From Fidelibacterota bacterium (lineage in GTDB: Bacteria; Pseudomonadota; Alphaproteobacteria; Rhodospirillales; Rhodospirillaceae), in NCBI GenBank assembly GCA_947476895.1, contig CANJRX010000011.1, positions 1 to 62,650 on the forward strand: a DNA stretch of 62,650 nucleotides. Direction: 5' to 3'. A program made the position numbers and the translations under genes. The number at the start of each line of letters is the position of its first letter. Position 1 is the stretch's first letter. The notes beneath the pieces were generated by a model that made no database searches, had not been told where the DNA came from, and was given only the letters and a program-made list of their open reading frames with translations. This document shows positions 1-62,650 of this stretch, piece by piece.

Positions 1-147
1 GCACTACAACACCAAGCGGCCCCATTCATCGCTCGGCTATAGGCCGCCGGCGCCGGTGACCTATAGCCCGATACCAGTACCACTCGAACAGAGCCAAAAC
101 ATGCAGTAGACTAACATCACGACTGGTAAAGAAAATCGGTCAGGTCA
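1..147 (+). mobile_element. Right end of an IS3-family insertion sequence (truncated by window edge)
   Basis: Positions 2–109 encode the last 35 residues of a transposase, including HYNTKRPHSSLGYRPPAP, the classic C-terminal signature of IS3-family OrfB (DDE integrase-type) transposases. About 38 bp follow the stop up to a terminus ending in CA, as expected for IS3-family ends (5'-TG…CA-3'). Positions 1–147 are repeated exactly, inverted, at 62504–62650, which defines the IS end at 147. The rest of the element lies outside the window. Confidence 0.9.
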
Positions 148-417
148 AGGGAACGAAAACAGGCTGAGCGCTAAGTACGCCGCGACCTTGCGGCCGATAT
201 CGTGTTCGACGCTCAAGATGCGGTGACAGCGTTCGGCCACAGCCTGGTCGGCCTTGGTCATGGCAAGGTGGCGCACGCCGGAATTGATCATGGTCATGAG
301 CGCGTCTCCAGCCGGATTGCGGCACAACGCGGCAATGCGGTCGACGCGGCCTTCCAGGCACACTTCGGCCAGGTTCAGGCGCAGTTCGCGTAAGCGTCGT
401 TCGGAGTCTGAGTCCAT
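145..417 (-). pseudogene. Hypothetical gene cut by the IS insertion (5' part only)
   Basis: The frame starts at the ATG at 417, 18 bp downstream of waaA, and encodes 90 residues. Its TGA stop (147–145) is supplied by the last bases of the IS, so the native C-terminus is missing. The protein is soluble, helical and Arg/Leu-rich, with RRLRELRLNLAEVCLEGR near the N-terminus. I do not recognise the family. Its position suggests co-transcription with waaA. It could still yield a truncated product. Confidence 0.6.
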
Positions 418-435
418 CGGCCTATGCTATCGGAT

Positions 436-1704
436 TTAAGCGCCCTCAAGATAGGGGGCGAGATGGGCGAGGGTCTCGTTGACGGCATCGGCATGGCGCG
501 CCACCGCGGCCCGCGCATTTTCACTCATGCGCGCGCGTGTGCGGCTGTCCTGCAAAAGCCATTCGATAGCGGCCGCAAGGGCGGCGGGGTTGCGAACCTC
601 GACGGCGGCTTTGCAGCCAATTAGCGCAGCAGATGTTTCGCGAAAATTGCTCATATCCGGCCCCAACAACAGGGAGCAGCCCAGTTGCGCGGCTTCAGCA
701 GGATTTTGACCGCCGCCAACGGCCAATGATTTGCCCATGAACGCCAAATCGCACAGCCGATAGAACAGGCCCAGCTCGCCCATGGTGTCGGCTATATATA
801 TGTCGGTGTCGGGGGCGATGATGTCGCTCAGGCTGCGACGGGCGACTTTTAAGCCCATGGCTGTAATGGCCGCCGCCATGTCGCCGGCTTTTTGGGGATG
901 GCGCGGGACGATGATCGTGAGCAATCCCGCATGCCGCGCTTTAACAGTGTGATGGGCTTGGGCGGCGATGGTGTCTTCGCCGGGATGAATACTTGCCGCA
1001 AGCCAGCGGGGTCGCTTGCTGATCTCGGCGCGTAACGTCGCAAGCGCCGTCTCATCCACTGGTAACGGCGCTGCGGCGAGTTTCAAATTACCCGCACCAA
1101 CGACGCCCGTTGCTCCAAGTTGGGTGAAGCGGGCTTTATCCTCATCTGACTGCGCAATGATCAGCGTAAAGGCCGCCAGCATCTCGCGCGCGAAACCCGG
1201 CGCGCGCTTCCATCCTTGTAAGCTGCGGTCCGACAGACGAGCGTTAATGAGAAAGGCCGGAATTTTACGCGCGGCAATTTCGCTCAAGGTGTTCGGCCAA
1301 AGTTCAGACTCTGTCCACAACACCAGCTCGGGATGCCAATGGTCGAGGAAGCGCTGTACCCAAGGCAGGTAATCCAGCGGCACAAACTGATGAATGGCGG
1401 CTTTGGGCATACGCTCGGCGAGAAGCCGCGCCGATGTCACAGTGCCGGTGGTGACTAGAACTCGCCAGCCCTGTGCCAAAACGGCATCGACCAGCGGCAA
1501 AATGGACAGCGCTTCGCCGACGCTTGCTGCGTGGAACCAGACGAGGCGTCCGGCCGGGCGCGGCACGGCTGAAACGCCGCGGCGCTCGGCAATGCGCGCG
1601 GGATCTTCCTTGCCGCGCTTAGCGCGCAGCGCGAGCCAATGCGGCAGAGCCAGACCGGCGATGGTGGTGAGAATGCGATAGGCGCCGTACAGCATTGCGC
1701 TCAT
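436..1704 (-). CDS. waaA: 3-deoxy-D-manno-octulosonic acid (Kdo) transferase
   Basis: WaaA/KdtA (GT30) transfers Kdo from CMP-Kdo to lipid A precursor at the cytoplasmic face of the inner membrane, completing the LPS inner core base. The 422-residue length is normal. An N-terminal hydrophobic anchor (residues 4–25) is followed by FHAASVGE, whose Glu64 corresponds to the catalytic acidic residue. The C-terminal Rossmann domain carries GGGQNPAEAA near residue 320, the conserved nucleotide-binding GGxNxxE motif. It is the first intact gene next to the left IS, in a minus-strand series with the glycosyltransferase genes. lpxK, a frequent neighbour, is absent and may lie beyond the IS. Confidence 0.93.
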   Translation of the reverse strand: MSAMLYGAYRILTTIAGLALPHWLALRAKRGKEDPARIAERRGVSAVPRPAGRLVWFHAASVGEALSILPLVDAVLAQGWRVLVTTGTVTSARLLAERMPKAAIHQFVPLDYLPWVQRFLDHWHPELVLWTESELWPNTLSEIAARKIPAFLINARLSDRSLQGWKRAPGFAREMLAAFTLIIAQSDEDKARFTQLGATGVVGAGNLKLAAAPLPVDETALATLRAEISKRPRWLAASIHPGEDTIAAQAHHTVKARHAGLLTIIVPRHPQKAGDMAAAITAMGLKVARRSLSDIIAPDTDIYIADTMGELGLFYRLCDLAFMGKSLAVGGGQNPAEAAQLGCSLLLGPDMSNFRETSAALIGCKAAVEVRNPAALAAAIEWLLQDSRTRARMSENARAAVARHADAVNETLAHLAPYLEGA

Positions 1705-1752
1705 ATCCCCGTGCTACGATTTAAGGAACGGCCCGGGGACGAGACAGAAGGG

Positions 1753-2046
1753 CTATTTCTTATCGAAGGCCAACAGCATGTCGACAACGGCGTGAGCCTT
1801 CGGCGCTTCAGTTCCGCCGGCTTGGGTTTGTTTGCTGATCCACTCTTTAACATGAGCCGGATTGACGGGGTGGTCGCGCAACAGAACACACAACAGCGCC
1901 TAGGTCGCGAACATGTTGGCCGCCATATCGTTGATGGCGCCCAGCAACATTTCCGTCTGCGCCGTGGTCGATTTGTCGAGCTTATCGATATCATCGGCGA
2001 CCTTGCCAAGCAGGCCTTGCACTTGGCTCATCATGAAATCCGACAT
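1753..2046 (-). pseudogene. Small hypothetical gene with internal amber codon
   Basis: An ATG at 2046 opens a frame that would encode 97 residues (start [16 protein letters not shown], end VVDMLLAFDKK) but contains TAG at 1900–1902, after residue 48 (…NMFAT*ALLCVLLRDHP…). A single C-to-T change from CAG would produce this. The start overlaps the stop of the GT41 gene (TGATG), so the gene was probably translationally coupled to it. The family is not recognised. The continuation of the same coherent frame after the stop is the main evidence that this was one gene. Confidence 0.6.
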
Positions 2047-4136
2047 CAACTCTTCCTTCCCCATATGAGGTTGCCCATTGAGGGCACACTTGGCGCGTAG
2101 GATACGCTTAACAAACGATTGGTAAACAACACTTTAATCGCAAACAAGTTTCCGGGAAAAGGCTGCCGGGGGTGCTTTTCACACCATTCGGACCAAATAC
2201 CCTTCAAAGCCCCCGTGAAATCGGCGGCAAAACAAGCGCCGTCGCAGACCCGGGAGGCGGCTAAGCGGTCGCGCAGGCTTTCCCGTAACGCTTCCAACCG
2301 GTCGAGATCGCCGGCCAAGGATACGGCTAGGGACTCAAAAGCCGGTTGGTCGTTGGCCACCAGCTCGGACAGGCCGGCATTGTGCAGGTAACCGGCGGCA
2401 TGACGCCCCGCGAAGGTCACGCCCGGGAATGTGACCACGGGGCATCCCATCCAAAGCGCTTCACAGGTGGTCAGGCCGCCCGAATAAGGAAATGTATCCA
2501 TGGCGATGTCGATCTCGTTATAGGCGGCAAGGAAGGCAGCGCGATCCGCCCGGCCGGAAATATCCAGACGGTCGGCGGGTATGCCGTGAGCGGCGAAACT
2601 TTGACGCAAGCGCGCTTGAACGCCCGCGTCCTCGAGGCCTCTGAATTTGATTTTTAGGCGACTGTTTGGCACGCGCGTCAGGATCGCGGCATAGCTCGCG
2701 ATGACGGCATCATTGATCTTGGACGGATTGTTGAGACAGCCGAAGGTCACAAAGCCATTGCTGCGCGCCGGGAGTTTGCCGACTGCTGGCGCTTCTGCTG
2801 GCGCATCGAAACAGGTGTAGCCGCCGGGCAGGCGCAGAATTTTCTCGACGTATTGCGCCTTGTCATCGGGTGGGGCCTGTATGGGATCGGCCAGAACATA
2901 GTCCATGGTCTGCAGGCCGGTTGTTCCAACATACCCAAGCCAACTGATCTGAAGGGGCGCGGGCTGGCGGGCAAAGACGCGTAAACGATGACCGGCGGTG
3001 TGGCCCGACAGGTCGAACAGAATATCGACGTTCGCGCGTTCAATTGCCGCCGCGAGATCTTCGTCGCTGAGACCATCCACATGACGCCAGTCCGTGACCG
3101 CATGGATACGCGCGCTGATGGCATCATCAAGAGCTTCGGGCCGCGTGCTGAACACGATGGAGGTTATTTGATTGCGATCTAGGTTTTCAAACATCCGCAC
3201 ACTGAGAATGCCAACAGGATGAAGCCCGAGGTCGGGAGAAACGAAGCCGACCACTAAGGGCCGATCTTTCATCGGCGTATTCGAATGGTTCAATTTAGGC
3301 AGCACAGCCGCGCCGTGCTGCACATACCAGCGCATATGGGCCGCGGTCAAATCGGCATTGGTCACGCCGGGAATATATTGTTTGGCGCTCAGCCAGTTGC
3401 TGGCGGCGGCCATATACGTGGGATCATATGTTGTCGCGGCGGCAAAAGCGCCAACGGCTTCGTCGGAGCGTCCTTGATCGCTCAGGATCACGCCGAGGCT
3501 ATTGTAGGTTTTTGCGTGATCGGGCCGAAGTGTCAGAACTTTGCGGATTTCGGTTTCGGCATCACTCAACCGGCCAAGATCGCGATAGGCGTTGGCGAGG
3601 TTATAGCGCGCCTCGGCGTAGTCGGGCTTTTGAGCGATGGCGCTTTCGAATGCCGCGGTGGCGCCAACAACGTCATCCAGATCGCGCAAGGCGACGCCCA
3701 TATTAGAGTAGGCCTCGGGATAAACCGCCTGCTGCGCGATGGCGGCGCGATAGGCCGCGACGGCTTCGGCTCGCTTTTTTTGTGCGGCGAGCAAATTTCC
3801 GAGGTTGAAGTGAAAGGCCGCTGTTGCAGGCGCTTGCGCAATGGCAGCGCGCAAAGCTTCTTCGGCTTCCGCTAAACGTCCCAAGCTTTGCAAGACGGTG
3901 CCGAGATTGCCTTGGGCGTCGGGGAAATGTTTACGCGCACGGAGTGCAGCGGTGATGGCTTCGACGGCTGCACCACCAAGGCCCGATTGAAAGGCTGCAA
4001 TGCCCAGCATGTGCATGGCGTCGGCATGTGTGGGATCGGCGGCGATGGCTTCGCGATACAAGTCAGAGGCCCCGCCGAGATCTCCGGCCTGATGGCGCGC
4101 CACGGCTTGCTGATATAAGGCGTCGCCAGCGCTCAT
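2046..4136 (-). CDS. TPR-containing O-linked N-acetylglucosaminyltransferase-like protein (GT41, SPINDLY-type)
   Basis: This 696-residue protein has about seven tetratricopeptide repeats (residues ~1–240) and then a GT41 catalytic region (~290–640). GT41 motifs visible include [60 protein letters not shown] and [22 protein letters not shown]. Bacterial members O-glycosylate proteins, often flagellins, and two flagellin genes lie just beyond the next two genes. The upstream gene overlaps its start by 4 bp (ATGA) and the downstream small gene overlaps its stop, so these form one operon. A flagellin substrate is inference from context. Confidence 0.88.
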
Positions 4137-5080
4137 GTGCTCTCAATCAGTTTGATCGACGTGGCGCGCGACTTGATGTGATGCACGGCCACTTCCTGGA
4201 AACGGTCATAGAAGTCGGCGAGGGCCGCGATGCCCACGGGATCGGGCGCAGCCGTTCCGGCCAGCGGTTCAGTGCCGCGCGCGAAGACGCCGTTATAAGT
4301 ATGAGACAACACGTCGAACAGCAGATCAAATTGCCGGGCCGCGGCGGACTCGTCGCGGCGGCTGGTTTTGCGGCAAAGCTCGATCACATATGCGACGAGG
4401 GAATGGAAGAAGAAGTAAACCGAATTGTCCCACCGCGTTTCATGGGTCACATGCAGGGCCACGGGCGACTCAAGCGACTTCAGCTGATAGCCTTGCAGAA
4501 GTGCCGCCAGCGGCATCCAGTAATCCCAGAAAGGCATGCCCATACAGAACGGACTATCGGCAAAGGCCTCAAGCACATCCCCCGACATGAAGAAGTAATC
4601 TTAGCCGACGGAATAGGTCTCGTTGCCTGAAGGATAAAACGAGGTGAACGAAGCCGAAGCATCGACATCGACACGCGGCCCTAACACCAAAGCGCCTTGG
4701 GCCTCGCGATGCAATGTTGCGGCCAGGTTTGGCACGTCACGGAAATAGATGTCGGCGTTGATGATGCCGACAGTGCATTGCGCCGGAGAGACGTTGTGCG
4801 CGGCGCAGGCGTTGCGCGCGGCGCAGGCGTTGCGCAACGCTTTCAAAAGATCGTGGATATAAGGCACAGGTTTATGTGCGAAGCGCTCCGCCGTTGCGGG
4901 TGCGGTGACAATGGTCAGGTCCGGGAAGTCGCTGCGCAGTGAGGCGGTCTCGGCGGCACCGTTGACCGATATGACTTCGCAGCCGGCCGCGCGCCACGAC
5001 TTGACCGTCGCGCGATGCAGTTCAACATCGCGTCCGGGTACGATGCTGGTAGCGAGGATCAAGGGGCGCTGATCAGGCAT
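4133..5080 (-). pseudogene. Hypothetical glycan-cluster gene interrupted by an in-frame TAA
   Basis: One continuous frame from the ATG at 5080 to the TGA at 4133 would encode about 315 residues, but TAA at 4601–4603 splits it into 159 residues (ending GNETYSVG) and a remainder starting DYFFMSGD. The expected residue at the stop is probably Tyr, a one-base change. The N-terminal part reads LILATSIVPGRD and VGIINADIYFRD, resembling nucleotide-sugar-type folds in glycan loci, but no family is certain. An 18-bp tandem duplication (4800–4817, 4818–4835) adds a repeated NACAAR/H segment. Its stop overlaps the GT41 start by 4 bp. A restart at the ATG at 4588 is possible. Confidence 0.65.
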
Positions 5081-5087
5081 ATAATCC

Positions 5088-5987
5088 CTAGGCGTGTTGT
5101 ATCGGAGTGGTGAGAACCACCGGCTTGAACATCGCGCGATCCATCAGCGGTAACCGCGCTTCAGCACGAAGTTTGTCGGCGAGATCGAAATAGATGTCCA
5201 TGGGCGATAGTCCGCAGAAATGGCACAGCACACCGGCCCAGATTTGCGGCTTGGCGCCCGGGGTCTGTTTCACAACGCGCAAGTCACCGGTATCGATGTC
5301 GAGCGTGGCTTCCACCAGGTTCGGCGTGGTGACCTGAAGACGGTTGCTCGCGGGCGGCTCGAAGGGCGCAATGCCCAAAGATGCGAGCGCCACGCCAAAA
5401 AACGGCTCATCGGCATATTCGCCAGCGTGTTTGTAGGCGTAGCTGACGGCATCGCGGCTCGGGCTGTTGTAAATCTCCAGCACTTTATCGAACACGGCTT
5501 TGGATGCGTCGCTGCGTTCGAAGTACATGACGCCGGCGTTGAACACGCTGATGTAGGCCAGATTGAACATGGCGCACAGAACGGCCGCATCCTTTACGCC
5601 GAGCGAGCATGAGAACGCTGGGCCGCTGCTTTGTCTGTGGCCTTCAACCGCGAAAGCCTGTCCGCGGTACTTGCGCCAGAAAAACTCAATGCGTGGACTG
5701 AACAGAAGGCAATCGGCGTCGACATACATCGTGCGGTCGTAAGGTGTCAGGCCGAACAACCGGGCTTTGTTCATGGCGCCGCGCATTGCCGGATCGTCGT
5801 CCACGACGATCACTTGGTCGAAGAGATCGGCGTAGGCGGGGTTGAATTTGATTTTCTTATTGATCAGGACGCTGATCGGCCGGGTTTCGGCGCGGCGAAT
5901 AGACAGGGCAAGATTGGCCGCGATATCGAGATATCGGCCGTCGTCGAAGGCAATCGCCACATATCCTTCCGACTCTTGTTCGACCAA
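5088..5987 (-). CDS. GT8-like glycosyltransferase
   Basis: The 299-residue protein begins with a Rossmann-like strand (YVAIAFDDGRYLDIAANLALSI) and carries a DxD motif in YVDADCLLF (Asp90/Asp92), the metal–nucleotide-sugar site of GT-A enzymes. FNAGVMYFER and the late CHFCG segment fit GT8-like architecture. No signal peptide or transmembrane segment is visible, so it is probably cytoplasmic. It heads the minus-strand operon and is divergent from the first flagellin gene (258-bp gap), which suggests a role in flagellin or surface-glycan modification. The donor and acceptor are unknown. Confidence 0.72.
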   Translation of the reverse strand: MVEQESEGYVAIAFDDGRYLDIAANLALSIRRAETRPISVLINKKIKFNPAYADLFDQVIVVDDDPAMRGAMNKARLFGLTPYDRTMYVDADCLLFSPRIEFFWRKYRGQAFAVEGHRQSSGPAFSCSLGVKDAAVLCAMFNLAYISVFNAGVMYFERSDASKAVFDKVLEIYNSPSRDAVSYAYKHAGEYADEPFFGVALASLGIAPFEPPASNRLQVTTPNLVEATLDIDTGDLRVVKQTPGAKPQIWAGVLCHFCGLSPMDIYFDLADKLRAEARLPLMDRAMFKPVVLTTPIQHA

Positions 5988-6245
5988 AATAAACGCTCCA
6001 CACGTCTAATAGTTGTATATCTCGACCCGGGACCTAGGGTCTTTCCAGGGGCTTGGGTCATCCTAAGTCATTGTATTAAAAGAACGTTTAATTTTCCCCA
6101 CGGAGTATTTGACAGCCGAGACGAGAGCACATATACATTTCCTGCTCAGCCTGGGCTCCTGAATTGGGAGTTTTCCGTGTGAGCGGAAGTAGTGCTGAGA
6201 CGACAGAAATGTCGTGACGTGTGTCCTAGAAAAGGAGCTAACCCT

Positions 6246-7139
6246 ATGAGTGACATCACTCTCTCGAGTGCAACGCGCAACAACTTGTTGTCGCTGCAAA
6301 GCACGACCAATCTCATTGGTCGTACGCAAGAACGTCTTGCCACAGGCCTCAAAGTAAACAGCGCAATCGACGACGCGCTGGCCTTCTTCAAAGCCCGTAA
6401 CCTCAACAGCCGCGCCTCCGACTTGGCCTCCATTAAGGACGCCATCAACGGTGGTATCAGCGTGTTGACGGCCGCGGTGCAGGGCCTCGAGTCGATCGAG
6501 TCGGTTCTGAAGCAGATGAAAGCTTTGGCGCAGTCCGCCATTTCTGCTCCGGAAAGCTCGACCCGCGCAAAGTTGGCCAGCCAGTTCAATGAACTGCGCA
6601 GCCAGGTCGACAACCTCGCTGAAGACTCTAGCTTCAACGGCGTCAACTTGCTGAAGAACGGCATCGGTGCCTTCCAGGCCGGCGCCGACTCGCTGACGGT
6701 GAAGTTCAACGAGCGTACAGAAAACGCTGCGGTCAACCAGTTGATCGTCAGTGGTTTGAAGGTCTCGGACTTCACCTCGATCATGGCGGCCTCCGCTGTT
6801 GCGGTCGGCGCGCCCGGTAGCAGCCCCGCACTTTGGGGTCAGACCGGCGCTCAGGCCGTTACGGCGATCACCGCCTCGATCCGCGCCATCGACTCGGCGT
6901 TGGTCACGGTTCGCCAGGCTGCTCAGGAATTCGGTACAAACGCGGCCATGCTCTCGATCCGCGCCGAGTTCACCACCAACATCATTAACACGCTGAAGGG
7001 CGGCGCCGCCGACCTGATCAACGCGGACATGAACGAAGAATCTGCCAACCTCTTGTCGCTGCAAACGCGCCAACAGTTGGGCACGATCTCGCTCTCGATC
7101 GCGCAGCGTTCGGAACAGTCGATCCTGCGTCTGTTCTAA
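6246..7139 (+). CDS. Flagellin (copy 1)
   Basis: The 297-residue protein has the D0/D1 N-terminal helix (TLSSATRNNLLSLQSTTNLI, then RLATGLKVNSAIDDALAFF) and the C-terminal D0 helix (NADMNEESANLLSLQTRQQLG, ending SILRLF). The middle region is short, as in compact alphaproteobacterial flagellins. The chosen ATG has AAGGAG at 6232–6237, eight bases upstream; an upstream alternative would add 18 atypical residues. It forms the filament outside the cell after type III export. A strong terminator follows at 7167. The neighbouring GT41 and GT8-like genes suggest O-glycosylation of the central region. Confidence 0.93.
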   Translation: MSDITLSSATRNNLLSLQSTTNLIGRTQERLATGLKVNSAIDDALAFFKARNLNSRASDLASIKDAINGGISVLTAAVQGLESIESVLKQMKALAQSAISAPESSTRAKLASQFNELRSQVDNLAEDSSFNGVNLLKNGIGAFQAGADSLTVKFNERTENAAVNQLIVSGLKVSDFTSIMAASAVAVGAPGSSPALWGQTGAQAVTAITASIRAIDSALVTVRQAAQEFGTNAAMLSIRAEFTTNIINTLKGGAADLINADMNEESANLLSLQTRQQLGTISLSIAQRSEQSILRLF

Positions 7140-7166
7140 ACTTCCGAAATCTAGGCTCGATAAACT

Positions 7167-7196
7167 GGGGCGACCGAAAGGTCGCCCCATTTTTTT
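7167..7196 (+). terminator. Intrinsic terminator of flagellin copy 1
   Basis: A perfect 9-bp stem (GGGGCGACC/GGTCGCCCC) with a GAAA loop is followed by an AT7-type U-tract, 28 bp after the flagellin stop. Confidence 0.9.
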
Positions 7197-7426
7197 ATTC
7201 GCATTTTATGCAGCGGCCGTTGAGCGCTTATTCTTTTCTCCATCGCATTTTTTATTCGGCGATTGGAACACTGCGGCCCTGTTAACCTTTTATTTTGCTT
7301 TCCCATTTATTCCTAAGTGTGGATGCGTAGAAGATCGTTTGACGCGCATACCGTTATTTTGACGGTGTGATGACGCAACGGGCCGGCCGATAACGCATCT
7401 ACGGCCGGCACGACATGAGGTCTGAA

Positions 7427-8320
7427 ATGGCTCAGGAAATTACGCTCTCTACCGCGACGCGGACGAATCTGTTGTCGCTGCAGAACACCACAAGCCTGAT
7501 CGGGCGCACGCAAGAGCGCCTCGCGACAGGCTTAAAGGTCAACAACGCCATCGACGATGCGCTGGCCTTCTTCAAGGCGCGCAACCTCAATAGCCGTGCT
7601 TCGGACTTGCAGAGCATCAAGGACGAAATCACCGGCGGCATCAACGTTATTAAAGCCGCGACTCAAGGCCTCGAGTCGATGGAAAGCCTGTTGAAGCAGA
7701 TGAAGGCATTGGCACAGTCCGCCATCTCTGCTCCGGAAAGCTCGACCCGTGCGAAGCTTGCGAGCCAGTTCAACGAACTGCGCAGCCAAGTCGACAATCT
7801 GGCCGAAGATTCCAGCTTCAACGGTATCAATCTTCTCAAAAATTCCACCGCTGCCTTCGCGCCTGGCGCCGACTCGCTGACGGTGAAGTTCAACGAACGC
7901 ACAGAAGCGCAAGCCATCAACCAATTGGTGATCAGCGGGCTCAAGGTTTCTGACTTCACCTCGATCATGGGCCGCTCGGCGACGGCAACCGGTCCTGCCG
8001 GTGGCACCAACGTCTGGGGTCAGACCGGTCCATCAGGCATTCTTGCGATCAACTCGGCTCTGCGCGCCATCGACTCGGCGTTGATGACCGTGCGCCAGTC
8101 CGCGCAAACATTCGGCACCAATTCGTCGCTGCTGCAGATTCGCGCGGATTTCACCACGCAGATCATCACCACCCTTAAGGGCGGTGCGGCTGACCTTGTA
8201 AACGCGGACATGAACGAAGAATCGGCCAACCTTCTGTCGCTGCAAACGCGCCAGCAGCTCGGCACAATCTCGCTCTCGATCGCGCAGAAATCCGAAGAAG
8301 CCATTCTCAGGCTCTTCTAG
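7427..8320 (+). CDS. Flagellin (copy 2)
   Basis: This 297-residue protein has exactly the same length as copy 1. It is nearly identical to it through the N-terminal half and the last ~70 residues, and differs mainly around residues 150–220 (the variable, surface-exposed part). The ATG at 7427 aligns with the copy 1 start and has TGAGG at 7416–7420; an ATG four codons upstream is less likely. Tandem duplication is the likely origin. It has its own 287-bp upstream region and is followed by the regulators flbT and flaF. The codon ending the gene is TAG. Confidence 0.93.
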   Translation: MAQEITLSTATRTNLLSLQNTTSLIGRTQERLATGLKVNNAIDDALAFFKARNLNSRASDLQSIKDEITGGINVIKAATQGLESMESLLKQMKALAQSAISAPESSTRAKLASQFNELRSQVDNLAEDSSFNGINLLKNSTAAFAPGADSLTVKFNERTEAQAINQLVISGLKVSDFTSIMGRSATATGPAGGTNVWGQTGPSGILAINSALRAIDSALMTVRQSAQTFGTNSSLLQIRADFTTQIITTLKGGAADLVNADMNEESANLLSLQTRQQLGTISLSIAQKSEEAILRLF

Positions 8321-8569
8321 GGCGACTTCTTTGTCGGATGATCAGAAGGATCAAGCCGTGCTTTATCAAAGCCTTCGTCCGCGTGCTCTGTCCCGCCGCC
8401 GCCTGCGTCGCACGCTTGCGGACGCTACGCCGTTATGCGGGCTTCCAGCGAGACGCAAATCGATTCATACTCCGCGCGCTTTACGCCTGACGCGCCTTTC
8501 GCCGTCGGCCCTTTATGTGGATATTTTCATGGTCCCGCACATGACTAAACGCGCGACGCCGAGGGTTTT

Positions 8570-8968
8570 ATGCCGCTTAAATTAACGCTTAAACCCAACG
8601 AGAAGGTTCTGATCGGTACGTCGGTGATCGCCAACGGACCGGTTAAGACGGAATTTGTGGTGCTAAACCGCGTGCCCGTGGTGCGGGAAAAGGACATCAT
8701 CACCGAAGAGAAGGCGGATACGATCGCCAAAAAGCTCTACGTGACGATCCTTAACATGTATATCAACCCGGCGCGGGAGAAGGATTACCATGGAATTTAC
8801 TTCGTTTTAATGAGACAAATGATCTTAGTACCCATGGACGCGCGCGCGGTCGATTTGATGGTGGAAATGTCGCAGCACATCATGGCGGCCGATCACTACC
8901 GGGCGCTGAAGTTATGTCGGCAATTGATCAAGTTCGAGACGGAGGCCTTGGGTAATGTCAAAAGATAA
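8570..8968 (+). CDS. flbT: Flagellin synthesis repressor FlbT
   Basis: FlbT is a small cytoplasmic regulator that binds the 5' region of flagellin mRNA and limits its translation or stability until the hook is complete. The 132-residue product begins MPLKLTLKPNEKVLIG and contains VVREKDII and LYVTILNMYINPA, all typical of the family. The ATG is preceded by GAGGG. It overlaps the start of flaF by 14 bp, the usual flbT–flaF pairing in alphaproteobacteria. It appears intact although its partner flaF is not. Confidence 0.9.
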   Translation: MPLKLTLKPNEKVLIGTSVIANGPVKTEFVVLNRVPVVREKDIITEEKADTIAKKLYVTILNMYINPAREKDYHGIYFVLMRQMILVPMDARAVDLMVEMSQHIMAADHYRALKLCRQLIKFETEALGNVKR

Positions 8969-9374
8969 AGTTGCAGCATACCAGCAGCAACAGAAGCGCA
9001 ATCTCTAGCCGCGCGAAGTTGAAGCCATGGCCTTCACCAAGGCAGCTTTGCTCTTGGAAGAAGCCAAGGGCAAAACCAATAGCATCGAAGAATATTCGAA
9101 GGCGCTGCGTTTCAACCATCTGCTCTGGACAATCATCCAGGCGGATTTGACCGAACCCGAAAATCAGCTGCCGAACGAGATCAAGGCCAACGTCATGTCC
9201 TTGAGCATCTTTGTCGACAAGCAGACAACCAAGGCCATGCGCAGCAGCAGCGCCGCCGACCTCGATGTGCTGATCAACATCAACCGCAATCTGGCGGCGG
9301 GTCTGCGCGCGACGACCACTCCGGCGCCTGCGCCCGAAGTTACCCGGCCTCAAAGCTCGTCTGAATCCGCTTAA
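8955..9374 (+). pseudogene. flaF: flaF interrupted by amber codon 18
   Basis: FlaF is a small protein needed for flagellin synthesis or secretion, acting opposite to FlbT. A frame from the ATG at 8955 reads MSKDKVAAYQQQQKRNL, then TAG (9006–9008), then PREVEAMAFTKAALLLEEA and the FlaF body NQLPNEIKANVMSLSIFVDKQT. Both sides of the stop match the family in the same frame (AYQ…SPREVE), so one substitution, probably TCG to TAG, created it. A restart at the ATG at 9027 would give 115 residues lacking the conserved N-terminal helix. Function is therefore doubtful. Confidence 0.8.
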
Positions 9375-9391
9375 GCGGGTCATGGTGCGCC

Positions 9392-10166
9392 ATGGCGCCG
9401 CCATCCGGTGATGCGCCCATGTCTTCTAATGTACAATCTCCCGCAGCGCTGAAGCCGCTTTCGCCCCTTTTGCAGCAGGGGCTGCGGTTCCTTGAAGCCG
9501 GCGACGCCGCTGGCGCCGATCTTCTGATCGCGACCTATCTCGATCGTCATGCCGACGACGCCGACGCGCATAACATTGCTGGCCTCGCCAAGCGCCATCT
9601 GGGCGATATGGATGCGGCGCTGGTGCATCTCCAGACCGCCGCCACACTTAATCCACGCGAGCCTGTCTATACCGTCAATCTGGCGATGCTTTTGGCAGAC
9701 GCGGGGCGTTCCGATGAAGGACTGGCAGCGCTCGATGCCCTTCTGAGCGCCATTCCCGGCCAAGCCGATGCCTTGATCCAGCGCGTCACACTTTTGCGCC
9801 GCATGAATCGGTTCGAAGAGGCTGTGGCCATTGCTCGCATGGCCGTGGCGTTCCAACGCGATATGGCGCGGTCGCATCAACGCTGGCGGCATTCTCGCCG
9901 CGCAAAGCGTCGATCCCGAAGGCAAGCCCGACCACAAGGAACGCCAGCGCCGTGCGCAGCGCGGCACAGAAATTCTCGACCGGCTGGAAGATATCCGCCG
10001 CGGTCTGCTCATGGGCGCGATCCCGAAAGACCGTCTGCAAGAGCTGGCCCAGATGATGCGTGAGAAGCGCGAACGCGGGGCCGACCCCATGATCTCGCGT
10101 CTGTTGGATGAAATTGAACTCCGGGCCGAGGTCGAACTGGCCAAACTCAGCCGCCGAATCTCGTAA
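9392..10166 (+). pseudogene. Out-of-frame fusion of a TPR protein 5' part with the fliX 3' part
   Basis: From 9392 the frame encodes a TPR protein (LLQQGLRFLEAGDAAGADLL…, good through about residue 155). Past roughly 9865 that frame turns into arginine-rich non-protein-like sequence. A different frame becomes convincingly FliX from about 9890 to 10166: GGILAAQSVDP, EILDRLEDIRRGLLMG and DEIELRAEVELAKL. FliX is a flagellar assembly regulator of about 140 residues; its N-terminal ~40 residues and start codon are missing. The simplest explanation is a deletion joining two neighbouring genes out of frame at about 9865–9895. dksA follows, as in intact alphaproteobacterial fliX–dksA loci. Confidence 0.75.
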
Positions 10167-10329
10167 ATTCCCAGCCGGCTGAAAGGCGTATCTGTGGCCG
10201 TTTTGTCGCAGTCGGTTCGCCTAAAAATCACAAATTATAACAAAAACAACATGATAGACGGCCTTGCGGACACGGGGCTGCACCCATATAGTCCCGCGCC
10301 ATTACGAATGGGGACGCGAGTTGACGCAA

Positions 10330-10746
10330 ATGAACGTTACGGTTCCGCCGGACTACCGGCCTACGGAAAAAGAGCCGTTCATGAATCCCAAGCAGCAGGA
10401 ATATTTCCGCCGCAAGCTGATCAATTGGCGCGGTGAGCTGCTGAAGGAATCCGAAGAAACGCTCGAGAGCCTTCAGGAAGGCGGCTTGCAAGAGCCGGAC
10501 CTGGCTGACCGCGCCTCGGCCGAGATGGAACGCGCCCTTGAACTGCGCACGCGTGATCGCGCCCGCAAGCTCATCGCCAAAATCGACGCCGCCATTCAGC
10601 GCATCGAAGACGGCTCGTACGGTTACTGCGAAGAAACCGGCGACCCGATCACCTTGAAGCGCCTGGAAGCCCGCCCCATCGCCACGTTGAGCGTCGAAGC
10701 GCAAGAGCGCCACGAACGCATGGAACGCACGCACCGGTCCGATTAG
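10330..10746 (+). CDS. dksA: RNA polymerase-binding transcription factor DksA
   Basis: DksA binds the RNA polymerase secondary channel and potentiates (p)ppGpp. From the ATG at 10330 (MNVTVPPDYRPTEKEPFMNP) the product is 138 residues, with a coiled coil (YFRRKLINWRGELLKE to LRTRDRARKLIAKID) and the C-terminal globular part YGYCEETGDPITLKRLEARP. Only one cysteine remains of the four-Cys zinc finger of E. coli DksA, the usual alphaproteobacterial form. A TTG three codons upstream is an alternative start. It lies next to the fliX remnant, its normal neighbour. Confidence 0.92.
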   Translation: MNVTVPPDYRPTEKEPFMNPKQQEYFRRKLINWRGELLKESEETLESLQEGGLQEPDLADRASAEMERALELRTRDRARKLIAKIDAAIQRIEDGSYGYCEETGDPITLKRLEARPIATLSVEAQERHERMERTHRSD

Positions 10747-10768
10747 GCTGTTCAGACTAACGCTGCCC

Positions 10769-10819
10769 GTCACCCTCGGGCTTGTCCCGAGGATCCAGAG
10801 CAGTATTGAAGAACGGCTG
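10769..10819 (+). repeat. Half copy of a dispersed palindromic repeat
   Basis: The sequence contains the inverted pair CCTCGGG/CCCGAGG and the 25 bp CCAGAGCAGTATTGAAGAAC+GGCTG, found identically at 44625–44649 in the full element. Only the left half is present here. It abuts a gene remnant starting about 15 bp later. Elements with TCCTCGGGCTTGACCCGAGG cores are common intergenic repeats in alphaproteobacteria. Confidence 0.75.
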
Positions 10820-10833
10820 TAACGAACGCTCCC

Positions 10834-11013
10834 GTGCGCTGGAGCAATCGTAGTATCACAACCGTGCTCGCGGCTTTGCGTGCCGAACAGTTATTGCGCG
10901 AGCAAAACATCGAGATTACGGGGCGCATCTTTGCGCTGAACTTTGCATTCCAGCAATTGCGGGGGAATTTAAAGGATCTTGCCGACCGCATCGCCGAGCG
11001 GACGGGCACCTAG
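10834..11013 (+). pseudogene. Gene remnant (C-terminal fragment), downstream of dksA
   Basis: An open frame ends at TAG 11011–11013 and encodes about 59 residues, including LAALRAEQLLREQNIEITGR and FALNFAFQQLRGNLKDLADR, which look like real helical protein. There is no good start codon or ribosome site; GTG at 10834 or 10864 are the only options. The upstream end runs into the dispersed repeat, so the 5' part of a gene was probably lost when the repeat inserted or by deletion. The family is not recognised; a flagellar-linked gene is possible from context only. Confidence 0.4.
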
Positions 11014-11020
11014 ATATTAT

Positions 11021-11758
11021 CTAGCGCGCGTTCTTAAGCGAGAATTCCACCGGCACAATTAACTCGATGGGATTGCCTTCCATTTCCGGCGGCGGCGGGG
11101 GCAAAGGCTGCGCGCGGTTGACCATGGCGAGGCCTTCGTCATTCAAAAGGGCGAACGGGCTCGGTTTGTCGAGTGCAACAGACAAAACTTTGCCATCCCG
11201 ATCCATCGTGAAGCGCACAAAAACCGTACCCTGTTGTTTCCGTGAGCGCGCGCCCGCCGGGTAATACTTAAATCGGCCGAGATGGCGCAGCAGTTTCTGC
11301 TGATAGGTTTCGATGACGGCGTCGGGATTGCTCGGCGGCGGCGTTGTTGTCGCCGTGATCGGGGGAGCCGGCGCCTGCGTCTGCACCAGCGGCGGCGGCA
11401 TGTAGATTTGTACCGGCGGCGGCACATCCATCGTGATCTGCGGCGTTTGCAGCATCGGCTTCATGGGCGGCGGCGGTGGTTTAGTTTCTTCTTCCTTTTC
11501 GGGAAGCAGGTTCACCGTCACCGCTTGCGGAACTTCCACAACGCTCTGGCGCGCGAGACCATATGTGACACCCAACGCCAGGATCACCTGTACCGCTAAG
11601 ACCACCGTACTGACCGCGGCGCGCTGTTTTCCGTTCGCGCCGCCGATAGCGTCAACATTCGTGTGCACAAAGGCCGAAAGGGGCAGGCTCGCAGGCACGC
11701 GGGCTTCCTTCGACATTTCGTGCGGGGTCTTGGGATCTGGATAATTCACAGAGTTCAT
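11021..11758 (-). CDS. tonB: Energy transducer TonB
   Basis: TonB spans the periplasm and passes proton-motive energy from ExbBD to outer-membrane iron or cobalamin receptors. The 245-residue product has one N-terminal transmembrane helix (VVLAVQVILALGVTYGLA), a proline-rich spacer (KPPPPPMKPM, VPPPVQIYMPPP) and a C-terminal TonB domain (YYPAGARSRKQQGTVFVRF to IELIVPVEFSL). The ATG at 11758 is preferred over an upstream start that would run through the operator region. Two candidate iron-regulator sites lie 50–135 bp upstream. exbB and exbD are not in the window. Confidence 0.85.
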   Translation of the reverse strand: MNSVNYPDPKTPHEMSKEARVPASLPLSAFVHTNVDAIGGANGKQRAAVSTVVLAVQVILALGVTYGLARQSVVEVPQAVTVNLLPEKEEETKPPPPPMKPMLQTPQITMDVPPPVQIYMPPPLVQTQAPAPPITATTTPPPSNPDAVIETYQQKLLRHLGRFKYYPAGARSRKQQGTVFVRFTMDRDGKVLSVALDKPSPFALLNDEGLAMVNRAQPLPPPPPEMEGNPIELIVPVEFSLKNAR

Positions 11759-11806
11759 ATGAACGTTGACGCATCCCGGATCAAACGCTGTTGCGACGCA
11801 GTGACC

Positions 11807-11894
11807 AGATTCATTGAGAATGAATCTCACTACCGATGTAATAGCCCCGGACCCTAACCGCAAAAACTAATATAATATTTATCATTATCATTGG
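11807..11894 (-). promoter_or_regulatory. Candidate iron-regulator (Fur/Irr) operators of tonB
   Basis: Two sites lie upstream of tonB. A perfect 21-bp palindrome at 11807–11827 has arms AGATTCATT/AATGAATCT around GAG. At 11877–11891 the minus strand reads ATGATAATGATAA, matching the repeated GATAAT hexamers of the Fur box. TonB systems are classically iron-repressed, so Fur- or Irr-family binding is expected; which protein binds which site is not known. Confidence 0.6.
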
Positions 11895-12047
11895 GTTAAC
11901 TCGTCCAGACCTTGTGAGAATGTCTGTGCGTTTTTCGAAAATTAGGTCTTGCGCGGTATCGAATTCGCAATTAATAATAAGTCGCATTAGCACGTAATGC
12001 AATGACTTCGACCAGCTGCTCCTTGCTGAGCGGAAGGATTGGAAGAA

Positions 12048-12146
12048 GGGGCGACGGTTGGGCCTGCCTTGCCCTCCCTTGGTTGGTTTAACCGTCGTCC
12101 CTATTTTTTAGGCTGCGCGGCCGACCTTTTAAGGTCGGCTGTTTTC
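12048..12146 (+). terminator. Two tandem terminator-like hairpins (possible small RNA end)
   Basis: First, a 12-bp stem GGGGCGACGGTT (12048–12059) with AACCGTCGTCCC (12090–12101) is followed by TATTTTTTA. Its 30-base loop contains a further GGGC/GCCC pair. Second, a 9-bp stem GCCGACCTT/AAGGTCGGC (12120–12139) is followed by TGTTTTC. No protein-coding gene on the plus strand ends here, so they may close an unannotated small RNA from about 11990 or be leftovers of a lost gene. Confidence 0.6.
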
Positions 12147-12218
12147 ATTTGGGAATAGGCCCCTTTAGGCCATCCGTTCACACTAAGCTGTGGATAACTC
12201 CCCGTCCAAAACGCGGAC

Positions 12219-12259
12219 AAAAAAAGCCCCGCGGCCTGGGGGGACGGGCGGCGGGGCTT
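12219..12259 (-). terminator. Strong minus-strand intrinsic terminator without a gene
   Basis: Read on the minus strand, AAGCCCCGC (12259–12251) pairs with GCGGGGCTT (12232–12224), followed by a run of seven T. It would end leftward transcription, but the sequence immediately to its right is the interior of cckA on the opposite strand. Its gene seems to be missing, marking a rearrangement boundary near 12258. Confidence 0.75.
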
Positions 12260-13022
12260 GACCATCACTACCGGCACCGAGACTTTCGACACGCCGACCA
12301 AGTTGGGCGCGGAGCAGGTTCCGCCGGGCCGCTACGTACGGGTCGCCGTATCTGATACCGGCAAAGGCATTCCGGTCGAAAATCTAGGACGCATTTTCGA
12401 GCCGTTCTTCTCGACCAAAAAAGAAATCCCCGGTGCCGGCACAGGCCTGGGGCTTGCCACGGTCTACGGCATCGTGCGCCAGACTGGCGGGTTTATCTTT
12501 GTGGATTCGGTGGTGGGCAAGGGCGCTAACTTCACGCTCTATCTGCCGCGCATTGAAGAGAGCGAAGCCATGGCCGTTGCGGCGCAGATTGCGCGCACCA
12601 ATAAAGCTGCCGGCCGCGATGGCGAACCGCCGAAGGACGCCGACCTTGGTGGTCACGGCAACATTCTTTTAGTGGAAGACGAAGACGCCGTGCGCGTGTT
12701 TGCAGCCCGCGCGCTCAAGAACAAAGGCTACAAAGTGCTGGAAGCCCGAACCGGTGAGCAGGCGCTGGATATCCTGCGCGATACGCCAGCCGTGGATTTG
12801 ATGATCACCGACATGATGATGCCGGGCATGGATGGAGGCACATTGGCCCGCCTGATCCGGGTCGAGCGCCCAGAGATTAAGATCATCGTGATCTCGGGTT
12901 ATTCGGAAGAGGTCGCCCGCGGCGACATTGTCGACACCGCCGACTTCCACTTCCTGCCCAAGCCCTTCAGCCTCAGCCAGCTCGCCAGCAAAGTGAAAGA
13001 CGTGCTGACCGAGAACACCTAA
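12258..13022 (+). pseudogene. cckA: cckA 3' remnant: kinase ATPase C-lobe plus receiver domain
   Basis: CckA is the hybrid histidine kinase at the top of the CckA–ChpT–CtrA phosphorelay controlling the cell cycle and, in many alphaproteobacteria, motility. This 254-codon frame holds only the end of the HATPase domain ([34 protein letters not shown]) and a complete receiver ([10 protein letters not shown]; phospho-Asp in [25 protein letters not shown]). The transmembrane, PAS, HisKA and N-box parts, some 400 residues, are absent. The first codon is TTG without a ribosome site and overlaps a minus-strand terminator. The position before recA–alaS is the conserved cckA location. It cannot be an active kinase. 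Confidence 0.85.
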
Positions 13023-13023
13023 A

Positions 13024-13060
13024 AGAAAACGCCCCCACCATTTCTGGTGAGGGCGTTTGA
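13024..13060. terminator. Bidirectional terminator between cckA remnant and the periplasmic gene
   Basis: AACGCCC-CACC pairs with GGTG-AGGGCGTT around a TTTCT-type loop, with A-rich and T-rich flanks on opposite sides. It can serve both converging transcripts. Confidence 0.75.
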
Positions 13061-13081
13061 CTTTCGCGAGTTAGGTTTAGC

Positions 13082-13546
13082 CTACTTCGGAGCAACCTTG
13101 GCGCGCTCGCCCGGCTTGAACATGAAGCCGGCTTCGGGGCGCATCGCCGCGGGGAACAACGCGTCCAGGGTGGCGATCTTCTTCGCCAGTTCACCGTGAG
13201 CCGCGCGCAGCACGGCTTCATCGTTGGTGCTGCTCTTGGCAGCCATGGCATCGCTCGCCGCGAGAACGTCCTTCAGGGCGACAGAGACTTTGGTCTTCAG
13301 GCCAGCGTCTTCGCCCGCCACTTCCTTTTCGAACGCGGCGGCAGCTTCGTGCAATTCTTCGCCTTCGTGCGCAATGCGGTCGTAGGTCTTGCGGTCGACC
13401 TGGCGCAGGTGGTCATTGCTGATATGCGTAATAAGCTTCAGCACGTAGGCGATCTTTTCCGGGTTCTTCAGCTCTTGAGCTTGGGCGTGCGGTCCGGTCA
13501 GAACGAGTCCGACGACGGCCAGCAGTGCGAAAAGGTACTTTTTCAT
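13082..13546 (-). CDS. Periplasmic helical protein, cytochrome c'-like length but no heme motif
   Basis: The product of about 154 residues starts MKKYLFALLAVVGLVLTGPH with a signal peptide cleaved after AQA. The ATG at 13546 is preceded by GGGAGATAG. The mature part is almost all helix (KIAYVLKLITHISNDHLRQV, AAAAFEKEVAGEDAG) and resembles four-helix periplasmic proteins in size, but no CxxCH heme-binding motif is present. It is 14 bp downstream of the cupredoxin gene on the same strand, so a joint role in periplasmic redox or metal handling is plausible. No family assignment is made. Confidence 0.75.
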   Translation of the reverse strand: MKKYLFALLAVVGLVLTGPHAQAQELKNPEKIAYVLKLITHISNDHLRQVDRKTYDRIAHEGEELHEAAAAFEKEVAGEDAGLKTKVSVALKDVLAASDAMAAKSSTNDEAVLRAAHGELAKKIATLDALFPAAMRPEAGFMFKPGERAKVAPK

Positions 13547-13560
13547 CTCTATCTCCCTGG

Positions 13561-14034
13561 TTAGTTTGGTGTGACGTGTAAAATGCCGTGCATATCTTCG
13601 CCGTGTCCGGGTGTTGTGCACATGAACGGATAGTCGCCCGGCGCCGGCGCAATGAATTCAAAGGTCACGTGCGCGCCTTTGCCGATGAGGTGGGTTGCGG
13701 CGAGCACATTTGGATCGCCGGGTTTCAACCAGTTGTTCTTTTCGCCCGCTTCAATGCCGGCCGTTTCCACGGCTTCCATGGTGCCGGGTTTGACCAGGAC
13801 CCAGTTGTGGCTCTGGGTCATGATCTGTCCGGTGTGATGGAAGGTCAGGCTGACTTTTGCGCCGGTCGGCACGGTCAATTCGTCCGGCACGAAAAACGGA
13901 AAATCACCGTCGCTCTCGATCATGAGCATGGCTTCTTTTGTAGGGGCGGCTGCCTGCGCACCCGTCGCCGCCATCACAACGAGGCCGCTCATGGACATGA
14001 GGATCGTGCGCCGGGTGGGGAGTGAATTCGACAT
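13561..14034 (-). CDS. Azurin/plastocyanin-like cupredoxin with Tat-type signal
   Basis: The 157-residue protein begins MSNSLPTRRTILMSMSGLVV, a twin-arginine-like export signal ending in AQA. The mature domain has type-1 copper ligands: His in MTQSHNWVLV, and Cys, His and Met in FMCTTPGHGEDM, the azurin C-x4-H-x4-M arrangement. Such proteins shuttle electrons in the periplasm. It is co-directional with the helical protein downstream and divergent from recA. An ATG eight codons upstream is an alternative start. Confidence 0.85.
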   Translation of the reverse strand: MSNSLPTRRTILMSMSGLVVMAATGAQAAAPTKEAMLMIESDGDFPFFVPDELTVPTGAKVSLTFHHTGQIMTQSHNWVLVKPGTMEAVETAGIEAGEKNNWLKPGDPNVLAATHLIGKGAHVTFEFIAPAPGDYPFMCTTPGHGEDMHGILHVTPN

Positions 14035-14182
14035 CTTAGGACACCGCCTGAAAATCATACGCTGGCATGAGTCGTAGCGCGGCGCTGCGGGGCGCAACAC
14101 TTACCGTTACATTAACTTGATTATCTTTTATTTTAGTCGGGGCGACGGCAATAACTCATTGAATTTATTTTAATATTCGAAA

Positions 14183-14197
14183 GTTCCATTTTTGTTC
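14183..14197 (+). promoter_or_regulatory. LexA (SOS) box of recA
   Basis: The sequence GTTCCATTTTTGTTC is an exact match to the alphaproteobacterial LexA site GTTC-N7-GTTC, 138 bp upstream of recA. A third GTTC follows at 14204 with a 6-base spacing. It predicts SOS-inducible recA. Confidence 0.85.
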
Positions 14198-14334
14198 TAT
14201 TTTGTTCTTGCCAATGAGAACAAACGAGGTACATTGCTCCCACAAGTCACAGATACCAAGCACCGCGACCACTCATATTGACGCCCTGCATTGAATACCC
14301 GCCGGTTTGTGAATAGACACACAAGGAGCCAACC

Positions 14335-15408
14335 ATGCCCGCCGATCCCGCCCTCCGCCTCGTAGAGAAAGACTCCATGGATAAGAACAAGGCCCTTGAG
14401 GCTGCTGTGACCCAGATCGAGCGTTCCTTCGGGAAGGGCTCCATCATGCGGCTCGGCGCCAATGAGAGTGTCGTCCAGATCGCCGCGGTTTCGACCGGCT
14501 CCTTGGGTCTCGACTTAGCACTTGGCATCGGCGGCTTGCCGCGCGGCCGTATCGTGGAAATCTACGGTCCTGAAAGCTCGGGCAAGACGACGCTGGCGCT
14601 GCATGTTATCGCCGAAGCTCAGAAGACCGGCGGCACCTGCGCCTTCGTCGACGCCGAACATGCGCTCGATTCCGGTTACGCCCGCAAGCTGGGTGTGGAC
14701 CTTGAGAACCTGCTGATCTCGCAGCCCGACGCCGGCGAACAGGCGCTCGAAATCGCCGACACGCTGGTGCGCTCTGGCGCTATCGACGTGCTGGTGGTGG
14801 ACTCGGTCGCGGCCCTCACGCCGCGCGCCGAACTCGAAGGCGAGATGGGCGATTCCCACATGGGTCTCCATGCCCGCCTGATGAGCCAGGCTTTGCGTAA
14901 ATTGACGGCGTCGGTGGCGAAGTCCAACACGCTCATCATCTTCATCAATCAAATCCGCATGAAGATCGGTGTGATGTTCGGCAACCCCGAAACCACCACC
15001 GGCGGCAATGCGCTGAAATTCTATGCTTCGGTGCGTCTCGACATCCGCCGCATCGGCCAAATCAAAGACAAAGAAGAAGTCGTCGGCAACCAGACCCGCG
15101 TCAAAGTGGTGAAGAACAAGGTGGCCCCGCCCTTCAAGGTCATCGAATTCGACATCATGTACGGCGAAGGCGTTTCCAAGACCGGTGAACTGCTCGATCT
15201 CGGCGTCAAAGCCGGCATCGTCGAAAAGTCCGGCTCCTGGTTCTCCTATAATTCCGAGCGCATCGGTCAGGGCCGCGAGAATGCCAAGACCTTCCTCCGC
15301 GATAATCCGCAACTTGCAGCCCAAATCGAAAACCAAATCCGCGTGAATGCCGGTCTCTTGGCCAATGCCATGACGGCTGCACCGGAAGAGGGCGACGACG
15401 CCGAATAG
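14335..15408 (+). CDS. recA: Recombinase RecA
   Basis: RecA forms filaments on single-stranded DNA for strand exchange and stimulates LexA self-cleavage. The 357-residue product has Walker A GPESSGKT (residues 78–85), Walker [10 protein letters not shown], the MAW-region signature [27 protein letters not shown] and an acidic C-terminus (EEGDDAE). The ATG is preceded by AAGGAG. It sits between the cckA remnant and alaS, the conserved order. A LexA box lies upstream and a hairpin terminator follows. Confidence 0.98.
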
Positions 15409-15471
15409 GCGCCGTTCCAAAGTAACTAAAGATACGCCGCCGGTTCCCCTGTCCCCGCGGGCGGCTATATC

Positions 15472-15510
15472 GGGCGAGGTTGTGTGTAGACAACCTCGCC
15501 CCAATCTTTT
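15472..15510 (+). terminator. recA intrinsic terminator
   Basis: A 12-bp perfect stem GGGCGAGGTTGT/ACAACCTCGCCC with a GTGTAG loop is followed by CAATCTTTT, 64 bp after the recA stop. Confidence 0.88.
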
Positions 15511-15603
15511 GTGGGCCCGGTCTCAACCTTGATCCCGCCCCGCTTCGGTCTTATCTCAACTGTCAGTAGTCCTAATTACGCCGATAAATCCGCTAGTTCG
15601 TTG

Positions 15604-15690
15604 CTGCGGGTGGCTTTTCTGGACTCTTCCAGGTTCCCCAGGGTAAAAAAGCTTACCCGGCAGGCGATTTTCGCTGCCGGGGTTCTTTTT
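15604..15690 (+). promoter_or_regulatory. Attenuator-like leader of alaS
   Basis: A terminator hairpin CCCGGCAG (15656–15663)/CTGCCGGG (15674–15681), followed by GTTCTTTTT, ends only 17 bp before the alaS ATG. Its 5' arm can instead pair with CTGCGGGT at 15604–15611 (one bulge), enclosing a CTGG/CCAG hairpin, or partly with GGGTAA/TTACCC at 15641–15658. These exclusive pairings are the layout of transcription attenuation. No T-box consensus is present. Confidence 0.5.
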
Positions 15691-15706
15691 GATGAGATGT
15701 GTGACG

Positions 15707-18376
15707 ATGGCGACGACGACCAAAGACATCCGCAGTGCCTTTCTTGGCTACTTCGCCGAGAACAGCCACGAGGTCGTCGCATCAAGCCCCTTGGTGCCGC
15801 GCAACGATCCGACGTTGATGTTCACCAACGCCGGCATGGTGCAGTTCAAGAACGTTTTCACCGGCAACGAAAGCCGTCCCTACAAGCGCGCGACCAGTTC
15901 GCAGAAATGCGTGCGCGCCGGCGGCAAACACAACGACCTGGATAACGTCGGCTATACTGCCCGCCATCACACCTTCTTTGAAATGCTGGGCAACTTCTCG
16001 TTCGGCGACTATTTCAAGGAAGAGGCCATCAAATTCGCCTGGGACCTGGTCACGCGCGACTACGGCCTCAACAAAGAAAAGCTCACGGTCACAGTGCATT
16101 CTTCTGATGAAGAAGCCGCTGGCCTGTGGGCCAAGATCGCCGGCCTGCCGCAAAGCCGCATCATCCGCATCCCGACCTCGGACAATTTCTGGTCCATGGG
16201 CGACACCGGTCCCTGCGGTCCCTGCACCGAAATCTTCTACGATCACGGCGAACACATCCCGGGCGGGCCTCCGGGTTCGGCCGATGCCGACGGCGACCGG
16301 TTCATCGAGATCTGGAATCTCGTGTTCATGCAGTACGAGCAGCTGGGCCCCGACCAGCGCATCAATCTGCCGAAGCCTTCAGTCGATACCGGTATGGGCC
16401 TCGAGCGCCTCGCCGCCGTCATGCAAGGCGTGCACGACAACTACGACATCGATCTGTTCAAGGCGCTGATTGAAACCATTGCCGCCACCGCCAAAACCAA
16501 TCCCACCGGCGCGCATAAAGCTTCGCACCGCGTCATCGCCGACCACTTGCGCTCGTCCGGCTTCCTCATCGCCGACGGCGTGCTGCCCTCCAACGAAGGC
16601 CGCGGTTATGTGCTGCGCCGGATCATGCGCCGCGCCATGCGTCATGCGCACATGATGGGCTGCACCGATCCGCTGATGTACAAGCTCGTGCCGTCGCTCT
16701 TGGGCCAGATGGGCAGCCAGTACCCGGAACTCGAACGCGCTCAGGCGCTGATCACCGAAACCCTGCTGCTGGAAGAAACCCGTTTCAAATCCATGCTCGA
16801 GCGCGGCTTGAAGCTGCTCGACGAAGAAACGCGCAACCTCACCTCGGGCGGCCGCCTCTCGGGCGACGTCGCTTTCAAGCTTTACGACACCTATGGCTTC
16901 CCGCTCGACCTGACGCAGGACGCCTTGCGCGCCCGCAATATCAGCGTTGATCTGGAAAGCTTCAGCGCCGCCATGGAACGCCAGCGCGCCGAAGCCCGCA
17001 AAGCCTGGTCCGGTTCAGGTGATGCCGCCACAGAAAAAGTCTGGTTCGAAGTGCGCGATAAAGTCGGTGCGTCGGACTTCTTGGGCTATGCCACCGAAAC
17101 TGCCGAAGGCCGCATTGTCAGCCTCGTCGTAGACGGTGCGCCCGTGCAGGAAGCCAAAGAAGGCCAGAAGGTTGCTGTCATCGCCAACCAAACTCCATTC
17201 TATGCGGAATCCGGCGGGCAGGTGGGTGATACCGGCGTGATCGCCATTGCCGGCGGCAAAGCCGAAATCACGGTCACTGAAACCCAGAAGAAACTCGACG
17301 ACATGCACGTGCACATCGGCACGGTCAGCAAAGGCGCTGTGAAAGTCGGCGACGAAGCGCAGTTCAATGTCGAAGGCAAACGCCGCGCGGCCGTGCGCGG
17401 CCACCATTCCGCGACCCACCTGCTGCATGCCGCCTTGCGCCGCGTGCTGGGCGGACACGTCTCGCAGAAAGGTTCACTCGTGGCCTCGGAACGCCTGCGT
17501 TTCGACATCAGCCATAACAAGCCGCTGTCGCCTGACGAAATCCGCAGTGTCGAGGATCAAGTCAACGCCGAGGTGCGCGCCAACGAAAGCGTCACCACGC
17601 GCCTGATGGACCCTGAGTCTGCCGTAAAGGCAGGCGCCATGGCGCTGTTCGGCGAAAAATACGGCGACGAAGTGCGCGTTGTCGCCATGGGCTCGCCCGG
17701 CGACAACGACATCAACTTCTCGGTCGAACTTTGCGGCGGCACCCACGTGCGCCGCACGGGCGACATTGGCCTGTTCAAGATTGTGGGCGAGTCTGCTGTT
17801 GCCGCGGGTGTGCGCCGTATCGAAGCCGTTACCGGCGCTGCCGCCGAAGCCTATGTCGTGGACGAAGAGCGCATGCTGAAAGAAGCGGCCAATGCCTTGC
17901 GCGTGCCCCCGGCCGAACTGCCGGCCCGCATTGCCGGCCTGGTCGAAGATCGCCGCAAGCTGGAACGCGAAATCGCGGACCTGCGTAAGAAGCTGGTCAT
18001 GGGCGGAGGCGGCGGTGCCGCTGCGGCTTCGTCTGCGAAGACTGTCGCCGGTGTGGCCTATGACGGCCGGGTGCTGGACGGCGTGCCGGCCAAAGACCTC
18101 AAAGGCATGGCCGACGAGATCAAGAAGCAGCTGGGCTCCGGCGTCGTGGCCCTGGTCACCGTGGCCGACGGCAAGGCTTCGCTGGTCGTTGCCGTGAGCG
18201 ACGACCTGACAGCCAAGGTCAGCGCCGTAGAGCTGGTGAAAGCCGGCGCGGCAGCCGTAGGCGGCAAGGGCGGTGGCGGGCGGCCCGATATGGCTCAAGC
18301 TGGCGGTCCGGACGGCGATAAGGCTGCCGAAGCCCTCGCGGCCATCGAGACCCAGATCGCTGCCGCTGCGGCCTAA
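15707..18376 (+). CDS. alaS: Alanine–tRNA ligase
   Basis: AlaRS charges tRNA-Ala and edits mischarged Ser/Gly-tRNA. From the ATG at 15707 ([16 protein letters not shown]) the product is 889 residues, normal length. Class II catalytic motifs are visible ([40 protein letters not shown]), then the editing domain with [12 protein letters not shown] and CGGTHV zinc ligands. The C-Ala region includes a coiled coil ([19 protein letters not shown]) and the glycine-rich tail [16 protein letters not shown]. An ATG six codons upstream is less likely. It follows recA in the conserved order. Confidence 0.97.
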
Positions 18377-18443
18377 GCCATTCTAATATCGTTAGAATAC
18401 TTAGCTTTGACCCTGCCGGGGTCGTGTGTAATCAACATTATTG

Positions 18444-18503
18444 TGCACTGCACCATTTTCCCTTGACGAGAAGGGGTGGTCGTCTTATCTTGTGTGCAAT
18501 GCA
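18444..18503 (+). promoter_or_regulatory. Phasin promoter with candidate PhaR operators
   Basis: A sigma-70-like promoter TTGACG (18463–18468), N17, TATCTT (18486–18491) is flanked by two palindromic TGC-rich sites: TGCACTGCA at 18444–18452, just upstream of the −35 box, and TGCAATGCA at 18495–18503, overlapping the expected start of transcription. The PHA repressor PhaR is known to bind TGC-rich inverted sites in phasin promoters, so repression relieved by PHA granules is likely. Confidence 0.6.
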
Positions 18504-18618
18504 GCATTGAACGTGACTGCATCGAAACGAAAAACAAGATCGGCCGCCTGGGTATGTTTTACGGCCGCGTTGCAGAAACGAAGTAACCGTAGACACACCA
18601 CGAAAAGGATTAATCCAA

Positions 18619-18981
18619 ATGACCGCCTCTTACACAGATTTCGCCGCTTTCAACCAGGACAACCTGGACACCATCGTGAAGACCAACACCGCCGCCGCGA
18701 AGGGTTTCGAAACCCTGACGAAGTACTTCGTCGACCTGGCTGGCAAGTCGTTCGAAGACGCCGTTGCCGCTGGCAAGAAGCTCTCGGGCGCGAAGACCGT
18801 TGTTGAATTCATGCAGATCCAGACCAAGCTCGCTCAAGAGTCGATGGAAGTCGCTCTCGAAGAAGGCAAGAAGGTCTCTGAACTCACCACCTCGATCGCG
18901 AAAGACGTGACGAGCCCGATCACCGAACGCTTCAAGGTCGGTGCCGCGGTTGTTACGAAGGCTGCTAAAAAGGCTGCCTAA
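18619..18981 (+). CDS. phaP: Phasin (PHA granule-associated protein)
   Basis: The 120-residue protein belongs to the phasin_2-type family: amphipathic helices throughout (NQDNLDTIVKTNTAAAKGFE, KYFVDLAGKSFEDAVAAGKK, FMQIQTKLAQESMEVALEEG) and an Ala/Lys-rich end (VVTKAAKKAA). Phasins coat polyhydroxyalkanoate granules in the cytoplasm. AAAGGATT precedes the ATG. It is a single-gene unit with its own promoter and a terminator whose loop carries an anti-Shine-Dalgarno-like motif. PHA synthase genes are not in the window. Confidence 0.9.
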   Translation: MTASYTDFAAFNQDNLDTIVKTNTAAAKGFETLTKYFVDLAGKSFEDAVAAGKKLSGAKTVVEFMQIQTKLAQESMEVALEEGKKVSELTTSIAKDVTSPITERFKVGAAVVTKAAKKAA

Positions 18982-19017
18982 TATCCCTCCCCCCTTCTAG
19001 ATTTAGGCAGACTTCAG

Positions 19018-19052
19018 AAAGGCCCGGATGGTCCTCCCCCAACCGGGTCTTT
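19018..19052 (+). terminator. Phasin terminator hairpin displaying a UCCUCCC loop
   Basis: The stem AAAGGCCCGG (19018–19027)/CCGGGTCTTT (19043–19052) is fully paired with one G·U. After an A·A mismatch it continues with TGG/CCA and closes a 7-base loop TCCTCCC (19032–19038). The 11-mer GGTCCTCCCCC is the same as in the hairpin array at 41.5 kb. A second 13-bp hairpin with two G·U pairs (19084–19096/19103–19115) follows before the MoxR gene. Confidence 0.7.
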
Positions 19053-19140
19053 CGCCTGACTAGAAGCGTCGTTTATCTATATTTGGCCTCCAGTCCTCTT
19101 TAGGATTGGGGGCCATTTAGTTTAAGCGCCGAGGTCACCG

Positions 19141-19989
19141 ATGCGTTTCTCCAGTACAGCTACCTACATCGCCACCGAAGACCTGAAGGTGGCCGTCAAC
19201 GCCTCCATGACGCTGGAGCGGCCCTTGCTGGTGAAGGGCGAGCCGGGCACCGGCAAGACCGTGCTGGCCCACGAGATCGCCGCGGCTTTGGGCATGCCGC
19301 TCCTGACCTGGCACATTAAATCCACCACCAAGGCCCAACATGGCCTTTACGAATACGATGCGGTGTCGCGCTTGCGCGACTCACAGCTGGGCGACGCCCG
19401 GGTGAAGGACATCGCCAACTACATCAAGCCGGGACGCCTGTGGCAGGCCTTCGAGCCCGAGAAGGGCCGCACCGTTCTCCTGATCGATGAAATCGACAAG
19501 GCCGATATCGAGTTTCCCAACGACCTTTTGCTCGAACTCGACCGCATGGAATTCCTGGTCTACGAGACCGGCCAGATCGTGAAGGCCAAGACCCGGCCCG
19601 TGGTGATCATCACCTCCAACAATGAGAAAGAACTGCCCGACGCGTTCTTGCGCCGCTGTTTCTTCCACTACATCCGCTTCCCCGACCGCGAGACCATGCA
19701 GCGCATCGTCGATGTGCACTTCCCGGATGTGAAAAAGAATCTGGTCAGCGAAGCGCTCAATGTGTTTTTCGATATGCGCGACATTCCCGGCCTGAAAAAG
19801 CGCCCATCCACATCCGAGCTGCTGGATTGGATCAAGCTGCTTATGGCCGACGATATCTCGCCCGAAGTGCTGCGCGCCAAAGATGTCAAAACCGTGCTGC
19901 CGCCGTTGCACGGCGCATTGCTCAAAAACGAGCAAGATGTGCACATGCTGGAACGCCTCGCGTTCCTGGCTAAGCGCGAAGGACGCTAG
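19141..19989 (+). CDS. MoxR/CbbQ-family AAA+ ATPase
   Basis: The 282-residue ATPase has Walker A GEPGTGKT (residues 33–40), Walker B VLLIDEIDKAD, sensor 1 VVIITSNNEKELPDAF and an arginine-finger segment LRRCFFHYIRFPD. MoxR/CbbQ ATPases act with VWA-domain partners as chaperones for metalloenzyme maturation or enzyme reactivation. The gene is six bp upstream of a CoxE-type VWA protein gene, the usual pair. The substrate is unknown; neither CO dehydrogenase nor RuBisCO genes occur here. Confidence 0.88.
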   Translation: MRFSSTATYIATEDLKVAVNASMTLERPLLVKGEPGTGKTVLAHEIAAALGMPLLTWHIKSTTKAQHGLYEYDAVSRLRDSQLGDARVKDIANYIKPGRLWQAFEPEKGRTVLLIDEIDKADIEFPNDLLLELDRMEFLVYETGQIVKAKTRPVVIITSNNEKELPDAFLRRCFFHYIRFPDRETMQRIVDVHFPDVKKNLVSEALNVFFDMRDIPGLKKRPSTSELLDWIKLLMADDISPEVLRAKDVKTVLPPLHGALLKNEQDVHMLERLAFLAKREGR

Positions 19990-19995
19990 GCCCCA

Positions 19996-21177
19996 ATGTT
20001 CCTCAACCTTCTTGATGGGTTGAAGCGTGCTGGTTTGCCGGTCTCGATCACCGAATATCTCGCGCTGATCGAAGCCGTGGAAGCCGGCGTCGCCGAATGG
20101 GATATCGAACACTTCTATTATTTATCGCGCGCTGTTCTGGTGAAGGACGAGCGCAATCTCGACCGCTTTGATCGCGTCTTCGGCCAGGTGTTCGAAGGCC
20201 TGGAAGGACCCGCGGCGCTTGAAGGTATAGAGGCCAACATCCCCGAAGAATGGCTGCGCAATCTCGCCCATCTCATGCTGTCGGAAGAAGAGAAGGCCCA
20301 GATCGAAGCTTTCGGCTGGGACAAGCTCATGGACACACTGCGCAAGCGCCTTGAGGAGCAAAAGGGCCGGCACGAGGGCGGCACGAAGTGGATCGGCACG
20401 AAAGGCCGCTCGCCCTTCGGATCGCAAGGCTACAACCCTGCGGGCGTGCGCATTGGCCAGGGCAAAGGCGGCCACCGCAGCGCCGTGAAGGTTTGGGATA
20501 AACGCGAGTACCGCAATCTCGATGATAGCGTTGAGCTGGGCACCCGCAATATCAAGATGGCGCTCCGCCGTTTGCGGCGTTTCGCGCGGGAAGGGGCTGC
20601 CACCGAACTCGATATGGACGGCACCATTCAGTCCACGGCCCATCACGGCGGCTTGCTCGATTTGAAAATGCGGCCCGAGCGCCACAACGCCGTGAAGGTG
20701 CTGCTGCTGCTCGATGCCGGCGGGTCCATGAATGATCACGTCGCATCCTGCGCCGAGTTGTTCTCGGCCTGCCGCGCGGAGTTCAAGCACCTCGAAAGCT
20801 ATTACTTCCACAATTGCGTCTATGACTTTGTGTGGAAAGATAACCGCCGCCGCCATACGGAACGCATTCCCACCTGGCAGGTGCTGCACAAATATCCGCC
20901 CGATTACAAACTGATCATCGTGGGCGATGCCGCCATGAGCCCCTACGAAATCACCTTCGCCGGCGGATCGGCCGAGCATTGGAACGAAGAGGCGGGCGAG
21001 GTGTGGGTGAAGCGTCTGCTCGCAACATGGTCGCGCGCCGTGTGGCTGAACCCTGCGCCGGAGCGGCAGTGGACCTATACGGAGTCCATCAGCATGGTCC
21101 GCCAGATTATGGATGGGCGCATGTATCCCCTGACGCTGAACGGCTTAGACCGCGCGATTGCGGAACTCACGCATTAG
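19996..21177 (+). CDS. CoxE-like von Willebrand factor A domain protein
   Basis: The 393-residue protein pairs with the preceding MoxR ATPase. The N-terminal region is helical (FLNLLDGLKRAGLPVSITEY), and the C-terminal VWA domain starts at VKVLLLLDAGGSMNDH, where DxGGSM replaces the canonical DxSxS metal site, a variation usual in this family. YKLIIVGDAAMSPYEI and LNPAPERQWTYTESI are conserved-looking late motifs. It has no membrane segments. Its stop overlaps the end of the convergent crcB by 11 bp. The role is presumably insertion or activation of a partner enzyme with the ATPase. Confidence 0.85.
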   Translation: MFLNLLDGLKRAGLPVSITEYLALIEAVEAGVAEWDIEHFYYLSRAVLVKDERNLDRFDRVFGQVFEGLEGPAALEGIEANIPEEWLRNLAHLMLSEEEKAQIEAFGWDKLMDTLRKRLEEQKGRHEGGTKWIGTKGRSPFGSQGYNPAGVRIGQGKGGHRSAVKVWDKREYRNLDDSVELGTRNIKMALRRLRRFAREGAATELDMDGTIQSTAHHGGLLDLKMRPERHNAVKVLLLLDAGGSMNDHVASCAELFSACRAEFKHLESYYFHNCVYDFVWKDNRRRHTERIPTWQVLHKYPPDYKLIIVGDAAMSPYEITFAGGSAEHWNEEAGEVWVKRLLATWSRAVWLNPAPERQWTYTESISMVRQIMDGRMYPLTLNGLDRAIAELTH

Positions 21178-21562
21178 ACGGCGCGAGCGCTAGTCCAGCG
21201 GCATAGCCCAGCCAGACGGCAATCATGCAAAGGCCAACCGACAGGGCCGCGTTGCCCATGGCAGGAAGCCACTGTCCACCCTGGATCAGGCTCAAGGTCT
21301 GCAAGCTAAAGGCCGAAAAGGTGGTGTAGCCGCCACAGATCCCCACCATGACGAACTGGCGCGGTGTGTCGCCACTAGGAAAGCGCCCCTCGGCATTCAT
21401 GGTGGCTGCCGCAAAGCCGATGATGAACGATCCCAAGACGTTGATGAGCAACGTGCCCCAGGGAAAGCCCACGCCCATGAGGGTGCTGATGGCGCCGTTG
21501 GACCAGTGTCGCGCCATGCTACCCAGCGCGCCGCCTAGCCCGATCCAAAGATAAGCCTGCAT
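21167..21562 (-). CDS. crcB: Fluoride channel CrcB/Fluc
   Basis: CrcB exports fluoride through a dual-topology dimer in the inner membrane. From the ATG at 21562 the product is 131 residues with four hydrophobic segments. Family motifs are GGALGSMARHW, PWGTLLINVLGSFIIGF and GICGGYTTFSAFSLQ. Longer upstream starts would run into the neighbouring divergent gene and add non-family sequence. I saw no fluoride riboswitch (GGNGAUGGNG…CUGAU) in the short 5' region. Confidence 0.92.
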   Translation of the reverse strand: MQAYLWIGLGGALGSMARHWSNGAISTLMGVGFPWGTLLINVLGSFIIGFAAATMNAEGRFPSGDTPRQFVMVGICGGYTTFSAFSLQTLSLIQGGQWLPAMGNAALSVGLCMIAVWLGYAAGLALAPSNA

Positions 21563-21639
21563 CGTTCGACCCACATACGGTGTTGAATAAATGTGACACG
21601 CGGGACGCATTGGCGCATCTGAATTTTGCTGAGGCCGTG

Positions 21640-22386
21640 ATGGGGCTTTGCAAGGGCGGCTATGCAAGTTATATCGATCCATCACGTTCATTCATGTGTT
21701 GCGGTTTCATGTCTCCGACGCCCAAAGACTACGCCCAGATTTACAAGCGCCTGCAGGCGCCCATCTCGACGGTTTATGACTGCGGCAAGAAGTGTTCGCC
21801 CTATAACAATGGCGAGCCGGTCTGCTGCACCACGGGCGCTGCGATCCCGATTGTCGAGCACAGCGAATACGAGCTTCTCAAAAGCCGTACGGATATGTGG
21901 ACGCCGTTCAAGCCTAAGACAGCTGTCGACCGCGCCGAAGTCGCCGATCTCAAAGGCTCGGCCTGCCGCGCGGTGGAATGCAAAGGCGCCAAATTCTGCG
22001 AACGCGACAACCGTTCGATGGCGTGCCGGACCTTTCCGTTTTTCCCCTACTTCGATTCAAACGGCGACCTGTTCGGCTTGGCGACCTATTGGACCTTCGA
22101 AGGCCAGTGCTGGGTGATCTCGAACCTCACCATCGTCGAGCAGCCGTTCATCGATGACATGATGGCGGCCCACGAGATTCTGTTTGCAAAAGACGGTGAT
22201 TGGGCGCGGACCTTCAAAGAACAGTCCTCCACCATGCGCGGCGTCTATTCGCGCAAAGGCAAGCGTTTCCCGGTGATCGGCCGTGACGGCAAATACTTCT
22301 GGGTTCTGCCGAAGTCGGGCGGGGAAATGATTCCGGCAAAGAAGTCGGAACTTTTGAAGCTGCGCTCGGGCTTTCCGAACTTTTAG
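21640..22386 (+). CDS. Cysteine-rich protein of unknown function (possible metal-cluster protein)
   Basis: About 248 residues starting MGLCKGGYASYIDPS, with a GTG 20 codons upstream as an alternative. It contains many cysteines in suggestive clusters: MCCGFMSP, YDCGKKCSPYNNGEPVCC, ACRAVECKGAKFC and ACRTFPFFPY. The CCxxG and CRxFPFFP patterns recall YkgJ-type putative iron/zinc cluster proteins, but this one is longer and I do not assign it firmly. It is soluble and probably cytoplasmic. It is convergent with the carbonic anhydrase gene (1-bp gap). Confidence 0.75.
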   Translation: MGLCKGGYASYIDPSRSFMCCGFMSPTPKDYAQIYKRLQAPISTVYDCGKKCSPYNNGEPVCCTTGAAIPIVEHSEYELLKSRTDMWTPFKPKTAVDRAEVADLKGSACRAVECKGAKFCERDNRSMACRTFPFFPYFDSNGDLFGLATYWTFEGQCWVISNLTIVEQPFIDDMMAAHEILFAKDGDWARTFKEQSSTMRGVYSRKGKRFPVIGRDGKYFWVLPKSGGEMIPAKKSELLKLRSGFPNF

Positions 22387-22387
22387 T

Positions 22388-22999
22388 TTATACGACGGCC
22401 TTAAATGTGCCGGCTGCTTTATCCAAGATATGCAGCGTCGCGGTTTCCAGATCGAAGTACCAGCCGTGGGTTTGCAGCTTGCCTGCATCCACGGCTTTTT
22501 TGATCCACGGGAACGTCAGCAGATTATCGAGTGAAATTTTCACAGCTTCGTGCTCACAGCACCGCTGCGCGGCTTCCGGTGTCGAGGTCGTGTTCAGCGC
22601 GGTCTCGCGCGCGGGTGCAGCGATATTCATCCAGGCTTTGACGAAGTCACCTTCGCGCGGCTGATTCATCAAGGCTTTGATGCCGCCGCAGCGCGCGTGT
22701 CCCATAACGATGATGTGCTCGACCTGCAGCGACTGCACGGCGAATTCCAGCGCAGCGCTTGTGCCGTGCGCATGGCCGTCGGCATCGAATGGCGGTACGA
22801 GGTTGGCGACGTTGCGGACAATGAACATCTCGCCCGGCTCCACGCCGAATTTCAGCGAGGGGTCGATACGAGAGTCGGAACAGGCGATCATGAGGGCTTT
22901 GGGCGCTTGGCCCTTATCCATCAAGTCCTCAATGAACGCCTGATTGTCGCGGAAGTAGGTCTCGCGGAACTGTCTGTAACCCGCAATGAATTTATCCAC
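22388..22999 (-). CDS. Beta-class carbonic anhydrase
   Basis: The enzyme interconverts CO2 and bicarbonate. The 203-residue protein has zinc ligands and catalytic residues in ACSDSR (Cys40, Asp42, Arg44) and GHARCGG (His101, Cys104), plus FIVRNVANLVPP, all hallmarks of the beta class. It starts with GTG (22999). It lies 12 bp downstream of icd on the same strand and may be co-transcribed. It could supply bicarbonate for carboxylations, including carbamoyl phosphate synthesis encoded later in the window; that link is inference. Confidence 0.93.
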   Translation of the reverse strand: MDKFIAGYRQFRETYFRDNQAFIEDLMDKGQAPKALMIACSDSRIDPSLKFGVEPGEMFIVRNVANLVPPFDADGHAHGTSAALEFAVQSLQVEHIIVMGHARCGGIKALMNQPREGDFVKAWMNIAAPARETALNTTSTPEAAQRCCEHEAVKISLDNLLTFPWIKKAVDAGKLQTHGWYFDLETATLHILDKAAGTFKAVV

Positions 23000-23011
23000 G
23001 CCCTATGTGAC

Positions 23012-24226
23012 CTATTTCATTTCAGCTTTAAGCATCTCGTCCAGCTTGGACAGGAAGCCGTTGGTGGTCATCCACTTCTGTTCCGGGCCTACCAGGATCG
23101 CGAGATCCTTGGTCATGAAGCCGGTTTCCACCGCCTTCACGCAAACCTTCTCCAGTGTGTCGGCGAAGGCGACCACATCAGGCGTGTTGTCGAACTTACC
23201 GCGATACTTCAGGCCTTGCGTCCACGCGAAGATCGACGCGATGGGGTTCGACGAGGTTTCTTTGCCCTGCTGGTGCAGGCGGTAGTGGCGCGTAATGGTG
23301 CCATGGGCCGCTTCCGCTTCGACGGTGTTGCCGTCGGCGGTCATCAGCACCGAGGTCATCATGCCAAGCGATCCGAAGCCTTGCGCAACGGTGTCGGACT
23401 GCACGTCGCCGTCGTAGTTCTTACAGGCCCAGACGAAGGCGCCCGACCACTTGAGGGCCGAAGCCACCATGTCGTCGATCAGGCGGTGTTCGTAGGTGAT
23501 CTTGGCGGCCTCGAACTTGGCCTTGTAGTGTTCGTCGAAGACCGCCTGGAAAATGTCCTTAAAGCGTCCATCGTAGGCTTTGAGGATGGTGTTTTTGGTC
23601 GACAGGTAGACCGGCCATTTGCGCATCAAGCCGTAGTTCAGGCAGGAGTGCGCGAAGTCGGCAATCGAGGCATCCAGGTTGTACATACCCATCGCAACGC
23701 CGGCGCCCGGGAAGTCATAGACTTCGTAATTCGTCGGCGCGCCGCCGCCTTCCGGCGTGAAGGTCATGGTCAGCTTGCCCTTGCCGGGCACTTTGAAATC
23801 GGTCGCCTTGTACTGATCGCCGAAGCCATGGCGGCCAATGACGATGGGCTGAGTCCAGCTCGGCACCAGGCGCGGTACGTTCTTACAGATGATCGGCTCG
23901 CGGAAAATTGTGCCACCCAGGATGTTACGGATAGTGCCGTTGGGCGACTTCCACATCTTCTTGAGTTTGAATTCGGTCACACGCGCTTCGTCGGGGGTGA
24001 TGGTCGCGCACTTCACGCCCACGCCGTATTGCTGGATCGCCTTAGCGGAATCGACCGTGACTTGGTCGTCGGTCTTGTCGCGGTTCTCGACGCTCAGGTC
24101 GTAATATTTAATGTCGATATCAAGGTAGGGCAGGATCAGCTTGTCTTTGATGAACTGCCAGATGATGCGGGTCATCTCGTCGCCGTCGAGATCAACTACC
24201 GGGGTCTTAACCTTGATTTTGGCCAT
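23012..24226 (-). CDS. icd: NADP-dependent isocitrate dehydrogenase
   Basis: This TCA-cycle enzyme oxidises isocitrate to 2-oxoglutarate with NADP+. The 404-residue length and start [20 protein letters not shown] match the eukaryote-like dimeric IDH type typical of alphaproteobacteria, not the E. coli type. Substrate and metal motifs include [30 protein letters not shown] and [21 protein letters not shown] promoter should lie in the 155-bp gap to the LOG gene. Confidence 0.97.
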
Positions 24227-24381
24227 GAGCTTTCCCTTTTAGAGGGCCGGCTCGTGCCGTACCCCACCCAACAAAGATCCAGAGTGCAGTGAAATTGCCT
24301 CGGGTTGCACCGCGAAAGTAGTGCATCCCTGGACGGGGACGCAAGCCGGGAATCCGCCGCCGAAATCGCCGGTTTTTGGCT

Positions 24382-24981
24382 CTAAAAGTTCAATTTTACA
24401 GGCGGTTTTGGTGCTTTCAGCTCGGCCTGGGCTACAGCAACCATATCCTCGGCCCGGTCCACCACGGTGACCAGGGCCTGGTGCCCCCCGTGGGCAAAAC
24501 CGGCGGCGTAAATAGTGTCAAAAAGCCGCACCAAATCCGCCCAATAATCTGCCACATTCGCGATGATAATAGGCTTGTTATGAAGATTGAGCTGACGCCA
24601 GGTTACGACTTCGAACATCTCCTCCAGGGTGCCGACCCCGCCCGGAAAAATGCAGAAGGCATCGCTGCGCTCGAACATAACGCGCTTGCGGGTATGCATA
24701 TCGGGCACTTCGATCATTTCGGTCGCTTTAGGGTGGGCGAGTTCCTTGTTCTTCAAGAAGGTCGGAATGACGCCGACGATGTTTCCGCCCGCGTTCAGAA
24801 CCGCATCAGCTACCGCGCCCATCAGGCCGACGCGCCCACCGCCGTAAACCAGTGTAACGCCCTGGGCGGCCATCGACCGGCCCAGCGTCGCCGCAGCGGC
24901 GGCATAGACCGGGTCGGACCCGGCCTGCGAGCCGCAGAACACGCACAAAGACGTCAGTTTCGGGATAGTTGAGGTGGACAT
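24382..24981 (-). CDS. LOG family protein (nucleoside 5'-monophosphate phosphoribohydrolase-like)
   Basis: The 199-residue protein has the LOG signatures GGGRVGLMGAVADAVL and FPGGVGTLEEMFEVVTW (PGGxGTxxE), with CVFCGSQAGSDPVYAAAA near the N-terminus. Family members cleave cytokinin or purine nucleotides to release the base; a bacterial member may detoxify or recycle purines. It stands alone, divergent from the cytochrome genes. Annotation as lysine decarboxylase, often seen for this family, would be wrong. Confidence 0.9.
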   Translation of the reverse strand: MSTSTIPKLTSLCVFCGSQAGSDPVYAAAAATLGRSMAAQGVTLVYGGGRVGLMGAVADAVLNAGGNIVGVIPTFLKNKELAHPKATEMIEVPDMHTRKRVMFERSDAFCIFPGGVGTLEEMFEVVTWRQLNLHNKPIIIANVADYWADLVRLFDTIYAAGFAHGGHQALVTVVDRAEDMVAVAQAELKAPKPPVKLNF

Positions 24982-25117
24982 GTGCTAATTGTATCTGAAG
25001 TCACAACAGAGCGACCAGGGGTAGATGCTCTTGCCTCTGCGCCAGCTTCTTTGTAAACGTTTGACCCGAGAACCGTGTTTTGAACACATCGCATATTATT
25101 ACTGGAGGGCTTTCCGA

Positions 25118-25564
25118 ATGACCCGTTTGTTGCAGTTCGCCGCAGGACTGGCTTTTGCCGCAGTGGCGACGCTTCCGGCCACGGTGCATGCCACTGACTC
25201 AACTGACGTTATTGATTATCGCAAGAACGTCATGAAGTCGCTGAGCGCGGCCTCAGCAGGCCTGAATGCGATCTTGCAGGGTAAGGCCCCGGCGGAGAAC
25301 CTCGTGTTGCAGGCGGAAACGCTGCGCATCATCGCGACAACCGCACTGATCGCGTTCGAACCGAACGTCGAAGGCGGCGATTCCAAGCCGGAAGTCTGGG
25401 CAAAGTGGGCCGACTTCTCGGCGAAGATGAAGGCTTTCGAAGCCGGCACGGCCGATCTCGCGAAGGCTGCCAAAGAAGGCGGCGTTGCCGCCGCGCAAGG
25501 CAAAGTGCAAGCGGCGCTGACCTGCAAAGGCTGTCACGACGTCTATCGCGTGCCCAAGAAATAA
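25118..25564 (+). CDS. Class II c-type cytochrome (c'/c556-like), copy 1
   Basis: From the ATG at 25118 (GGAGG ten bases upstream) the product is 148 residues with a signal peptide (MTRLLQFAAGLAFAAVATLP…VHA). The mature protein is a helical bundle with a single heme motif CKGCH close to the C-terminus, followed by DVYRVPKK, the class II arrangement. KPEVWAKWADF is shared with the next gene. It acts in the periplasm as an electron carrier or gas-binding protein; the partner is unknown. A small hairpin terminator separates the two copies. Confidence 0.9.
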   Translation: MTRLLQFAAGLAFAAVATLPATVHATDSTDVIDYRKNVMKSLSAASAGLNAILQGKAPAENLVLQAETLRIIATTALIAFEPNVEGGDSKPEVWAKWADFSAKMKAFEAGTADLAKAAKEGGVAAAQGKVQAALTCKGCHDVYRVPKK

Positions 25565-25572
25565 GATCCGTG

Positions 25573-25602
25573 GCCCGCTCATGAAGGGCGGGCAGTCCTT
25601 TT
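25573..25602 (+). terminator. Terminator-like hairpin between the class II cytochrome genes
   Basis: GCCCGC/GCGGGC with a nine-base loop is followed by AGTCCTTTTG. The U-tract is short, so partial read-through is likely. Confidence 0.55.
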
Positions 25603-25638
25603 GATCCGTAATGGATATAACAAGTCGTGAGGTTCCTA

Positions 25639-26079
25639 ATGACTCGTTTCGTTAAATTTATCGGTGGATTTGCTGTCGCCGCTGCGCTGGTTCTGCCCAT
25701 GACCGCGCAAGCTGACGATAAGGATGTAATCGATTACCGTGAGAACGTCATGAAGACCCTAGAGGCGCAGACCGCGTCCTTGGGCATGATCGCCTCCACC
25801 CAGGTTCCGCCTGACAATCTTGTTCAGCACACCGAAGCCATCGCGCTGATGGCAAAGGCCGCGAAGAAGAGCTTCGAAGCCAAAGTGCTCGGCGGCGAAG
25901 CCAAGCCGGAAGTTTGGGCGAACAATGCCGACTTCACGAAGAAGATGGACGATTTCGTCGCCAAGACCGACATCCTTGCTAAGTCCGCCAAAACAGGTGG
26001 CGTGCCGGTCGTGATGGAACAGATGGTCGATGCCCTGACATGCAAAGGCTGTCACGACGTCTACCGCAATAAAAAGTAA
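25639..26079 (+). CDS. Class II c-type cytochrome (c'/c556-like), copy 2
   Basis: The 146-residue paralogue of the preceding gene has signal peptide MTRFVKFIGGFAVAAALVLP, the shared segment DVIDYRENVMKTLEAQ, KPEVWANNADF and one heme site CKGCHDVYRNKK at the C-terminus. The ATG at 25639 has GAGG seven bases upstream; an in-frame GTG four codons earlier is less likely. Tandem duplication is the likely origin. The following terminator is strong. Confidence 0.9.
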   Translation: MTRFVKFIGGFAVAAALVLPMTAQADDKDVIDYRENVMKTLEAQTASLGMIASTQVPPDNLVQHTEAIALMAKAAKKSFEAKVLGGEAKPEVWANNADFTKKMDDFVAKTDILAKSAKTGGVPVVMEQMVDALTCKGCHDVYRNKK

Positions 26080-26100
26080 TTCAATCCGATTGAGTTGCGT

Positions 26101-26140
26101 CAACGCCCGTCCCATTCTCGAGACGGGCGTTGCGCTTTTA
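26101..26140 (+). terminator. Terminator of the class II cytochrome pair
   Basis: A perfect 11-bp stem CAACGCCCGTC/GACGGGCGTTG with a ten-base loop is followed by CGCTTTTA. Confidence 0.85.
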
Positions 26141-26177
26141 AAGACAGACTCATTTTAATTCAGAAACGGCCAAATCC

Positions 26178-27503
26178 ATGAAGTACCGCATCACACGCAG
26201 CACGCTTGCCTTCACACTCGCAGCCCTTGGCGCGGTGATGGCCGTATCGTTCGCGGATTTCGCGCAGTCTCAGGACGCCCCCGCTGCTGATGTCGCGCCG
26301 GCTGAAGCGACACCTGCTGATGCACCGCCGCCCGCGCCGACAGTTGATCCGCTGGTCGCGAAAGGTGAGTACCTGGCCCGCGCCGGTAATTGCGTCAGCT
26401 GCCATACGCGCCACGGCGGCGAGCCCTTCGCCGGTGGCCTCGCTTTCCAAACGCCCTACAGCTTCCTCGGTGAGATTCATTCCACCAACATCACGCCCGA
26501 CCCTGAAACCGGTATCGGCACATGGACTGAAGCAGACTTCATCCGCGCCATGCACACAGGTGTTGCCGCCGACGGCAGTAAGCTGTTTCCGGCTTTCCCA
26601 TACACCGCTTTCACATTGGTCGGTGAAGACGACTTGAAGGCGATTTACGCCTATCTCAAAACCGTCGCGCCGGTGAAGTACACACCGCCCGGCAACGGCA
26701 TCGCCTTTATGATGCGCTGGCCTATGACCTTCTGGAACGCGCTGTTCTTCAAAGAAGGCCGGTATCAGCCCGATACGAAGCAAACCGAAGAATGGAACCG
26801 CGGCGCTTATCTCGTCGAAGGCCTTGGCCACTGCAGCGCCTGCCATACGCCGCGCAATCTGTTGCTCGCTGAACGCCAGGATGTGAAATACACCGGCGGC
26901 ACGCAGCCGGATGTGGTTGCAGAAGGCAAAGTGCGCACATGGTCGGCGGCGAATTTGACGCAAGCAAAATCGGGCCTCGGCGGCTGGTCGCAGGATAACA
27001 TCGCCAAGTACCTCAAGAGCGGCCACAGCCCCAAGGCCGGCATCTTCGGGCCTATGAACGAAGTCATCATCAACAGCCTGCAGCATTTGACACCCGAGGA
27101 TGCCAAGGCGATGTCGGTTTATATAAAAAGCCTGCCGGCGATGGGCGAAAGCCCCACGCAAACATTGACCGCCGAGCAGAAGACCGCCGGCGAGGCGCTT
27201 TATAAAACCCACTGCGAGGAGTGTCATAACTCCTCCGGTCGCGGCGCGTTCTTGAAAGCTCCGCCGGTCGCAGGCTCCGCTATCGTGCAAGCCACCCATC
27301 CGGCGTCGCTGATCAACTCCATCCTGTATGGCGCAAAAGTTGGTGTCGGTAGCCCGAACCCCTTTGGCGCCTGGGAAGATATGCCGTCTTTCGCCGGTAA
27401 AATGACCGACGATGAAATTGCCAAGCTGGCCAATTTCCTGCGCACCAATTGGGATAACGTAGGCGGCCCGGTGACGGCAGCCGACGTCGCTAAACAGCGT
27501 TAA
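26178..27503 (+). CDS. Tri-heme c-type cytochrome, dehydrogenase electron-acceptor subunit type
   Basis: The 441-residue exported protein has a signal peptide (MKYRITRSTLAFTLAALGAV…), an Ala/Pro-rich linker (residues 33–55) and three heme motifs: CVSCH (72–76), CSACH (~220) and CEECH (~345). This matches the cytochrome c subunits of membrane alcohol/gluconate/aldehyde dehydrogenases, which pass electrons from the catalytic subunit to ubiquinone or oxidase. STNITPDPETGIGTWTEADF is a family hallmark. No dehydrogenase subunit is adjacent, so the partner must be elsewhere or the protein serves another donor. The two class II cytochromes lie directly upstream. Confidence 0.88.
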   Translation: MKYRITRSTLAFTLAALGAVMAVSFADFAQSQDAPAADVAPAEATPADAPPPAPTVDPLVAKGEYLARAGNCVSCHTRHGGEPFAGGLAFQTPYSFLGEIHSTNITPDPETGIGTWTEADFIRAMHTGVAADGSKLFPAFPYTAFTLVGEDDLKAIYAYLKTVAPVKYTPPGNGIAFMMRWPMTFWNALFFKEGRYQPDTKQTEEWNRGAYLVEGLGHCSACHTPRNLLLAERQDVKYTGGTQPDVVAEGKVRTWSAANLTQAKSGLGGWSQDNIAKYLKSGHSPKAGIFGPMNEVIINSLQHLTPEDAKAMSVYIKSLPAMGESPTQTLTAEQKTAGEALYKTHCEECHNSSGRGAFLKAPPVAGSAIVQATHPASLINSILYGAKVGVGSPNPFGAWEDMPSFAGKMTDDEIAKLANFLRTNWDNVGGPVTAADVAKQR

Positions 27504-27602
27504 CGTCGTCGCGGTTGGTTTTCAGCCGCGAACACGGCATAAGATGAGGCCAGGGGGCGGCGTGACAGGGGGTCATTGTCGTTCACCTATTGCCCAAGGC
27601 CC

Positions 27603-28436
27603 ATGCTGAAATCCTTGCTGATATACATCACGCCATTCGCTCTGAGCCTGGCTTTGGCCGGAGCGATCCGTGCGTTTGGTGGCGCTGAGCGCGGTGCCCG
27701 CACCGCCAACGTTGCGGTGATGATCAGCTTCTTGGTTTCGTGGGGCGTCTTTCTAAAACCCGGGTGGTTTCCGACTGACGATTTTAGCCGCATCGGGCAC
27801 GTCGCTTTCGGCGCGATGCTGGTGGGTCTCGCGCTCGATTTACTCTCGCCGAAACGTCTGCTGGTCGCCGCCGCTGCAGCCATCGTCATTGTGGTTTCGA
27901 CATGGGCGAGTGTGACAGGCGCATTGACGGTTTCCGGCCAGCTCACCTTGGGATTGGCGGCAATTGTTGCGGCTTTATCCGCTGTCGCATTCTTGATCAT
28001 TGCGCGGCTGGATGCGGCACGCGCACGCGGTGTCACATCTTTGATTCTCATCGCCATGGCGGCGCTCGGGTTGGCGTTCATAGCGCGTGTGGCTGATGCG
28101 CCTGCGTTAGCCACCACCGGAATTATGCTGGCGCTCGCTGTCACCGGCTTCGCTGTTTTGCAAAGCGTCATTGCGCTGCCGCTCGGCGACAGCGCGATCC
28201 TCGGCGGTGGGACCACAGTGCTGGCGTTGGCGTGGGCCTTGGCCCAAACCAAGCCTGACGTCCGTATCGCTCTTGTGTTGATTCCGCTGATCCTCTTTGC
28301 CGAGGGTACGGCCCAGCGCGTCCCCTTGCCTGAGGCGCGGATCAGCACTTTTCTGTATCCGCTGGTCCTCGCAGGCATTGCGGCCTTGCCGCTGGGCCTC
28401 GCCGTCCTCGTGGCCTACGTTTTGGTCCAGGGTTAA
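27603..28436 (+). CDS. Multi-pass membrane protein of unknown function
   Basis: About 277 residues from the ATG at 27603 (a TTG nine codons upstream is an alternative). It is almost entirely hydrophobic, with seven or eight predicted membrane spans (e.g. SLLIYITPFALSLALAGAI, LLVAAAAAIVIVVSTWA, LLIPLILFAEG-like region near residue 230). No conserved functional motif is recognised. It is followed on the same strand by a LysM protein and phospholipid synthesis genes, but intergenic gaps over 100 bp argue against tight operon linkage. Confidence 0.7.
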   Translation: MLKSLLIYITPFALSLALAGAIRAFGGAERGARTANVAVMISFLVSWGVFLKPGWFPTDDFSRIGHVAFGAMLVGLALDLLSPKRLLVAAAAAIVIVVSTWASVTGALTVSGQLTLGLAAIVAALSAVAFLIIARLDAARARGVTSLILIAMAALGLAFIARVADAPALATTGIMLALAVTGFAVLQSVIALPLGDSAILGGGTTVLALAWALAQTKPDVRIALVLIPLILFAEGTAQRVPLPEARISTFLYPLVLAGIAALPLGLAVLVAYVLVQG

Positions 28437-28603
28437 GGGAAAAGGCCAAATCGGGGGCTTTAAGAGGGCTTTACGCCATATTTCTGCCCCGGAGATGGGC
28501 CAGGGTCGGTTGCAACAGGGCCCTCAATTGCGTAAACCAGATATACACCTTCCACGTTTAAGCTCGTTTTGTAACAACTCAATCTAACGCTCGGTAAAGT
28601 GCT

Positions 28604-29521
28604 GTGAATCGTCCGCTCATAGTTGCCATCGTCGGTGTCTTGGTTGTCGCGGCAGCCTTGATCCTGAATTACACCCTGCAAGGGCCAGGCATGAACGGCG
28701 CCAAGGCTCCGATTGCGATCGGACCGGGTTCACCGAGCTTCGACGTTGTTCGCATCGATCCCAAAGGCAACATGGTCATGGCGGGCCGCGCGCAGCCCGG
28801 TGCCGTGGTTGTCATCCTCGACGGCGAAAAAGAAATCGGACGCGTGACGGCCGATGCGCGCGGCGAGTGGGTCTATCTGCCCAACACCCCGGTTTCGCCC
28901 GGTACGCGCCAGTTCTCGCTCAAGACAATCGGCAAGGACGGCAAGGATTTGTTTTCGCAGAACGTGGTGGTCATGTCTGTTCCCGAGCGTGACGGCGAAA
29001 TCCTGATCGTTGAACAATCTCGCGACGGCGGTAAAAGCCGCGTGTTGCAAGGGCCCAATGCGCCCGGCACAGGGTCACTCACCGTTGAGTCCATCGACTA
29101 CAGCGCCGACGGTAAGTTTGCGTTGAGCGGCAAGGCCGATCCCGGTAGCACCGTGCAGGTCTATCTCGATAACGCCTTCATGGGTCGCGCCGCTGCCGGC
29201 GAAAAAGGCACGTGGGAAGTCGAACCCACGAAGAAAGCCGCTGCCGGTAAGCACACCATCCGCGCCGACCAAATCGGCGCCAACAACAACGTCATCGCGC
29301 GTATTGAAGTGCCGTTCACGCTCGATCCGGCGCAGGCCACCATGTCCCCTGGCGACATCACGGTGATCAAAGGCAACAGCCTGTGGCGCATCGCCCGCCG
29401 TAATTACGGCGAAGGCACCATGTACACCCTGATCTATGAGGCCAATAAGGACCTGATCAAGGACGCCAACATGATTTACCCCGGCCAGGTCTTCAATCTG
29501 CCCTCCAAGAATCGCCCCTAA
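28604..29521 (+). CDS. Membrane-anchored LysM-domain protein
   Basis: The 305-residue protein has an N-terminal membrane anchor (PLIVAIVGVLVVAAALILNY), two Ig-like/BON-like beta repeats (VVRIDPKGNMVMAGRAQPGA…; ESIDYSADGKFALSGKADPG…) and a C-terminal LysM domain (ITVIKGNSLWRIARRNYGEG…MIYPGQVFNLP) that binds peptidoglycan. It begins with GTG. The architecture is common in alphaproteobacterial envelope proteins. A role at the cell wall is inferred; the exact function is unknown. Confidence 0.82.
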   Translation: MNRPLIVAIVGVLVVAAALILNYTLQGPGMNGAKAPIAIGPGSPSFDVVRIDPKGNMVMAGRAQPGAVVVILDGEKEIGRVTADARGEWVYLPNTPVSPGTRQFSLKTIGKDGKDLFSQNVVVMSVPERDGEILIVEQSRDGGKSRVLQGPNAPGTGSLTVESIDYSADGKFALSGKADPGSTVQVYLDNAFMGRAAAGEKGTWEVEPTKKAAAGKHTIRADQIGANNNVIARIEVPFTLDPAQATMSPGDITVIKGNSLWRIARRNYGEGTMYTLIYEANKDLIKDANMIYPGQVFNLPSKNRP

Positions 29522-29635
29522 AACCGCGGTTTCCCGGGTGCTCTAACCCGTTCTTCCCCCTGATTTTTTCCGCCAGCAATGTTATGACTGGGGAACGCCC
29601 CATCTGACCTGCGGGGAAAAGGGAAGGATTCTTAC

Positions 29636-30373
29636 GTGTCTAAGTCCAAATCTACGACCAGCGCCATGCAGTCGGCTGAAATCAGCTGGCGCGACTATGT
29701 TCTGCCGCCGTTGCATCCGGAAGGTCCCGGATTTGTCGCGGTCTTCGCCATCGCCGCGCTGGTGCTGTGGTGGATCTGGACGCCGCTGGGCCTCATCGGC
29801 CTCGCACTCACAATCTGGTGCTTCTACTTCTTCCGCGATCCAGATCGCATTACGCCGATACGCCCCGGTCTGGTTGTCAGCCCCGCCGACGGCGTGGTGC
29901 AGTTGATCGGCCCGGTTGTGCCGCCCTTAGAGCTGGGGCTCGGCACGGAACCAATGATCCGCGTCAGCGTTTTCATGAGCGTGTTCGACTGTCACGTGAA
30001 CCGTGCGCCCATCGCCGGCGCAATCATCAAAGACGAATACACGCCCGGAAAGTTCATCAACGCGACTTTGGATAAAGCGAGCGAAGACAATGAGCGGCAA
30101 TCGCTGGTCATCCGTACGCAAGACGGCAAAGATTTCGCCGTGGTCCAAATCGCGGGCCTTGTCGCGCGCCGCATTCGTTGCGATGTGCGCGAAGGTCAGC
30201 ATGTGCTTACGGGTCAGCGGTTCGGCATGATCCGCTTCGGTAGCCGCCTCGATGTTTACTTGCCCCAGGGTGTATCGCCCATGGTGGCCGTCGGCCAAAA
30301 GGCTGTCGCGGGTGAAACCGTGCTGGCCGATATGACCTCCAGTGAAGCCGCACGCGACGGCGAGGTACGTTAA
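29636..30373 (+). CDS. psd: Phosphatidylserine decarboxylase proenzyme
   Basis: The enzyme makes phosphatidylethanolamine from phosphatidylserine at the inner membrane. The 245-residue length and the motif [10 protein letters not shown] (Gly-Ser self-cleavage giving the pyruvoyl group) define the short class shared by alphaproteobacteria. The N-terminal membrane hairpin is [32 protein letters not shown] holds the conserved His. It starts with GTG and its stop directly abuts the pssA ATG, so psd–pssA form one operon for consecutive pathway steps. Confidence 0.95.
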
Positions 30374-31240
30374 ATGGGTGATGACGACCTCGACGATACC
30401 GATGACGAGGTCTTAGAGACCCCGCGGCGACGCAAGTTTGGCGGAGTCATGGGCGGTGCGGCACGGCGACGCTTAGAAAGCCTGTCGTTCAACCGCATCT
30501 TCCCCAACATGATCACTTTGATGGCGCTATGCGCCGGCCTGACCGCCATTCGCTACGGCATCAACGGTCAGTGGGACCGCGCGGCGGTGGCCGTAGTGAT
30601 CGCGGCGATGCTGGACGGTGTGGACGGTCGCGTAGCCCGCATGTTGCGCAGTACCACCAAATTCGGCGCCGAGTTGGACTCCCTTGCCGATGCGGTCAGC
30701 TTTGGCGTCGCGCCTGCGTTGCTCATGTACCTTTGGGTCATGCACGATGCCGGCAGCATCGGCTGGGCGTTATGCCTGCTACATGCCGTTTGCACAGTTT
30801 TGCGTCTCGCACGTTTCAACACGATGGTCGGGCAGCCCGATTTGCCGTCCTGGGCGCATAATTATTTCACCGGCGTGCCGTCGCCGGGCGGGGCGGGCAT
30901 CGCGACCCTGCCCTTGGTGATGTGGCTTTATTCCGATGCCTCGTTCTTCGCTTCGCCCATCGTCGCCGGCGTGTTCCTGCTGACGTCATCCATCCTCATG
31001 GTCAGCCGTGTGCCGGTGTATTCAGGCAAGCACATGCGCTTGAAACCCCACTGGGTGCTGCCGCTGATGATTTTTGTGGGCGCTTTTGCTGCGTTCCTGG
31101 TGACCGATCCCTGGGCGACCTTGAGCGTTTTAGGTCTGATCTATCTGATCATGATCCCGGTTAGTGCGCTGTCATTCCGCCGCCTGCAAGAGAAGGCGAA
31201 AAAAGAAGCGGCGCCACAAGCTGCGGCGCCGCTCACTTAA
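30374..31240 (+). CDS. pssA: CDP-diacylglycerol–serine O-phosphatidyltransferase
   Basis: PssA makes phosphatidylserine from CDP-diacylglycerol and serine. The 288-residue membrane protein has the CDP-alcohol phosphotransferase signature DGVDGRVARML…FGAELDSLAD, with all acidic metal ligands present, and about eight hydrophobic segments. An acidic N-terminal tail (GDDDLDDTDDEVLE) precedes a basic patch and the first helix. It starts immediately after the psd stop codon. It is convergent with the efflux operon (15-bp gap). Confidence 0.95.
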   Translation: MGDDDLDDTDDEVLETPRRRKFGGVMGGAARRRLESLSFNRIFPNMITLMALCAGLTAIRYGINGQWDRAAVAVVIAAMLDGVDGRVARMLRSTTKFGAELDSLADAVSFGVAPALLMYLWVMHDAGSIGWALCLLHAVCTVLRLARFNTMVGQPDLPSWAHNYFTGVPSPGGAGIATLPLVMWLYSDASFFASPIVAGVFLLTSSILMVSRVPVYSGKHMRLKPHWVLPLMIFVGAFAAFLVTDPWATLSVLGLIYLIMIPVSALSFRRLQEKAKKEAAPQAAAPLT

Positions 31241-31255
31241 TTCTCAAATAGTCTA

Positions 31256-34200
31256 TTAGCCGGTAACGGTCACGGCGTCATCGAGGCCGGGCTGCTCGGC
31301 TTTGTGCGTGCTGCCCATCACCAAGTACACCGCCGGCACCACGAACAGTGTGAACAGCGTGCCGATGGAAATGCCGGTGACGATCACGAGGCCGATGGCA
31401 AAGCGCGAGGCTGCACCTGCGCCGCTGGCGATGATCAGCGGCATTACGCCGAACACCATCGCGGCCGTGGTCATGAGAATGGGCCGCAGACGGATGCTGG
31501 CGGCTTCTTCGATGGCATCGAGCTTGGACTTGCCGTGCTTCTGGGCTTCGTTGGCGAATTCCACCAACAGAATGCCGTGTTTACTGATCAAGCCCATGAG
31601 CGTGACCAGACCCACCTGCGTGTAGATATTCAAAGTCGCGCCGCCGATGCCGAGATTGATGAAGATCAACGCACCGGCAATCGACATCGGCACCGAGACC
31701 AGGATGACCACCGGATCGCGGAAGCTTTCGAATAGTGCGGCGAGGGCGAGATAGATGATGATCAGGGCGAAGCCGAAGGTCGTCACAAAACCGCTGGATT
31801 CCTGAATGAACTGGCGCGTCGGGCCACCGTAATCGACGAAGTAACCGCTGGGCAACGTGCGAGCAGCCAGGTCTTGCAGGTACGCAATCGCATCGCCCTG
31901 GCTTACGCCCGGCATCGGCACGCCGGCGATGGTCGCCGCAGCCAGCTGCTGGAAGTGGTTGAGGGATTCCGGCACGGTTTTGGTTTCGACCGTGGCGATG
32001 GTCGAGAGCGGCACCGTCGTGCCGTCGCCCGTGCGGATATGATAATCGAGCAACTGATCGACATTCAGGCGCGAGGTTTGCTGAACCTGCGGGATGACCT
32101 TGTAGGAACGGCCTTCGATGCTGAAGTAATTCACGTAGCCGCCGCCGACCATGGCCGACAGCGAATTGCCGACGTCGCTCATGGTCAGGCCCAATTGCGC
32201 GGCCTTATCGCGGTCGATCTTGATGTTGGATTGCGGGCGGTTAATCTTCAGGTCCGACTGCAGGAACATGAACATGCCGCTCTTCAGCGCTTCGCCTAGG
32301 AAGGCCTGGCTGACGTCGTTGAGCTGCATGTACGACTGCGTGGTGCCGATCGAGAACTGCACAGGCAAGCCCATGGCGCCCGGCAGAGACGGCGGAATGA
32401 ACACGGCAACTTGCATGCCGGCTACCTGGTTGTAGTCATTCTGCATGGTGGTCATAAGCTCGGGTGCGGAGACGTCGCGGTTTTCCCAGGTCTTCAACAC
32501 ATGGCCGGCGATGGACTGGCCGGGGAATTCCATCTGGAACAGGTGTTCAACGGCGTCGTGTTTGCTCGCGATCTCGCGCATCTGCTTGCCGTACAGCAGG
32601 CGCTGTTCCAGCGTCGAGTTGGTGGCGGGTGTCGAGAACGAGAGCAGGAAGCCGGTGTCTTCTACGGGTGCCAGTTCGGTCTGCGAACCGCGATAGAGGA
32701 AAAAGATGCTGCCGAGAATGATGGCCGCGAATACCAGCGTCACCGTGGTCGTGCGCAAGCTACCGCGCAGCATGATCATATAGCGATGATGCAACTGGTC
32801 GAACCTGCGGTCGATGAAGCCGATGACCTTCTTTTCCCACTCTGCGTCGGCGCTATGAGGACGCAGCATGCGCGAGCACATCATCGGCGACAGGGTCAGC
32901 GCGATGATCGCCGAAATCGTGACGGCACCGACCAGCGTCAGCGCGAATTCTTTGAACAGGGTACCGGTCAGGCCCGCTTGGAAGCCGACGGGCACATACA
33001 CGGCCACCAGCACGATGGTCATAGCGATGACCGGGCCGCCCAGTTCGCGCGCGGCGCGTAAAGCTGCCGCCATAGGGGTTTCACCGTTTTCCAAATGGCG
33101 GCTGACGTTTTCCACCACGATGATGGCGTCATCGACCACGAGGCCGATGGCGAGCACGAGGGCTAAGAGAGTCAGGAGGTTGATCGAGAAGCCGAAGGCC
33201 AACATCATCGCGAAGGTGCCGACCAGCGACAGCGGCATGGCGATGACCGGGATCAACACGGCGCGAGGGCTACCCATGAAGGCAAAGATCACGAGGGTCA
33301 CGATGACCAGGGCTTCAACCAGGGTCAGAATGACTTCGTGAATGGCAGCGTTGACGAAGTCGGTGGTGTCGTAAACGATTTCGCCTTGCAGGCCTGCGGG
33401 CAACTGGGCCTGAACTTCAGGAAATACAGCGCGCACGCCTTTGGTGACGTCGAGCAAGTTGGCGGACGGCGCGATATTGATGCCGATCACCACGCTGTCT
33501 TTGCCATTGAACATGAAGTTGGATTCGTAATCTTCCGAACCCAGCGTGACCTTGGCCACGTCTTTCAAGCGCACAATGGCATCGCCATTGCTTTTGATGA
33601 CCAGGTTCTCGAACTCTTCCACCGTATGCACGCCGGTTGAGGCGGTGAGGGTGGTCTGGGTCATCTGGCCTTTGGTATTGCCGATGCCCGAGATGTAATC
33701 GTTCTGCGACAGCGCGATGTTCACGTCGCCGGCGGTCAGGCCCACGGCTGCGAGCTTGGCGGGATCGAGCCAGGCGCGCAGAGCGAAGTTCTGAGCGGCG
33801 ATAACTTCGGCGGTTTGCACGCCTTCGACAGCTTGCAGTTTCGGCTGCACCACGCGGTACAGGTAATCGGTGATCTTGTTCTGCGGCAGCACGGCACTGG
33901 TAAAGCCGATGTACATGGCCGCCGTGCCCATGCCGGCGCTCACGGCCAGGATCGGCTGCTGCGATTGCGGCGGCAGGCTGTTGCGCGCGGCGTTCACTTT
34001 GGTGCTGATTTCCGTGAGCGCGCGGTTGGCGTCGTAGTTCAGGCGCAGGTTGACGGTGATGGTGCTCACGCTGCTGCGGCTGATCGACGTCATGTAGTCG
34101 ATGCCGTTAGCCTGAGCGATGGCGTTTTCCAAAGGTGTCGTGATGAAGCCTGCTACCACGTCCGGGTCGGCGCCGTAGTAGGTCGTCGTTACGGTCACCA

Positions 34201-34330
34201 CGCCGCTTTCCGTATGCGGATACTGCTGGATCGGCAGCGAGGCGAGCGCACGCAGGCCGAGCGCCAGGATCGTCAAGCTGACGACGGTCGCGAGCACCGG
34301 GCGGGTAACGAAGATGTCTGTGAACTTCAT
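31256..34330 (-). CDS. RND multidrug efflux pump, inner-membrane transporter (HAE1 type)
   Basis: The 1024-residue proton-driven trimeric pump has the RND fold: MKFTDIFVTRPVLATVVSL at the N-terminus, GLVVDDAIIVVENVSRH with the essential paired aspartates in TM4, MTIVLVAVYVPVGF, and the C-terminal repeat KHGILLVEFANEAQKHGKSK. Length and motifs are complete. It is the last gene of a three-gene operon (outer-membrane channel, membrane fusion protein, pump) on the minus strand. Substrates cannot be read from sequence; the sub-branch looks like MexF/AdeB-type drug or solvent exporters. Confidence 0.95.
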   Translation of the reverse strand: MKFTDIFVTRPVLATVVSLTILALGLRALASLPIQQYPHTESGVVTVTTTYYGADPDVVAGFITTPLENAIAQANGIDYMTSISRSSVSTITVNLRLNYDANRALTEISTKVNAARNSLPPQSQQPILAVSAGMGTAAMYIGFTSAVLPQNKITDYLYRVVQPKLQAVEGVQTAEVIAAQNFALRAWLDPAKLAAVGLTAGDVNIALSQNDYISGIGNTKGQMTQTTLTASTGVHTVEEFENLVIKSNGDAIVRLKDVAKVTLGSEDYESNFMFNGKDSVVIGINIAPSANLLDVTKGVRAVFPEVQAQLPAGLQGEIVYDTTDFVNAAIHEVILTLVEALVIVTLVIFAFMGSPRAVLIPVIAMPLSLVGTFAMMLAFGFSINLLTLLALVLAIGLVVDDAIIVVENVSRHLENGETPMAAALRAARELGGPVIAMTIVLVAVYVPVGFQAGLTGTLFKEFALTLVGAVTISAIIALTLSPMMCSRMLRPHSADAEWEKKVIGFIDRRFDQLHHRYMIMLRGSLRTTTVTLVFAAIILGSIFFLYRGSQTELAPVEDTGFLLSFSTPATNSTLEQRLLYGKQMREIASKHDAVEHLFQMEFPGQSIAGHVLKTWENRDVSAPELMTTMQNDYNQVAGMQVAVFIPPSLPGAMGLPVQFSIGTTQSYMQLNDVSQAFLGEALKSGMFMFLQSDLKINRPQSNIKIDRDKAAQLGLTMSDVGNSLSAMVGGGYVNYFSIEGRSYKVIPQVQQTSRLNVDQLLDYHIRTGDGTTVPLSTIATVETKTVPESLNHFQQLAAATIAGVPMPGVSQGDAIAYLQDLAARTLPSGYFVDYGGPTRQFIQESSGFVTTFGFALIIIYLALAALFESFRDPVVILVSVPMSIAGALIFINLGIGGATLNIYTQVGLVTLMGLISKHGILLVEFANEAQKHGKSKLDAIEEAASIRLRPILMTTAAMVFGVMPLIIASGAGAASRFAIGLVIVTGISIGTLFTLFVVPAVYLVMGSTHKAEQPGLDDAVTVTG

Positions 34331-34382
34331 GGCGTCACTCTAATGAACGGTAGGGAAGCGGGTTCGCCTGCGTAACGCTTGT

Positions 34383-35522
34383 TTATCTGTCGACCGGCTT
34401 CGGATTGGGATCGGACGTCGGCTGCACGGTGTTGTTGATGACCAGTGGGGTCTCGTTCTGAATCTTCAACTGGCCGGCGGTGACCACCTGATCGCCTTCC
34501 TTGATGCCATCGAACACGGCGATCTGATCACCGCGCGTGGGGCCGGTGACGATGAAGCTTTGGCGCGCCTTGATCTTCGGCTGGCCTTTGTCGTCCTTGC
34601 CGTCCTCGACCGCGAGGAACACGGTATCGCCGTAAGGGTTATAGGTGATGGCGGTCTGCGGCAGCGTGATGTAGCGCTGCGAAGTGCCGGTGTTGATCTC
34701 AACGATGACCGACGTGCCCGGCAGCAGTTTCTGCGTCGGGTTCTTCAAGGTCGCGCGCACCAGAACGTTGCGGCTGGCGGTATCGACTTTCGGATCGATG
34801 GCGGAGATCGTGCCTTCCAGTCCAGCCACGGCTTCATTGTCGATCTTCACGGAAGTCTTCTGGCCCACTTCCACGCGGTTGACCTGTGCGGCCGGCAGAT
34901 AGAAGTCGGCGTAGATCGGGTCCAGGGTCTGCAACGTGACGATCTTGGTGCCGGGGTTCAGGAACTGACCCACATCGACATTGCGCACGCCCAGGCGGCC
35001 CGTGAAGGGCGCGCGGACGATCTTCTTGTTGAGCACGGCGCGCTGCTGATCGACTGCGGCGCGGGCGTTCTTCAGGGTGGAATTGTCCACGTCCAGTTGC
35101 GCCCGGCTGATGGCCTTGGCTTCGAACTGCTTCGTGTTGCGCGCGAAGGTGCTTTCGGCCAACTGCGCCGAAGCTTCCAACGCGCTTAAGCGGGCCTGTT
35201 CGTCTTCCGCGCGCAGGCGCAGGAGAACCGTGCCGGCTTTCACTTCGTCGCCGGAATTGAACAGCACTTCATCGACAATGCCCGAGACTTCGAGCGAAAG
35301 GTCGGCGCCCTTCACGGCGCGCAAAGAACCAACGGCGCTGATGGTGGGCTGCCACTCTTCGGTCTTGGCGACCATGGTCGAGACGGTCTGGGGCGGTGTG
35401 CCCATGGAGGCGAAGAACTTCTTGATCATGATGCCTTTGAAGACACCAAACCCGAAGACCAAGCCGAGCACCACGCCGACCGCGGCCAGCATAATAACCA
35501 TGCGCTTTGTCGTTACATTCAT
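34383..35522 (-). CDS. RND efflux periplasmic adaptor (membrane fusion protein)
   Basis: The 379-residue adaptor has an N-terminal membrane anchor (MVIMLAAVGVVLGLVFGFGV), a lipoyl/barrel-sandwich half (LSLEVSGIVDEVLFNSGDEV), an alpha-helical hairpin rich in Ala/Gln/Arg, and the second lipoyl half (IVRAPFTGRLGVRNVDVGQF), followed by beta-barrel and membrane-proximal domains. It links the pump and the outer-membrane channel. The gaps to its neighbours are about 50 bp, consistent with one transcript. Confidence 0.94.
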   Translation of the reverse strand: MNVTTKRMVIMLAAVGVVLGLVFGFGVFKGIMIKKFFASMGTPPQTVSTMVAKTEEWQPTISAVGSLRAVKGADLSLEVSGIVDEVLFNSGDEVKAGTVLLRLRAEDEQARLSALEASAQLAESTFARNTKQFEAKAISRAQLDVDNSTLKNARAAVDQQRAVLNKKIVRAPFTGRLGVRNVDVGQFLNPGTKIVTLQTLDPIYADFYLPAAQVNRVEVGQKTSVKIDNEAVAGLEGTISAIDPKVDTASRNVLVRATLKNPTQKLLPGTSVIVEINTGTSQRYITLPQTAITYNPYGDTVFLAVEDGKDDKGQPKIKARQSFIVTGPTRGDQIAVFDGIKEGDQVVTAGQLKIQNETPLVINNTVQPTSDPNPKPVDR

Positions 35523-35578
35523 CTCAAGTCCCCATCATGCGCGCAAACCGCGCTCAATTCGTTATTGGTCGTACGAGG

Positions 35579-37081
35579 CTATTCGTTCAGGCTGATATTG
35601 GTGGCCGCAGTTTCTTCAGTGCGGTTCCACCATCCGCCGCCCAGGGCCACAAACAAGGCCGCGGTATCGGCGTAACGGTTGGCTTGGGCTTGCACCAACG
35701 CCACGCGCGCTTGTTGGTAGGTGCGCTGGGCGTCGAGCAAGGTCAGGAAAGTGGTGGCGCCCGATTGGAAGCGGTTCTGGGCGATATTGAAGTTGTCTTC
35801 CGCCGCGCGGGCCGCTTCAAGCTGGGCCTTCACGGCTTCGGCATCCACTTGCAGCGCGCGCAACACGTCGGCGACATTCTGGAAGGCTGCGATCACGGTG
35901 CCGCGATACTGCGCGGCCGCGCGATCGTAAGCGGCCTTCGCCGCGTGGCGTTGGTGCAAAAGCTCGCCGCCGTGGAACAACGGTTGCGTGAGGCCTGCGC
36001 CCAAGCTCCAGATCGTTGAACCCGGGTTCAACAAATCCGAGAACCGCGAAGCCGAATTGCCGTAGCTCGCGTTGAGTGAAATCTGCGGCAGCATCAGCGC
36101 AGTCGCCACGCCCACATCGGCGCTGGCGGCGTGCATCATGGCTTCCGAGGCGCGGATATCTGGGCGCTGTTGCACCAGTTCCGACGGCAGGCTCACAGGA
36201 AGATTTTCAGGCAGTTTCAGCGATGCGAGATCGAAGGTCTCCGGCGTAGCATCGTCGGGGAAGCGACCGGCCAGGGCCAGCAACTGATTGGTGACCTGTG
36301 AGAGTGATTTCTGCAACGCGGGCATCTGCGCGCGGGTTTGCGCCACGGCGGCAACTTGCGTCAACACATCGGCCTCGGCGATGCCGCCAAGTTCCAGCTG
36401 CAGGCGCAAGACGCCAAGTTGCTCTTCCTGCGAATTCAAAATGGCCTGCGTGGCTTCAAGCTGCGCGCGCAAAGCGGCCTGCTGCACGGCGGTGACGATG
36501 ATGTTGGACGTCAACGTGAGATATGCCGCTTCCAATTGGAAGCGCGTCTGTTCCGTCTGCGCCTTAGTGCCTTCCAGCGCGCGGCGTGAACCGCCCCACA
36601 GGTCTATGGCGTAAGACACCGACACCGAGGCCGTGGTGAGGGTAAAGGGCGGAACGCTAGATGCGCCGGTTCCACCAAAGTTGCTGTAGTTCTGCGCGCG
36701 CGACGCGTTCAGGTGACCATCGATGGCCGGAAACAAGATGCTGGTTTGCGCGCGCTGGGTTTCCTGAGCGACGCGCAAGCTGGCCTGGGCTGCTTGCAGG
36801 CTCGGACTATTCTTGATGGCCTGTTCGATGAGCGCGTTCAGCTGCGGCGATTGGAACAGCATCCACCACTGCGCGGAAATACCTTCACCGGCAATAAAGT
36901 TTTGCGCGCCGCCGCCGGGAATGTCGGCGTTCGCTGTGACACCTGACAAAGGTTCGCGCGTGTATCCGCTGACCGCGGGCGCGACCGGCTTCTTGAAATC
37001 CGGTCCGACGGCGCAGCCGGCTAGAACCAATCCGATGGCTGCGATGCTCGCGGCGTTGTGGATCACTCTTTTCGAAGACAC
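35579..37081 (-). CDS. RND efflux outer-membrane channel lipoprotein (NodT/OprM family)
   Basis: About 500 residues with a lipoprotein signal (IAAIGLVLAGCAVGPDFKKP; lipobox LAGC) and OprM/TolC-type repeats of long helices and beta segments (AQWWMLFQSPQLNALIEQAI; SVSYAIDLWGGSRRALEG; SELVQQRPDIRASEAMMHAA). GTG at 37081 is chosen because AAGGA sits eight bases upstream; TTG two codons earlier is an alternative. It is the first gene of the efflux operon. The C-terminal end is complete. Confidence 0.93.
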   Translation of the reverse strand: MSSKRVIHNAASIAAIGLVLAGCAVGPDFKKPVAPAVSGYTREPLSGVTANADIPGGGAQNFIAGEGISAQWWMLFQSPQLNALIEQAIKNSPSLQAAQASLRVAQETQRAQTSILFPAIDGHLNASRAQNYSNFGGTGASSVPPFTLTTASVSVSYAIDLWGGSRRALEGTKAQTEQTRFQLEAAYLTLTSNIIVTAVQQAALRAQLEATQAILNSQEEQLGVLRLQLELGGIAEADVLTQVAAVAQTRAQMPALQKSLSQVTNQLLALAGRFPDDATPETFDLASLKLPENLPVSLPSELVQQRPDIRASEAMMHAASADVGVATALMLPQISLNASYGNSASRFSDLLNPGSTIWSLGAGLTQPLFHGGELLHQRHAAKAAYDRAAAQYRGTVIAAFQNVADVLRALQVDAEAVKAQLEAARAAEDNFNIAQNRFQSGATTFLTLLDAQRTYQQARVALVQAQANRYADTAALFVALGGGWWNRTEETAATNISLNE

Positions 37082-37407
37082 CGGCAATATCCTTACGGCT
37101 TCTGTGACACGCTTGGGCGCTCAGGAAGAGACGGAAAACAAAGGTGTGTAAGCCACCTTACAGAGCGGGCTTTCTATCGGAATGACAACCTGAGGGCAAT
37201 ATAGTTTGCTGCATCGCGGGGTATACCAAAATTCATCGGTCTCGGCAGTTAAACACGGCGCAAAAGGCCGTCATTTAACCCGTTTGTTACAAAGGCCTAT
37301 TGAGTTCCAGGCTTTGTCGCAGACGTTAACAATCGCCCCCGGTTTTCAAGACGCGAAACCCTGGATTTTGGGGCTCCGAGTCCTTTGCGGCGATCACATA
37401 TATTTTC

Positions 37408-37422
37408 GTTAGCTAAGCTAAC
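37408..37422. promoter_or_regulatory. Perfect 15-bp palindrome upstream of the efflux operon
   Basis: GTTAGCT-A-AGCTAAC lies in the otherwise gene-free stretch 37082–37474, between the efflux operon start and the barstar remnant. Its size and symmetry fit a MarR- or TetR-family operator, the usual controllers of such pumps. No regulator gene is adjacent. The rest of the stretch holds nothing I recognise. Confidence 0.4.
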
Positions 37423-37474
37423 TAAATCGCTTTAGCGCGCAGGTCAAGAAGCTTTTGCCGGCGGGCATTCGCGC

Positions 37475-37794
37475 TTACTGTTCCAGGACGAGAATCACAT
37501 TGTCGTCAGATTCCGCCCCCGTGGGACCGTGGGTGCGGAGTATGTCGATTAAGATATCGAAAAGCGGACGCCCTGACGCTGCATCCAACTCAAGTTTTTC
37601 GGCGGATATCCGCGCATCCTGCCATTTCACGATGAAGCCTTCGTCGGCGTCCCGAAGCCCCCACGCAAAACATCGTTAAAGGCATCGAGGTTGCGGCCCC
37701 ACTTGGCGCCCGGTATCAAAACGCGACTCACTTCGTCGAAGAAGGACTCGCGCGACGTTATATATCTGCCTTCAAGAACGTATTCTTTTAGCAT
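37475..37794 (-). pseudogene. Barstar-family inhibitor gene with a one-base frameshift
   Basis: From the ATG at 37794 the frame reads MLKEYVLEGRYITSRESFFD, then GRNLDAFNDVLRGGFGTP, the barstar-like core, but ends at 37627 after 55 residues. Shifting frame at about 37640 restores DEGFIVKWQDARISAEKLEL…GAESDDNVILVLEQ to the TAA at 37475, which completes a normal ~106-residue barstar domain. The 320-nt span is one base short of 107 codons, so a single-base deletion is likely. Barstar inhibits barnase-type ribonucleases; no ribonuclease gene lies nearby. It starts 7 bp after the uvrB stop. Confidence 0.8.
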
Positions 37795-37801
37795 GTGAAA
37801 A

Positions 37802-39988
37802 CTACCGATGGCGTGAGGAGCCGGATTTAGCGCGGGCTTTCGCGGTTTTGCCGAACCCCGGCGTGCCGGGCTTGCCGGCCTGGGACTTAGAAGCGGGCCG
37901 TGCGGGCGCACCCTCGCCATCTTCGCCTTGATCGATCCCCGTGACGGCATCGCCGCCGTATTCCAGCTGCAGCATTTCTAGGCGTTTGATTTCGTCGCGC
38001 AGGCGTGCGGCTTCCTCGAATTCAAGGTCGCCGGCAGCGGCGCGCATTTTCTTGTCCAGGCCGTCGATAGCCGCGCGCAAGTTATGCCCGATGAGGTGCG
38101 GTTCTTCGGCGAGGCCGGTACCCACCGTCACGCGGTCCTTTTCGTAAACGCTGTCCATCACATCGTTGATACGCGAACGCACGGACTCGGGCGTGATGCC
38201 GTTGGCCACATTGAACGCCTGCTGCTTTTCACGGCGGCGGTTGGTTTCGGCGATGGCGGCTTCGAGCGAATCCGTCATCTTGTCGGCATAGAGAATGACG
38301 CGGCCGTCGAGGTTACGTGCCGCGCGGCCGATGGTTTGGATCAGCGACGTGCGCGAGCGCAGAAAGCCTTCCTTGTCGGCATCGAGAATGGCGACCAGGC
38401 CGCACTCAGGGATATCCAAGCCTTCACGCAACAGGTTGATGCCTACCAGCACGTCAAAAGCGCCTAGGCGTAAGTCACGAATGATCTCGATACGCTCAAG
38501 GGTTTCGATGTCCGAATGCATATAACGCACGCGAATACCGTGTTCGTGGAAGTATTCGGTCAGGTCTTCGGCCATGCGCTTAGTCAGCGTTGTGACCAAG
38601 ACGCGCATACCTTTAGCTGCAACGTTTTTACATTCAGCCAGCAGATCATCCACCTGTTTTTCAGCGGGGCGGATAATGCAAACCGGATCGATCAGGCCCG
38701 TGGGGCGGATCAGTTGCTCAGTGAACACACCGCCGGTGCGGTTCAGCTCCCATGCGCCGGGCGTGGCGGAGACATAAACGGTGTCGGGGCGCATTACGTC
38801 CCACTCTTCAAACTTGAGCGGGCGGTTGTCGCGGCACGATGGCAAACGGAAACCATAGTCCGACAGCGTCGATTTGCGGTTGAAGTCGCCTTTATACATG
38901 CCGCCGATCTGCGACACGGCGACGTGGCTTTCGTCGACGAACAGTAGCGCATCTTCGGGCAGGTATTCGAACAACGTCGGCGGCGGCTCGCCCGCTTTGC
39001 GGCCCGTCAGATAGCGCGAATAATTTTCGATGCTTTTGCAGTGGCCGGTAGTCTCGAGCATTTCGAGGTCGAACATGCAGCGCTGCTCCAGGCGCTGTGC
39101 TTCCAGCAGTTTGCCTTGGGCGTGGAACTCTTCCAGGCGCTGCTTCAGCTCGATCTTAATGCCCTTCATAGCCTGCGACAGCGCCGGGCGCGGCGTGACG
39201 TAGTGGCTGCTGGGATAGACCACTTCTTCTTTTAATGACGCAGTCTTCTCGCCGGTCAGCGGATCGAACTCGTGGATGAACTCAACATCGTCGCCGAACA
39301 GCGACACACGCCAGGCGCGGTCTTCGTAGTGGGCCGGGAAAATCTCGACCACATCGCCGCGCACGCGGAATGTGCCGCGGTGGAAATCCAGGTCATTGCG
39401 TTTGTACTGCAAGGCCACGAGTTGCTTCACGAGGTCGGCACGCGGGAACACCATGCCTTCGTGCAGCTTGATGGTCATGCTGGAGTAAGATTCGACCGAG
39501 CCAATACCGTAAATGCAGCTGACCGACGCGACGATGATGGTGTCGCGGCGCGACAGGATCGAGCGCGTGGCCGCGTGGCGCATGCGGTCGATCTGCTCAT
39601 TGATGCTGGAATCTTTCTCGATATAGGTGTCGGTGCGCGGAACGTAGGCTTCCGGCTGGTAGTAGTCGTAATACGACACAAAATATTCGACGGCATTTTC
39701 GGGAAAGAAGTTTTTCATCTCGCCGTAAAGCTGGGCGGCGAGCGTTTTATTGGGCGCAAGGATCAAAGCCGGCCGTCCGGTGCGCGCGATGATGTGCGCC
39801 ATGGTGAAGGTTTTGCCCGACCCCGTGACGCCGAGCAGCACTTGGTCGCGCTCTTTGCCTTCCAGACCCGCTACGAGGTCTTCGATGGCGCGGGGCTGGT
39901 CGCCGGCGGGCGTAAAGCCGCTCACCAGCTTAAAATTAGCCCGGGGACCCGCTGGGGGCTTGGCGTAAAGGGGAACGACAACGGACAT
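37802..39988 (-). CDS. uvrB: UvrABC excinuclease subunit B
   Basis: UvrB verifies DNA damage and recruits UvrC in nucleotide excision repair. The 728-residue product has Walker [12 protein letters not shown], the beta-hairpin region [25 protein letters not shown], helicase motifs ([29 protein letters not shown]) and the C-terminal UVR domain [20 protein letters not shown] for UvrC binding. A basic tail ([15 protein letters not shown]) extends beyond the UVR domain. I saw no LexA box in the short upstream region. Confidence 0.97.
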
Positions 39989-40156
39989 TCGGGAAGGACT
40001 TTCAGGTTTCCCTATACATAAGCCAGGGATAGGCGGTTCGCCACCGCCTCCGATGTCGTTTTTTCAGCCTTTTAAAGGGTTTTCGGCGGTTGCGGTGCGC
40101 CCCGCACGGCAGTATTGTCCGCGCCCGCGAGAGGAATTTTCCTCTTTCGCTTATAG

Positions 40157-41371
<1,215 letters not shown>

Positions 41372-41391
41372 GCGTAGCTGCAAAACTGACG

Positions 41392-41420
41392 AACGGCGCT
41401 CCGAAAAGGGCGCCGTTTTT
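41392..41420 (+). terminator. Aminotransferase terminator
   Basis: AACGGCGC/GGCGCCGTT with a TCCGAAAA-containing loop, followed by TTTTGTTTG, lies 21 bp after the stop codon. Confidence 0.85.
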
Positions 41421-41445
41421 GTTTGTGCGTGTGAGAAGCGGATAG

Positions 41446-41720
41446 CCCATAAAATTTTCGCCCCTAGGGCGGAGGACCCTAGGGGCGAAAGTTTCCGAGG
41501 GAGGCTTCGACACCTGATTAGACTGGTCGCGGGCTTGGCGCCCTTTGACCGCGGCGAACATCGGGGGGAGGACCCTATTTCGCCTAGTCTACCCTTAGAC
41601 CAAGTGATGGATCGGGGGAGGACCGGGCCATCACGAGTTTTCCAGTTACACCTCGCATCTCTTGCGGGTTTCCGGGGGAGGACCGGTCCGCCGCTTTGTG
41701 CGATGCAACATCTGAGGATT
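41446..41720 (-). ncRNA. Candidate small RNA: four hairpins each exposing a UCCUCC(C/G) loop
   Basis: Four consecutive inverted repeats each close an exactly 7-base loop. Plus-strand loop positions are 41676–41682, 41616–41622 and 41566–41572 (GGGAGGA) and 41470–41476 (CGGAGGA); on the minus strand these read UCCUCCC three times and UCCUCCG once. Stems: GCGG…CCGG/CCGG…CCGC; GTGATGG…CGG/CCG…CCATCAC; GGCGAA…GGG/CCC…TTCGCC; and a 14-bp perfect stem TTTCGCCCCTAGGG/CCCTAGGGGCGAAA. In minus direction the last stem is followed by ATTTTATGG, a fair terminator, and a weak promoter (TTGCAT 41755–41750, N16, TATGAC 41733–41728) lies upstream. The loops complement Shine–Dalgarno sequences, as in alphaproteobacterial cuckoo/CcsR RNAs. 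Plus-strand transcription would instead give GGA loops like CsrA-binding RNAs. Confidence 0.65.
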
Positions 41721-41841
41721 AAGCTACGTCATAACCCTCACTGTTTCCAATGCAATTGCGGAATACCGCTATGCAGCATACGCATGCCTACCGGCGCGTT
41801 ACAACGCACATGCGAAATAAGGTTAACGTCAGAAAATGGCT

Positions 41842-42792
41842 CTAGCCCGCGGTTCTGCGGGGCTCTGAACCCGAAAATACGGAGAATTGGGAGCGAGCCC
41901 GAGCTATCTCGCGAACGAGATAATCTCGGAAAACGGCGACGCGCGCCGAATTCCGAAGCTCTTCCGGGTAAACGAAATAGGCGTCGATGGGCGGACCTTC
42001 CAAATCCGGCAGCACCTGCACGAGGTCGCGCGCTTCCTGCAGGAAATATTCCGGCAAGCCGCCGATGCCGATGCCGGCCTTCACAGCACGATAAATGCCG
42101 TAGAGATTATTCACGCGCAGCGACGTGCGCGGTGCGATGGCGTTCTTGTTCAACATGTCTGACAGCCAGTGCACGGTCGAAACCGGCATGACGCCTTCGC
42201 CGAACAGCACGATGTCGTGGTTCTTCAAATCTTCCATGTCGCGCGGCATGCCGCGCTCTTGCAGATATTCCGGCGACGCATACAGGTTGTGACGCTGCGT
42301 GCCGAGATGACGCTGAATCAAATCCGGTTGCTTGGGTTCATTGAAGCGGATCGCGACATCGGCCTCGCGCATCGCGAGATCTAATTCCTGATCGTCGAGA
42401 CGCAAAGTCACTTCGATGTCGGGATAGGTGCGAATGAATTCCTTCAGGCGGCCGGTGAGCCAAACCGATCCGAATGCAACAGTCGTGGTAACGCGCAAAA
42501 TACCTTCGGCGTTCTCTTTGGTTTCGGTCAGCAGGCTTTCGACGTTGTTCAGCTTGGCAAACACGTCGTGCACGGTTTTGTAGAGAAGATCGCCTTGCTC
42601 GGTGAGGATGAGGCCGCGCGCATGGCGGTGAAACAGGCTGACGCCCAGCGCTTCTTCAAGCGCGCTGATCTGGCGGCTGACAGCCGACTGGCTGAGGTTC
42701 AAGGTTTCGCTGGCGCGTGTGAAGCTGCCGGCTTCAGCCACGGCATGGAACACACGCAGTTTGTCCCAATCAAGACGCCCGTGTAGAGGCAT
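41842..42792 (-). CDS. LysR-family transcriptional regulator
   Basis: The 316-residue protein has the N-terminal winged helix-turn-helix (LRVFHAVAEAGSFTRASETL, NLSQSAVSRQISALEEALG) and a periplasmic-binding-protein-like effector domain (GILRVTTTVAFGSVWLTGRL; DVAIRF; GIGIGGLPEYF). It lies 54 bp downstream of trxB on the same strand, so it may be co-transcribed and respond to redox state; that is inference. The candidate small RNA starts about 120 bp after its stop. The effector is unknown. Confidence 0.92.
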   Translation of the reverse strand: MPLHGRLDWDKLRVFHAVAEAGSFTRASETLNLSQSAVSRQISALEEALGVSLFHRHARGLILTEQGDLLYKTVHDVFAKLNNVESLLTETKENAEGILRVTTTVAFGSVWLTGRLKEFIRTYPDIEVTLRLDDQELDLAMREADVAIRFNEPKQPDLIQRHLGTQRHNLYASPEYLQERGMPRDMEDLKNHDIVLFGEGVMPVSTVHWLSDMLNKNAIAPRTSLRVNNLYGIYRAVKAGIGIGGLPEYFLQEARDLVQVLPDLEGPPIDAYFVYPEELRNSARVAVFRDYLVREIARARSQFSVFSGSEPRRTAG

Positions 42793-42846
42793 GGTTCGTC
42801 CCTTTCCTCCAGGGTTCCGCCGCCTTTTAGAGCGGTGGTCTCCAGC

Positions 42847-43788
42847 TTAGCTTTCGCCACCCAAGAAGCGATCTGCTTCCAAAGCCGCCATACAACCCGT
42901 GCCGGCGGCGGTAACCGCCTGACGGTAAATGTGATCCTGCACATCGCCCGCGGCGAAGACGCCGGGGATATTCGTGCGCGTCGAGTCCGCGGCCGTAATG
43001 AGATAGCCGTTCTCGTCCATGTCGAGCACGCCCTTGAACAACTCGGTGTTCGGCGTGTGGCCGATGGCGACGAACACGCCGTCGGTCTTGATCTCTTGCG
43101 GCGCGCCGCTCTTGATGTTCTTCAGGCGCACGCCCGTGACAGTGAGCGGGCCTTCTTTGCCCAACACTTCGTCCACCGCGGAATCCCAAACCACTTGGAT
43201 CTTGGGATGCTTGAACAGGCGGTCTTGCAAAATCTTTTCGGCGCGGAAGTGATCGCGGCGATGCACCAGCGTCACTTTGGTCGCGTGATTGGTGAGATAC
43301 AGCGCTTCCTCGACAGCGGTGTTGCCGCCGCCGATGACCACGACTTCCTTGCCGCGGAAGAAAAAGCCGTCACAGGTCGCGCAAGCCGACACGCCAAAGC
43401 CTTGGAATTTCTTTTCAGACTCGAGGCCCAGCCAACGCGCTGAAGCTCCGGTGGTCACAATCACGGTGTCGGCGGTGTAGGTGTCGCCGGAATCGCCGGT
43501 GAGCGTGAAGGGGCGTTTGGACAGATCGATTTTCACGATCAGGTCATGCATGACCTTGGCGCCCACGTGCTCTGCCTGCTTCTGCATCTGCTCCATAAGC
43601 CAGGGACCCTGGATCACGTCCGGGAAGCCGGGATAGTTCTCGACGTCGGTGGTGATGGTCATCTGGCCGCCGGGCTGCATACCCGCGACGACGATGGGCT
43701 GAAGGCTCGCGCGGGCGGCGTAAATGGCGGCGGTCAGGCCGGCGGGGCCGGATCCGAGAATCAGAACTTTGGTATGGGTGTTCGTCAT
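42847..43788 (-). CDS. trxB: Thioredoxin reductase
   Basis: This FAD enzyme transfers electrons from NADPH to thioredoxin. The 313-residue product has the FAD-binding GSGPAGLTAAIYAARA, the redox-active CATC (residues 136–139) in SACATCDGFFF, the NADPH-binding GGGNTAVEEALYL and the C-terminal FAAGDVQDHIYRQAVTAAGTG. It is divergent from an Lrp-family regulator gene (264-bp region) and upstream of lysR. Confidence 0.96.
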   Translation of the reverse strand: MTNTHTKVLILGSGPAGLTAAIYAARASLQPIVVAGMQPGGQMTITTDVENYPGFPDVIQGPWLMEQMQKQAEHVGAKVMHDLIVKIDLSKRPFTLTGDSGDTYTADTVIVTTGASARWLGLESEKKFQGFGVSACATCDGFFFRGKEVVVIGGGNTAVEEALYLTNHATKVTLVHRRDHFRAEKILQDRLFKHPKIQVVWDSAVDEVLGKEGPLTVTGVRLKNIKSGAPQEIKTDGVFVAIGHTPNTELFKGVLDMDENGYLITAADSTRTNIPGVFAAGDVQDHIYRQAVTAAGTGCMAALEADRFLGGES

Positions 43789-44052
43789 GACACTAAAATT
43801 TGGCTAGGCGTTGGGATGCGATGCAATATTAACGGGTAACATAGAGTTGCTATGCGTTTGGCGCAAGGCAACCGGGGTATAAGGGGCCAAATTGGCCTCT
43901 CCAAAGCTGCTTAACGCATACCTGGACGGAAAAAATCTTTCCTATTGCGCAAAGTACCCCACGTTTTGTAATAATATTTCGCAGATAAGGGGGGTGAGAG
44001 GGAGGCCGAGCGCTTCGCTCTTGTCGTGGGGATTCTTCAAAACGGGTACGCC

Positions 44053-44571
44053 ATGCAACGGGTGAAACTTGACCGCATCGACCGGCAAATCCTGAGCGAT
44101 TTACAGAGCGATGGGCGGATGACCAACGTCGATCTGGCGCAGCGTGCCGGGATCTCGGCGCCGCCCTGCCTGCGCCGCGTAAGGGCTTTGGAACAGGCCG
44201 GCTACATCAAGGGCTACCACGCCCAGTTGGACCCGGCGACGCTGGGGTTCACGGTCACTGTGTTTGCCCACGTGGGCCTCAACAGCCAGGCCGAGGCGGA
44301 TCTCTCTGGCTTCGAAGGCTTGGTTAAGGAATGGCCGGAAGTGCGTGAGTGCCACATGCTGGCCGGCGAGACGGACTTCTTACTTAAAATCGTCGCCAAG
44401 GATTGGGATGCCTATCAGAAGTTCGTCACAGAAAAACTGACGGCCGCGCCCAAGGTGGCCAACGTCAAATCAGCGCTCGGGATTCGCAGTGCCAAAAGCT
44501 TGCCGGGTGTGCCGATCGCCGTCGACGGCGACAAACCCGCGCAGCCGCCGCTGGTTGTTCCCGCCGAATAG
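44053..44571 (+). CDS. Lrp/AsnC-family transcriptional regulator
   Basis: From the ATG at 44053 (MQRVKLDRIDRQILSDLQSD) the product is 172 residues: an N-terminal helix-turn-helix (RMTNVDLAQRAGISAPPCLR), a linker strand and the RAM/effector domain (VRECHMLAGETDFLLKIVAK). A proline-rich tail is a little longer than usual. A GTG nine codons upstream is an alternative start. It is divergent from trxB. Amino acid-responsive control is typical of the family; targets are not evident. Confidence 0.9.
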   Translation: MQRVKLDRIDRQILSDLQSDGRMTNVDLAQRAGISAPPCLRRVRALEQAGYIKGYHAQLDPATLGFTVTVFAHVGLNSQAEADLSGFEGLVKEWPEVRECHMLAGETDFLLKIVAKDWDAYQKFVTEKLTAAPKVANVKSALGIRSAKSLPGVPIAVDGDKPAQPPLVVPAE

Positions 44572-44600
44572 AATCGCTGACGTCAACACGACTCAACTGT

Positions 44601-44742
44601 CGTCCTCGGACTTGATCCGAGGGCCCAGAGCAGTATTGAAGAACGGCTGCCAAGGAACGCAATGCGCGTTGCCTAGTGCGGAGTTTCAAAAGTCTGTCGG
44701 AGTTTTTTACCCTGGACCCTCGGGTCAAGCCCGAGGGTGACG
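44601..44742. repeat. MITE-like dispersed element with terminal inverted hairpins
   Basis: The left end holds CCTCGGACTTGATCCGAGG and the right end CCCTCGGGTCAAGCCCGAGG, which are inverted copies of each other, about 140 bp apart. The interior has no coding capacity. The segment 44625–44649 is identical to part of 10769–10819. Non-autonomous elements of this type are widespread between genes in alphaproteobacteria; no transposase is recognised. Confidence 0.75.
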
Positions 44743-44770
44743 TTCAGAGTATTGTTTAAGCGCCGTAGCG

Positions 44771-45250
44771 CTACTTAAATTTTACTTTGAGAACTTCATA
44801 CGCCTTGCCGCCGCCAGGCGCGGTCACTTCCGCGGTGTCGCCTTCGGTCTTGCCGATCAGCGCGCGGCCTAAGGGTGATTGCACCGAGACCTTGTTCTTC
44901 TTGATGTCAGCTTCGTAGGGGCCGACCAGGAAGTAGGTGATTTCTTCGTCGGTATCTACGTCGGCCACGGTGACCGATGCGCCGAAGCGCACGACCTTGC
45001 CGCCGGAGAGTTTGCTGAGGTCGATGACATCGGCGCGGCTGACGACATCTTCCAGCTCGATGATGCGGCCTTCGATGAAACTCTGCTTTTCACGCGCAGC
45101 ATGATACTCGGCGTTTTCCGACAAATCGCCGTGCTCGCGGGCTTCGGCGATCTGTTTGATCACCGCATAGCGTTCAACGGTTTTGAGCTGGTGCAGCTCT
45201 TCCTTGAGCGGCGCCAAGCCTTCCGCCGTCATTGGAATTTTCTCCACCAC
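44771..45250 (-). CDS. greA: Transcription elongation factor GreA
   Basis: GreA rescues backtracked RNA polymerase by stimulating transcript cleavage. The 159-residue product has the N-terminal coiled coil with the catalytic acidic tip (EHGDLSENAEYHAAREKQ) and the C-terminal FKBP-like domain (ITYFLVGPYEADIKKNKVSV, SPLGRALIGKTEGDTAEV). Its length is typical. It is downstream of carB on the same strand (77-bp gap). Confidence 0.97.
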   Translation of the reverse strand: MVEKIPMTAEGLAPLKEELHQLKTVERYAVIKQIAEAREHGDLSENAEYHAAREKQSFIEGRIIELEDVVSRADVIDLSKLSGGKVVRFGASVTVADVDTDEEITYFLVGPYEADIKKNKVSVQSPLGRALIGKTEGDTAEVTAPGGGKAYEVLKVKFK

Positions 45251-45327
45251 GGGGCGCCTCTAAGGTCTAAAGAACACAATTGCCCTCGCCGGGATGACGA
45301 GGGCCACTTAAAGCTGTGTTGGGTCTG

Positions 45328-48591
<3,264 letters not shown>

Positions 48592-48593
48592 GA

Positions 48594-49799
48594 CTATTTA
48601 CCGGCCTTCTGATCAGCCATCAGCTTGGTGAAGCGATGGAAAAGGTAATGACTGTCTTCCGGGCCGGGCGAGGCCTCGGGATGGTACTGCACGCTGAACA
48701 CCGGCTTATCGGTGGCGCGCATGCCTTCGATGATGCCGTCGAACAGCGACTTATGAGTCTCGACAACGTTGCTCGGCAATGTCGCGCGATCCACACAGAA
48801 GCCGTGGTTCTGCGAGGTGATCTCGACCTTGCCGGTCTCTAAATCTTTCACAGGCTGGTTCGCGCCGCGGTGGCCCATGGGCAGTTTGTAGGTCTTCGCG
48901 CCGAAGGCCAGTGAGAGCAGCTGATGGCCTAAGCAAATGCCAAAGATCGGTTTGCCGGTTGCGATCAGCTCTTTGATCACCGGCACAGCGTAGACGCCCG
49001 TGGCCGCCGGATCGCCCGGACCGTTGGACAGAAACACACCGTCGGGCTTGTGGCGCAGAATGTCTTCGGATGTAGCGGTAGCCGGAACCACAGTCACTTT
49101 GCAGCCGGCGTCGGCCAGGCAGCGCAGGATGTTGCGCTTGGCGCCGTAATCGACAGCGACCACATGGAACGCGGGCTTGCGGCCGTCTTTATCCATATCG
49201 CCGTGGCCGCCTTCGCGGGTCCAGCGCGTCTGGGTCCAGCCATAGGTCTGCTGGCAGGTGACATCCTTCGCGAGATCCATGCCGTTGAGGCCGGGCCATG
49301 CTTTGGCCTGGGCAAGAAGTGCTGGAATGTCGAAGTTGCCCGACGGGTCATGACAGACCACACCGTTCGGCGCGCCCAGGTCGCGGATGTGGCGCGTCAG
49401 GCGGCGCGTATCCAAGCCGGCGAGGCCGATCAAATTGTTCGACTTCAGCCAGGCATTGAGATGCTGGGTGGAACGGTAATTGGATGGCTCGGTGATGTCG
49501 TCGCGGATGATCAGGCCACGGGCTGCGGGCGTTGTGCTTTCCAGATCTTCGATATTCGCGCCGACGTTGCCGATGTGCGGAAAAGTGAAGGTGATGATCT
49601 GCCCGGCATAGGACGGGTCAGTCAGAACTTCCTGGTAGCCGGTGATCGAGGTGTTGAAGCAGACTTCGCCGACGTTGCTGCCGGTGGCGCCGATTCCCCG
49701 GCCCCAAAACACCGTTCCATCGCCCAAAACCAAGACGGCGGTCGCGCCCTCAGGTTTCTGCGACGGGCTTTGTACGGAAGGGGCGGCGGGAGGATTCAT
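48594..49799 (-). CDS. carA: Carbamoyl-phosphate synthase small (glutaminase) subunit
   Basis: CarA hydrolyses glutamine and channels ammonia to CarB. The 401-residue protein has the N-terminal CPSase_sm domain ([40 protein letters not shown]) and a class I glutaminase with nucleophile Cys in [14 protein letters not shown] and His/Glu in [14 protein letters not shown]. It starts the carAB operon and is divergent from yqeY. The 294-bp divergent region holds a long-range inverted pair (GAAACCCC…GGGGGTTTC) but no operator I can name. Confidence 0.97.
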
Positions 49800-50093
49800 C
49801 GTCGAGTCCGACCTTTTCCAAATTTGGTTCGCATCAGGCCGCGCCGTCCTTCCAGAACCTAAGTCCTGGATTTGACAGCCTGAAACGCGATTCTTGTTTC
49901 GTTAGTCTTTGGCCCGGCCGGTGCCGCGCTCAGCACCGCAAACTTCGCGGTGTTTAAGCAATCGAAACCCCGAAGTCAAATGTCATTTAATCCCCATAAA
50001 ACAAGCGTTTGAGCATGGCTTTCGGGGGTTTCCAAAGCGCGCAGGAGTCGCTAGTTTGACTCTTTCCGCCACTGTCAGAATTGAGAGCTTACC

Positions 50094-50546
50094 ATGCTGC
50101 GCACCCGTCTCAGCGAGGCGATGAAAGACGCTATGCGCTCTAAGAACGAGCGCGTGCTCCAAACTGTGCGTTTGATGATGTCGCAGTTGAAAGACCGCGA
50201 TATCGCCGCGCGCCCCAAGGGCATCACCGCCATTCCCGACGACGAAATCCTGCAAATGTTCAACTCGATGATCAAGCAGCGCCGCGAGAGCATCGACATG
50301 TTCACCAAGGGCAACCGCCCGGAATTGGCCAAGGCCGAGCAGGAAGAAATCGAGGTAATTCAATCGTTCATGCCCACGCAAATGGACGACGCCGCAGTTG
50401 AAGCAGCGGTGAAGGCAGCCATCGCCGAGGCCGGTGCTGCCTCGGTAAAAGACATGGGTAAAGTCATGGCGATCTTGAAAGAGAAATACGTCGGCCAGAT
50501 GGATTTCAGCCGTGTCTCGCCCGTCGTGAAGCAGAATTTGGGCTAA
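50094..50546 (+). CDS. GatB/YqeY domain protein
   Basis: The 150-residue protein consists of the YqeY fold related to the tRNA-binding tail of GatB: MLRTRLSEAMKDAMRSKNE, MMSQLKDRDIAARPK, EIEVIQSFMPTQMDDAAVEA and KDMGKVMAILKEKYVGQMDF. Its precise role is unknown; tRNA-linked amidation or editing is usually proposed. It lies 20 bp upstream of dnaG in the conserved carAB–yqeY–dnaG–rpoD neighbourhood. Confidence 0.93.
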   Translation: MLRTRLSEAMKDAMRSKNERVLQTVRLMMSQLKDRDIAARPKGITAIPDDEILQMFNSMIKQRRESIDMFTKGNRPELAKAEQEEIEVIQSFMPTQMDDAAVEAAVKAAIAEAGAASVKDMGKVMAILKEKYVGQMDFSRVSPVVKQNLG

Positions 50547-50566
50547 GCTGTAGTCATCGAGGCTGC

Positions 50567-52459
50567 ATGGCCTTTCCCCCGCAATTCCTGGACGAGATTC
50601 GCACCCGCTTGTCGGTGTCGACGGTGGTTGGCCGCAAGGTGAAGCTGATCCGGCGTGGCCGCGAGTTCGTGGGCCTTAGCCCCTTCACCAATGAAAAGTC
50701 GCCGTCTTTCACGATCAATGACGACAAGGGTTTCTATCACTGCTTTTCCAGCGGCGAGCACGGCGACATCTTCACCTTCATCATGAAGACGATGAACCTC
50801 TCGTTCCCCGAAGCGGTGGAACGTCTGGCCGATGAAGCCGGTCTGGAAATGCCGCGCCAAAGTGCCGAGGACGTGCAGGCCGCCGATCATGCGGCCCGTG
50901 GCCGTGAGGCGGTTGAAGCTGCCTGCGTCGTTTACGAACAGGCTTTATATGCGCCCGAAGGCAAACGCGCGCTGGAGTACCTTAAGGGTCGCGGTCTCAG
51001 CGACGAAACCATTCGCCGCTTTCGACTGGGCTATGGGCCGAGCGGCAACGTCATCAAAACCAAGTTCCTCGCACGCGGTGTGAAAGAAGACGTGTTGATC
51101 GAAACGCGCCTGTTGTCGCCCGGCAAAGATGGTCGCGAGTCTTTTGACTTCTTCCGCGACCGGGTCATGTTCCCGATCTTCGACCTACGCGGCCGGCCGA
51201 TTGCCTTCGGTGGCCGCGTGATGAGTCCGGAGGATCAGCCCAAATACCTGAATTCCCCCGACACACCACTATTCCATAAGGGACAATTGCTCTACGGCAT
51301 GGCCTTGGCCCGTGAATCTGCCGCCCAAAAGGGCGAAATCATCGTTGCCGAGGGCTATATGGACGTTATTGCCCTCGCTCAGGCCGGTTTTACCTATGCT
51401 GTGGCCCCTTTAGGCACCGCAATGACCGAAAATCAGCTCGAATTGCTGTGGCGGATGGCTTCAGAGCCCACTTTATGCTTCGACGGGGACAAAGCGGGCC
51501 GTGGCGCGGCCCTTCGAGCGGCTGAACGGGCCCTTCCGCTGCTCAAACCCGGCATTTCCTTGCGCTTTGCCATAATGCCCCAGGGCAAAGACCCGGACGA
51601 TATCTGCCGCCGTGAGGGGCCAGAGGCCATGGCCCAGGTTCTGGCCGAGGCTCAGCCCTTGTCCGACGTCGTCTGGAAGCAGCTTTTGTCCGAACGCCAG
51701 ACCGATACCCCCGAACGCCGGGCTGGGCTGGAAAAGGCTGTCATGGCCAAAGCTAGCGTTATTGCGGACGAGACCGTCCAAGCCCAGTACCGCCGCCTCT
51801 TTAAAGACCGCCTGTTCGACCTCTTCCGGCCAGCAGTGACCGCATATGCTTCCTCACGTGGGAATACCCCTGGCGGCAATCGGGGTGGTAAATGGACCGG
51901 AAAACCAGGAGAGCGCGGCAATTATGCCAAATCCCCGCCCAACCCGTTCCCCCCTGCCGGGGCCCAGCGCTTCTCGAGGTCTGCGGATACCGGGCAACGG
52001 GCGCGCGAACGCATCCTTTTGGCGACTTTCCTCAATCATCCGGAACTCAGGGATCACGTGGAAGAACGCTTAGGGGCCATGGGGTTGGCCGATTCGCGGC
52101 TTGACTCGTTAAGGCAAACAGCCTTAATGCACATCGCCCAAAATCCCCAACTTGATTTTGCGGCTTTCAAGGCCCAATTAGCAAATCTAGGATTTGCCGA
52201 GGAGCTAGAGAATCTTTTAAATTCAGATATCTACCTCCATGCGGGCTTTGCGCGTGCCGAGGCTAGTCTGGACGAGGCAACGGCCGGTTGGGATCATACG
52301 TTTACGCTCTGTCAGCGGGCAGATTTGAAAGCGGATTTGGATCGGGCGCTAGAGCGACTAACGGAAGATACGTCGGAAGAGAATTTAGCGGCGTACGCGG
52401 CGTTGAAGGCACAGGCAGAGTCGACGGGGGATGACGACGACGAACCTGCACTTCGATGA
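50567..52459 (+). CDS. dnaG: DNA primase DnaG
   Basis: DnaG makes RNA primers at the replication fork. The 630-residue protein has an N-terminal primase zinc-binding fold in which most ligands are replaced: GLSPFTNEKSPSF and YHCFSSGEHGD in place of CPFHxEKxPSF and HCFGCGxxGD. The TOPRIM catalytic core (IIVAEGYMDVIALAQAGF, APLGTAMTENQ, CFDGDKAGRGAA) is intact, followed by a linker rich in Gly/Pro and a helical DnaB-interacting domain. Partial loss of zinc ligands is also known in other alphaproteobacterial primases. Confidence 0.95.
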   Translation: MAFPPQFLDEIRTRLSVSTVVGRKVKLIRRGREFVGLSPFTNEKSPSFTINDDKGFYHCFSSGEHGDIFTFIMKTMNLSFPEAVERLADEAGLEMPRQSAEDVQAADHAARGREAVEAACVVYEQALYAPEGKRALEYLKGRGLSDETIRRFRLGYGPSGNVIKTKFLARGVKEDVLIETRLLSPGKDGRESFDFFRDRVMFPIFDLRGRPIAFGGRVMSPEDQPKYLNSPDTPLFHKGQLLYGMALARESAAQKGEIIVAEGYMDVIALAQAGFTYAVAPLGTAMTENQLELLWRMASEPTLCFDGDKAGRGAALRAAERALPLLKPGISLRFAIMPQGKDPDDICRREGPEAMAQVLAEAQPLSDVVWKQLLSERQTDTPERRAGLEKAVMAKASVIADETVQAQYRRLFKDRLFDLFRPAVTAYASSRGNTPGGNRGGKWTGKPGERGNYAKSPPNPFPPAGAQRFSRSADTGQRARERILLATFLNHPELRDHVEERLGAMGLADSRLDSLRQTALMHIAQNPQLDFAAFKAQLANLGFAEELENLLNSDIYLHAGFARAEASLDEATAGWDHTFTLCQRADLKADLDRALERLTEDTSEENLAAYAALKAQAESTGDDDDEPALR

Positions 52460-52578
52460 AAGCTAGTCACCACAAACGGTAGGACGACAACACAACGCGC
52501 TCCTAGGGGGATAAGGACCGCGCAGGATGTAGGCGTATGTGGTGGTGGAATAAACTGCTGGGAGATATGGGGAAGACG

Positions 52579-55056
52579 ATGGCGATAAAAGCTACCCCGA
52601 AGGCGGGACAAAAGGCTGCGAAGACTCAAAGCGCCAAAGGCGCTGCGGCGAAGGCTGCGCCGGCAAAAACGGCGAAGCCTGTTGCGAAGTCGTCTGCCAA
52701 AGCCGCGCCTGTGAAAGCTGCTGCTAAAACGCCTGCGCCCAAATCCGCGCCTGCGAAGTCTGCTGCCAAAGAAGCGCCTGCAAAGGCGCCGCTTGCGAAA
52801 GGCGCTGCGGTGAAAGCCGCGCCTGTGAAAGCGCCGCTTGTAAAAGCCCCCGTTATAAAAGCTTTGTCGGCGATAGAGCTCGCTGCCTTAAAAGCAAAAA
52901 ATATCGAGCAAGGAAAAAAGATACCGATGGCGAGTAAAGGTGCGGCCACGGCTGCCAAAGCTAAAGACGACGCAGCTGATGGCGCTCAAACGCCGCCGAC
53001 GCCGGGTGATAGCCCGTTGCTCGATTCAACCAATGCCTCAGTCAAAAAGCTGATCGCAAAGGCCAAAGAGCGCGGCTACATCACCTATGACGAATTGAAC
53101 GCGGCGCTGCCGTCCGAGGAAATGACCTCGGAGCAGATCGAAGACACCATGTCGATGCTGTCCGAAATGGGCATCAACGTGGTCGAAGGCGAAGAAGCCG
53201 AAGAGCCGGAAGCGGCGGCCGAAGCTGACGGCGCTGAACCCAAAGCCGAAGCTTATGCCGGCGGCAACATCGACGAAGATGATGTCGGCCGTACCGATGA
53301 CCCGGTGCGCATGTACTTGCGCGAAATGGGATCGGTGGAACTGCTGAGCCGCGAAGGCGAAATCGCCATCGCCAAGCGCATCGAAGCCAGCCGCGAAATG
53401 ATGATCGGCGGCATTTGCGAAAGCCCCATCACCATCCGTTCGCTGCTCTCGTGGCACGACGCCTTGCAAGACGGCAAGATGCTGCTGCGTGACATCATCG
53501 ATCTCGATGCGACCTACGGCGCCGGTGCATCCGATACTGCGTCGGATCAGGAACTTGAAGTCGACGTCGTGTCCGAACCGGCCGATGCTGGCGAAGATGA
53601 CGCGCCTGCCAAGCCCACCAACGGCCGCGCTGCTGAAGTGCGTATGCCGCCGCAACGCGTGCCCGGCATTATGCCCGGCCCGTCGCAGCCCGGTGGCCAG
53701 CCCGGCATGGGCGGTCAACCCGGCGTACCCGGCGGCCAGCCCGGTATCCCCGGCCAGCCTTCGAGCATGGATGAAAACGACGAAGCCGCCGTGTCGCTCG
53801 CCGCCATGGAAGCTTCGCTGATGCCGCAGGTGTTGGAAGCGTTTGAAAAGATCGCCGCCACCTACAACAAGCTGAAGAAAAGCCAGGAAGCGCGTCTGAC
53901 CACGCTGCAGCAGGGCGAAGAGATCGAGAAGGGCGTGGAGCGCCGCTTCCAGAAGCTGAAGGCCGAGTTGGTCGAGCTGATGGAAGCCGTGCACCTCAAC
54001 AACGCGCGTATCGAAGCGCTGGTTGAGCAACTCAACGACTTGAACCGCAAGCTGCTTGGCCTTGAAGGTCAGTTGCTGCGTTACGCGCTGAAAAGCCGCG
54101 TAAAGCGTGAAGAGTTCTTAGAGAATTATTACGGCTCTGAGCTTGATCCGAATTGGCTGAAGCGCGTGCAGAAGCTGATCACCAAGGGCTGGAAAGATTT
54201 CTCCACCAAGTACGAAACCGAAATCGAAGGCCTGCGCGCGCAGGTTTCGGCGATCTCTGACGAAGCCGGCGTGTCCATCGGCGAATTCCGCCGCATTGTG
54301 AACACCGTGCAGAAGGGCGAACGCGAAGCGTCGCGCGCCAAGAAGGAAATGATCGAAGCCAACTTGCGCCTCGTCATCTCCATCGCCAAAAAATACACCA
54401 ATCGTGGCCTGCAGTTCCTCGATCTCATCCAGGAAGGCAACATTGGCCTGATGAAGGCGGTTGATAAGTTCGAATACCGCCGTGGTTATAAGTTCTCGAC
54501 CTATGCGACGTGGTGGATCCGCCAAGCTATTACGCGTTCCATCGCCGACCAGGCGCGCACCATCCGTATTCCGGTGCACATGATCGAGACCATCAACAAG
54601 CTAGTGCGTACCAGCCGCCAGATGCTGCACGAAATCGGCCGCGAGCCGACGCCGGAAGAGCTGGCCGAAAAACTGCAGATGCCGCTCGAAAAAGTGCGCA
54701 AAGTTTTGAAGATCGCCAAGGAACCTATCTCCCTCGAAACGCCGATCGGCGACGAAGAAGACAGCCATCTCGGCGATTTCATCGAAGACAAAAATGCTGT
54801 GCAGCCGCTCGATGCCGCCATCCACGGCAACCTGCGCGAAACCACGACGCGTGTGCTCGCCAGCCTCACGGCCCGCGAAGAGCGCGTGCTGCGTATGCGC
54901 TTCGGCATCGGCATGAACACCGATCACACGCTGGAAGAAGTCGGCCAGCAGTTCAGCGTCACCCGCGAGCGAATACGCCAGATTGAAGCCAAGGCCTTGC
55001 GCAAGCTCAAGCACCCGAGCCGTTCGCGCAAACTCCGCAGCTTCCTCGACAACTAA
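52579..55056 (+). CDS. rpoD: RNA polymerase primary sigma factor RpoD (sigma-70)
   Basis: About 825 residues from the ATG at 52579 ([10 protein letters not shown]); ATGs at 52537 and 52567 are alternatives. Region 1.1 ([20 protein letters not shown]) and 1.2 ([20 protein letters not shown]) are followed by a long non-conserved region, region 2 ([40 protein letters not shown]), region 3 and region 4 ([20 protein letters not shown]). Unusual features are an N-terminal Ala/Lys/Pro-rich extension of ~100 residues, histone H1-like, and a collagen-like Gly-Gln-Pro repeat ([18 protein letters not shown]) encoded near 53690–53765. It follows dnaG as usual. Confidence 0.97.
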
Positions 55057-55083
55057 AACCGGAAGCTTCGCGATTATTTTCAG

Positions 55084-55116
55084 CGGCCGGTGTTTCAAAC
55101 ACCGGCCGTTTCGTTT
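55084..55116 (+). terminator. rpoD intrinsic terminator
   Basis: A 12-bp perfect stem CGGCCGGTGTTT/AAACACCGGCCG with a one-base centre is followed by TTTCGTTTT, 27 bp after the rpoD stop. Confidence 0.88.
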
Positions 55117-55150
55117 TGGGGAACCTTCCTCGCGTCCCCACCGTAACGGT

Positions 55151-55228
55151 GGGCCTGTAGCTCAATTTGGTTAGAGCAGGCCGCTCATAACGGTCTGGTT
55201 GCAGGTTCAAGTCCTGCCGGGCCCACCA
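55151..55228 (+). tRNA. tRNA with CAU anticodon (probably tRNA-Ile2, k2C-modified)
   Basis: A full cloverleaf with encoded CCA: acceptor GGGCCTG/CGGGCCC, D-arm AGCTCA…, anticodon stem-loop with loop CTCATAA (anticodon CAT at 55186–55188), T-arm GCAGG-TTCAAGT-CCTGC. The GC-rich acceptor with G1–C72 and A73 fits the isoleucine AUA decoder better than an elongator methionine tRNA, but that distinction depends on lysidine modification and is not certain. Confidence 0.9.
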
Positions 55229-55261
55229 GCCTTCGCCCCTTCGGGGCTTCGGCTTGGCAGG

Positions 55262-55298
55262 CCATTCGTGCCGAACTCAAAAGGTTCGGTATGAATGG
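55262..55298 (+). other. 15-bp hairpin between the tRNA and the GT17 gene
   Basis: CCATTCGTGCCGAAC (55262–55276) pairs over its entire length with GTTCGGTATGAATGG (55284–55298), using two G·U pairs, around a 7-base loop TCAAAAG. The wobbles work only on the plus strand, pointing to a plus-strand RNA structure in the 5' region of the GT17 gene. No U-tract follows directly. Confidence 0.5.
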
Positions 55299-55342
55299 TC
55301 TATCTTTAATCAGGGCCCACCACGCTCAAAGGCAAGTGCTCG

Positions 55343-56167
55343 ATGAGAATTATTGATTGTTTTCCTTACAACGGAGAATCGATCGCGCTCTTCCGCCTTC
55401 AGTACCTTTGGGACGTGGTGGATGAGTTTGTCATTGTCGAGGCTGGCGAAACTCATACCGGGCAGAAGAAAGACGCTTTGTTCCTGGATAAGAACGCGGC
55501 GCTGCTGAAACCGTTCAGCAGCAAGATCACACGCCTTGTGATCGAACAATTTCCCACGCCGAGCGAGGCGGAGCTTGCGCCGCTGATAAACCGTAACCAC
55601 ATGACGGACGCGCATGCCTGGTTCAGGGAAAAGTATCAGCGCAATTTCGCCGGAGACTATTTGCGAGGGCTTGACCGGCAGAAGCCCTGGATACTTTTGG
55701 GGTGCGACGCCGATGAAATTCCGCGCCGGCAATTTGTATCGACGTTACCGCGGTACTATGACGCCTTAGCCGGCGGATTCCGGTTGGAAATGTCGTTATT
55801 CTATTATGCGTCGCGATGGATCAAGCGAGAGAAATGGTATTCGGCCTTTGTTGCCAATGACCGCGCCGTACAACAATACACGTTGGACGGCTTGCGCACG
55901 GGGCCTTTTGTCAATGAATGTTTTACAGATTCTGGCTGGCATCTGTCTTATTTTATGACCACCGCAGAAATTCGGCGAAAAATCCAATCCTTTGCGCACA
56001 CGGAATTTGATTCTGAGTCAGTGCGCAATGTGGAATGGATCAAGCAGTGCATGAAAACCGGTCAGGACCTTTACCGCAGGCACGCGGATCATGATTGCAT
56101 TGCTTACACAGGTGATGATTTGCCGGAAGGCCTGCGCGTCTTCGAGGCCGCGCACGGCATAGGTTAA
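55343..56167 (+). CDS. Glycosyltransferase family 17 protein (N-acetylglucosaminyltransferase-like)
   Basis: The 274-residue protein begins MRIIDCFPYNGESIALFRLQ and has DEFVIVEAGETHTGQKKDAL and WILLGCDADEIPRR, the conserved order of GT17 (beta-1,4-mannosyl-glycoprotein N-acetylglucosaminyltransferase family) proteins, with a DxD-like motif in CDADE. Bacterial members are of unknown specificity, probably in surface glycans. It lacks a signal peptide or membrane helix. It stands alone after the tRNA and is convergent with the enolase-superfamily gene. Confidence 0.85.
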   Translation: MRIIDCFPYNGESIALFRLQYLWDVVDEFVIVEAGETHTGQKKDALFLDKNAALLKPFSSKITRLVIEQFPTPSEAELAPLINRNHMTDAHAWFREKYQRNFAGDYLRGLDRQKPWILLGCDADEIPRRQFVSTLPRYYDALAGGFRLEMSLFYYASRWIKREKWYSAFVANDRAVQQYTLDGLRTGPFVNECFTDSGWHLSYFMTTAEIRRKIQSFAHTEFDSESVRNVEWIKQCMKTGQDLYRRHADHDCIAYTGDDLPEGLRVFEAAHGIG

Positions 56168-56202
56168 GTGAGGCGGCGGCTGGCTTTCAGAGCGTCATCA
56201 CA

Positions 56203-57429
56203 TCACGCATCTTCAATCAGATCTTTCTTATACGTCATGCCGAGGCCCGGGGCGTCGTTCAGGTGGATCTCGCCGGTGGCTTTGTTCAAGACCAACGGGG
56301 TCTCGAACACCGTCCACATCTGATTGATATCTACCACAGGCGGCTCGTAGAAGATTTCCCAGGTCGGGCCTTGCGGATGTTCCAGGCCTAGCTTCGGTGT
56401 GTTGGTCCATGACGCGGCCAAATGCCCGGCGCAGATATTGCTGAGGCCGTTGCCGACATGGCAGACGCAAAACTTATCCCGCGCCGCCGCCAGTGCGGCG
56501 ATGCGCCGCGCGATGCTCGGGCCCACCAGCCCGACTTCCGGCTGCATGATGTCAAACACGCCTTGCTCCAGCATCCAGCGGAATTCATGAAGGCCCTTAT
56601 TGCCTTCGCCGCCGGCCGTAAGCATGGACGTGCTGGCGCTGACTTCGGCCAGGCCCTCAAAGTCCCAGCGTGGCAGCGGTTCCTCGAGCCAATAGACGTC
56701 GAGCCGCTCGTATTCCTTGGCGGTATTCAGCGCGCGTTTGACGTCCCAGCGTACCAGGCCGCCGCTCCAGCCGTCCGGCGAATTGCCCGCCTGGTTGGCG
56801 TCACACATAATATGAAAGTCGGGCCCCATGGCTTTCCGTGTCAGTTCCACCAGCGCCACGTCTTCCTTCAGGGTCTGAAAGTGCGAGCGGTATTTAATCG
56901 CGCGCCACCCGTCGTTGCGCACGGTCTGCGCCATACGCGCGCGTTCGGCCGGTGTGCCTAAGCTGCGTTGGCTGGCGTAGGGCATCAGGGCGTTGTTGGT
57001 GCCGCCCCACAGCTTATAGAGCGGCAGGTTCACGATTTTGCCGATCAGATCCCACAAGGCGACCTCCACGCCGGAACTGCCCGCTTCCGGATCGAACAGC
57101 GCGTAAGCGTGGTCCTCAATGGCGAAAGGGTCTTTGCCGATCAGCAGCTCGTTGGCGCGGGCCAACACAGCGGGTGATACGCCGGGGCCGATGCCGGTTA
57201 TCCCTTCGCTGGTTTGAATTTCGATAAAAGTGTCGCCGCCGACGCGGGGTGCGATCACCGGCCCATGGGGCCGCGAGGGCAGGGTGCCCAGTTCTTTGAT
57301 CAGGCGAATTTTCCTGACCCTTAGGGCGGTGATTTTGATTTTGTACTCAGCGCCCAGCGCCTTAAACGGCGCGGCCAGCGCCGAAGCCGCCGCGAAGGCC
57401 GCTGTCTTTAAGAATATGCGTCGATCCAT
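56203..57429 (-). CDS. Exported mandelate racemase/muconate-lactonizing enzyme-like protein (enolase superfamily)
   Basis: The 408-residue protein has a Tat signal MDRRIFLKTAAFAAASALAA, then the N-terminal capping domain and the (beta/alpha)7 barrel. Metal ligands are visible in CDANQAGN and YWLEEPLP, the general base region in AIKYRSHF (KxR), and a His in CVCHVGNGLSN. Such enzymes abstract a proton alpha to a carboxylate, in sugar-acid dehydration or racemisation. A Tat-exported enolase-superfamily enzyme is uncommon. The substrate is not predictable. Confidence 0.85.
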   Translation of the reverse strand: MDRRIFLKTAAFAAASALAAPFKALGAEYKIKITALRVRKIRLIKELGTLPSRPHGPVIAPRVGGDTFIEIQTSEGITGIGPGVSPAVLARANELLIGKDPFAIEDHAYALFDPEAGSSGVEVALWDLIGKIVNLPLYKLWGGTNNALMPYASQRSLGTPAERARMAQTVRNDGWRAIKYRSHFQTLKEDVALVELTRKAMGPDFHIMCDANQAGNSPDGWSGGLVRWDVKRALNTAKEYERLDVYWLEEPLPRWDFEGLAEVSASTSMLTAGGEGNKGLHEFRWMLEQGVFDIMQPEVGLVGPSIARRIAALAAARDKFCVCHVGNGLSNICAGHLAASWTNTPKLGLEHPQGPTWEIFYEPPVVDINQMWTVFETPLVLNKATGEIHLNDAPGLGMTYKKDLIEDA

Positions 57430-57568
57430 CGATGCCTCCCCAAAGCTGCCGCGCGATTTGAACGGGTCGGCCGCGGTGGGTAAAGCGACGAATCGTCATG
57501 AGATTATTCGGCATTGGGGAGGGGCGGCGCGGATCGGTGCGTTCTTTAGGTGGGTCTCGCCGGTGGCT

Positions 57569-59017
57569 TTAAACCCCCAACCCTCGTCCGAAAAGATACG
57601 TCACATTGATGCGGCGGTTCTCATAACCCTCTTTGAAGCGAATGATATCGGTTTCATGGAAAAGGTTTGAGTTGAACAGGACGGCACGGTTGCATTTATA
57701 AGGCACGGTTTCGGCGCGCGCGTTTCGGTCCTTTAGGAAGGCATAAACCCGCGCGGGATCGCTGTTGTATTCCTCGAAACTCCACGACGCTGGGGCCGGT
57801 GTATCGTAAACGATCATGCCGCCCGACTGCGGATCAAGATTGGCGTCGTCCGGCGTAATCCAGAAATTTAAGTTCACGCGTGCGAAATCGGCGTGCACGT
57901 TGATGCCTTTCGCGGTTTGTGCGGATGTGTATTTAAAACCCCACATTTGCTCAAGGGCGTGTTCTCCAAAAATCCGTGGCATTTTCTGCCGCAGTTCATT
58001 TGCGATTTGAAGATGAAGCGGGCTGACAAAGCCTCCGCGCGGGAATGCGCCCAGATACCGGTTCGGGTACTCCAGTCGCCAAATGGTCGAGGCCATCGAA
58101 AAGTGTTGCAGATCTTTCAATGCCTGTTCGGAAAGGATGTTGTCGATGACAACACGTTCCGGCCCGCCGGTGAAATACTGGTCTTCGATTGCCGCCCAAT
58201 CATTGTCCGGGTTAAGGCTGGGTCCCGCGAACGCGGGGGCGGGGTCGCGTATCACCTGTTCTCTGAAGCGCGCGATCACCCCTGCCTCTACCTCGGTCAG
58301 AGCAATTAAATCGCCCGCAAGTCCAACCCTCTGTCGCGACAGCGCTCCGCCCAGCCCGGCATGCGCCTCGCGCAGACCTGGAATGTCTTGATCGGTCTGC
58401 AAAAGATATGCGGTCTGTTCGAAATCATGCAGCACGCGGTAGTCGGGGATTGCTTTGAAGCGTCGCGTCTTCTCGGCATCTTCTGCCGCGTGATGTTCGG
58501 AGATCTCGGTAGCGAGTTGCATGATGCGCGCTGTGTCGTTCGCCTGCATAAGGCAAAGCGAGAGGCACTGTTCTTTAGCGCCGATGCAATCTGGGTTCAG
58601 CGCAAGGGCCGCCTCATAACTGGATAACGCTTCGGCGAAACGATCCAAGTCGTACAACGTGCCACCCCGGTTGGCGTGGACCTTGGAGTTACCGGGCTGC
58701 AACGTGAGGGCACGGTCATAACTGGCCAGGGCTTCTTCAAAACGGCTAAGCTGCACAAGTATAAGGCCTTGGTCTGCATGAAAGTCGGGATTGTCTGGAT
58801 GGAGGGCGATGGCCTTGGCAAGCAGATCAGCGCCGGATGCGAAATTTCCTGTCTGCGCGGTGATCACCCCCAAAAGGTGCAAAGCGTCGGCGTGATGAGA
58901 TTCTGCCGCGACGATTGACTCGCACAGCGCACGCGCCTGCTCTAAGCGCCCCTTATTGTGCAAGGCGCAGGCTTCCTCGAAACGGATTGCGTCCGTTACT
59001 GAAGGCTTGTTTGTCAT
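57569..59017 (-). CDS. TPR protein with C-terminal 2-oxoglutarate/Fe(II) oxygenase domain
   Basis: About 482 residues: TPR repeats (residues ~10–160; ALHNKGRLEQARALCESIVA, GLILVQLSRFEEALASYDRA) fused to an oxygenase domain in which the iron ligands are HxD in NVHADFARVNLNFWI and a distal His in NSNLFHETD, with Arg in ENRRINVTYLFGRG for 2-oxoglutarate. Such fusions hydroxylate prolyl or other side chains. A GTG three codons upstream is an alternative start. The substrate may be recruited by the TPR part. It stands alone. Confidence 0.82.
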   Translation of the reverse strand: MTNKPSVTDAIRFEEACALHNKGRLEQARALCESIVAAESHHADALHLLGVITAQTGNFASGADLLAKAIALHPDNPDFHADQGLILVQLSRFEEALASYDRALTLQPGNSKVHANRGGTLYDLDRFAEALSSYEAALALNPDCIGAKEQCLSLCLMQANDTARIMQLATEISEHHAAEDAEKTRRFKAIPDYRVLHDFEQTAYLLQTDQDIPGLREAHAGLGGALSRQRVGLAGDLIALTEVEAGVIARFREQVIRDPAPAFAGPSLNPDNDWAAIEDQYFTGGPERVVIDNILSEQALKDLQHFSMASTIWRLEYPNRYLGAFPRGGFVSPLHLQIANELRQKMPRIFGEHALEQMWGFKYTSAQTAKGINVHADFARVNLNFWITPDDANLDPQSGGMIVYDTPAPASWSFEEYNSDPARVYAFLKDRNARAETVPYKCNRAVLFNSNLFHETDIIRFKEGYENRRINVTYLFGRGLGV

Positions 59018-59148
59018 GGACTCCACCGGGCCCGACTATAGGGCGCTGCCCGCGCCCGGGCGACTGGTAAGTCGCATCAAAGGAGGGTGGCAGATTGCAA
59101 TAACGGCGCTATGCTTTGGCCCCAGGAACATCTGAAAAGGACCCCACC

Positions 59149-59361
59149 ATGGCGGAATACCGTGTGCAGCACGTCAATGGAAAGCCGACGGTTTTGGACG
59201 ACAAGGGCCACGAAGTGCCGGGCGCGTTGGTTCTGAAAATCACCTACGGCCACGAGCCGCTGACCGACATCGAAGGCACGAACGTTATTCTGAACGGCCA
59301 CAACGAAGCCACCATCGTTGTGAACCGTAAGAAGATTTACGACGTGCCTGTCGTCGGCTAA
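59149..59361 (+). CDS. Small conserved-looking protein of unknown function
   Basis: The 70-residue soluble protein from the ATG at 59149 (AAAAGG nearby) reads MAEYRVQHVNGKPTVLDDKG…NATIVVNRKKIYDVPVVG-like, mostly beta strand. No family recognised. It ends 10 bp before the HIBADH-like dehydrogenase ATG and is probably co-transcribed with it. Confidence 0.7.
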   Translation: MAEYRVQHVNGKPTVLDDKGHEVPGALVLKITYGHEPLTDIEGTNVILNGHNEATIVVNRKKIYDVPVVG

Positions 59362-59371
59362 GCGCGCTGTT

Positions 59372-60238
59372 ATGGCGAAGGTTGCTTTCATCGGCCTCGG
59401 CGTTATGGGCTTGCCTTTGGCGGGACATCTTGCCGCCAAAGGTCACGACGTCACAGTTTTCAATCGCACACCGGCCCGCGCCGCGGCGTGGACAGCGAAA
59501 CATTCCGGCGCCAGCGCGGCCACACCGCGCGAAGCTTGCGCGGGGGCATCGGTCGCGTTCCTGTGTGTGGGCGACGATCCCGATGTGCGCGACGTCGTCA
59601 CCCGTGCCGACGGCATGTTGGCGGGCCTGGCACCCGGCGCAGTGATTGTCGATCACACCACGGACTCCGCCAACATCGCCCGCGAAATGCAAAGTGTGTG
59701 CGCTGCGCGTGACATCGGCTTTGTCGATGCGCCGTTGTCGGGTGGGCAAGCGGGGGCCGAGAACGGCGCGGTCACCATTATGTGCGGTGGCAGCGCAGCT
59801 GACTACGCCAAGGCCGAACCGGTGATGCAAGCCTACGCCAAAGCTTGCCGCCGTATGGGCGAAAGCGGCGCAGGCCAGCTCACTAAAATGGTCAACCAGA
59901 TTTGCATCGCCGGGCTGCTGCAGGGTTTGTCCGAGGGCATGGCCTTTGGACTAAAGGCGGGCCTCGACATGGAAGACGTGGTCGCCGTCATCGGCAAGGG
60001 CGCAGCCCAGTCGTGGCAAATGGATAACCGCGCCAAGACGATGTGCGACGGCAAATTCGATTTCGGCTTCGCAGTCGATTGGATGCGCAAAGACTTACGC
60101 CTGTGCATGGAAGAAGCCGAGCGCAACGGCGCCGCGCTTCCCGTGACCGTGCTGGTGGACCAGTTCTACGCCGAAGTGCAGAAAAACGGCGGCGGGCGGT
60201 GGGATACGTCGTCGTTGATGTCGTTGGTGAAGAATTAA
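59372..60238 (+). CDS. NAD(P)-dependent beta-hydroxyacid dehydrogenase (3-hydroxyisobutyrate dehydrogenase family)
   Basis: The 288-residue enzyme has the Rossmann motif FIGLGVMGLPLAGHLAAKGH, the substrate motif DAPLSGGQAGAENGA, the catalytic lysine in GAGQLTKMVNQICIAG and a C-terminal helical domain with KDLRLCMEEAERNGAALPV. The family includes 3-hydroxyisobutyrate, tartronate semialdehyde and glyoxylate/succinic semialdehyde reductases; the exact substrate is not settled. Its stop codon TAA lies inside a perfect palindrome shared with the convergent amidase end. Confidence 0.9.
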   Translation: MAKVAFIGLGVMGLPLAGHLAAKGHDVTVFNRTPARAAAWTAKHSGASAATPREACAGASVAFLCVGDDPDVRDVVTRADGMLAGLAPGAVIVDHTTDSANIAREMQSVCAARDIGFVDAPLSGGQAGAENGAVTIMCGGSAADYAKAEPVMQAYAKACRRMGESGAGQLTKMVNQICIAGLLQGLSEGMAFGLKAGLDMEDVVAVIGKGAAQSWQMDNRAKTMCDGKFDFGFAVDWMRKDLRLCMEEAERNGAALPVTVLVDQFYAEVQKNGGGRWDTSSLMSLVKN

Positions 60239-60259
60239 TTGTACCTGGTACAATTAATT
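60233..60259. repeat. Perfect palindrome A at the dehydrogenase–amidase stop codons
   Basis: Half-site AATTAATTGTACC, a central T, and its exact inverse (27 bp). The dehydrogenase stop falls within it and the amidase stop begins at its other end. A 26-bp identical copy lies at 61865–61890. The core TTGTACC-T-GGTACAA resembles GntR/FadR-type operators; a terminator role is less likely because no U-tract is present. Confidence 0.75.
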
Positions 60260-61845
60260 TACGGCACCTCAATCATCTCCCCCGCCAGCGTCGGCGTGTT
60301 CACCGGCAGTCTCCGCGCATGCGTGGCTTGTTCAAACGCGAAGCCTAGCGCCAGGATGCGCGGTTCGCTGTAAGCCGTGCCCATAAATGAGATGCTCACC
60401 GGCAGGTCGTCACCGGTGAAACCAGCGGGCACGATCAAATCTGGAAAGCCTGTGAGGCTCGCGATGTTGGTTGCGGATTGACCGCCGCCGCCTCCACCGC
60501 CCGGAGTAACTACAATCGGGCCGGGGCGGCGGGGCGAGGTGGGGTACACAATCGCATCCAGTTTTTCGGCGGCGAAAAGTCCCTGCACCGAGGCGCGCAT
60601 GAGCGGCAAGCCGTGATCGCGTACGGACGTGTAGACGTATTCCGGCTGATTTCCGGCTTTCAGTTCTTCCTCAAATAAAGTCCAACGCGGCGGGTTGGCG
60701 CCCGCGCCATCGGCGCGGCGCGAGGTCACGCGTTTGCCGCGTTCGATCATTTCCGCGAGGGACTTCGGATACTCAGGTTTGAGTGTCGCGAGATAATCGC
60801 CGATCTGCAGCGCGAACTCGGCATTTCTCACGGTGCTGTAAAACTCGCCGCGGGAGTCCATCATCCACTTGGGGAATTTCACGTCGACAATCGTCGCCCC
60901 CTCGCGCTTCATGGTTTCGAGCGCGGCTTCGATGATCCAATCCACATCCTCGTCCTGCTTCATGAAGTCGCGCGCGATGCCGATGCGCGCACCTTTCAAC
61001 GCGCCGGGTTTCAGGAACTTCACATAGTCCTTCTCGAACTTGCCGGTGCTGGTTTTGGTCAGCGCGTCGGCGCGGTCGACACCGGTCAGAAGGCCCAGGG
61101 CCACGGCGATATCGGCGACATTGCGGGCAAAGGGGCCGCCCGTATCGAAGGTGAGCGAAAGGGGAATGATGCCGGAGCGGCTGAGAAGTCCCGTGGTGGG
61201 CTTCATGCCGACGACGCCATTGACGCTGGCGGGCCCGCGGATCGAGCCGCTGGTGTCGGAGCCGAAGCCGAGGGTGGCGTAAGCAGCGGCGATGGCCACG
61301 CCCGAACCACCCGACGAGCCGGCGGGCGTGCGCGTCAGGTCATGGGGATTGCGCGACTGGCCGCCGAGCGAGCTGTTGGTGCTGGAGGAGGCGAACTCCG
61401 ACATGTTCACCTTGGCCAAGATGATCGCCCCGGCCTCGCGCAGGCGCTTCACGATATATGCGTCGGCGGGCGGGAGGGAGCCTTCCAGCAAAATCGAGCC
61501 GCCGGTCGTTTGCATATCTGTGGTGTTGTAGTTGTCCTTCAGCACGACCGGAATGCCGTGCAGGGGCCCGCGCACTTTGCCGGCCTTGCGTTCGGCATCG
61601 AGGGCGCGCGCGGTTTCCAGCGCTTTCGGATTGAGCGTGATCACCGCCCGTACGGCAGGGCCTTGGCGGTCATAAGCCGCGATGCGCGCCAGCGACAACT
61701 CAACCAGTTTTTCCGAGGTCAACGTGCCTGCCGCGAAAGCGGCGTTGAGATCGGCGACGGAGGCTTCATCCAGCGGAATGGATTTGGCAAAGCTGGGTGA
61801 CGCCAAAAGCAACACGGCCGCAAACACGCGCGCAGTAAATCTCAT
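60259..61845 (-). CDS. Exported amidase (amidase signature family)
   Basis: The 528-residue hydrolase has a Sec signal peptide (MRFTARVFAAVLLLASPSFA) and the Ser–cisSer–Lys triad: Lys in IPVVLKDNYNTTDMQTTGGS, and the Gly/Ser-rich signature (TPAGSSGGSGVAIAAAYATL, GFGSDTSGSIRGPASVNGVV). Amidases hydrolyse amides to acids and ammonia; periplasmic location suggests scavenging of external amides or peptides. It is the only gene between two identical 26-bp palindromes, one 19 bp upstream of its ATG. Confidence 0.93.
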   Translation of the reverse strand: MRFTARVFAAVLLLASPSFAKSIPLDEASVADLNAAFAAGTLTSEKLVELSLARIAAYDRQGPAVRAVITLNPKALETARALDAERKAGKVRGPLHGIPVVLKDNYNTTDMQTTGGSILLEGSLPPADAYIVKRLREAGAIILAKVNMSEFASSSTNSSLGGQSRNPHDLTRTPAGSSGGSGVAIAAAYATLGFGSDTSGSIRGPASVNGVVGMKPTTGLLSRSGIIPLSLTFDTGGPFARNVADIAVALGLLTGVDRADALTKTSTGKFEKDYVKFLKPGALKGARIGIARDFMKQDEDVDWIIEAALETMKREGATIVDVKFPKWMMDSRGEFYSTVRNAEFALQIGDYLATLKPEYPKSLAEMIERGKRVTSRRADGAGANPPRWTLFEEELKAGNQPEYVYTSVRDHGLPLMRASVQGLFAAEKLDAIVYPTSPRRPGPIVVTPGGGGGGGQSATNIASLTGFPDLIVPAGFTGDDLPVSISFMGTAYSEPRILALGFAFEQATHARRLPVNTPTLAGEMIEVP

Positions 61846-61864
61846 GACGCCCCCCGGCTTATGA

Positions 61865-61890
61865 AATTAATTGTACCTGGTACAATTAAT
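61865..61890. repeat. Palindrome B upstream of the amidase
   Basis: A copy of palindrome A with 26 identical bases lies between the amidase ATG (61845) and the stop of the cupin-like gene (61897–61895). Its position just upstream of the ribosome site region suits an operator for the amidase. Confidence 0.75.
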
Positions 61891-61894
61891 CGCC

Positions 61895-62356
61895 TTACTT
61901 CGCTTTTAGCGGCCCAATGCGCTGGGTCTGATCTTCGAACTTCAGCCACAACGAGACGCGGTCTTCGCTGCTGGTGGTGCGCGTGATGTGGCCTTTGCCG
62001 GTGAGGTCGTCGATGTATTCGATGGAGCCGGGCGGAAAGTCGACTTTGCCGTCGGCAAGTTCCAGCTGTCCGCTGCCGGTCAAATTGATGATGTACTGGC
62101 GCTGCGGACCTACGTGATAATCGCTGACGCGGCCCGGCGGGCTCACCTTCACTTCAATGCCGGTGATTTTTTCCATCATCGATTTGACATCGAGCGGGAT
62201 GTTCTCGACGTGTGACTGTCCGTCCGCGCCGGTGTAAATGCGTTGCATCATCGTGGGCTTGCTCATCTGCGCGCCGATCACATCGTGCGCGCCCCAGCCC
62301 ATCGCCCCGGCACCCGCCAGCGCTGCCACAGCCAATACTGTCACTTTGATTTTCAT
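61895..62356 (-). CDS. Exported cupin-like protein
   Basis: The 153-residue protein has a signal peptide or anchor (MKIKVTVLAVAALAGAGAMG) and a single cupin-like beta barrel (VSDYHVGPQRQYIINLTGSG, KVDFPPGSIEYIDDLTGKGH) with the Gly/Pro turn PPGS typical of cupin motif regions; few metal-ligand histidines remain. Function unknown. It is upstream of the amidase on the same strand and may share its transcript. Confidence 0.75.
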   Translation of the reverse strand: MKIKVTVLAVAALAGAGAMGWGAHDVIGAQMSKPTMMQRIYTGADGQSHVENIPLDVKSMMEKITGIEVKVSPPGRVSDYHVGPQRQYIINLTGSGQLELADGKVDFPPGSIEYIDDLTGKGHITRTTSSEDRVSLWLKFEDQTQRIGPLKAK

Positions 62357-62444
62357 GTCACCCTCCCAGATAACGGAAGGGTCAACTATAGCCGAGCCGC
62401 GAGGCTTTGGGCACTCAGATCCATCGCCTTATAATCAGCGGATC

Positions 62445-62534
62445 ATGTCCTACTTATCGGCCGGCGGGCGCAGGCTAAAGCTGGCGCGGACGTTGGGGCT
62501 TCGTGACCTGACCGATTTTCTTTACCAGTCGTGA
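62445..62534 (+). pseudogene. Gene start cut by the right-hand IS
   Basis: An ATG at 62445 opens a frame of 20 native codons (MSYLSAGGRRLKLARTLGLR), after which nine codons and the TGA come from the IS end. If it is a real gene, all but its N-terminus has been displaced. The ribosome site is weak, so this is tentative. Confidence 0.35.
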
Positions 62535-62650
62535 TGTTAGTCTACTGCATGTTTTGGCTCTGTTCGAGTGGTACTGGTATCGGGCTATAGGTCACCGGCG
62601 CCGGCGGCCTATAGCCGAGCGATGAATGGGGCCGCTTGGTGTTGTAGTGC
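62504..62650 (-). mobile_element. Right end of a second IS3-family copy, inverted relative to the first
   Basis: Exact reverse complement of 1–147: the IS terminus starts TGACCTGACC at 62504 and the transposase C-terminal 35 codons lie at 62649–62542 on the minus strand. The element continues beyond the window. Confidence 0.9.

Follow-up and report, generated by a model that had tools for sequence, protein, structure and literature searches.

A LysR-linked array of four hairpins with near-identical anti-Shine-Dalgarno loops in a Rhodospirillaceae genome

Results

A hairpin array downstream of a trxB-LysR gene pair

The window analysed here, a stretch of 62,650 nucleotides from contig CANJRX010000011.1, carries on its minus strand a gene pair consisting of trxB (thioredoxin reductase, 42847..43788; named from its sequence, without a family search) and a gene for a 316-aa LysR-type regulator resembling LsrB/VtlR (41842..42792; Pfam PF03466 and PF00126). 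Downstream of the pair, on the same strand, lies an array of four hairpins (41447-41714), on which an aminotransferase gene, called aatA (40169..41371, plus strand), converges from the other side; aatA is followed by a terminator-like hairpin of its own (41393-41421, plus strand). The four hairpins have unlike stems but heptaloops that are almost the same, UCCUCCC in three and UCCUCCG in the last, each closed by at least 3 bp: hairpin 1 at 41664..41694 (loop 41676-41682), hairpin 2 at 41604..41634 (loop 41616-41622), hairpin 3 at 41553..41584 (loop 41566-41572) and hairpin 4, which doubles as the terminator, at 41447..41492 (loop 41470-41476), its 14-bp stem giving way to AUUUUAU. The 11-mer GGTCCTCC(C/G)CC is present in four copies. 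Direct reading thus agrees with the initial annotation, which had described four minus-strand hairpins with a fixed 7-base loop, a constant 11-mer within differing outer stems, and a final 14-bp stem followed by ATTTTATGG; its coordinates too were right.

Three further minus-strand elements separate these hairpins. Between hairpins 2 and 3 stands a nearly invariant one, GUCUA-AGGG-UAGAC (41587..41600), and beyond hairpin 3 a spacer hairpin that has no anti-Shine-Dalgarno loop (41525..41550; helices 7 and 8 of the alignment described below). A AAGCCUCCCU motif directly 5' of the terminator (41498..41507) is a fifth anti-Shine-Dalgarno-like site, and resembles an RNA core found across the order. 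The AGGG of the small hairpin could pair with CCCU; moreover, GUCUAAGGGUAGAC (41587-41600) and a second GUCUA (41513-41523) offer two alternative pairings. Coverage of CCCU by AGGG and the alternative GUCUA pairings would together make a possible switch for hiding the loops.

Alignment of relatives also reveals, upstream of the hairpins on the minus strand, a conserved 5' end, CAGATGTTGCATCGCA (41699..41714), and a putative promoter, TTGGAA-N18-TAGCTT (41721..41750). With a start at about 41713, judged from the -10 site, and an end set by the terminator with the AUUUUAU that follows the last hairpin, the predicted transcript is about 264 nt long (41450..41713, minus strand). Farther upstream, at about -72 to -58 of this start, is a candidate LsrB/VtlR-type box, ATGCGTATGCTGCAT, of the form ATGC-N7-GCAT (41771..41785, minus strand). 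A UGUUGC-NN-GCA-like element lies near the position of the 5' end in part of the order; a loose pattern for it has matches in 55 of 131 regions, some of which are plainly chance hits. With its predicted promoter and terminator, the array makes a convincing small-RNA gene.

Neither clustering nor folding of the loops decides the matter. The GGTCCTCC sequence occurs five times in the whole window against an expected 1.5 (maximum of 4 in 100 shuffles), and four of the five copies fall inside 214 bp. By a weak criterion, however, in which any 7-nt loop on a stem of at least 3 is accepted, 4 of 100 Markov-simulated windows held three identical heptaloops within 300 nt; loop clustering alone is therefore weak evidence, and the case rests on comparison. 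The minus strand of the array has a better folding energy than its shuffles (z -3.66), and the plus strand likewise folds better than most (z -2.73; 2 of 200 equally good). When the window sequence is folded by itself, loop 4 is closed by a U-G pair that leaves CCUCC, and the minimum-energy structure mixes hairpins 1-3, so that hairpins 1 and 3 are missing as drawn (the centroid has both); for this reason the comparative structure was adopted.

The folding of the plus strand bears on an alternative raised at the outset, that this is the active strand and that its GGGAGGA loops sponge a CsrA/RsmA protein. The loops of the plus-strand hairpins carry GGA, and in that setting GGA resembles a CsrA site. 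Against this, the conserved promoter-like sites and the box are arranged for minus-strand transcription, and on the plus strand the terminator-like hairpin of aatA stands ahead of the array. A search for csrA, whose positive controls in E. coli, B. subtilis and T. maritima worked, detected the gene in a single one of 61 genomes, with no hit in the home genome of the window (97.7% complete). A plus-strand sponge is accordingly disfavoured, and we give it almost no credence. The sole csrA carrier among the 61, G027, is a 1.3 Mb genome of the same family by its kinship label, and lacks a LysR match at E 1e-80.

Loops are conserved while stems covary

A DNA search of 99 genomes returned matches at E 0.1 in 31, mostly short, and strong matches (E ≤5e-17) in nine same-genus genomes, the home genome aside. 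We aligned nine loci, that of the window and eight others, leaving out the incomplete G017 locus, the decayed one of G010 and those with one or two copies. UCCUCCC is kept in all nine at loops 2 and 3, in 8/9 at loop 4, where the exception is the window itself with its UCCUCCG, and in 6/9 at loop 1. The stems behave otherwise: 17 of 46 stem pairs have changed on both sides with pairing retained, and in hairpins 2 and 3 alike 4 of the 6 outer pairs show such double-sided changes. The named structure is paired in 96.6% of 409 cells, and its combination of pairing and covariation was reached by none of 500 shuffles; versions of the structure slid along the alignment gave 2-5 double-sided pairs. 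Since the stems change and the loops stay constant, selection acts on the loop. The initial annotation had argued this from the window, and had expected related loci to conserve the loops; the 17 covarying pairs and the invariance of loops 2 and 3 bear out the first point, and the loop counts across the nine loci the second. The four-hairpin array is confirmed as real, and conservation is what decides it. Two decayed arrays, L038 (G017) and L039 (G010), have loops that now read GGCCTCCCCCG or similar, with one and zero intact copies of GGTCCTCC, respectively.

Loop number varies among relatives. In 81 loci, copies of GGTCCTCC within 750 nt past the LysR gene numbered zero in 62, one in 5, two in 5, three in 3 and four in 6. 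In a tree of 34 LysR proteins all three- and four-copy loci, the latter thus confined to one clade, belong to a supported group of eleven (98/95), which includes the decayed loci of G017 (one copy) and G010 (zero). In a second clade, made up of six loci (96/91), copies number one or two; the LysR tree does not settle how it relates to the first, and elsewhere in the tree copies occur only in G026 (two) and G054 (one). With the tree rooted at its midpoint, the simplest reading would be that loops were added within the genus. When loci were named from public records, which was done for the best 80 of 362, eight close relatives of this alphaproteobacterial locus (L115-L118, L124, L125, L129 and L130) proved to be in records titled Candidatus Marinimicrobia; these titles look mislabelled.

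The neighbouring regulator and its box

Compared with known structures, the LysR protein matches best the cryo-EM structure of Agrobacterium tumefaciens LsrB (9HH1, E 2.3e-91; runner-up, 5.4e-33). Cysteines are described as important for redox sensing by the Agrobacterium protein, and the window protein has none, so that it is unlikely to sense redox state as LsrB does and probably responds to a different signal. A search of 99 genomes found relatives of the LysR protein in 87. Outside the home genome there were 87 such places, of which 80 were taken and the 7 weakest left out; in each of the 81 loci the LysR gene is preceded on its own strand by a trxB relative, at a distance of 15 to 407 nt. 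Directly downstream of such a pair is also where AbcR1 and AbcR2 are found in rhizobia: accounts of Agrobacterium place both genes downstream of the LsrB-type regulator, those of Sinorhizobium between that regulator and an arsR-type gene, and AbcR1 (AbcR2 in Brucella) is described as activated by LsrB/VtlR.

Within the first 450 nt past the LysR gene, the palindromic box ATGC-N7-GCAT is present in 91 of 130 distinct regions, compared with a mean of 2.2 and a maximum of 8 in mononucleotide shuffles and with 1/81 in lysR coding sequence; these regions (130 of at least 200 nt, from 131 distinct among 161) are mutually related and so are not independent trials. The spacer between ATGC and GCAT is exactly 7 in 93 of 95 matches. 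The box of the window is similar in form, and in distance from the predicted start, to the LsrB box reported for nfeR1, TGCA-N6-GCAT at -72 to -60 of PnfeR1 (PMC10746234); the box given for abcR1 differs in form, being GCAT-N3-TG-N3-T at -61 to -49. Location and candidate promoter box together point to the LsrB/VtlR-AbcR circuit and not to cuckoo/CcsR.

An RNA core linked to LysR genes across the order

In many genomes of the order this LysR gene is followed by a nearly invariant core, ACGUCUCCCAGACGUGAAGCCUCCCUGUU, together with a terminator (L064, L074, L143 and L149 are among the loci that have it); a loose form of the core is found in 40 of 81 loci. Of 66 core sequences we set aside 4 that were truncated and a further 15, near-duplicates or others, and from the remaining 47 we built a covariance model, R1, comprising a ACGUCUCCCAGACGU hairpin, GCCUCCCUGUU and the terminator; array sequences of the window's own genus were excluded by design. 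Of 289 genomes taken from the class, 130 have an R1 match, and of its best 30 loci 20 have a LysR gene nearby and 10 lack one. Applied to 53 chosen sources, R1 produced six clear matches (E ≤1.1e-5), none of them in 16 same-genus loci; neither these loci nor the window array matched even at E <0.2. Because R1 misses the array, we do not claim that the array belongs to the order-wide RNA at the level of sequence. The two nevertheless have in common their place, the box, the UGUUGC-NN-GCA-like 5' element and an end made up of AAGCCUCCCU and the terminator, from which we infer that the array may be a local, heavily rebuilt form of the order-wide LysR-linked gene.

None of twenty LysR-linked loci, of which 13 have the core, reached the gathering score of any Rfam family. 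Below the cut-offs, seven loci come closest to SorX, suhB and SorY: against SorX (cut-off 46.6) the R1 core scores at most 39.8 bits, in LysR loci belonging to other orders of the class, and four loci of the order give at most 29.0 bits with SorX and 32.9 with suhB, again below cut-off. In L063 (G075) and L068 (G095) a tandem pair of AGCCTCCCTGT cores and ATGC-N7-GCAT boxes follows the LysR gene, and R1 matches G087 three times, twice on contig 4 and once on contig 7; these tandem cores recall the tandem AbcR1/AbcR2.

Comparison with known RNA families

AbcR1 and AbcR2 (alpha-r15, RF02345) of rhizobia, Agrobacterium and Brucella resemble the array in adjoining lsrB/vtlR and trxB and in displaying UCCUCCC, the anti-Shine-Dalgarno seed of AbcR (PMC3712013), in a hairpin loop. 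As described, however, AbcR shows this loop once and has between its hairpins another motif, GUUCCC/UUCCCCUC, whereas the array has four such loops, and GUUCCC/UUCCCCUC is absent from its 268-nt sequence. RF02345 matched nothing in the home genome and gave no hit above cut-off in the 289 class genomes, in a search in which no positive control matched either. NfeR1 (alpha-r14) is alike in another way, one identical anti-Shine-Dalgarno motif being set in several hairpins with unrelated stems (PMC10746234); it is reported to be 115 nt long with three hairpins bearing CCUCCUCCC, while the array is about 264 nt with four bearing GGUCCUCC(C/G)CC. The suhB/MmgR (alpha-r8, RF00519), SorX (RF02784) and SorY (RF02651) RNAs have, like the array, a CCUCCCU module just 5' of the terminator, but their models are without multiple loops; RF00519 scores 16.2 bits on the window array, the cut-off being 41. 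Membership of the array in ar15, ar14 or suhB was set aside, the Rfam scans being negative.

The initial annotation had proposed an expanded cuckoo-type RNA. Cuckoo RNAs (CcsR1-4 of Rhodobacter) have anti-Shine-Dalgarno loops in two hairpins, with CCUCCUCCC; the array has four loops, in the context GGUCCUCCCCC, and CCUCCUCCC is absent from its 268 nt. CcsR1-4 are reported to be co-transcribed with an upstream gene, ccaF1 (PMC8307010), whereas the gene upstream of the array encodes the LysR regulator. No family matched the array at Rfam gathering score, and ar14 gave nothing at E up to 10. Taken together, the missing motif, the different upstream gene, the four hairpins and the lack of an Rfam match do not support membership in cuckoo/CcsR. 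A true CcsR or NfeR1 RNA might still have been relocated here, an idea that draws on the like architecture of a fixed anti-Shine-Dalgarno motif in several unlike hairpins, as described for NfeR1 (PMC10746234); with place and box fitting the LysR-linked RNA of the order, with no Rfam match and with CCUCCUCCC absent, we judge it very improbable. By analogy, the array is best read as working like NfeR1 and AbcR, the cuckoo label fitting only in part; it looks like an enlarged form of those rhizobial small RNAs that shut down translation of many mRNAs together.

Candidate target sites

The home genome has an hfq gene. Each of the four loops can pair with GGGAGGA. The multivalent RNA first envisaged, able to bind the Shine-Dalgarno regions of many mRNAs, is supported as a capacity. 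Predicted pairing of a loop with GGGAGGA is worth -12.2 kcal/mol, against -9.8 for a 16S tail. The pattern GGGAGGA-N3..10-ATG occurs at 31 sites in the home genome, its reversed counterpart at 10. From 30 of these 31 sites we counted 25 ORFs of at least 60 aa, and as controls 13 ORFs from 16 of 17 AAGGAGA sites (one duplicate dropped) and 12 from 15 AAGGAGG sites. A signal peptide was called in 22/25 ORFs after GGGAGGA and in 9/25 after the canonical sites (Fisher p 3e-4), by a simple Sec-/Tat-like rule that was tightened after a first look; the first version had given 22/25 against 8/13 (p 0.09). Pfam labels of these candidate targets include a peptidase M28, a solute-binding protein, two tannases, a creatininase, three zinc-type dehydrogenases with Tat-like starts and two beta-lactamase-fold proteins.

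In relatives (33/33 sites taken in G009, 27/27 in G012, 23/23 in G041 and 17/25 in G059, yielding 32, 20, 10 and 8 ORFs; G016 and G019 were left out) the picture is mixed: signal peptides follow GGGAGGA in 24/32 ORFs of G009, in 7/20 of G012, and in 9/18 of two close genomes of a loop-less genus taken together, several of whose genes are common to both. Pooled, loop-bearing genomes have 53/77 and the loop-less ones 9/18, a difference that is not significant (p 0.17). The bias of GGGAGGA sites towards genes for exported proteins is an exploratory one, significant only within the home genome; given the late tightening of the rule and the mixed relatives, we treat the exported-target class as a lead.

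These sites also bear on whether the loops would pair with mRNA at all. Four near-identical loops suit titration, and the array might be a sponge or decoy that sequesters a C-rich RNA-binding protein, or else a partner RNA rich in G. A precedent is described in Caulobacter, where CrfA is a G/A-rich sponge of an anti-Shine-Dalgarno RNA family (PMC12559287), and the nearly invariant internal AGGG hairpin suggests an RNA that controls its own loops. But the placing of GGGAGGA sites before ATG, and their bias in the home genome to exported genes, fit mRNA pairing better, and we consider a sponge or decoy unlikely.

Discussion

The reading that we prefer, and think likely, is that the array specifies a LysR-controlled trans-acting RNA that blocks the Shine-Dalgarno sites of many mRNAs through four redundant loops. 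One small-RNA gene would be transcribed from the minus strand by its own promoter, and the neighbouring LsrB/VtlR-type LysR protein would switch it on through the ATGC-N7-GCAT box. In the resulting RNA, stems of unrelated sequence would hold the four near-identical anti-Shine-Dalgarno heptaloops open, with CCUCCCU preceding the terminator, and each loop could pair with a GGGAGGA ribosome-binding site. With the help of Hfq, such pairing would block translation of many mRNAs, the best sites in the home genome being mostly those ahead of genes for exported proteins. Repetition of the loop may serve redundancy or raise capacity.

In open-licence PMC literature, the matches listed included no title dealing with a four-loop form, or with an RNA of the AbcR or NfeR1 type in Rhodospirillales. 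The locus ties a multi-loop anti-Shine-Dalgarno RNA to LsrB/VtlR far outside the rhizobia, and its study also points to a widespread RNA core past the LysR gene which falls below every Rfam cut-off in the loci scanned, as well as to a connection, open to testing, of a single loop sequence with the ribosome-binding sites that serve exported proteins. Since members of the genus carry from one to four loops, the question of why such RNAs repeat one seed becomes testable by comparison.

More speculatively, and as a possibility to which we incline less than not, the trxB-LsrB locus might carry, in much of the Alphaproteobacteria, an ancestral module of regulator and small RNA, marked by one ATGC-N7-GCAT box, of which rhizobial AbcR would be just the branch known best and the four-loop form of this genus a dedicated secretome switch. 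If so, the RNA in this freshwater genus would have grown to four near-identical loops, and ribosome-binding sites ahead of genes for exported proteins would have drifted towards GGGAGGA, the sequence that pairs perfectly with its loop.
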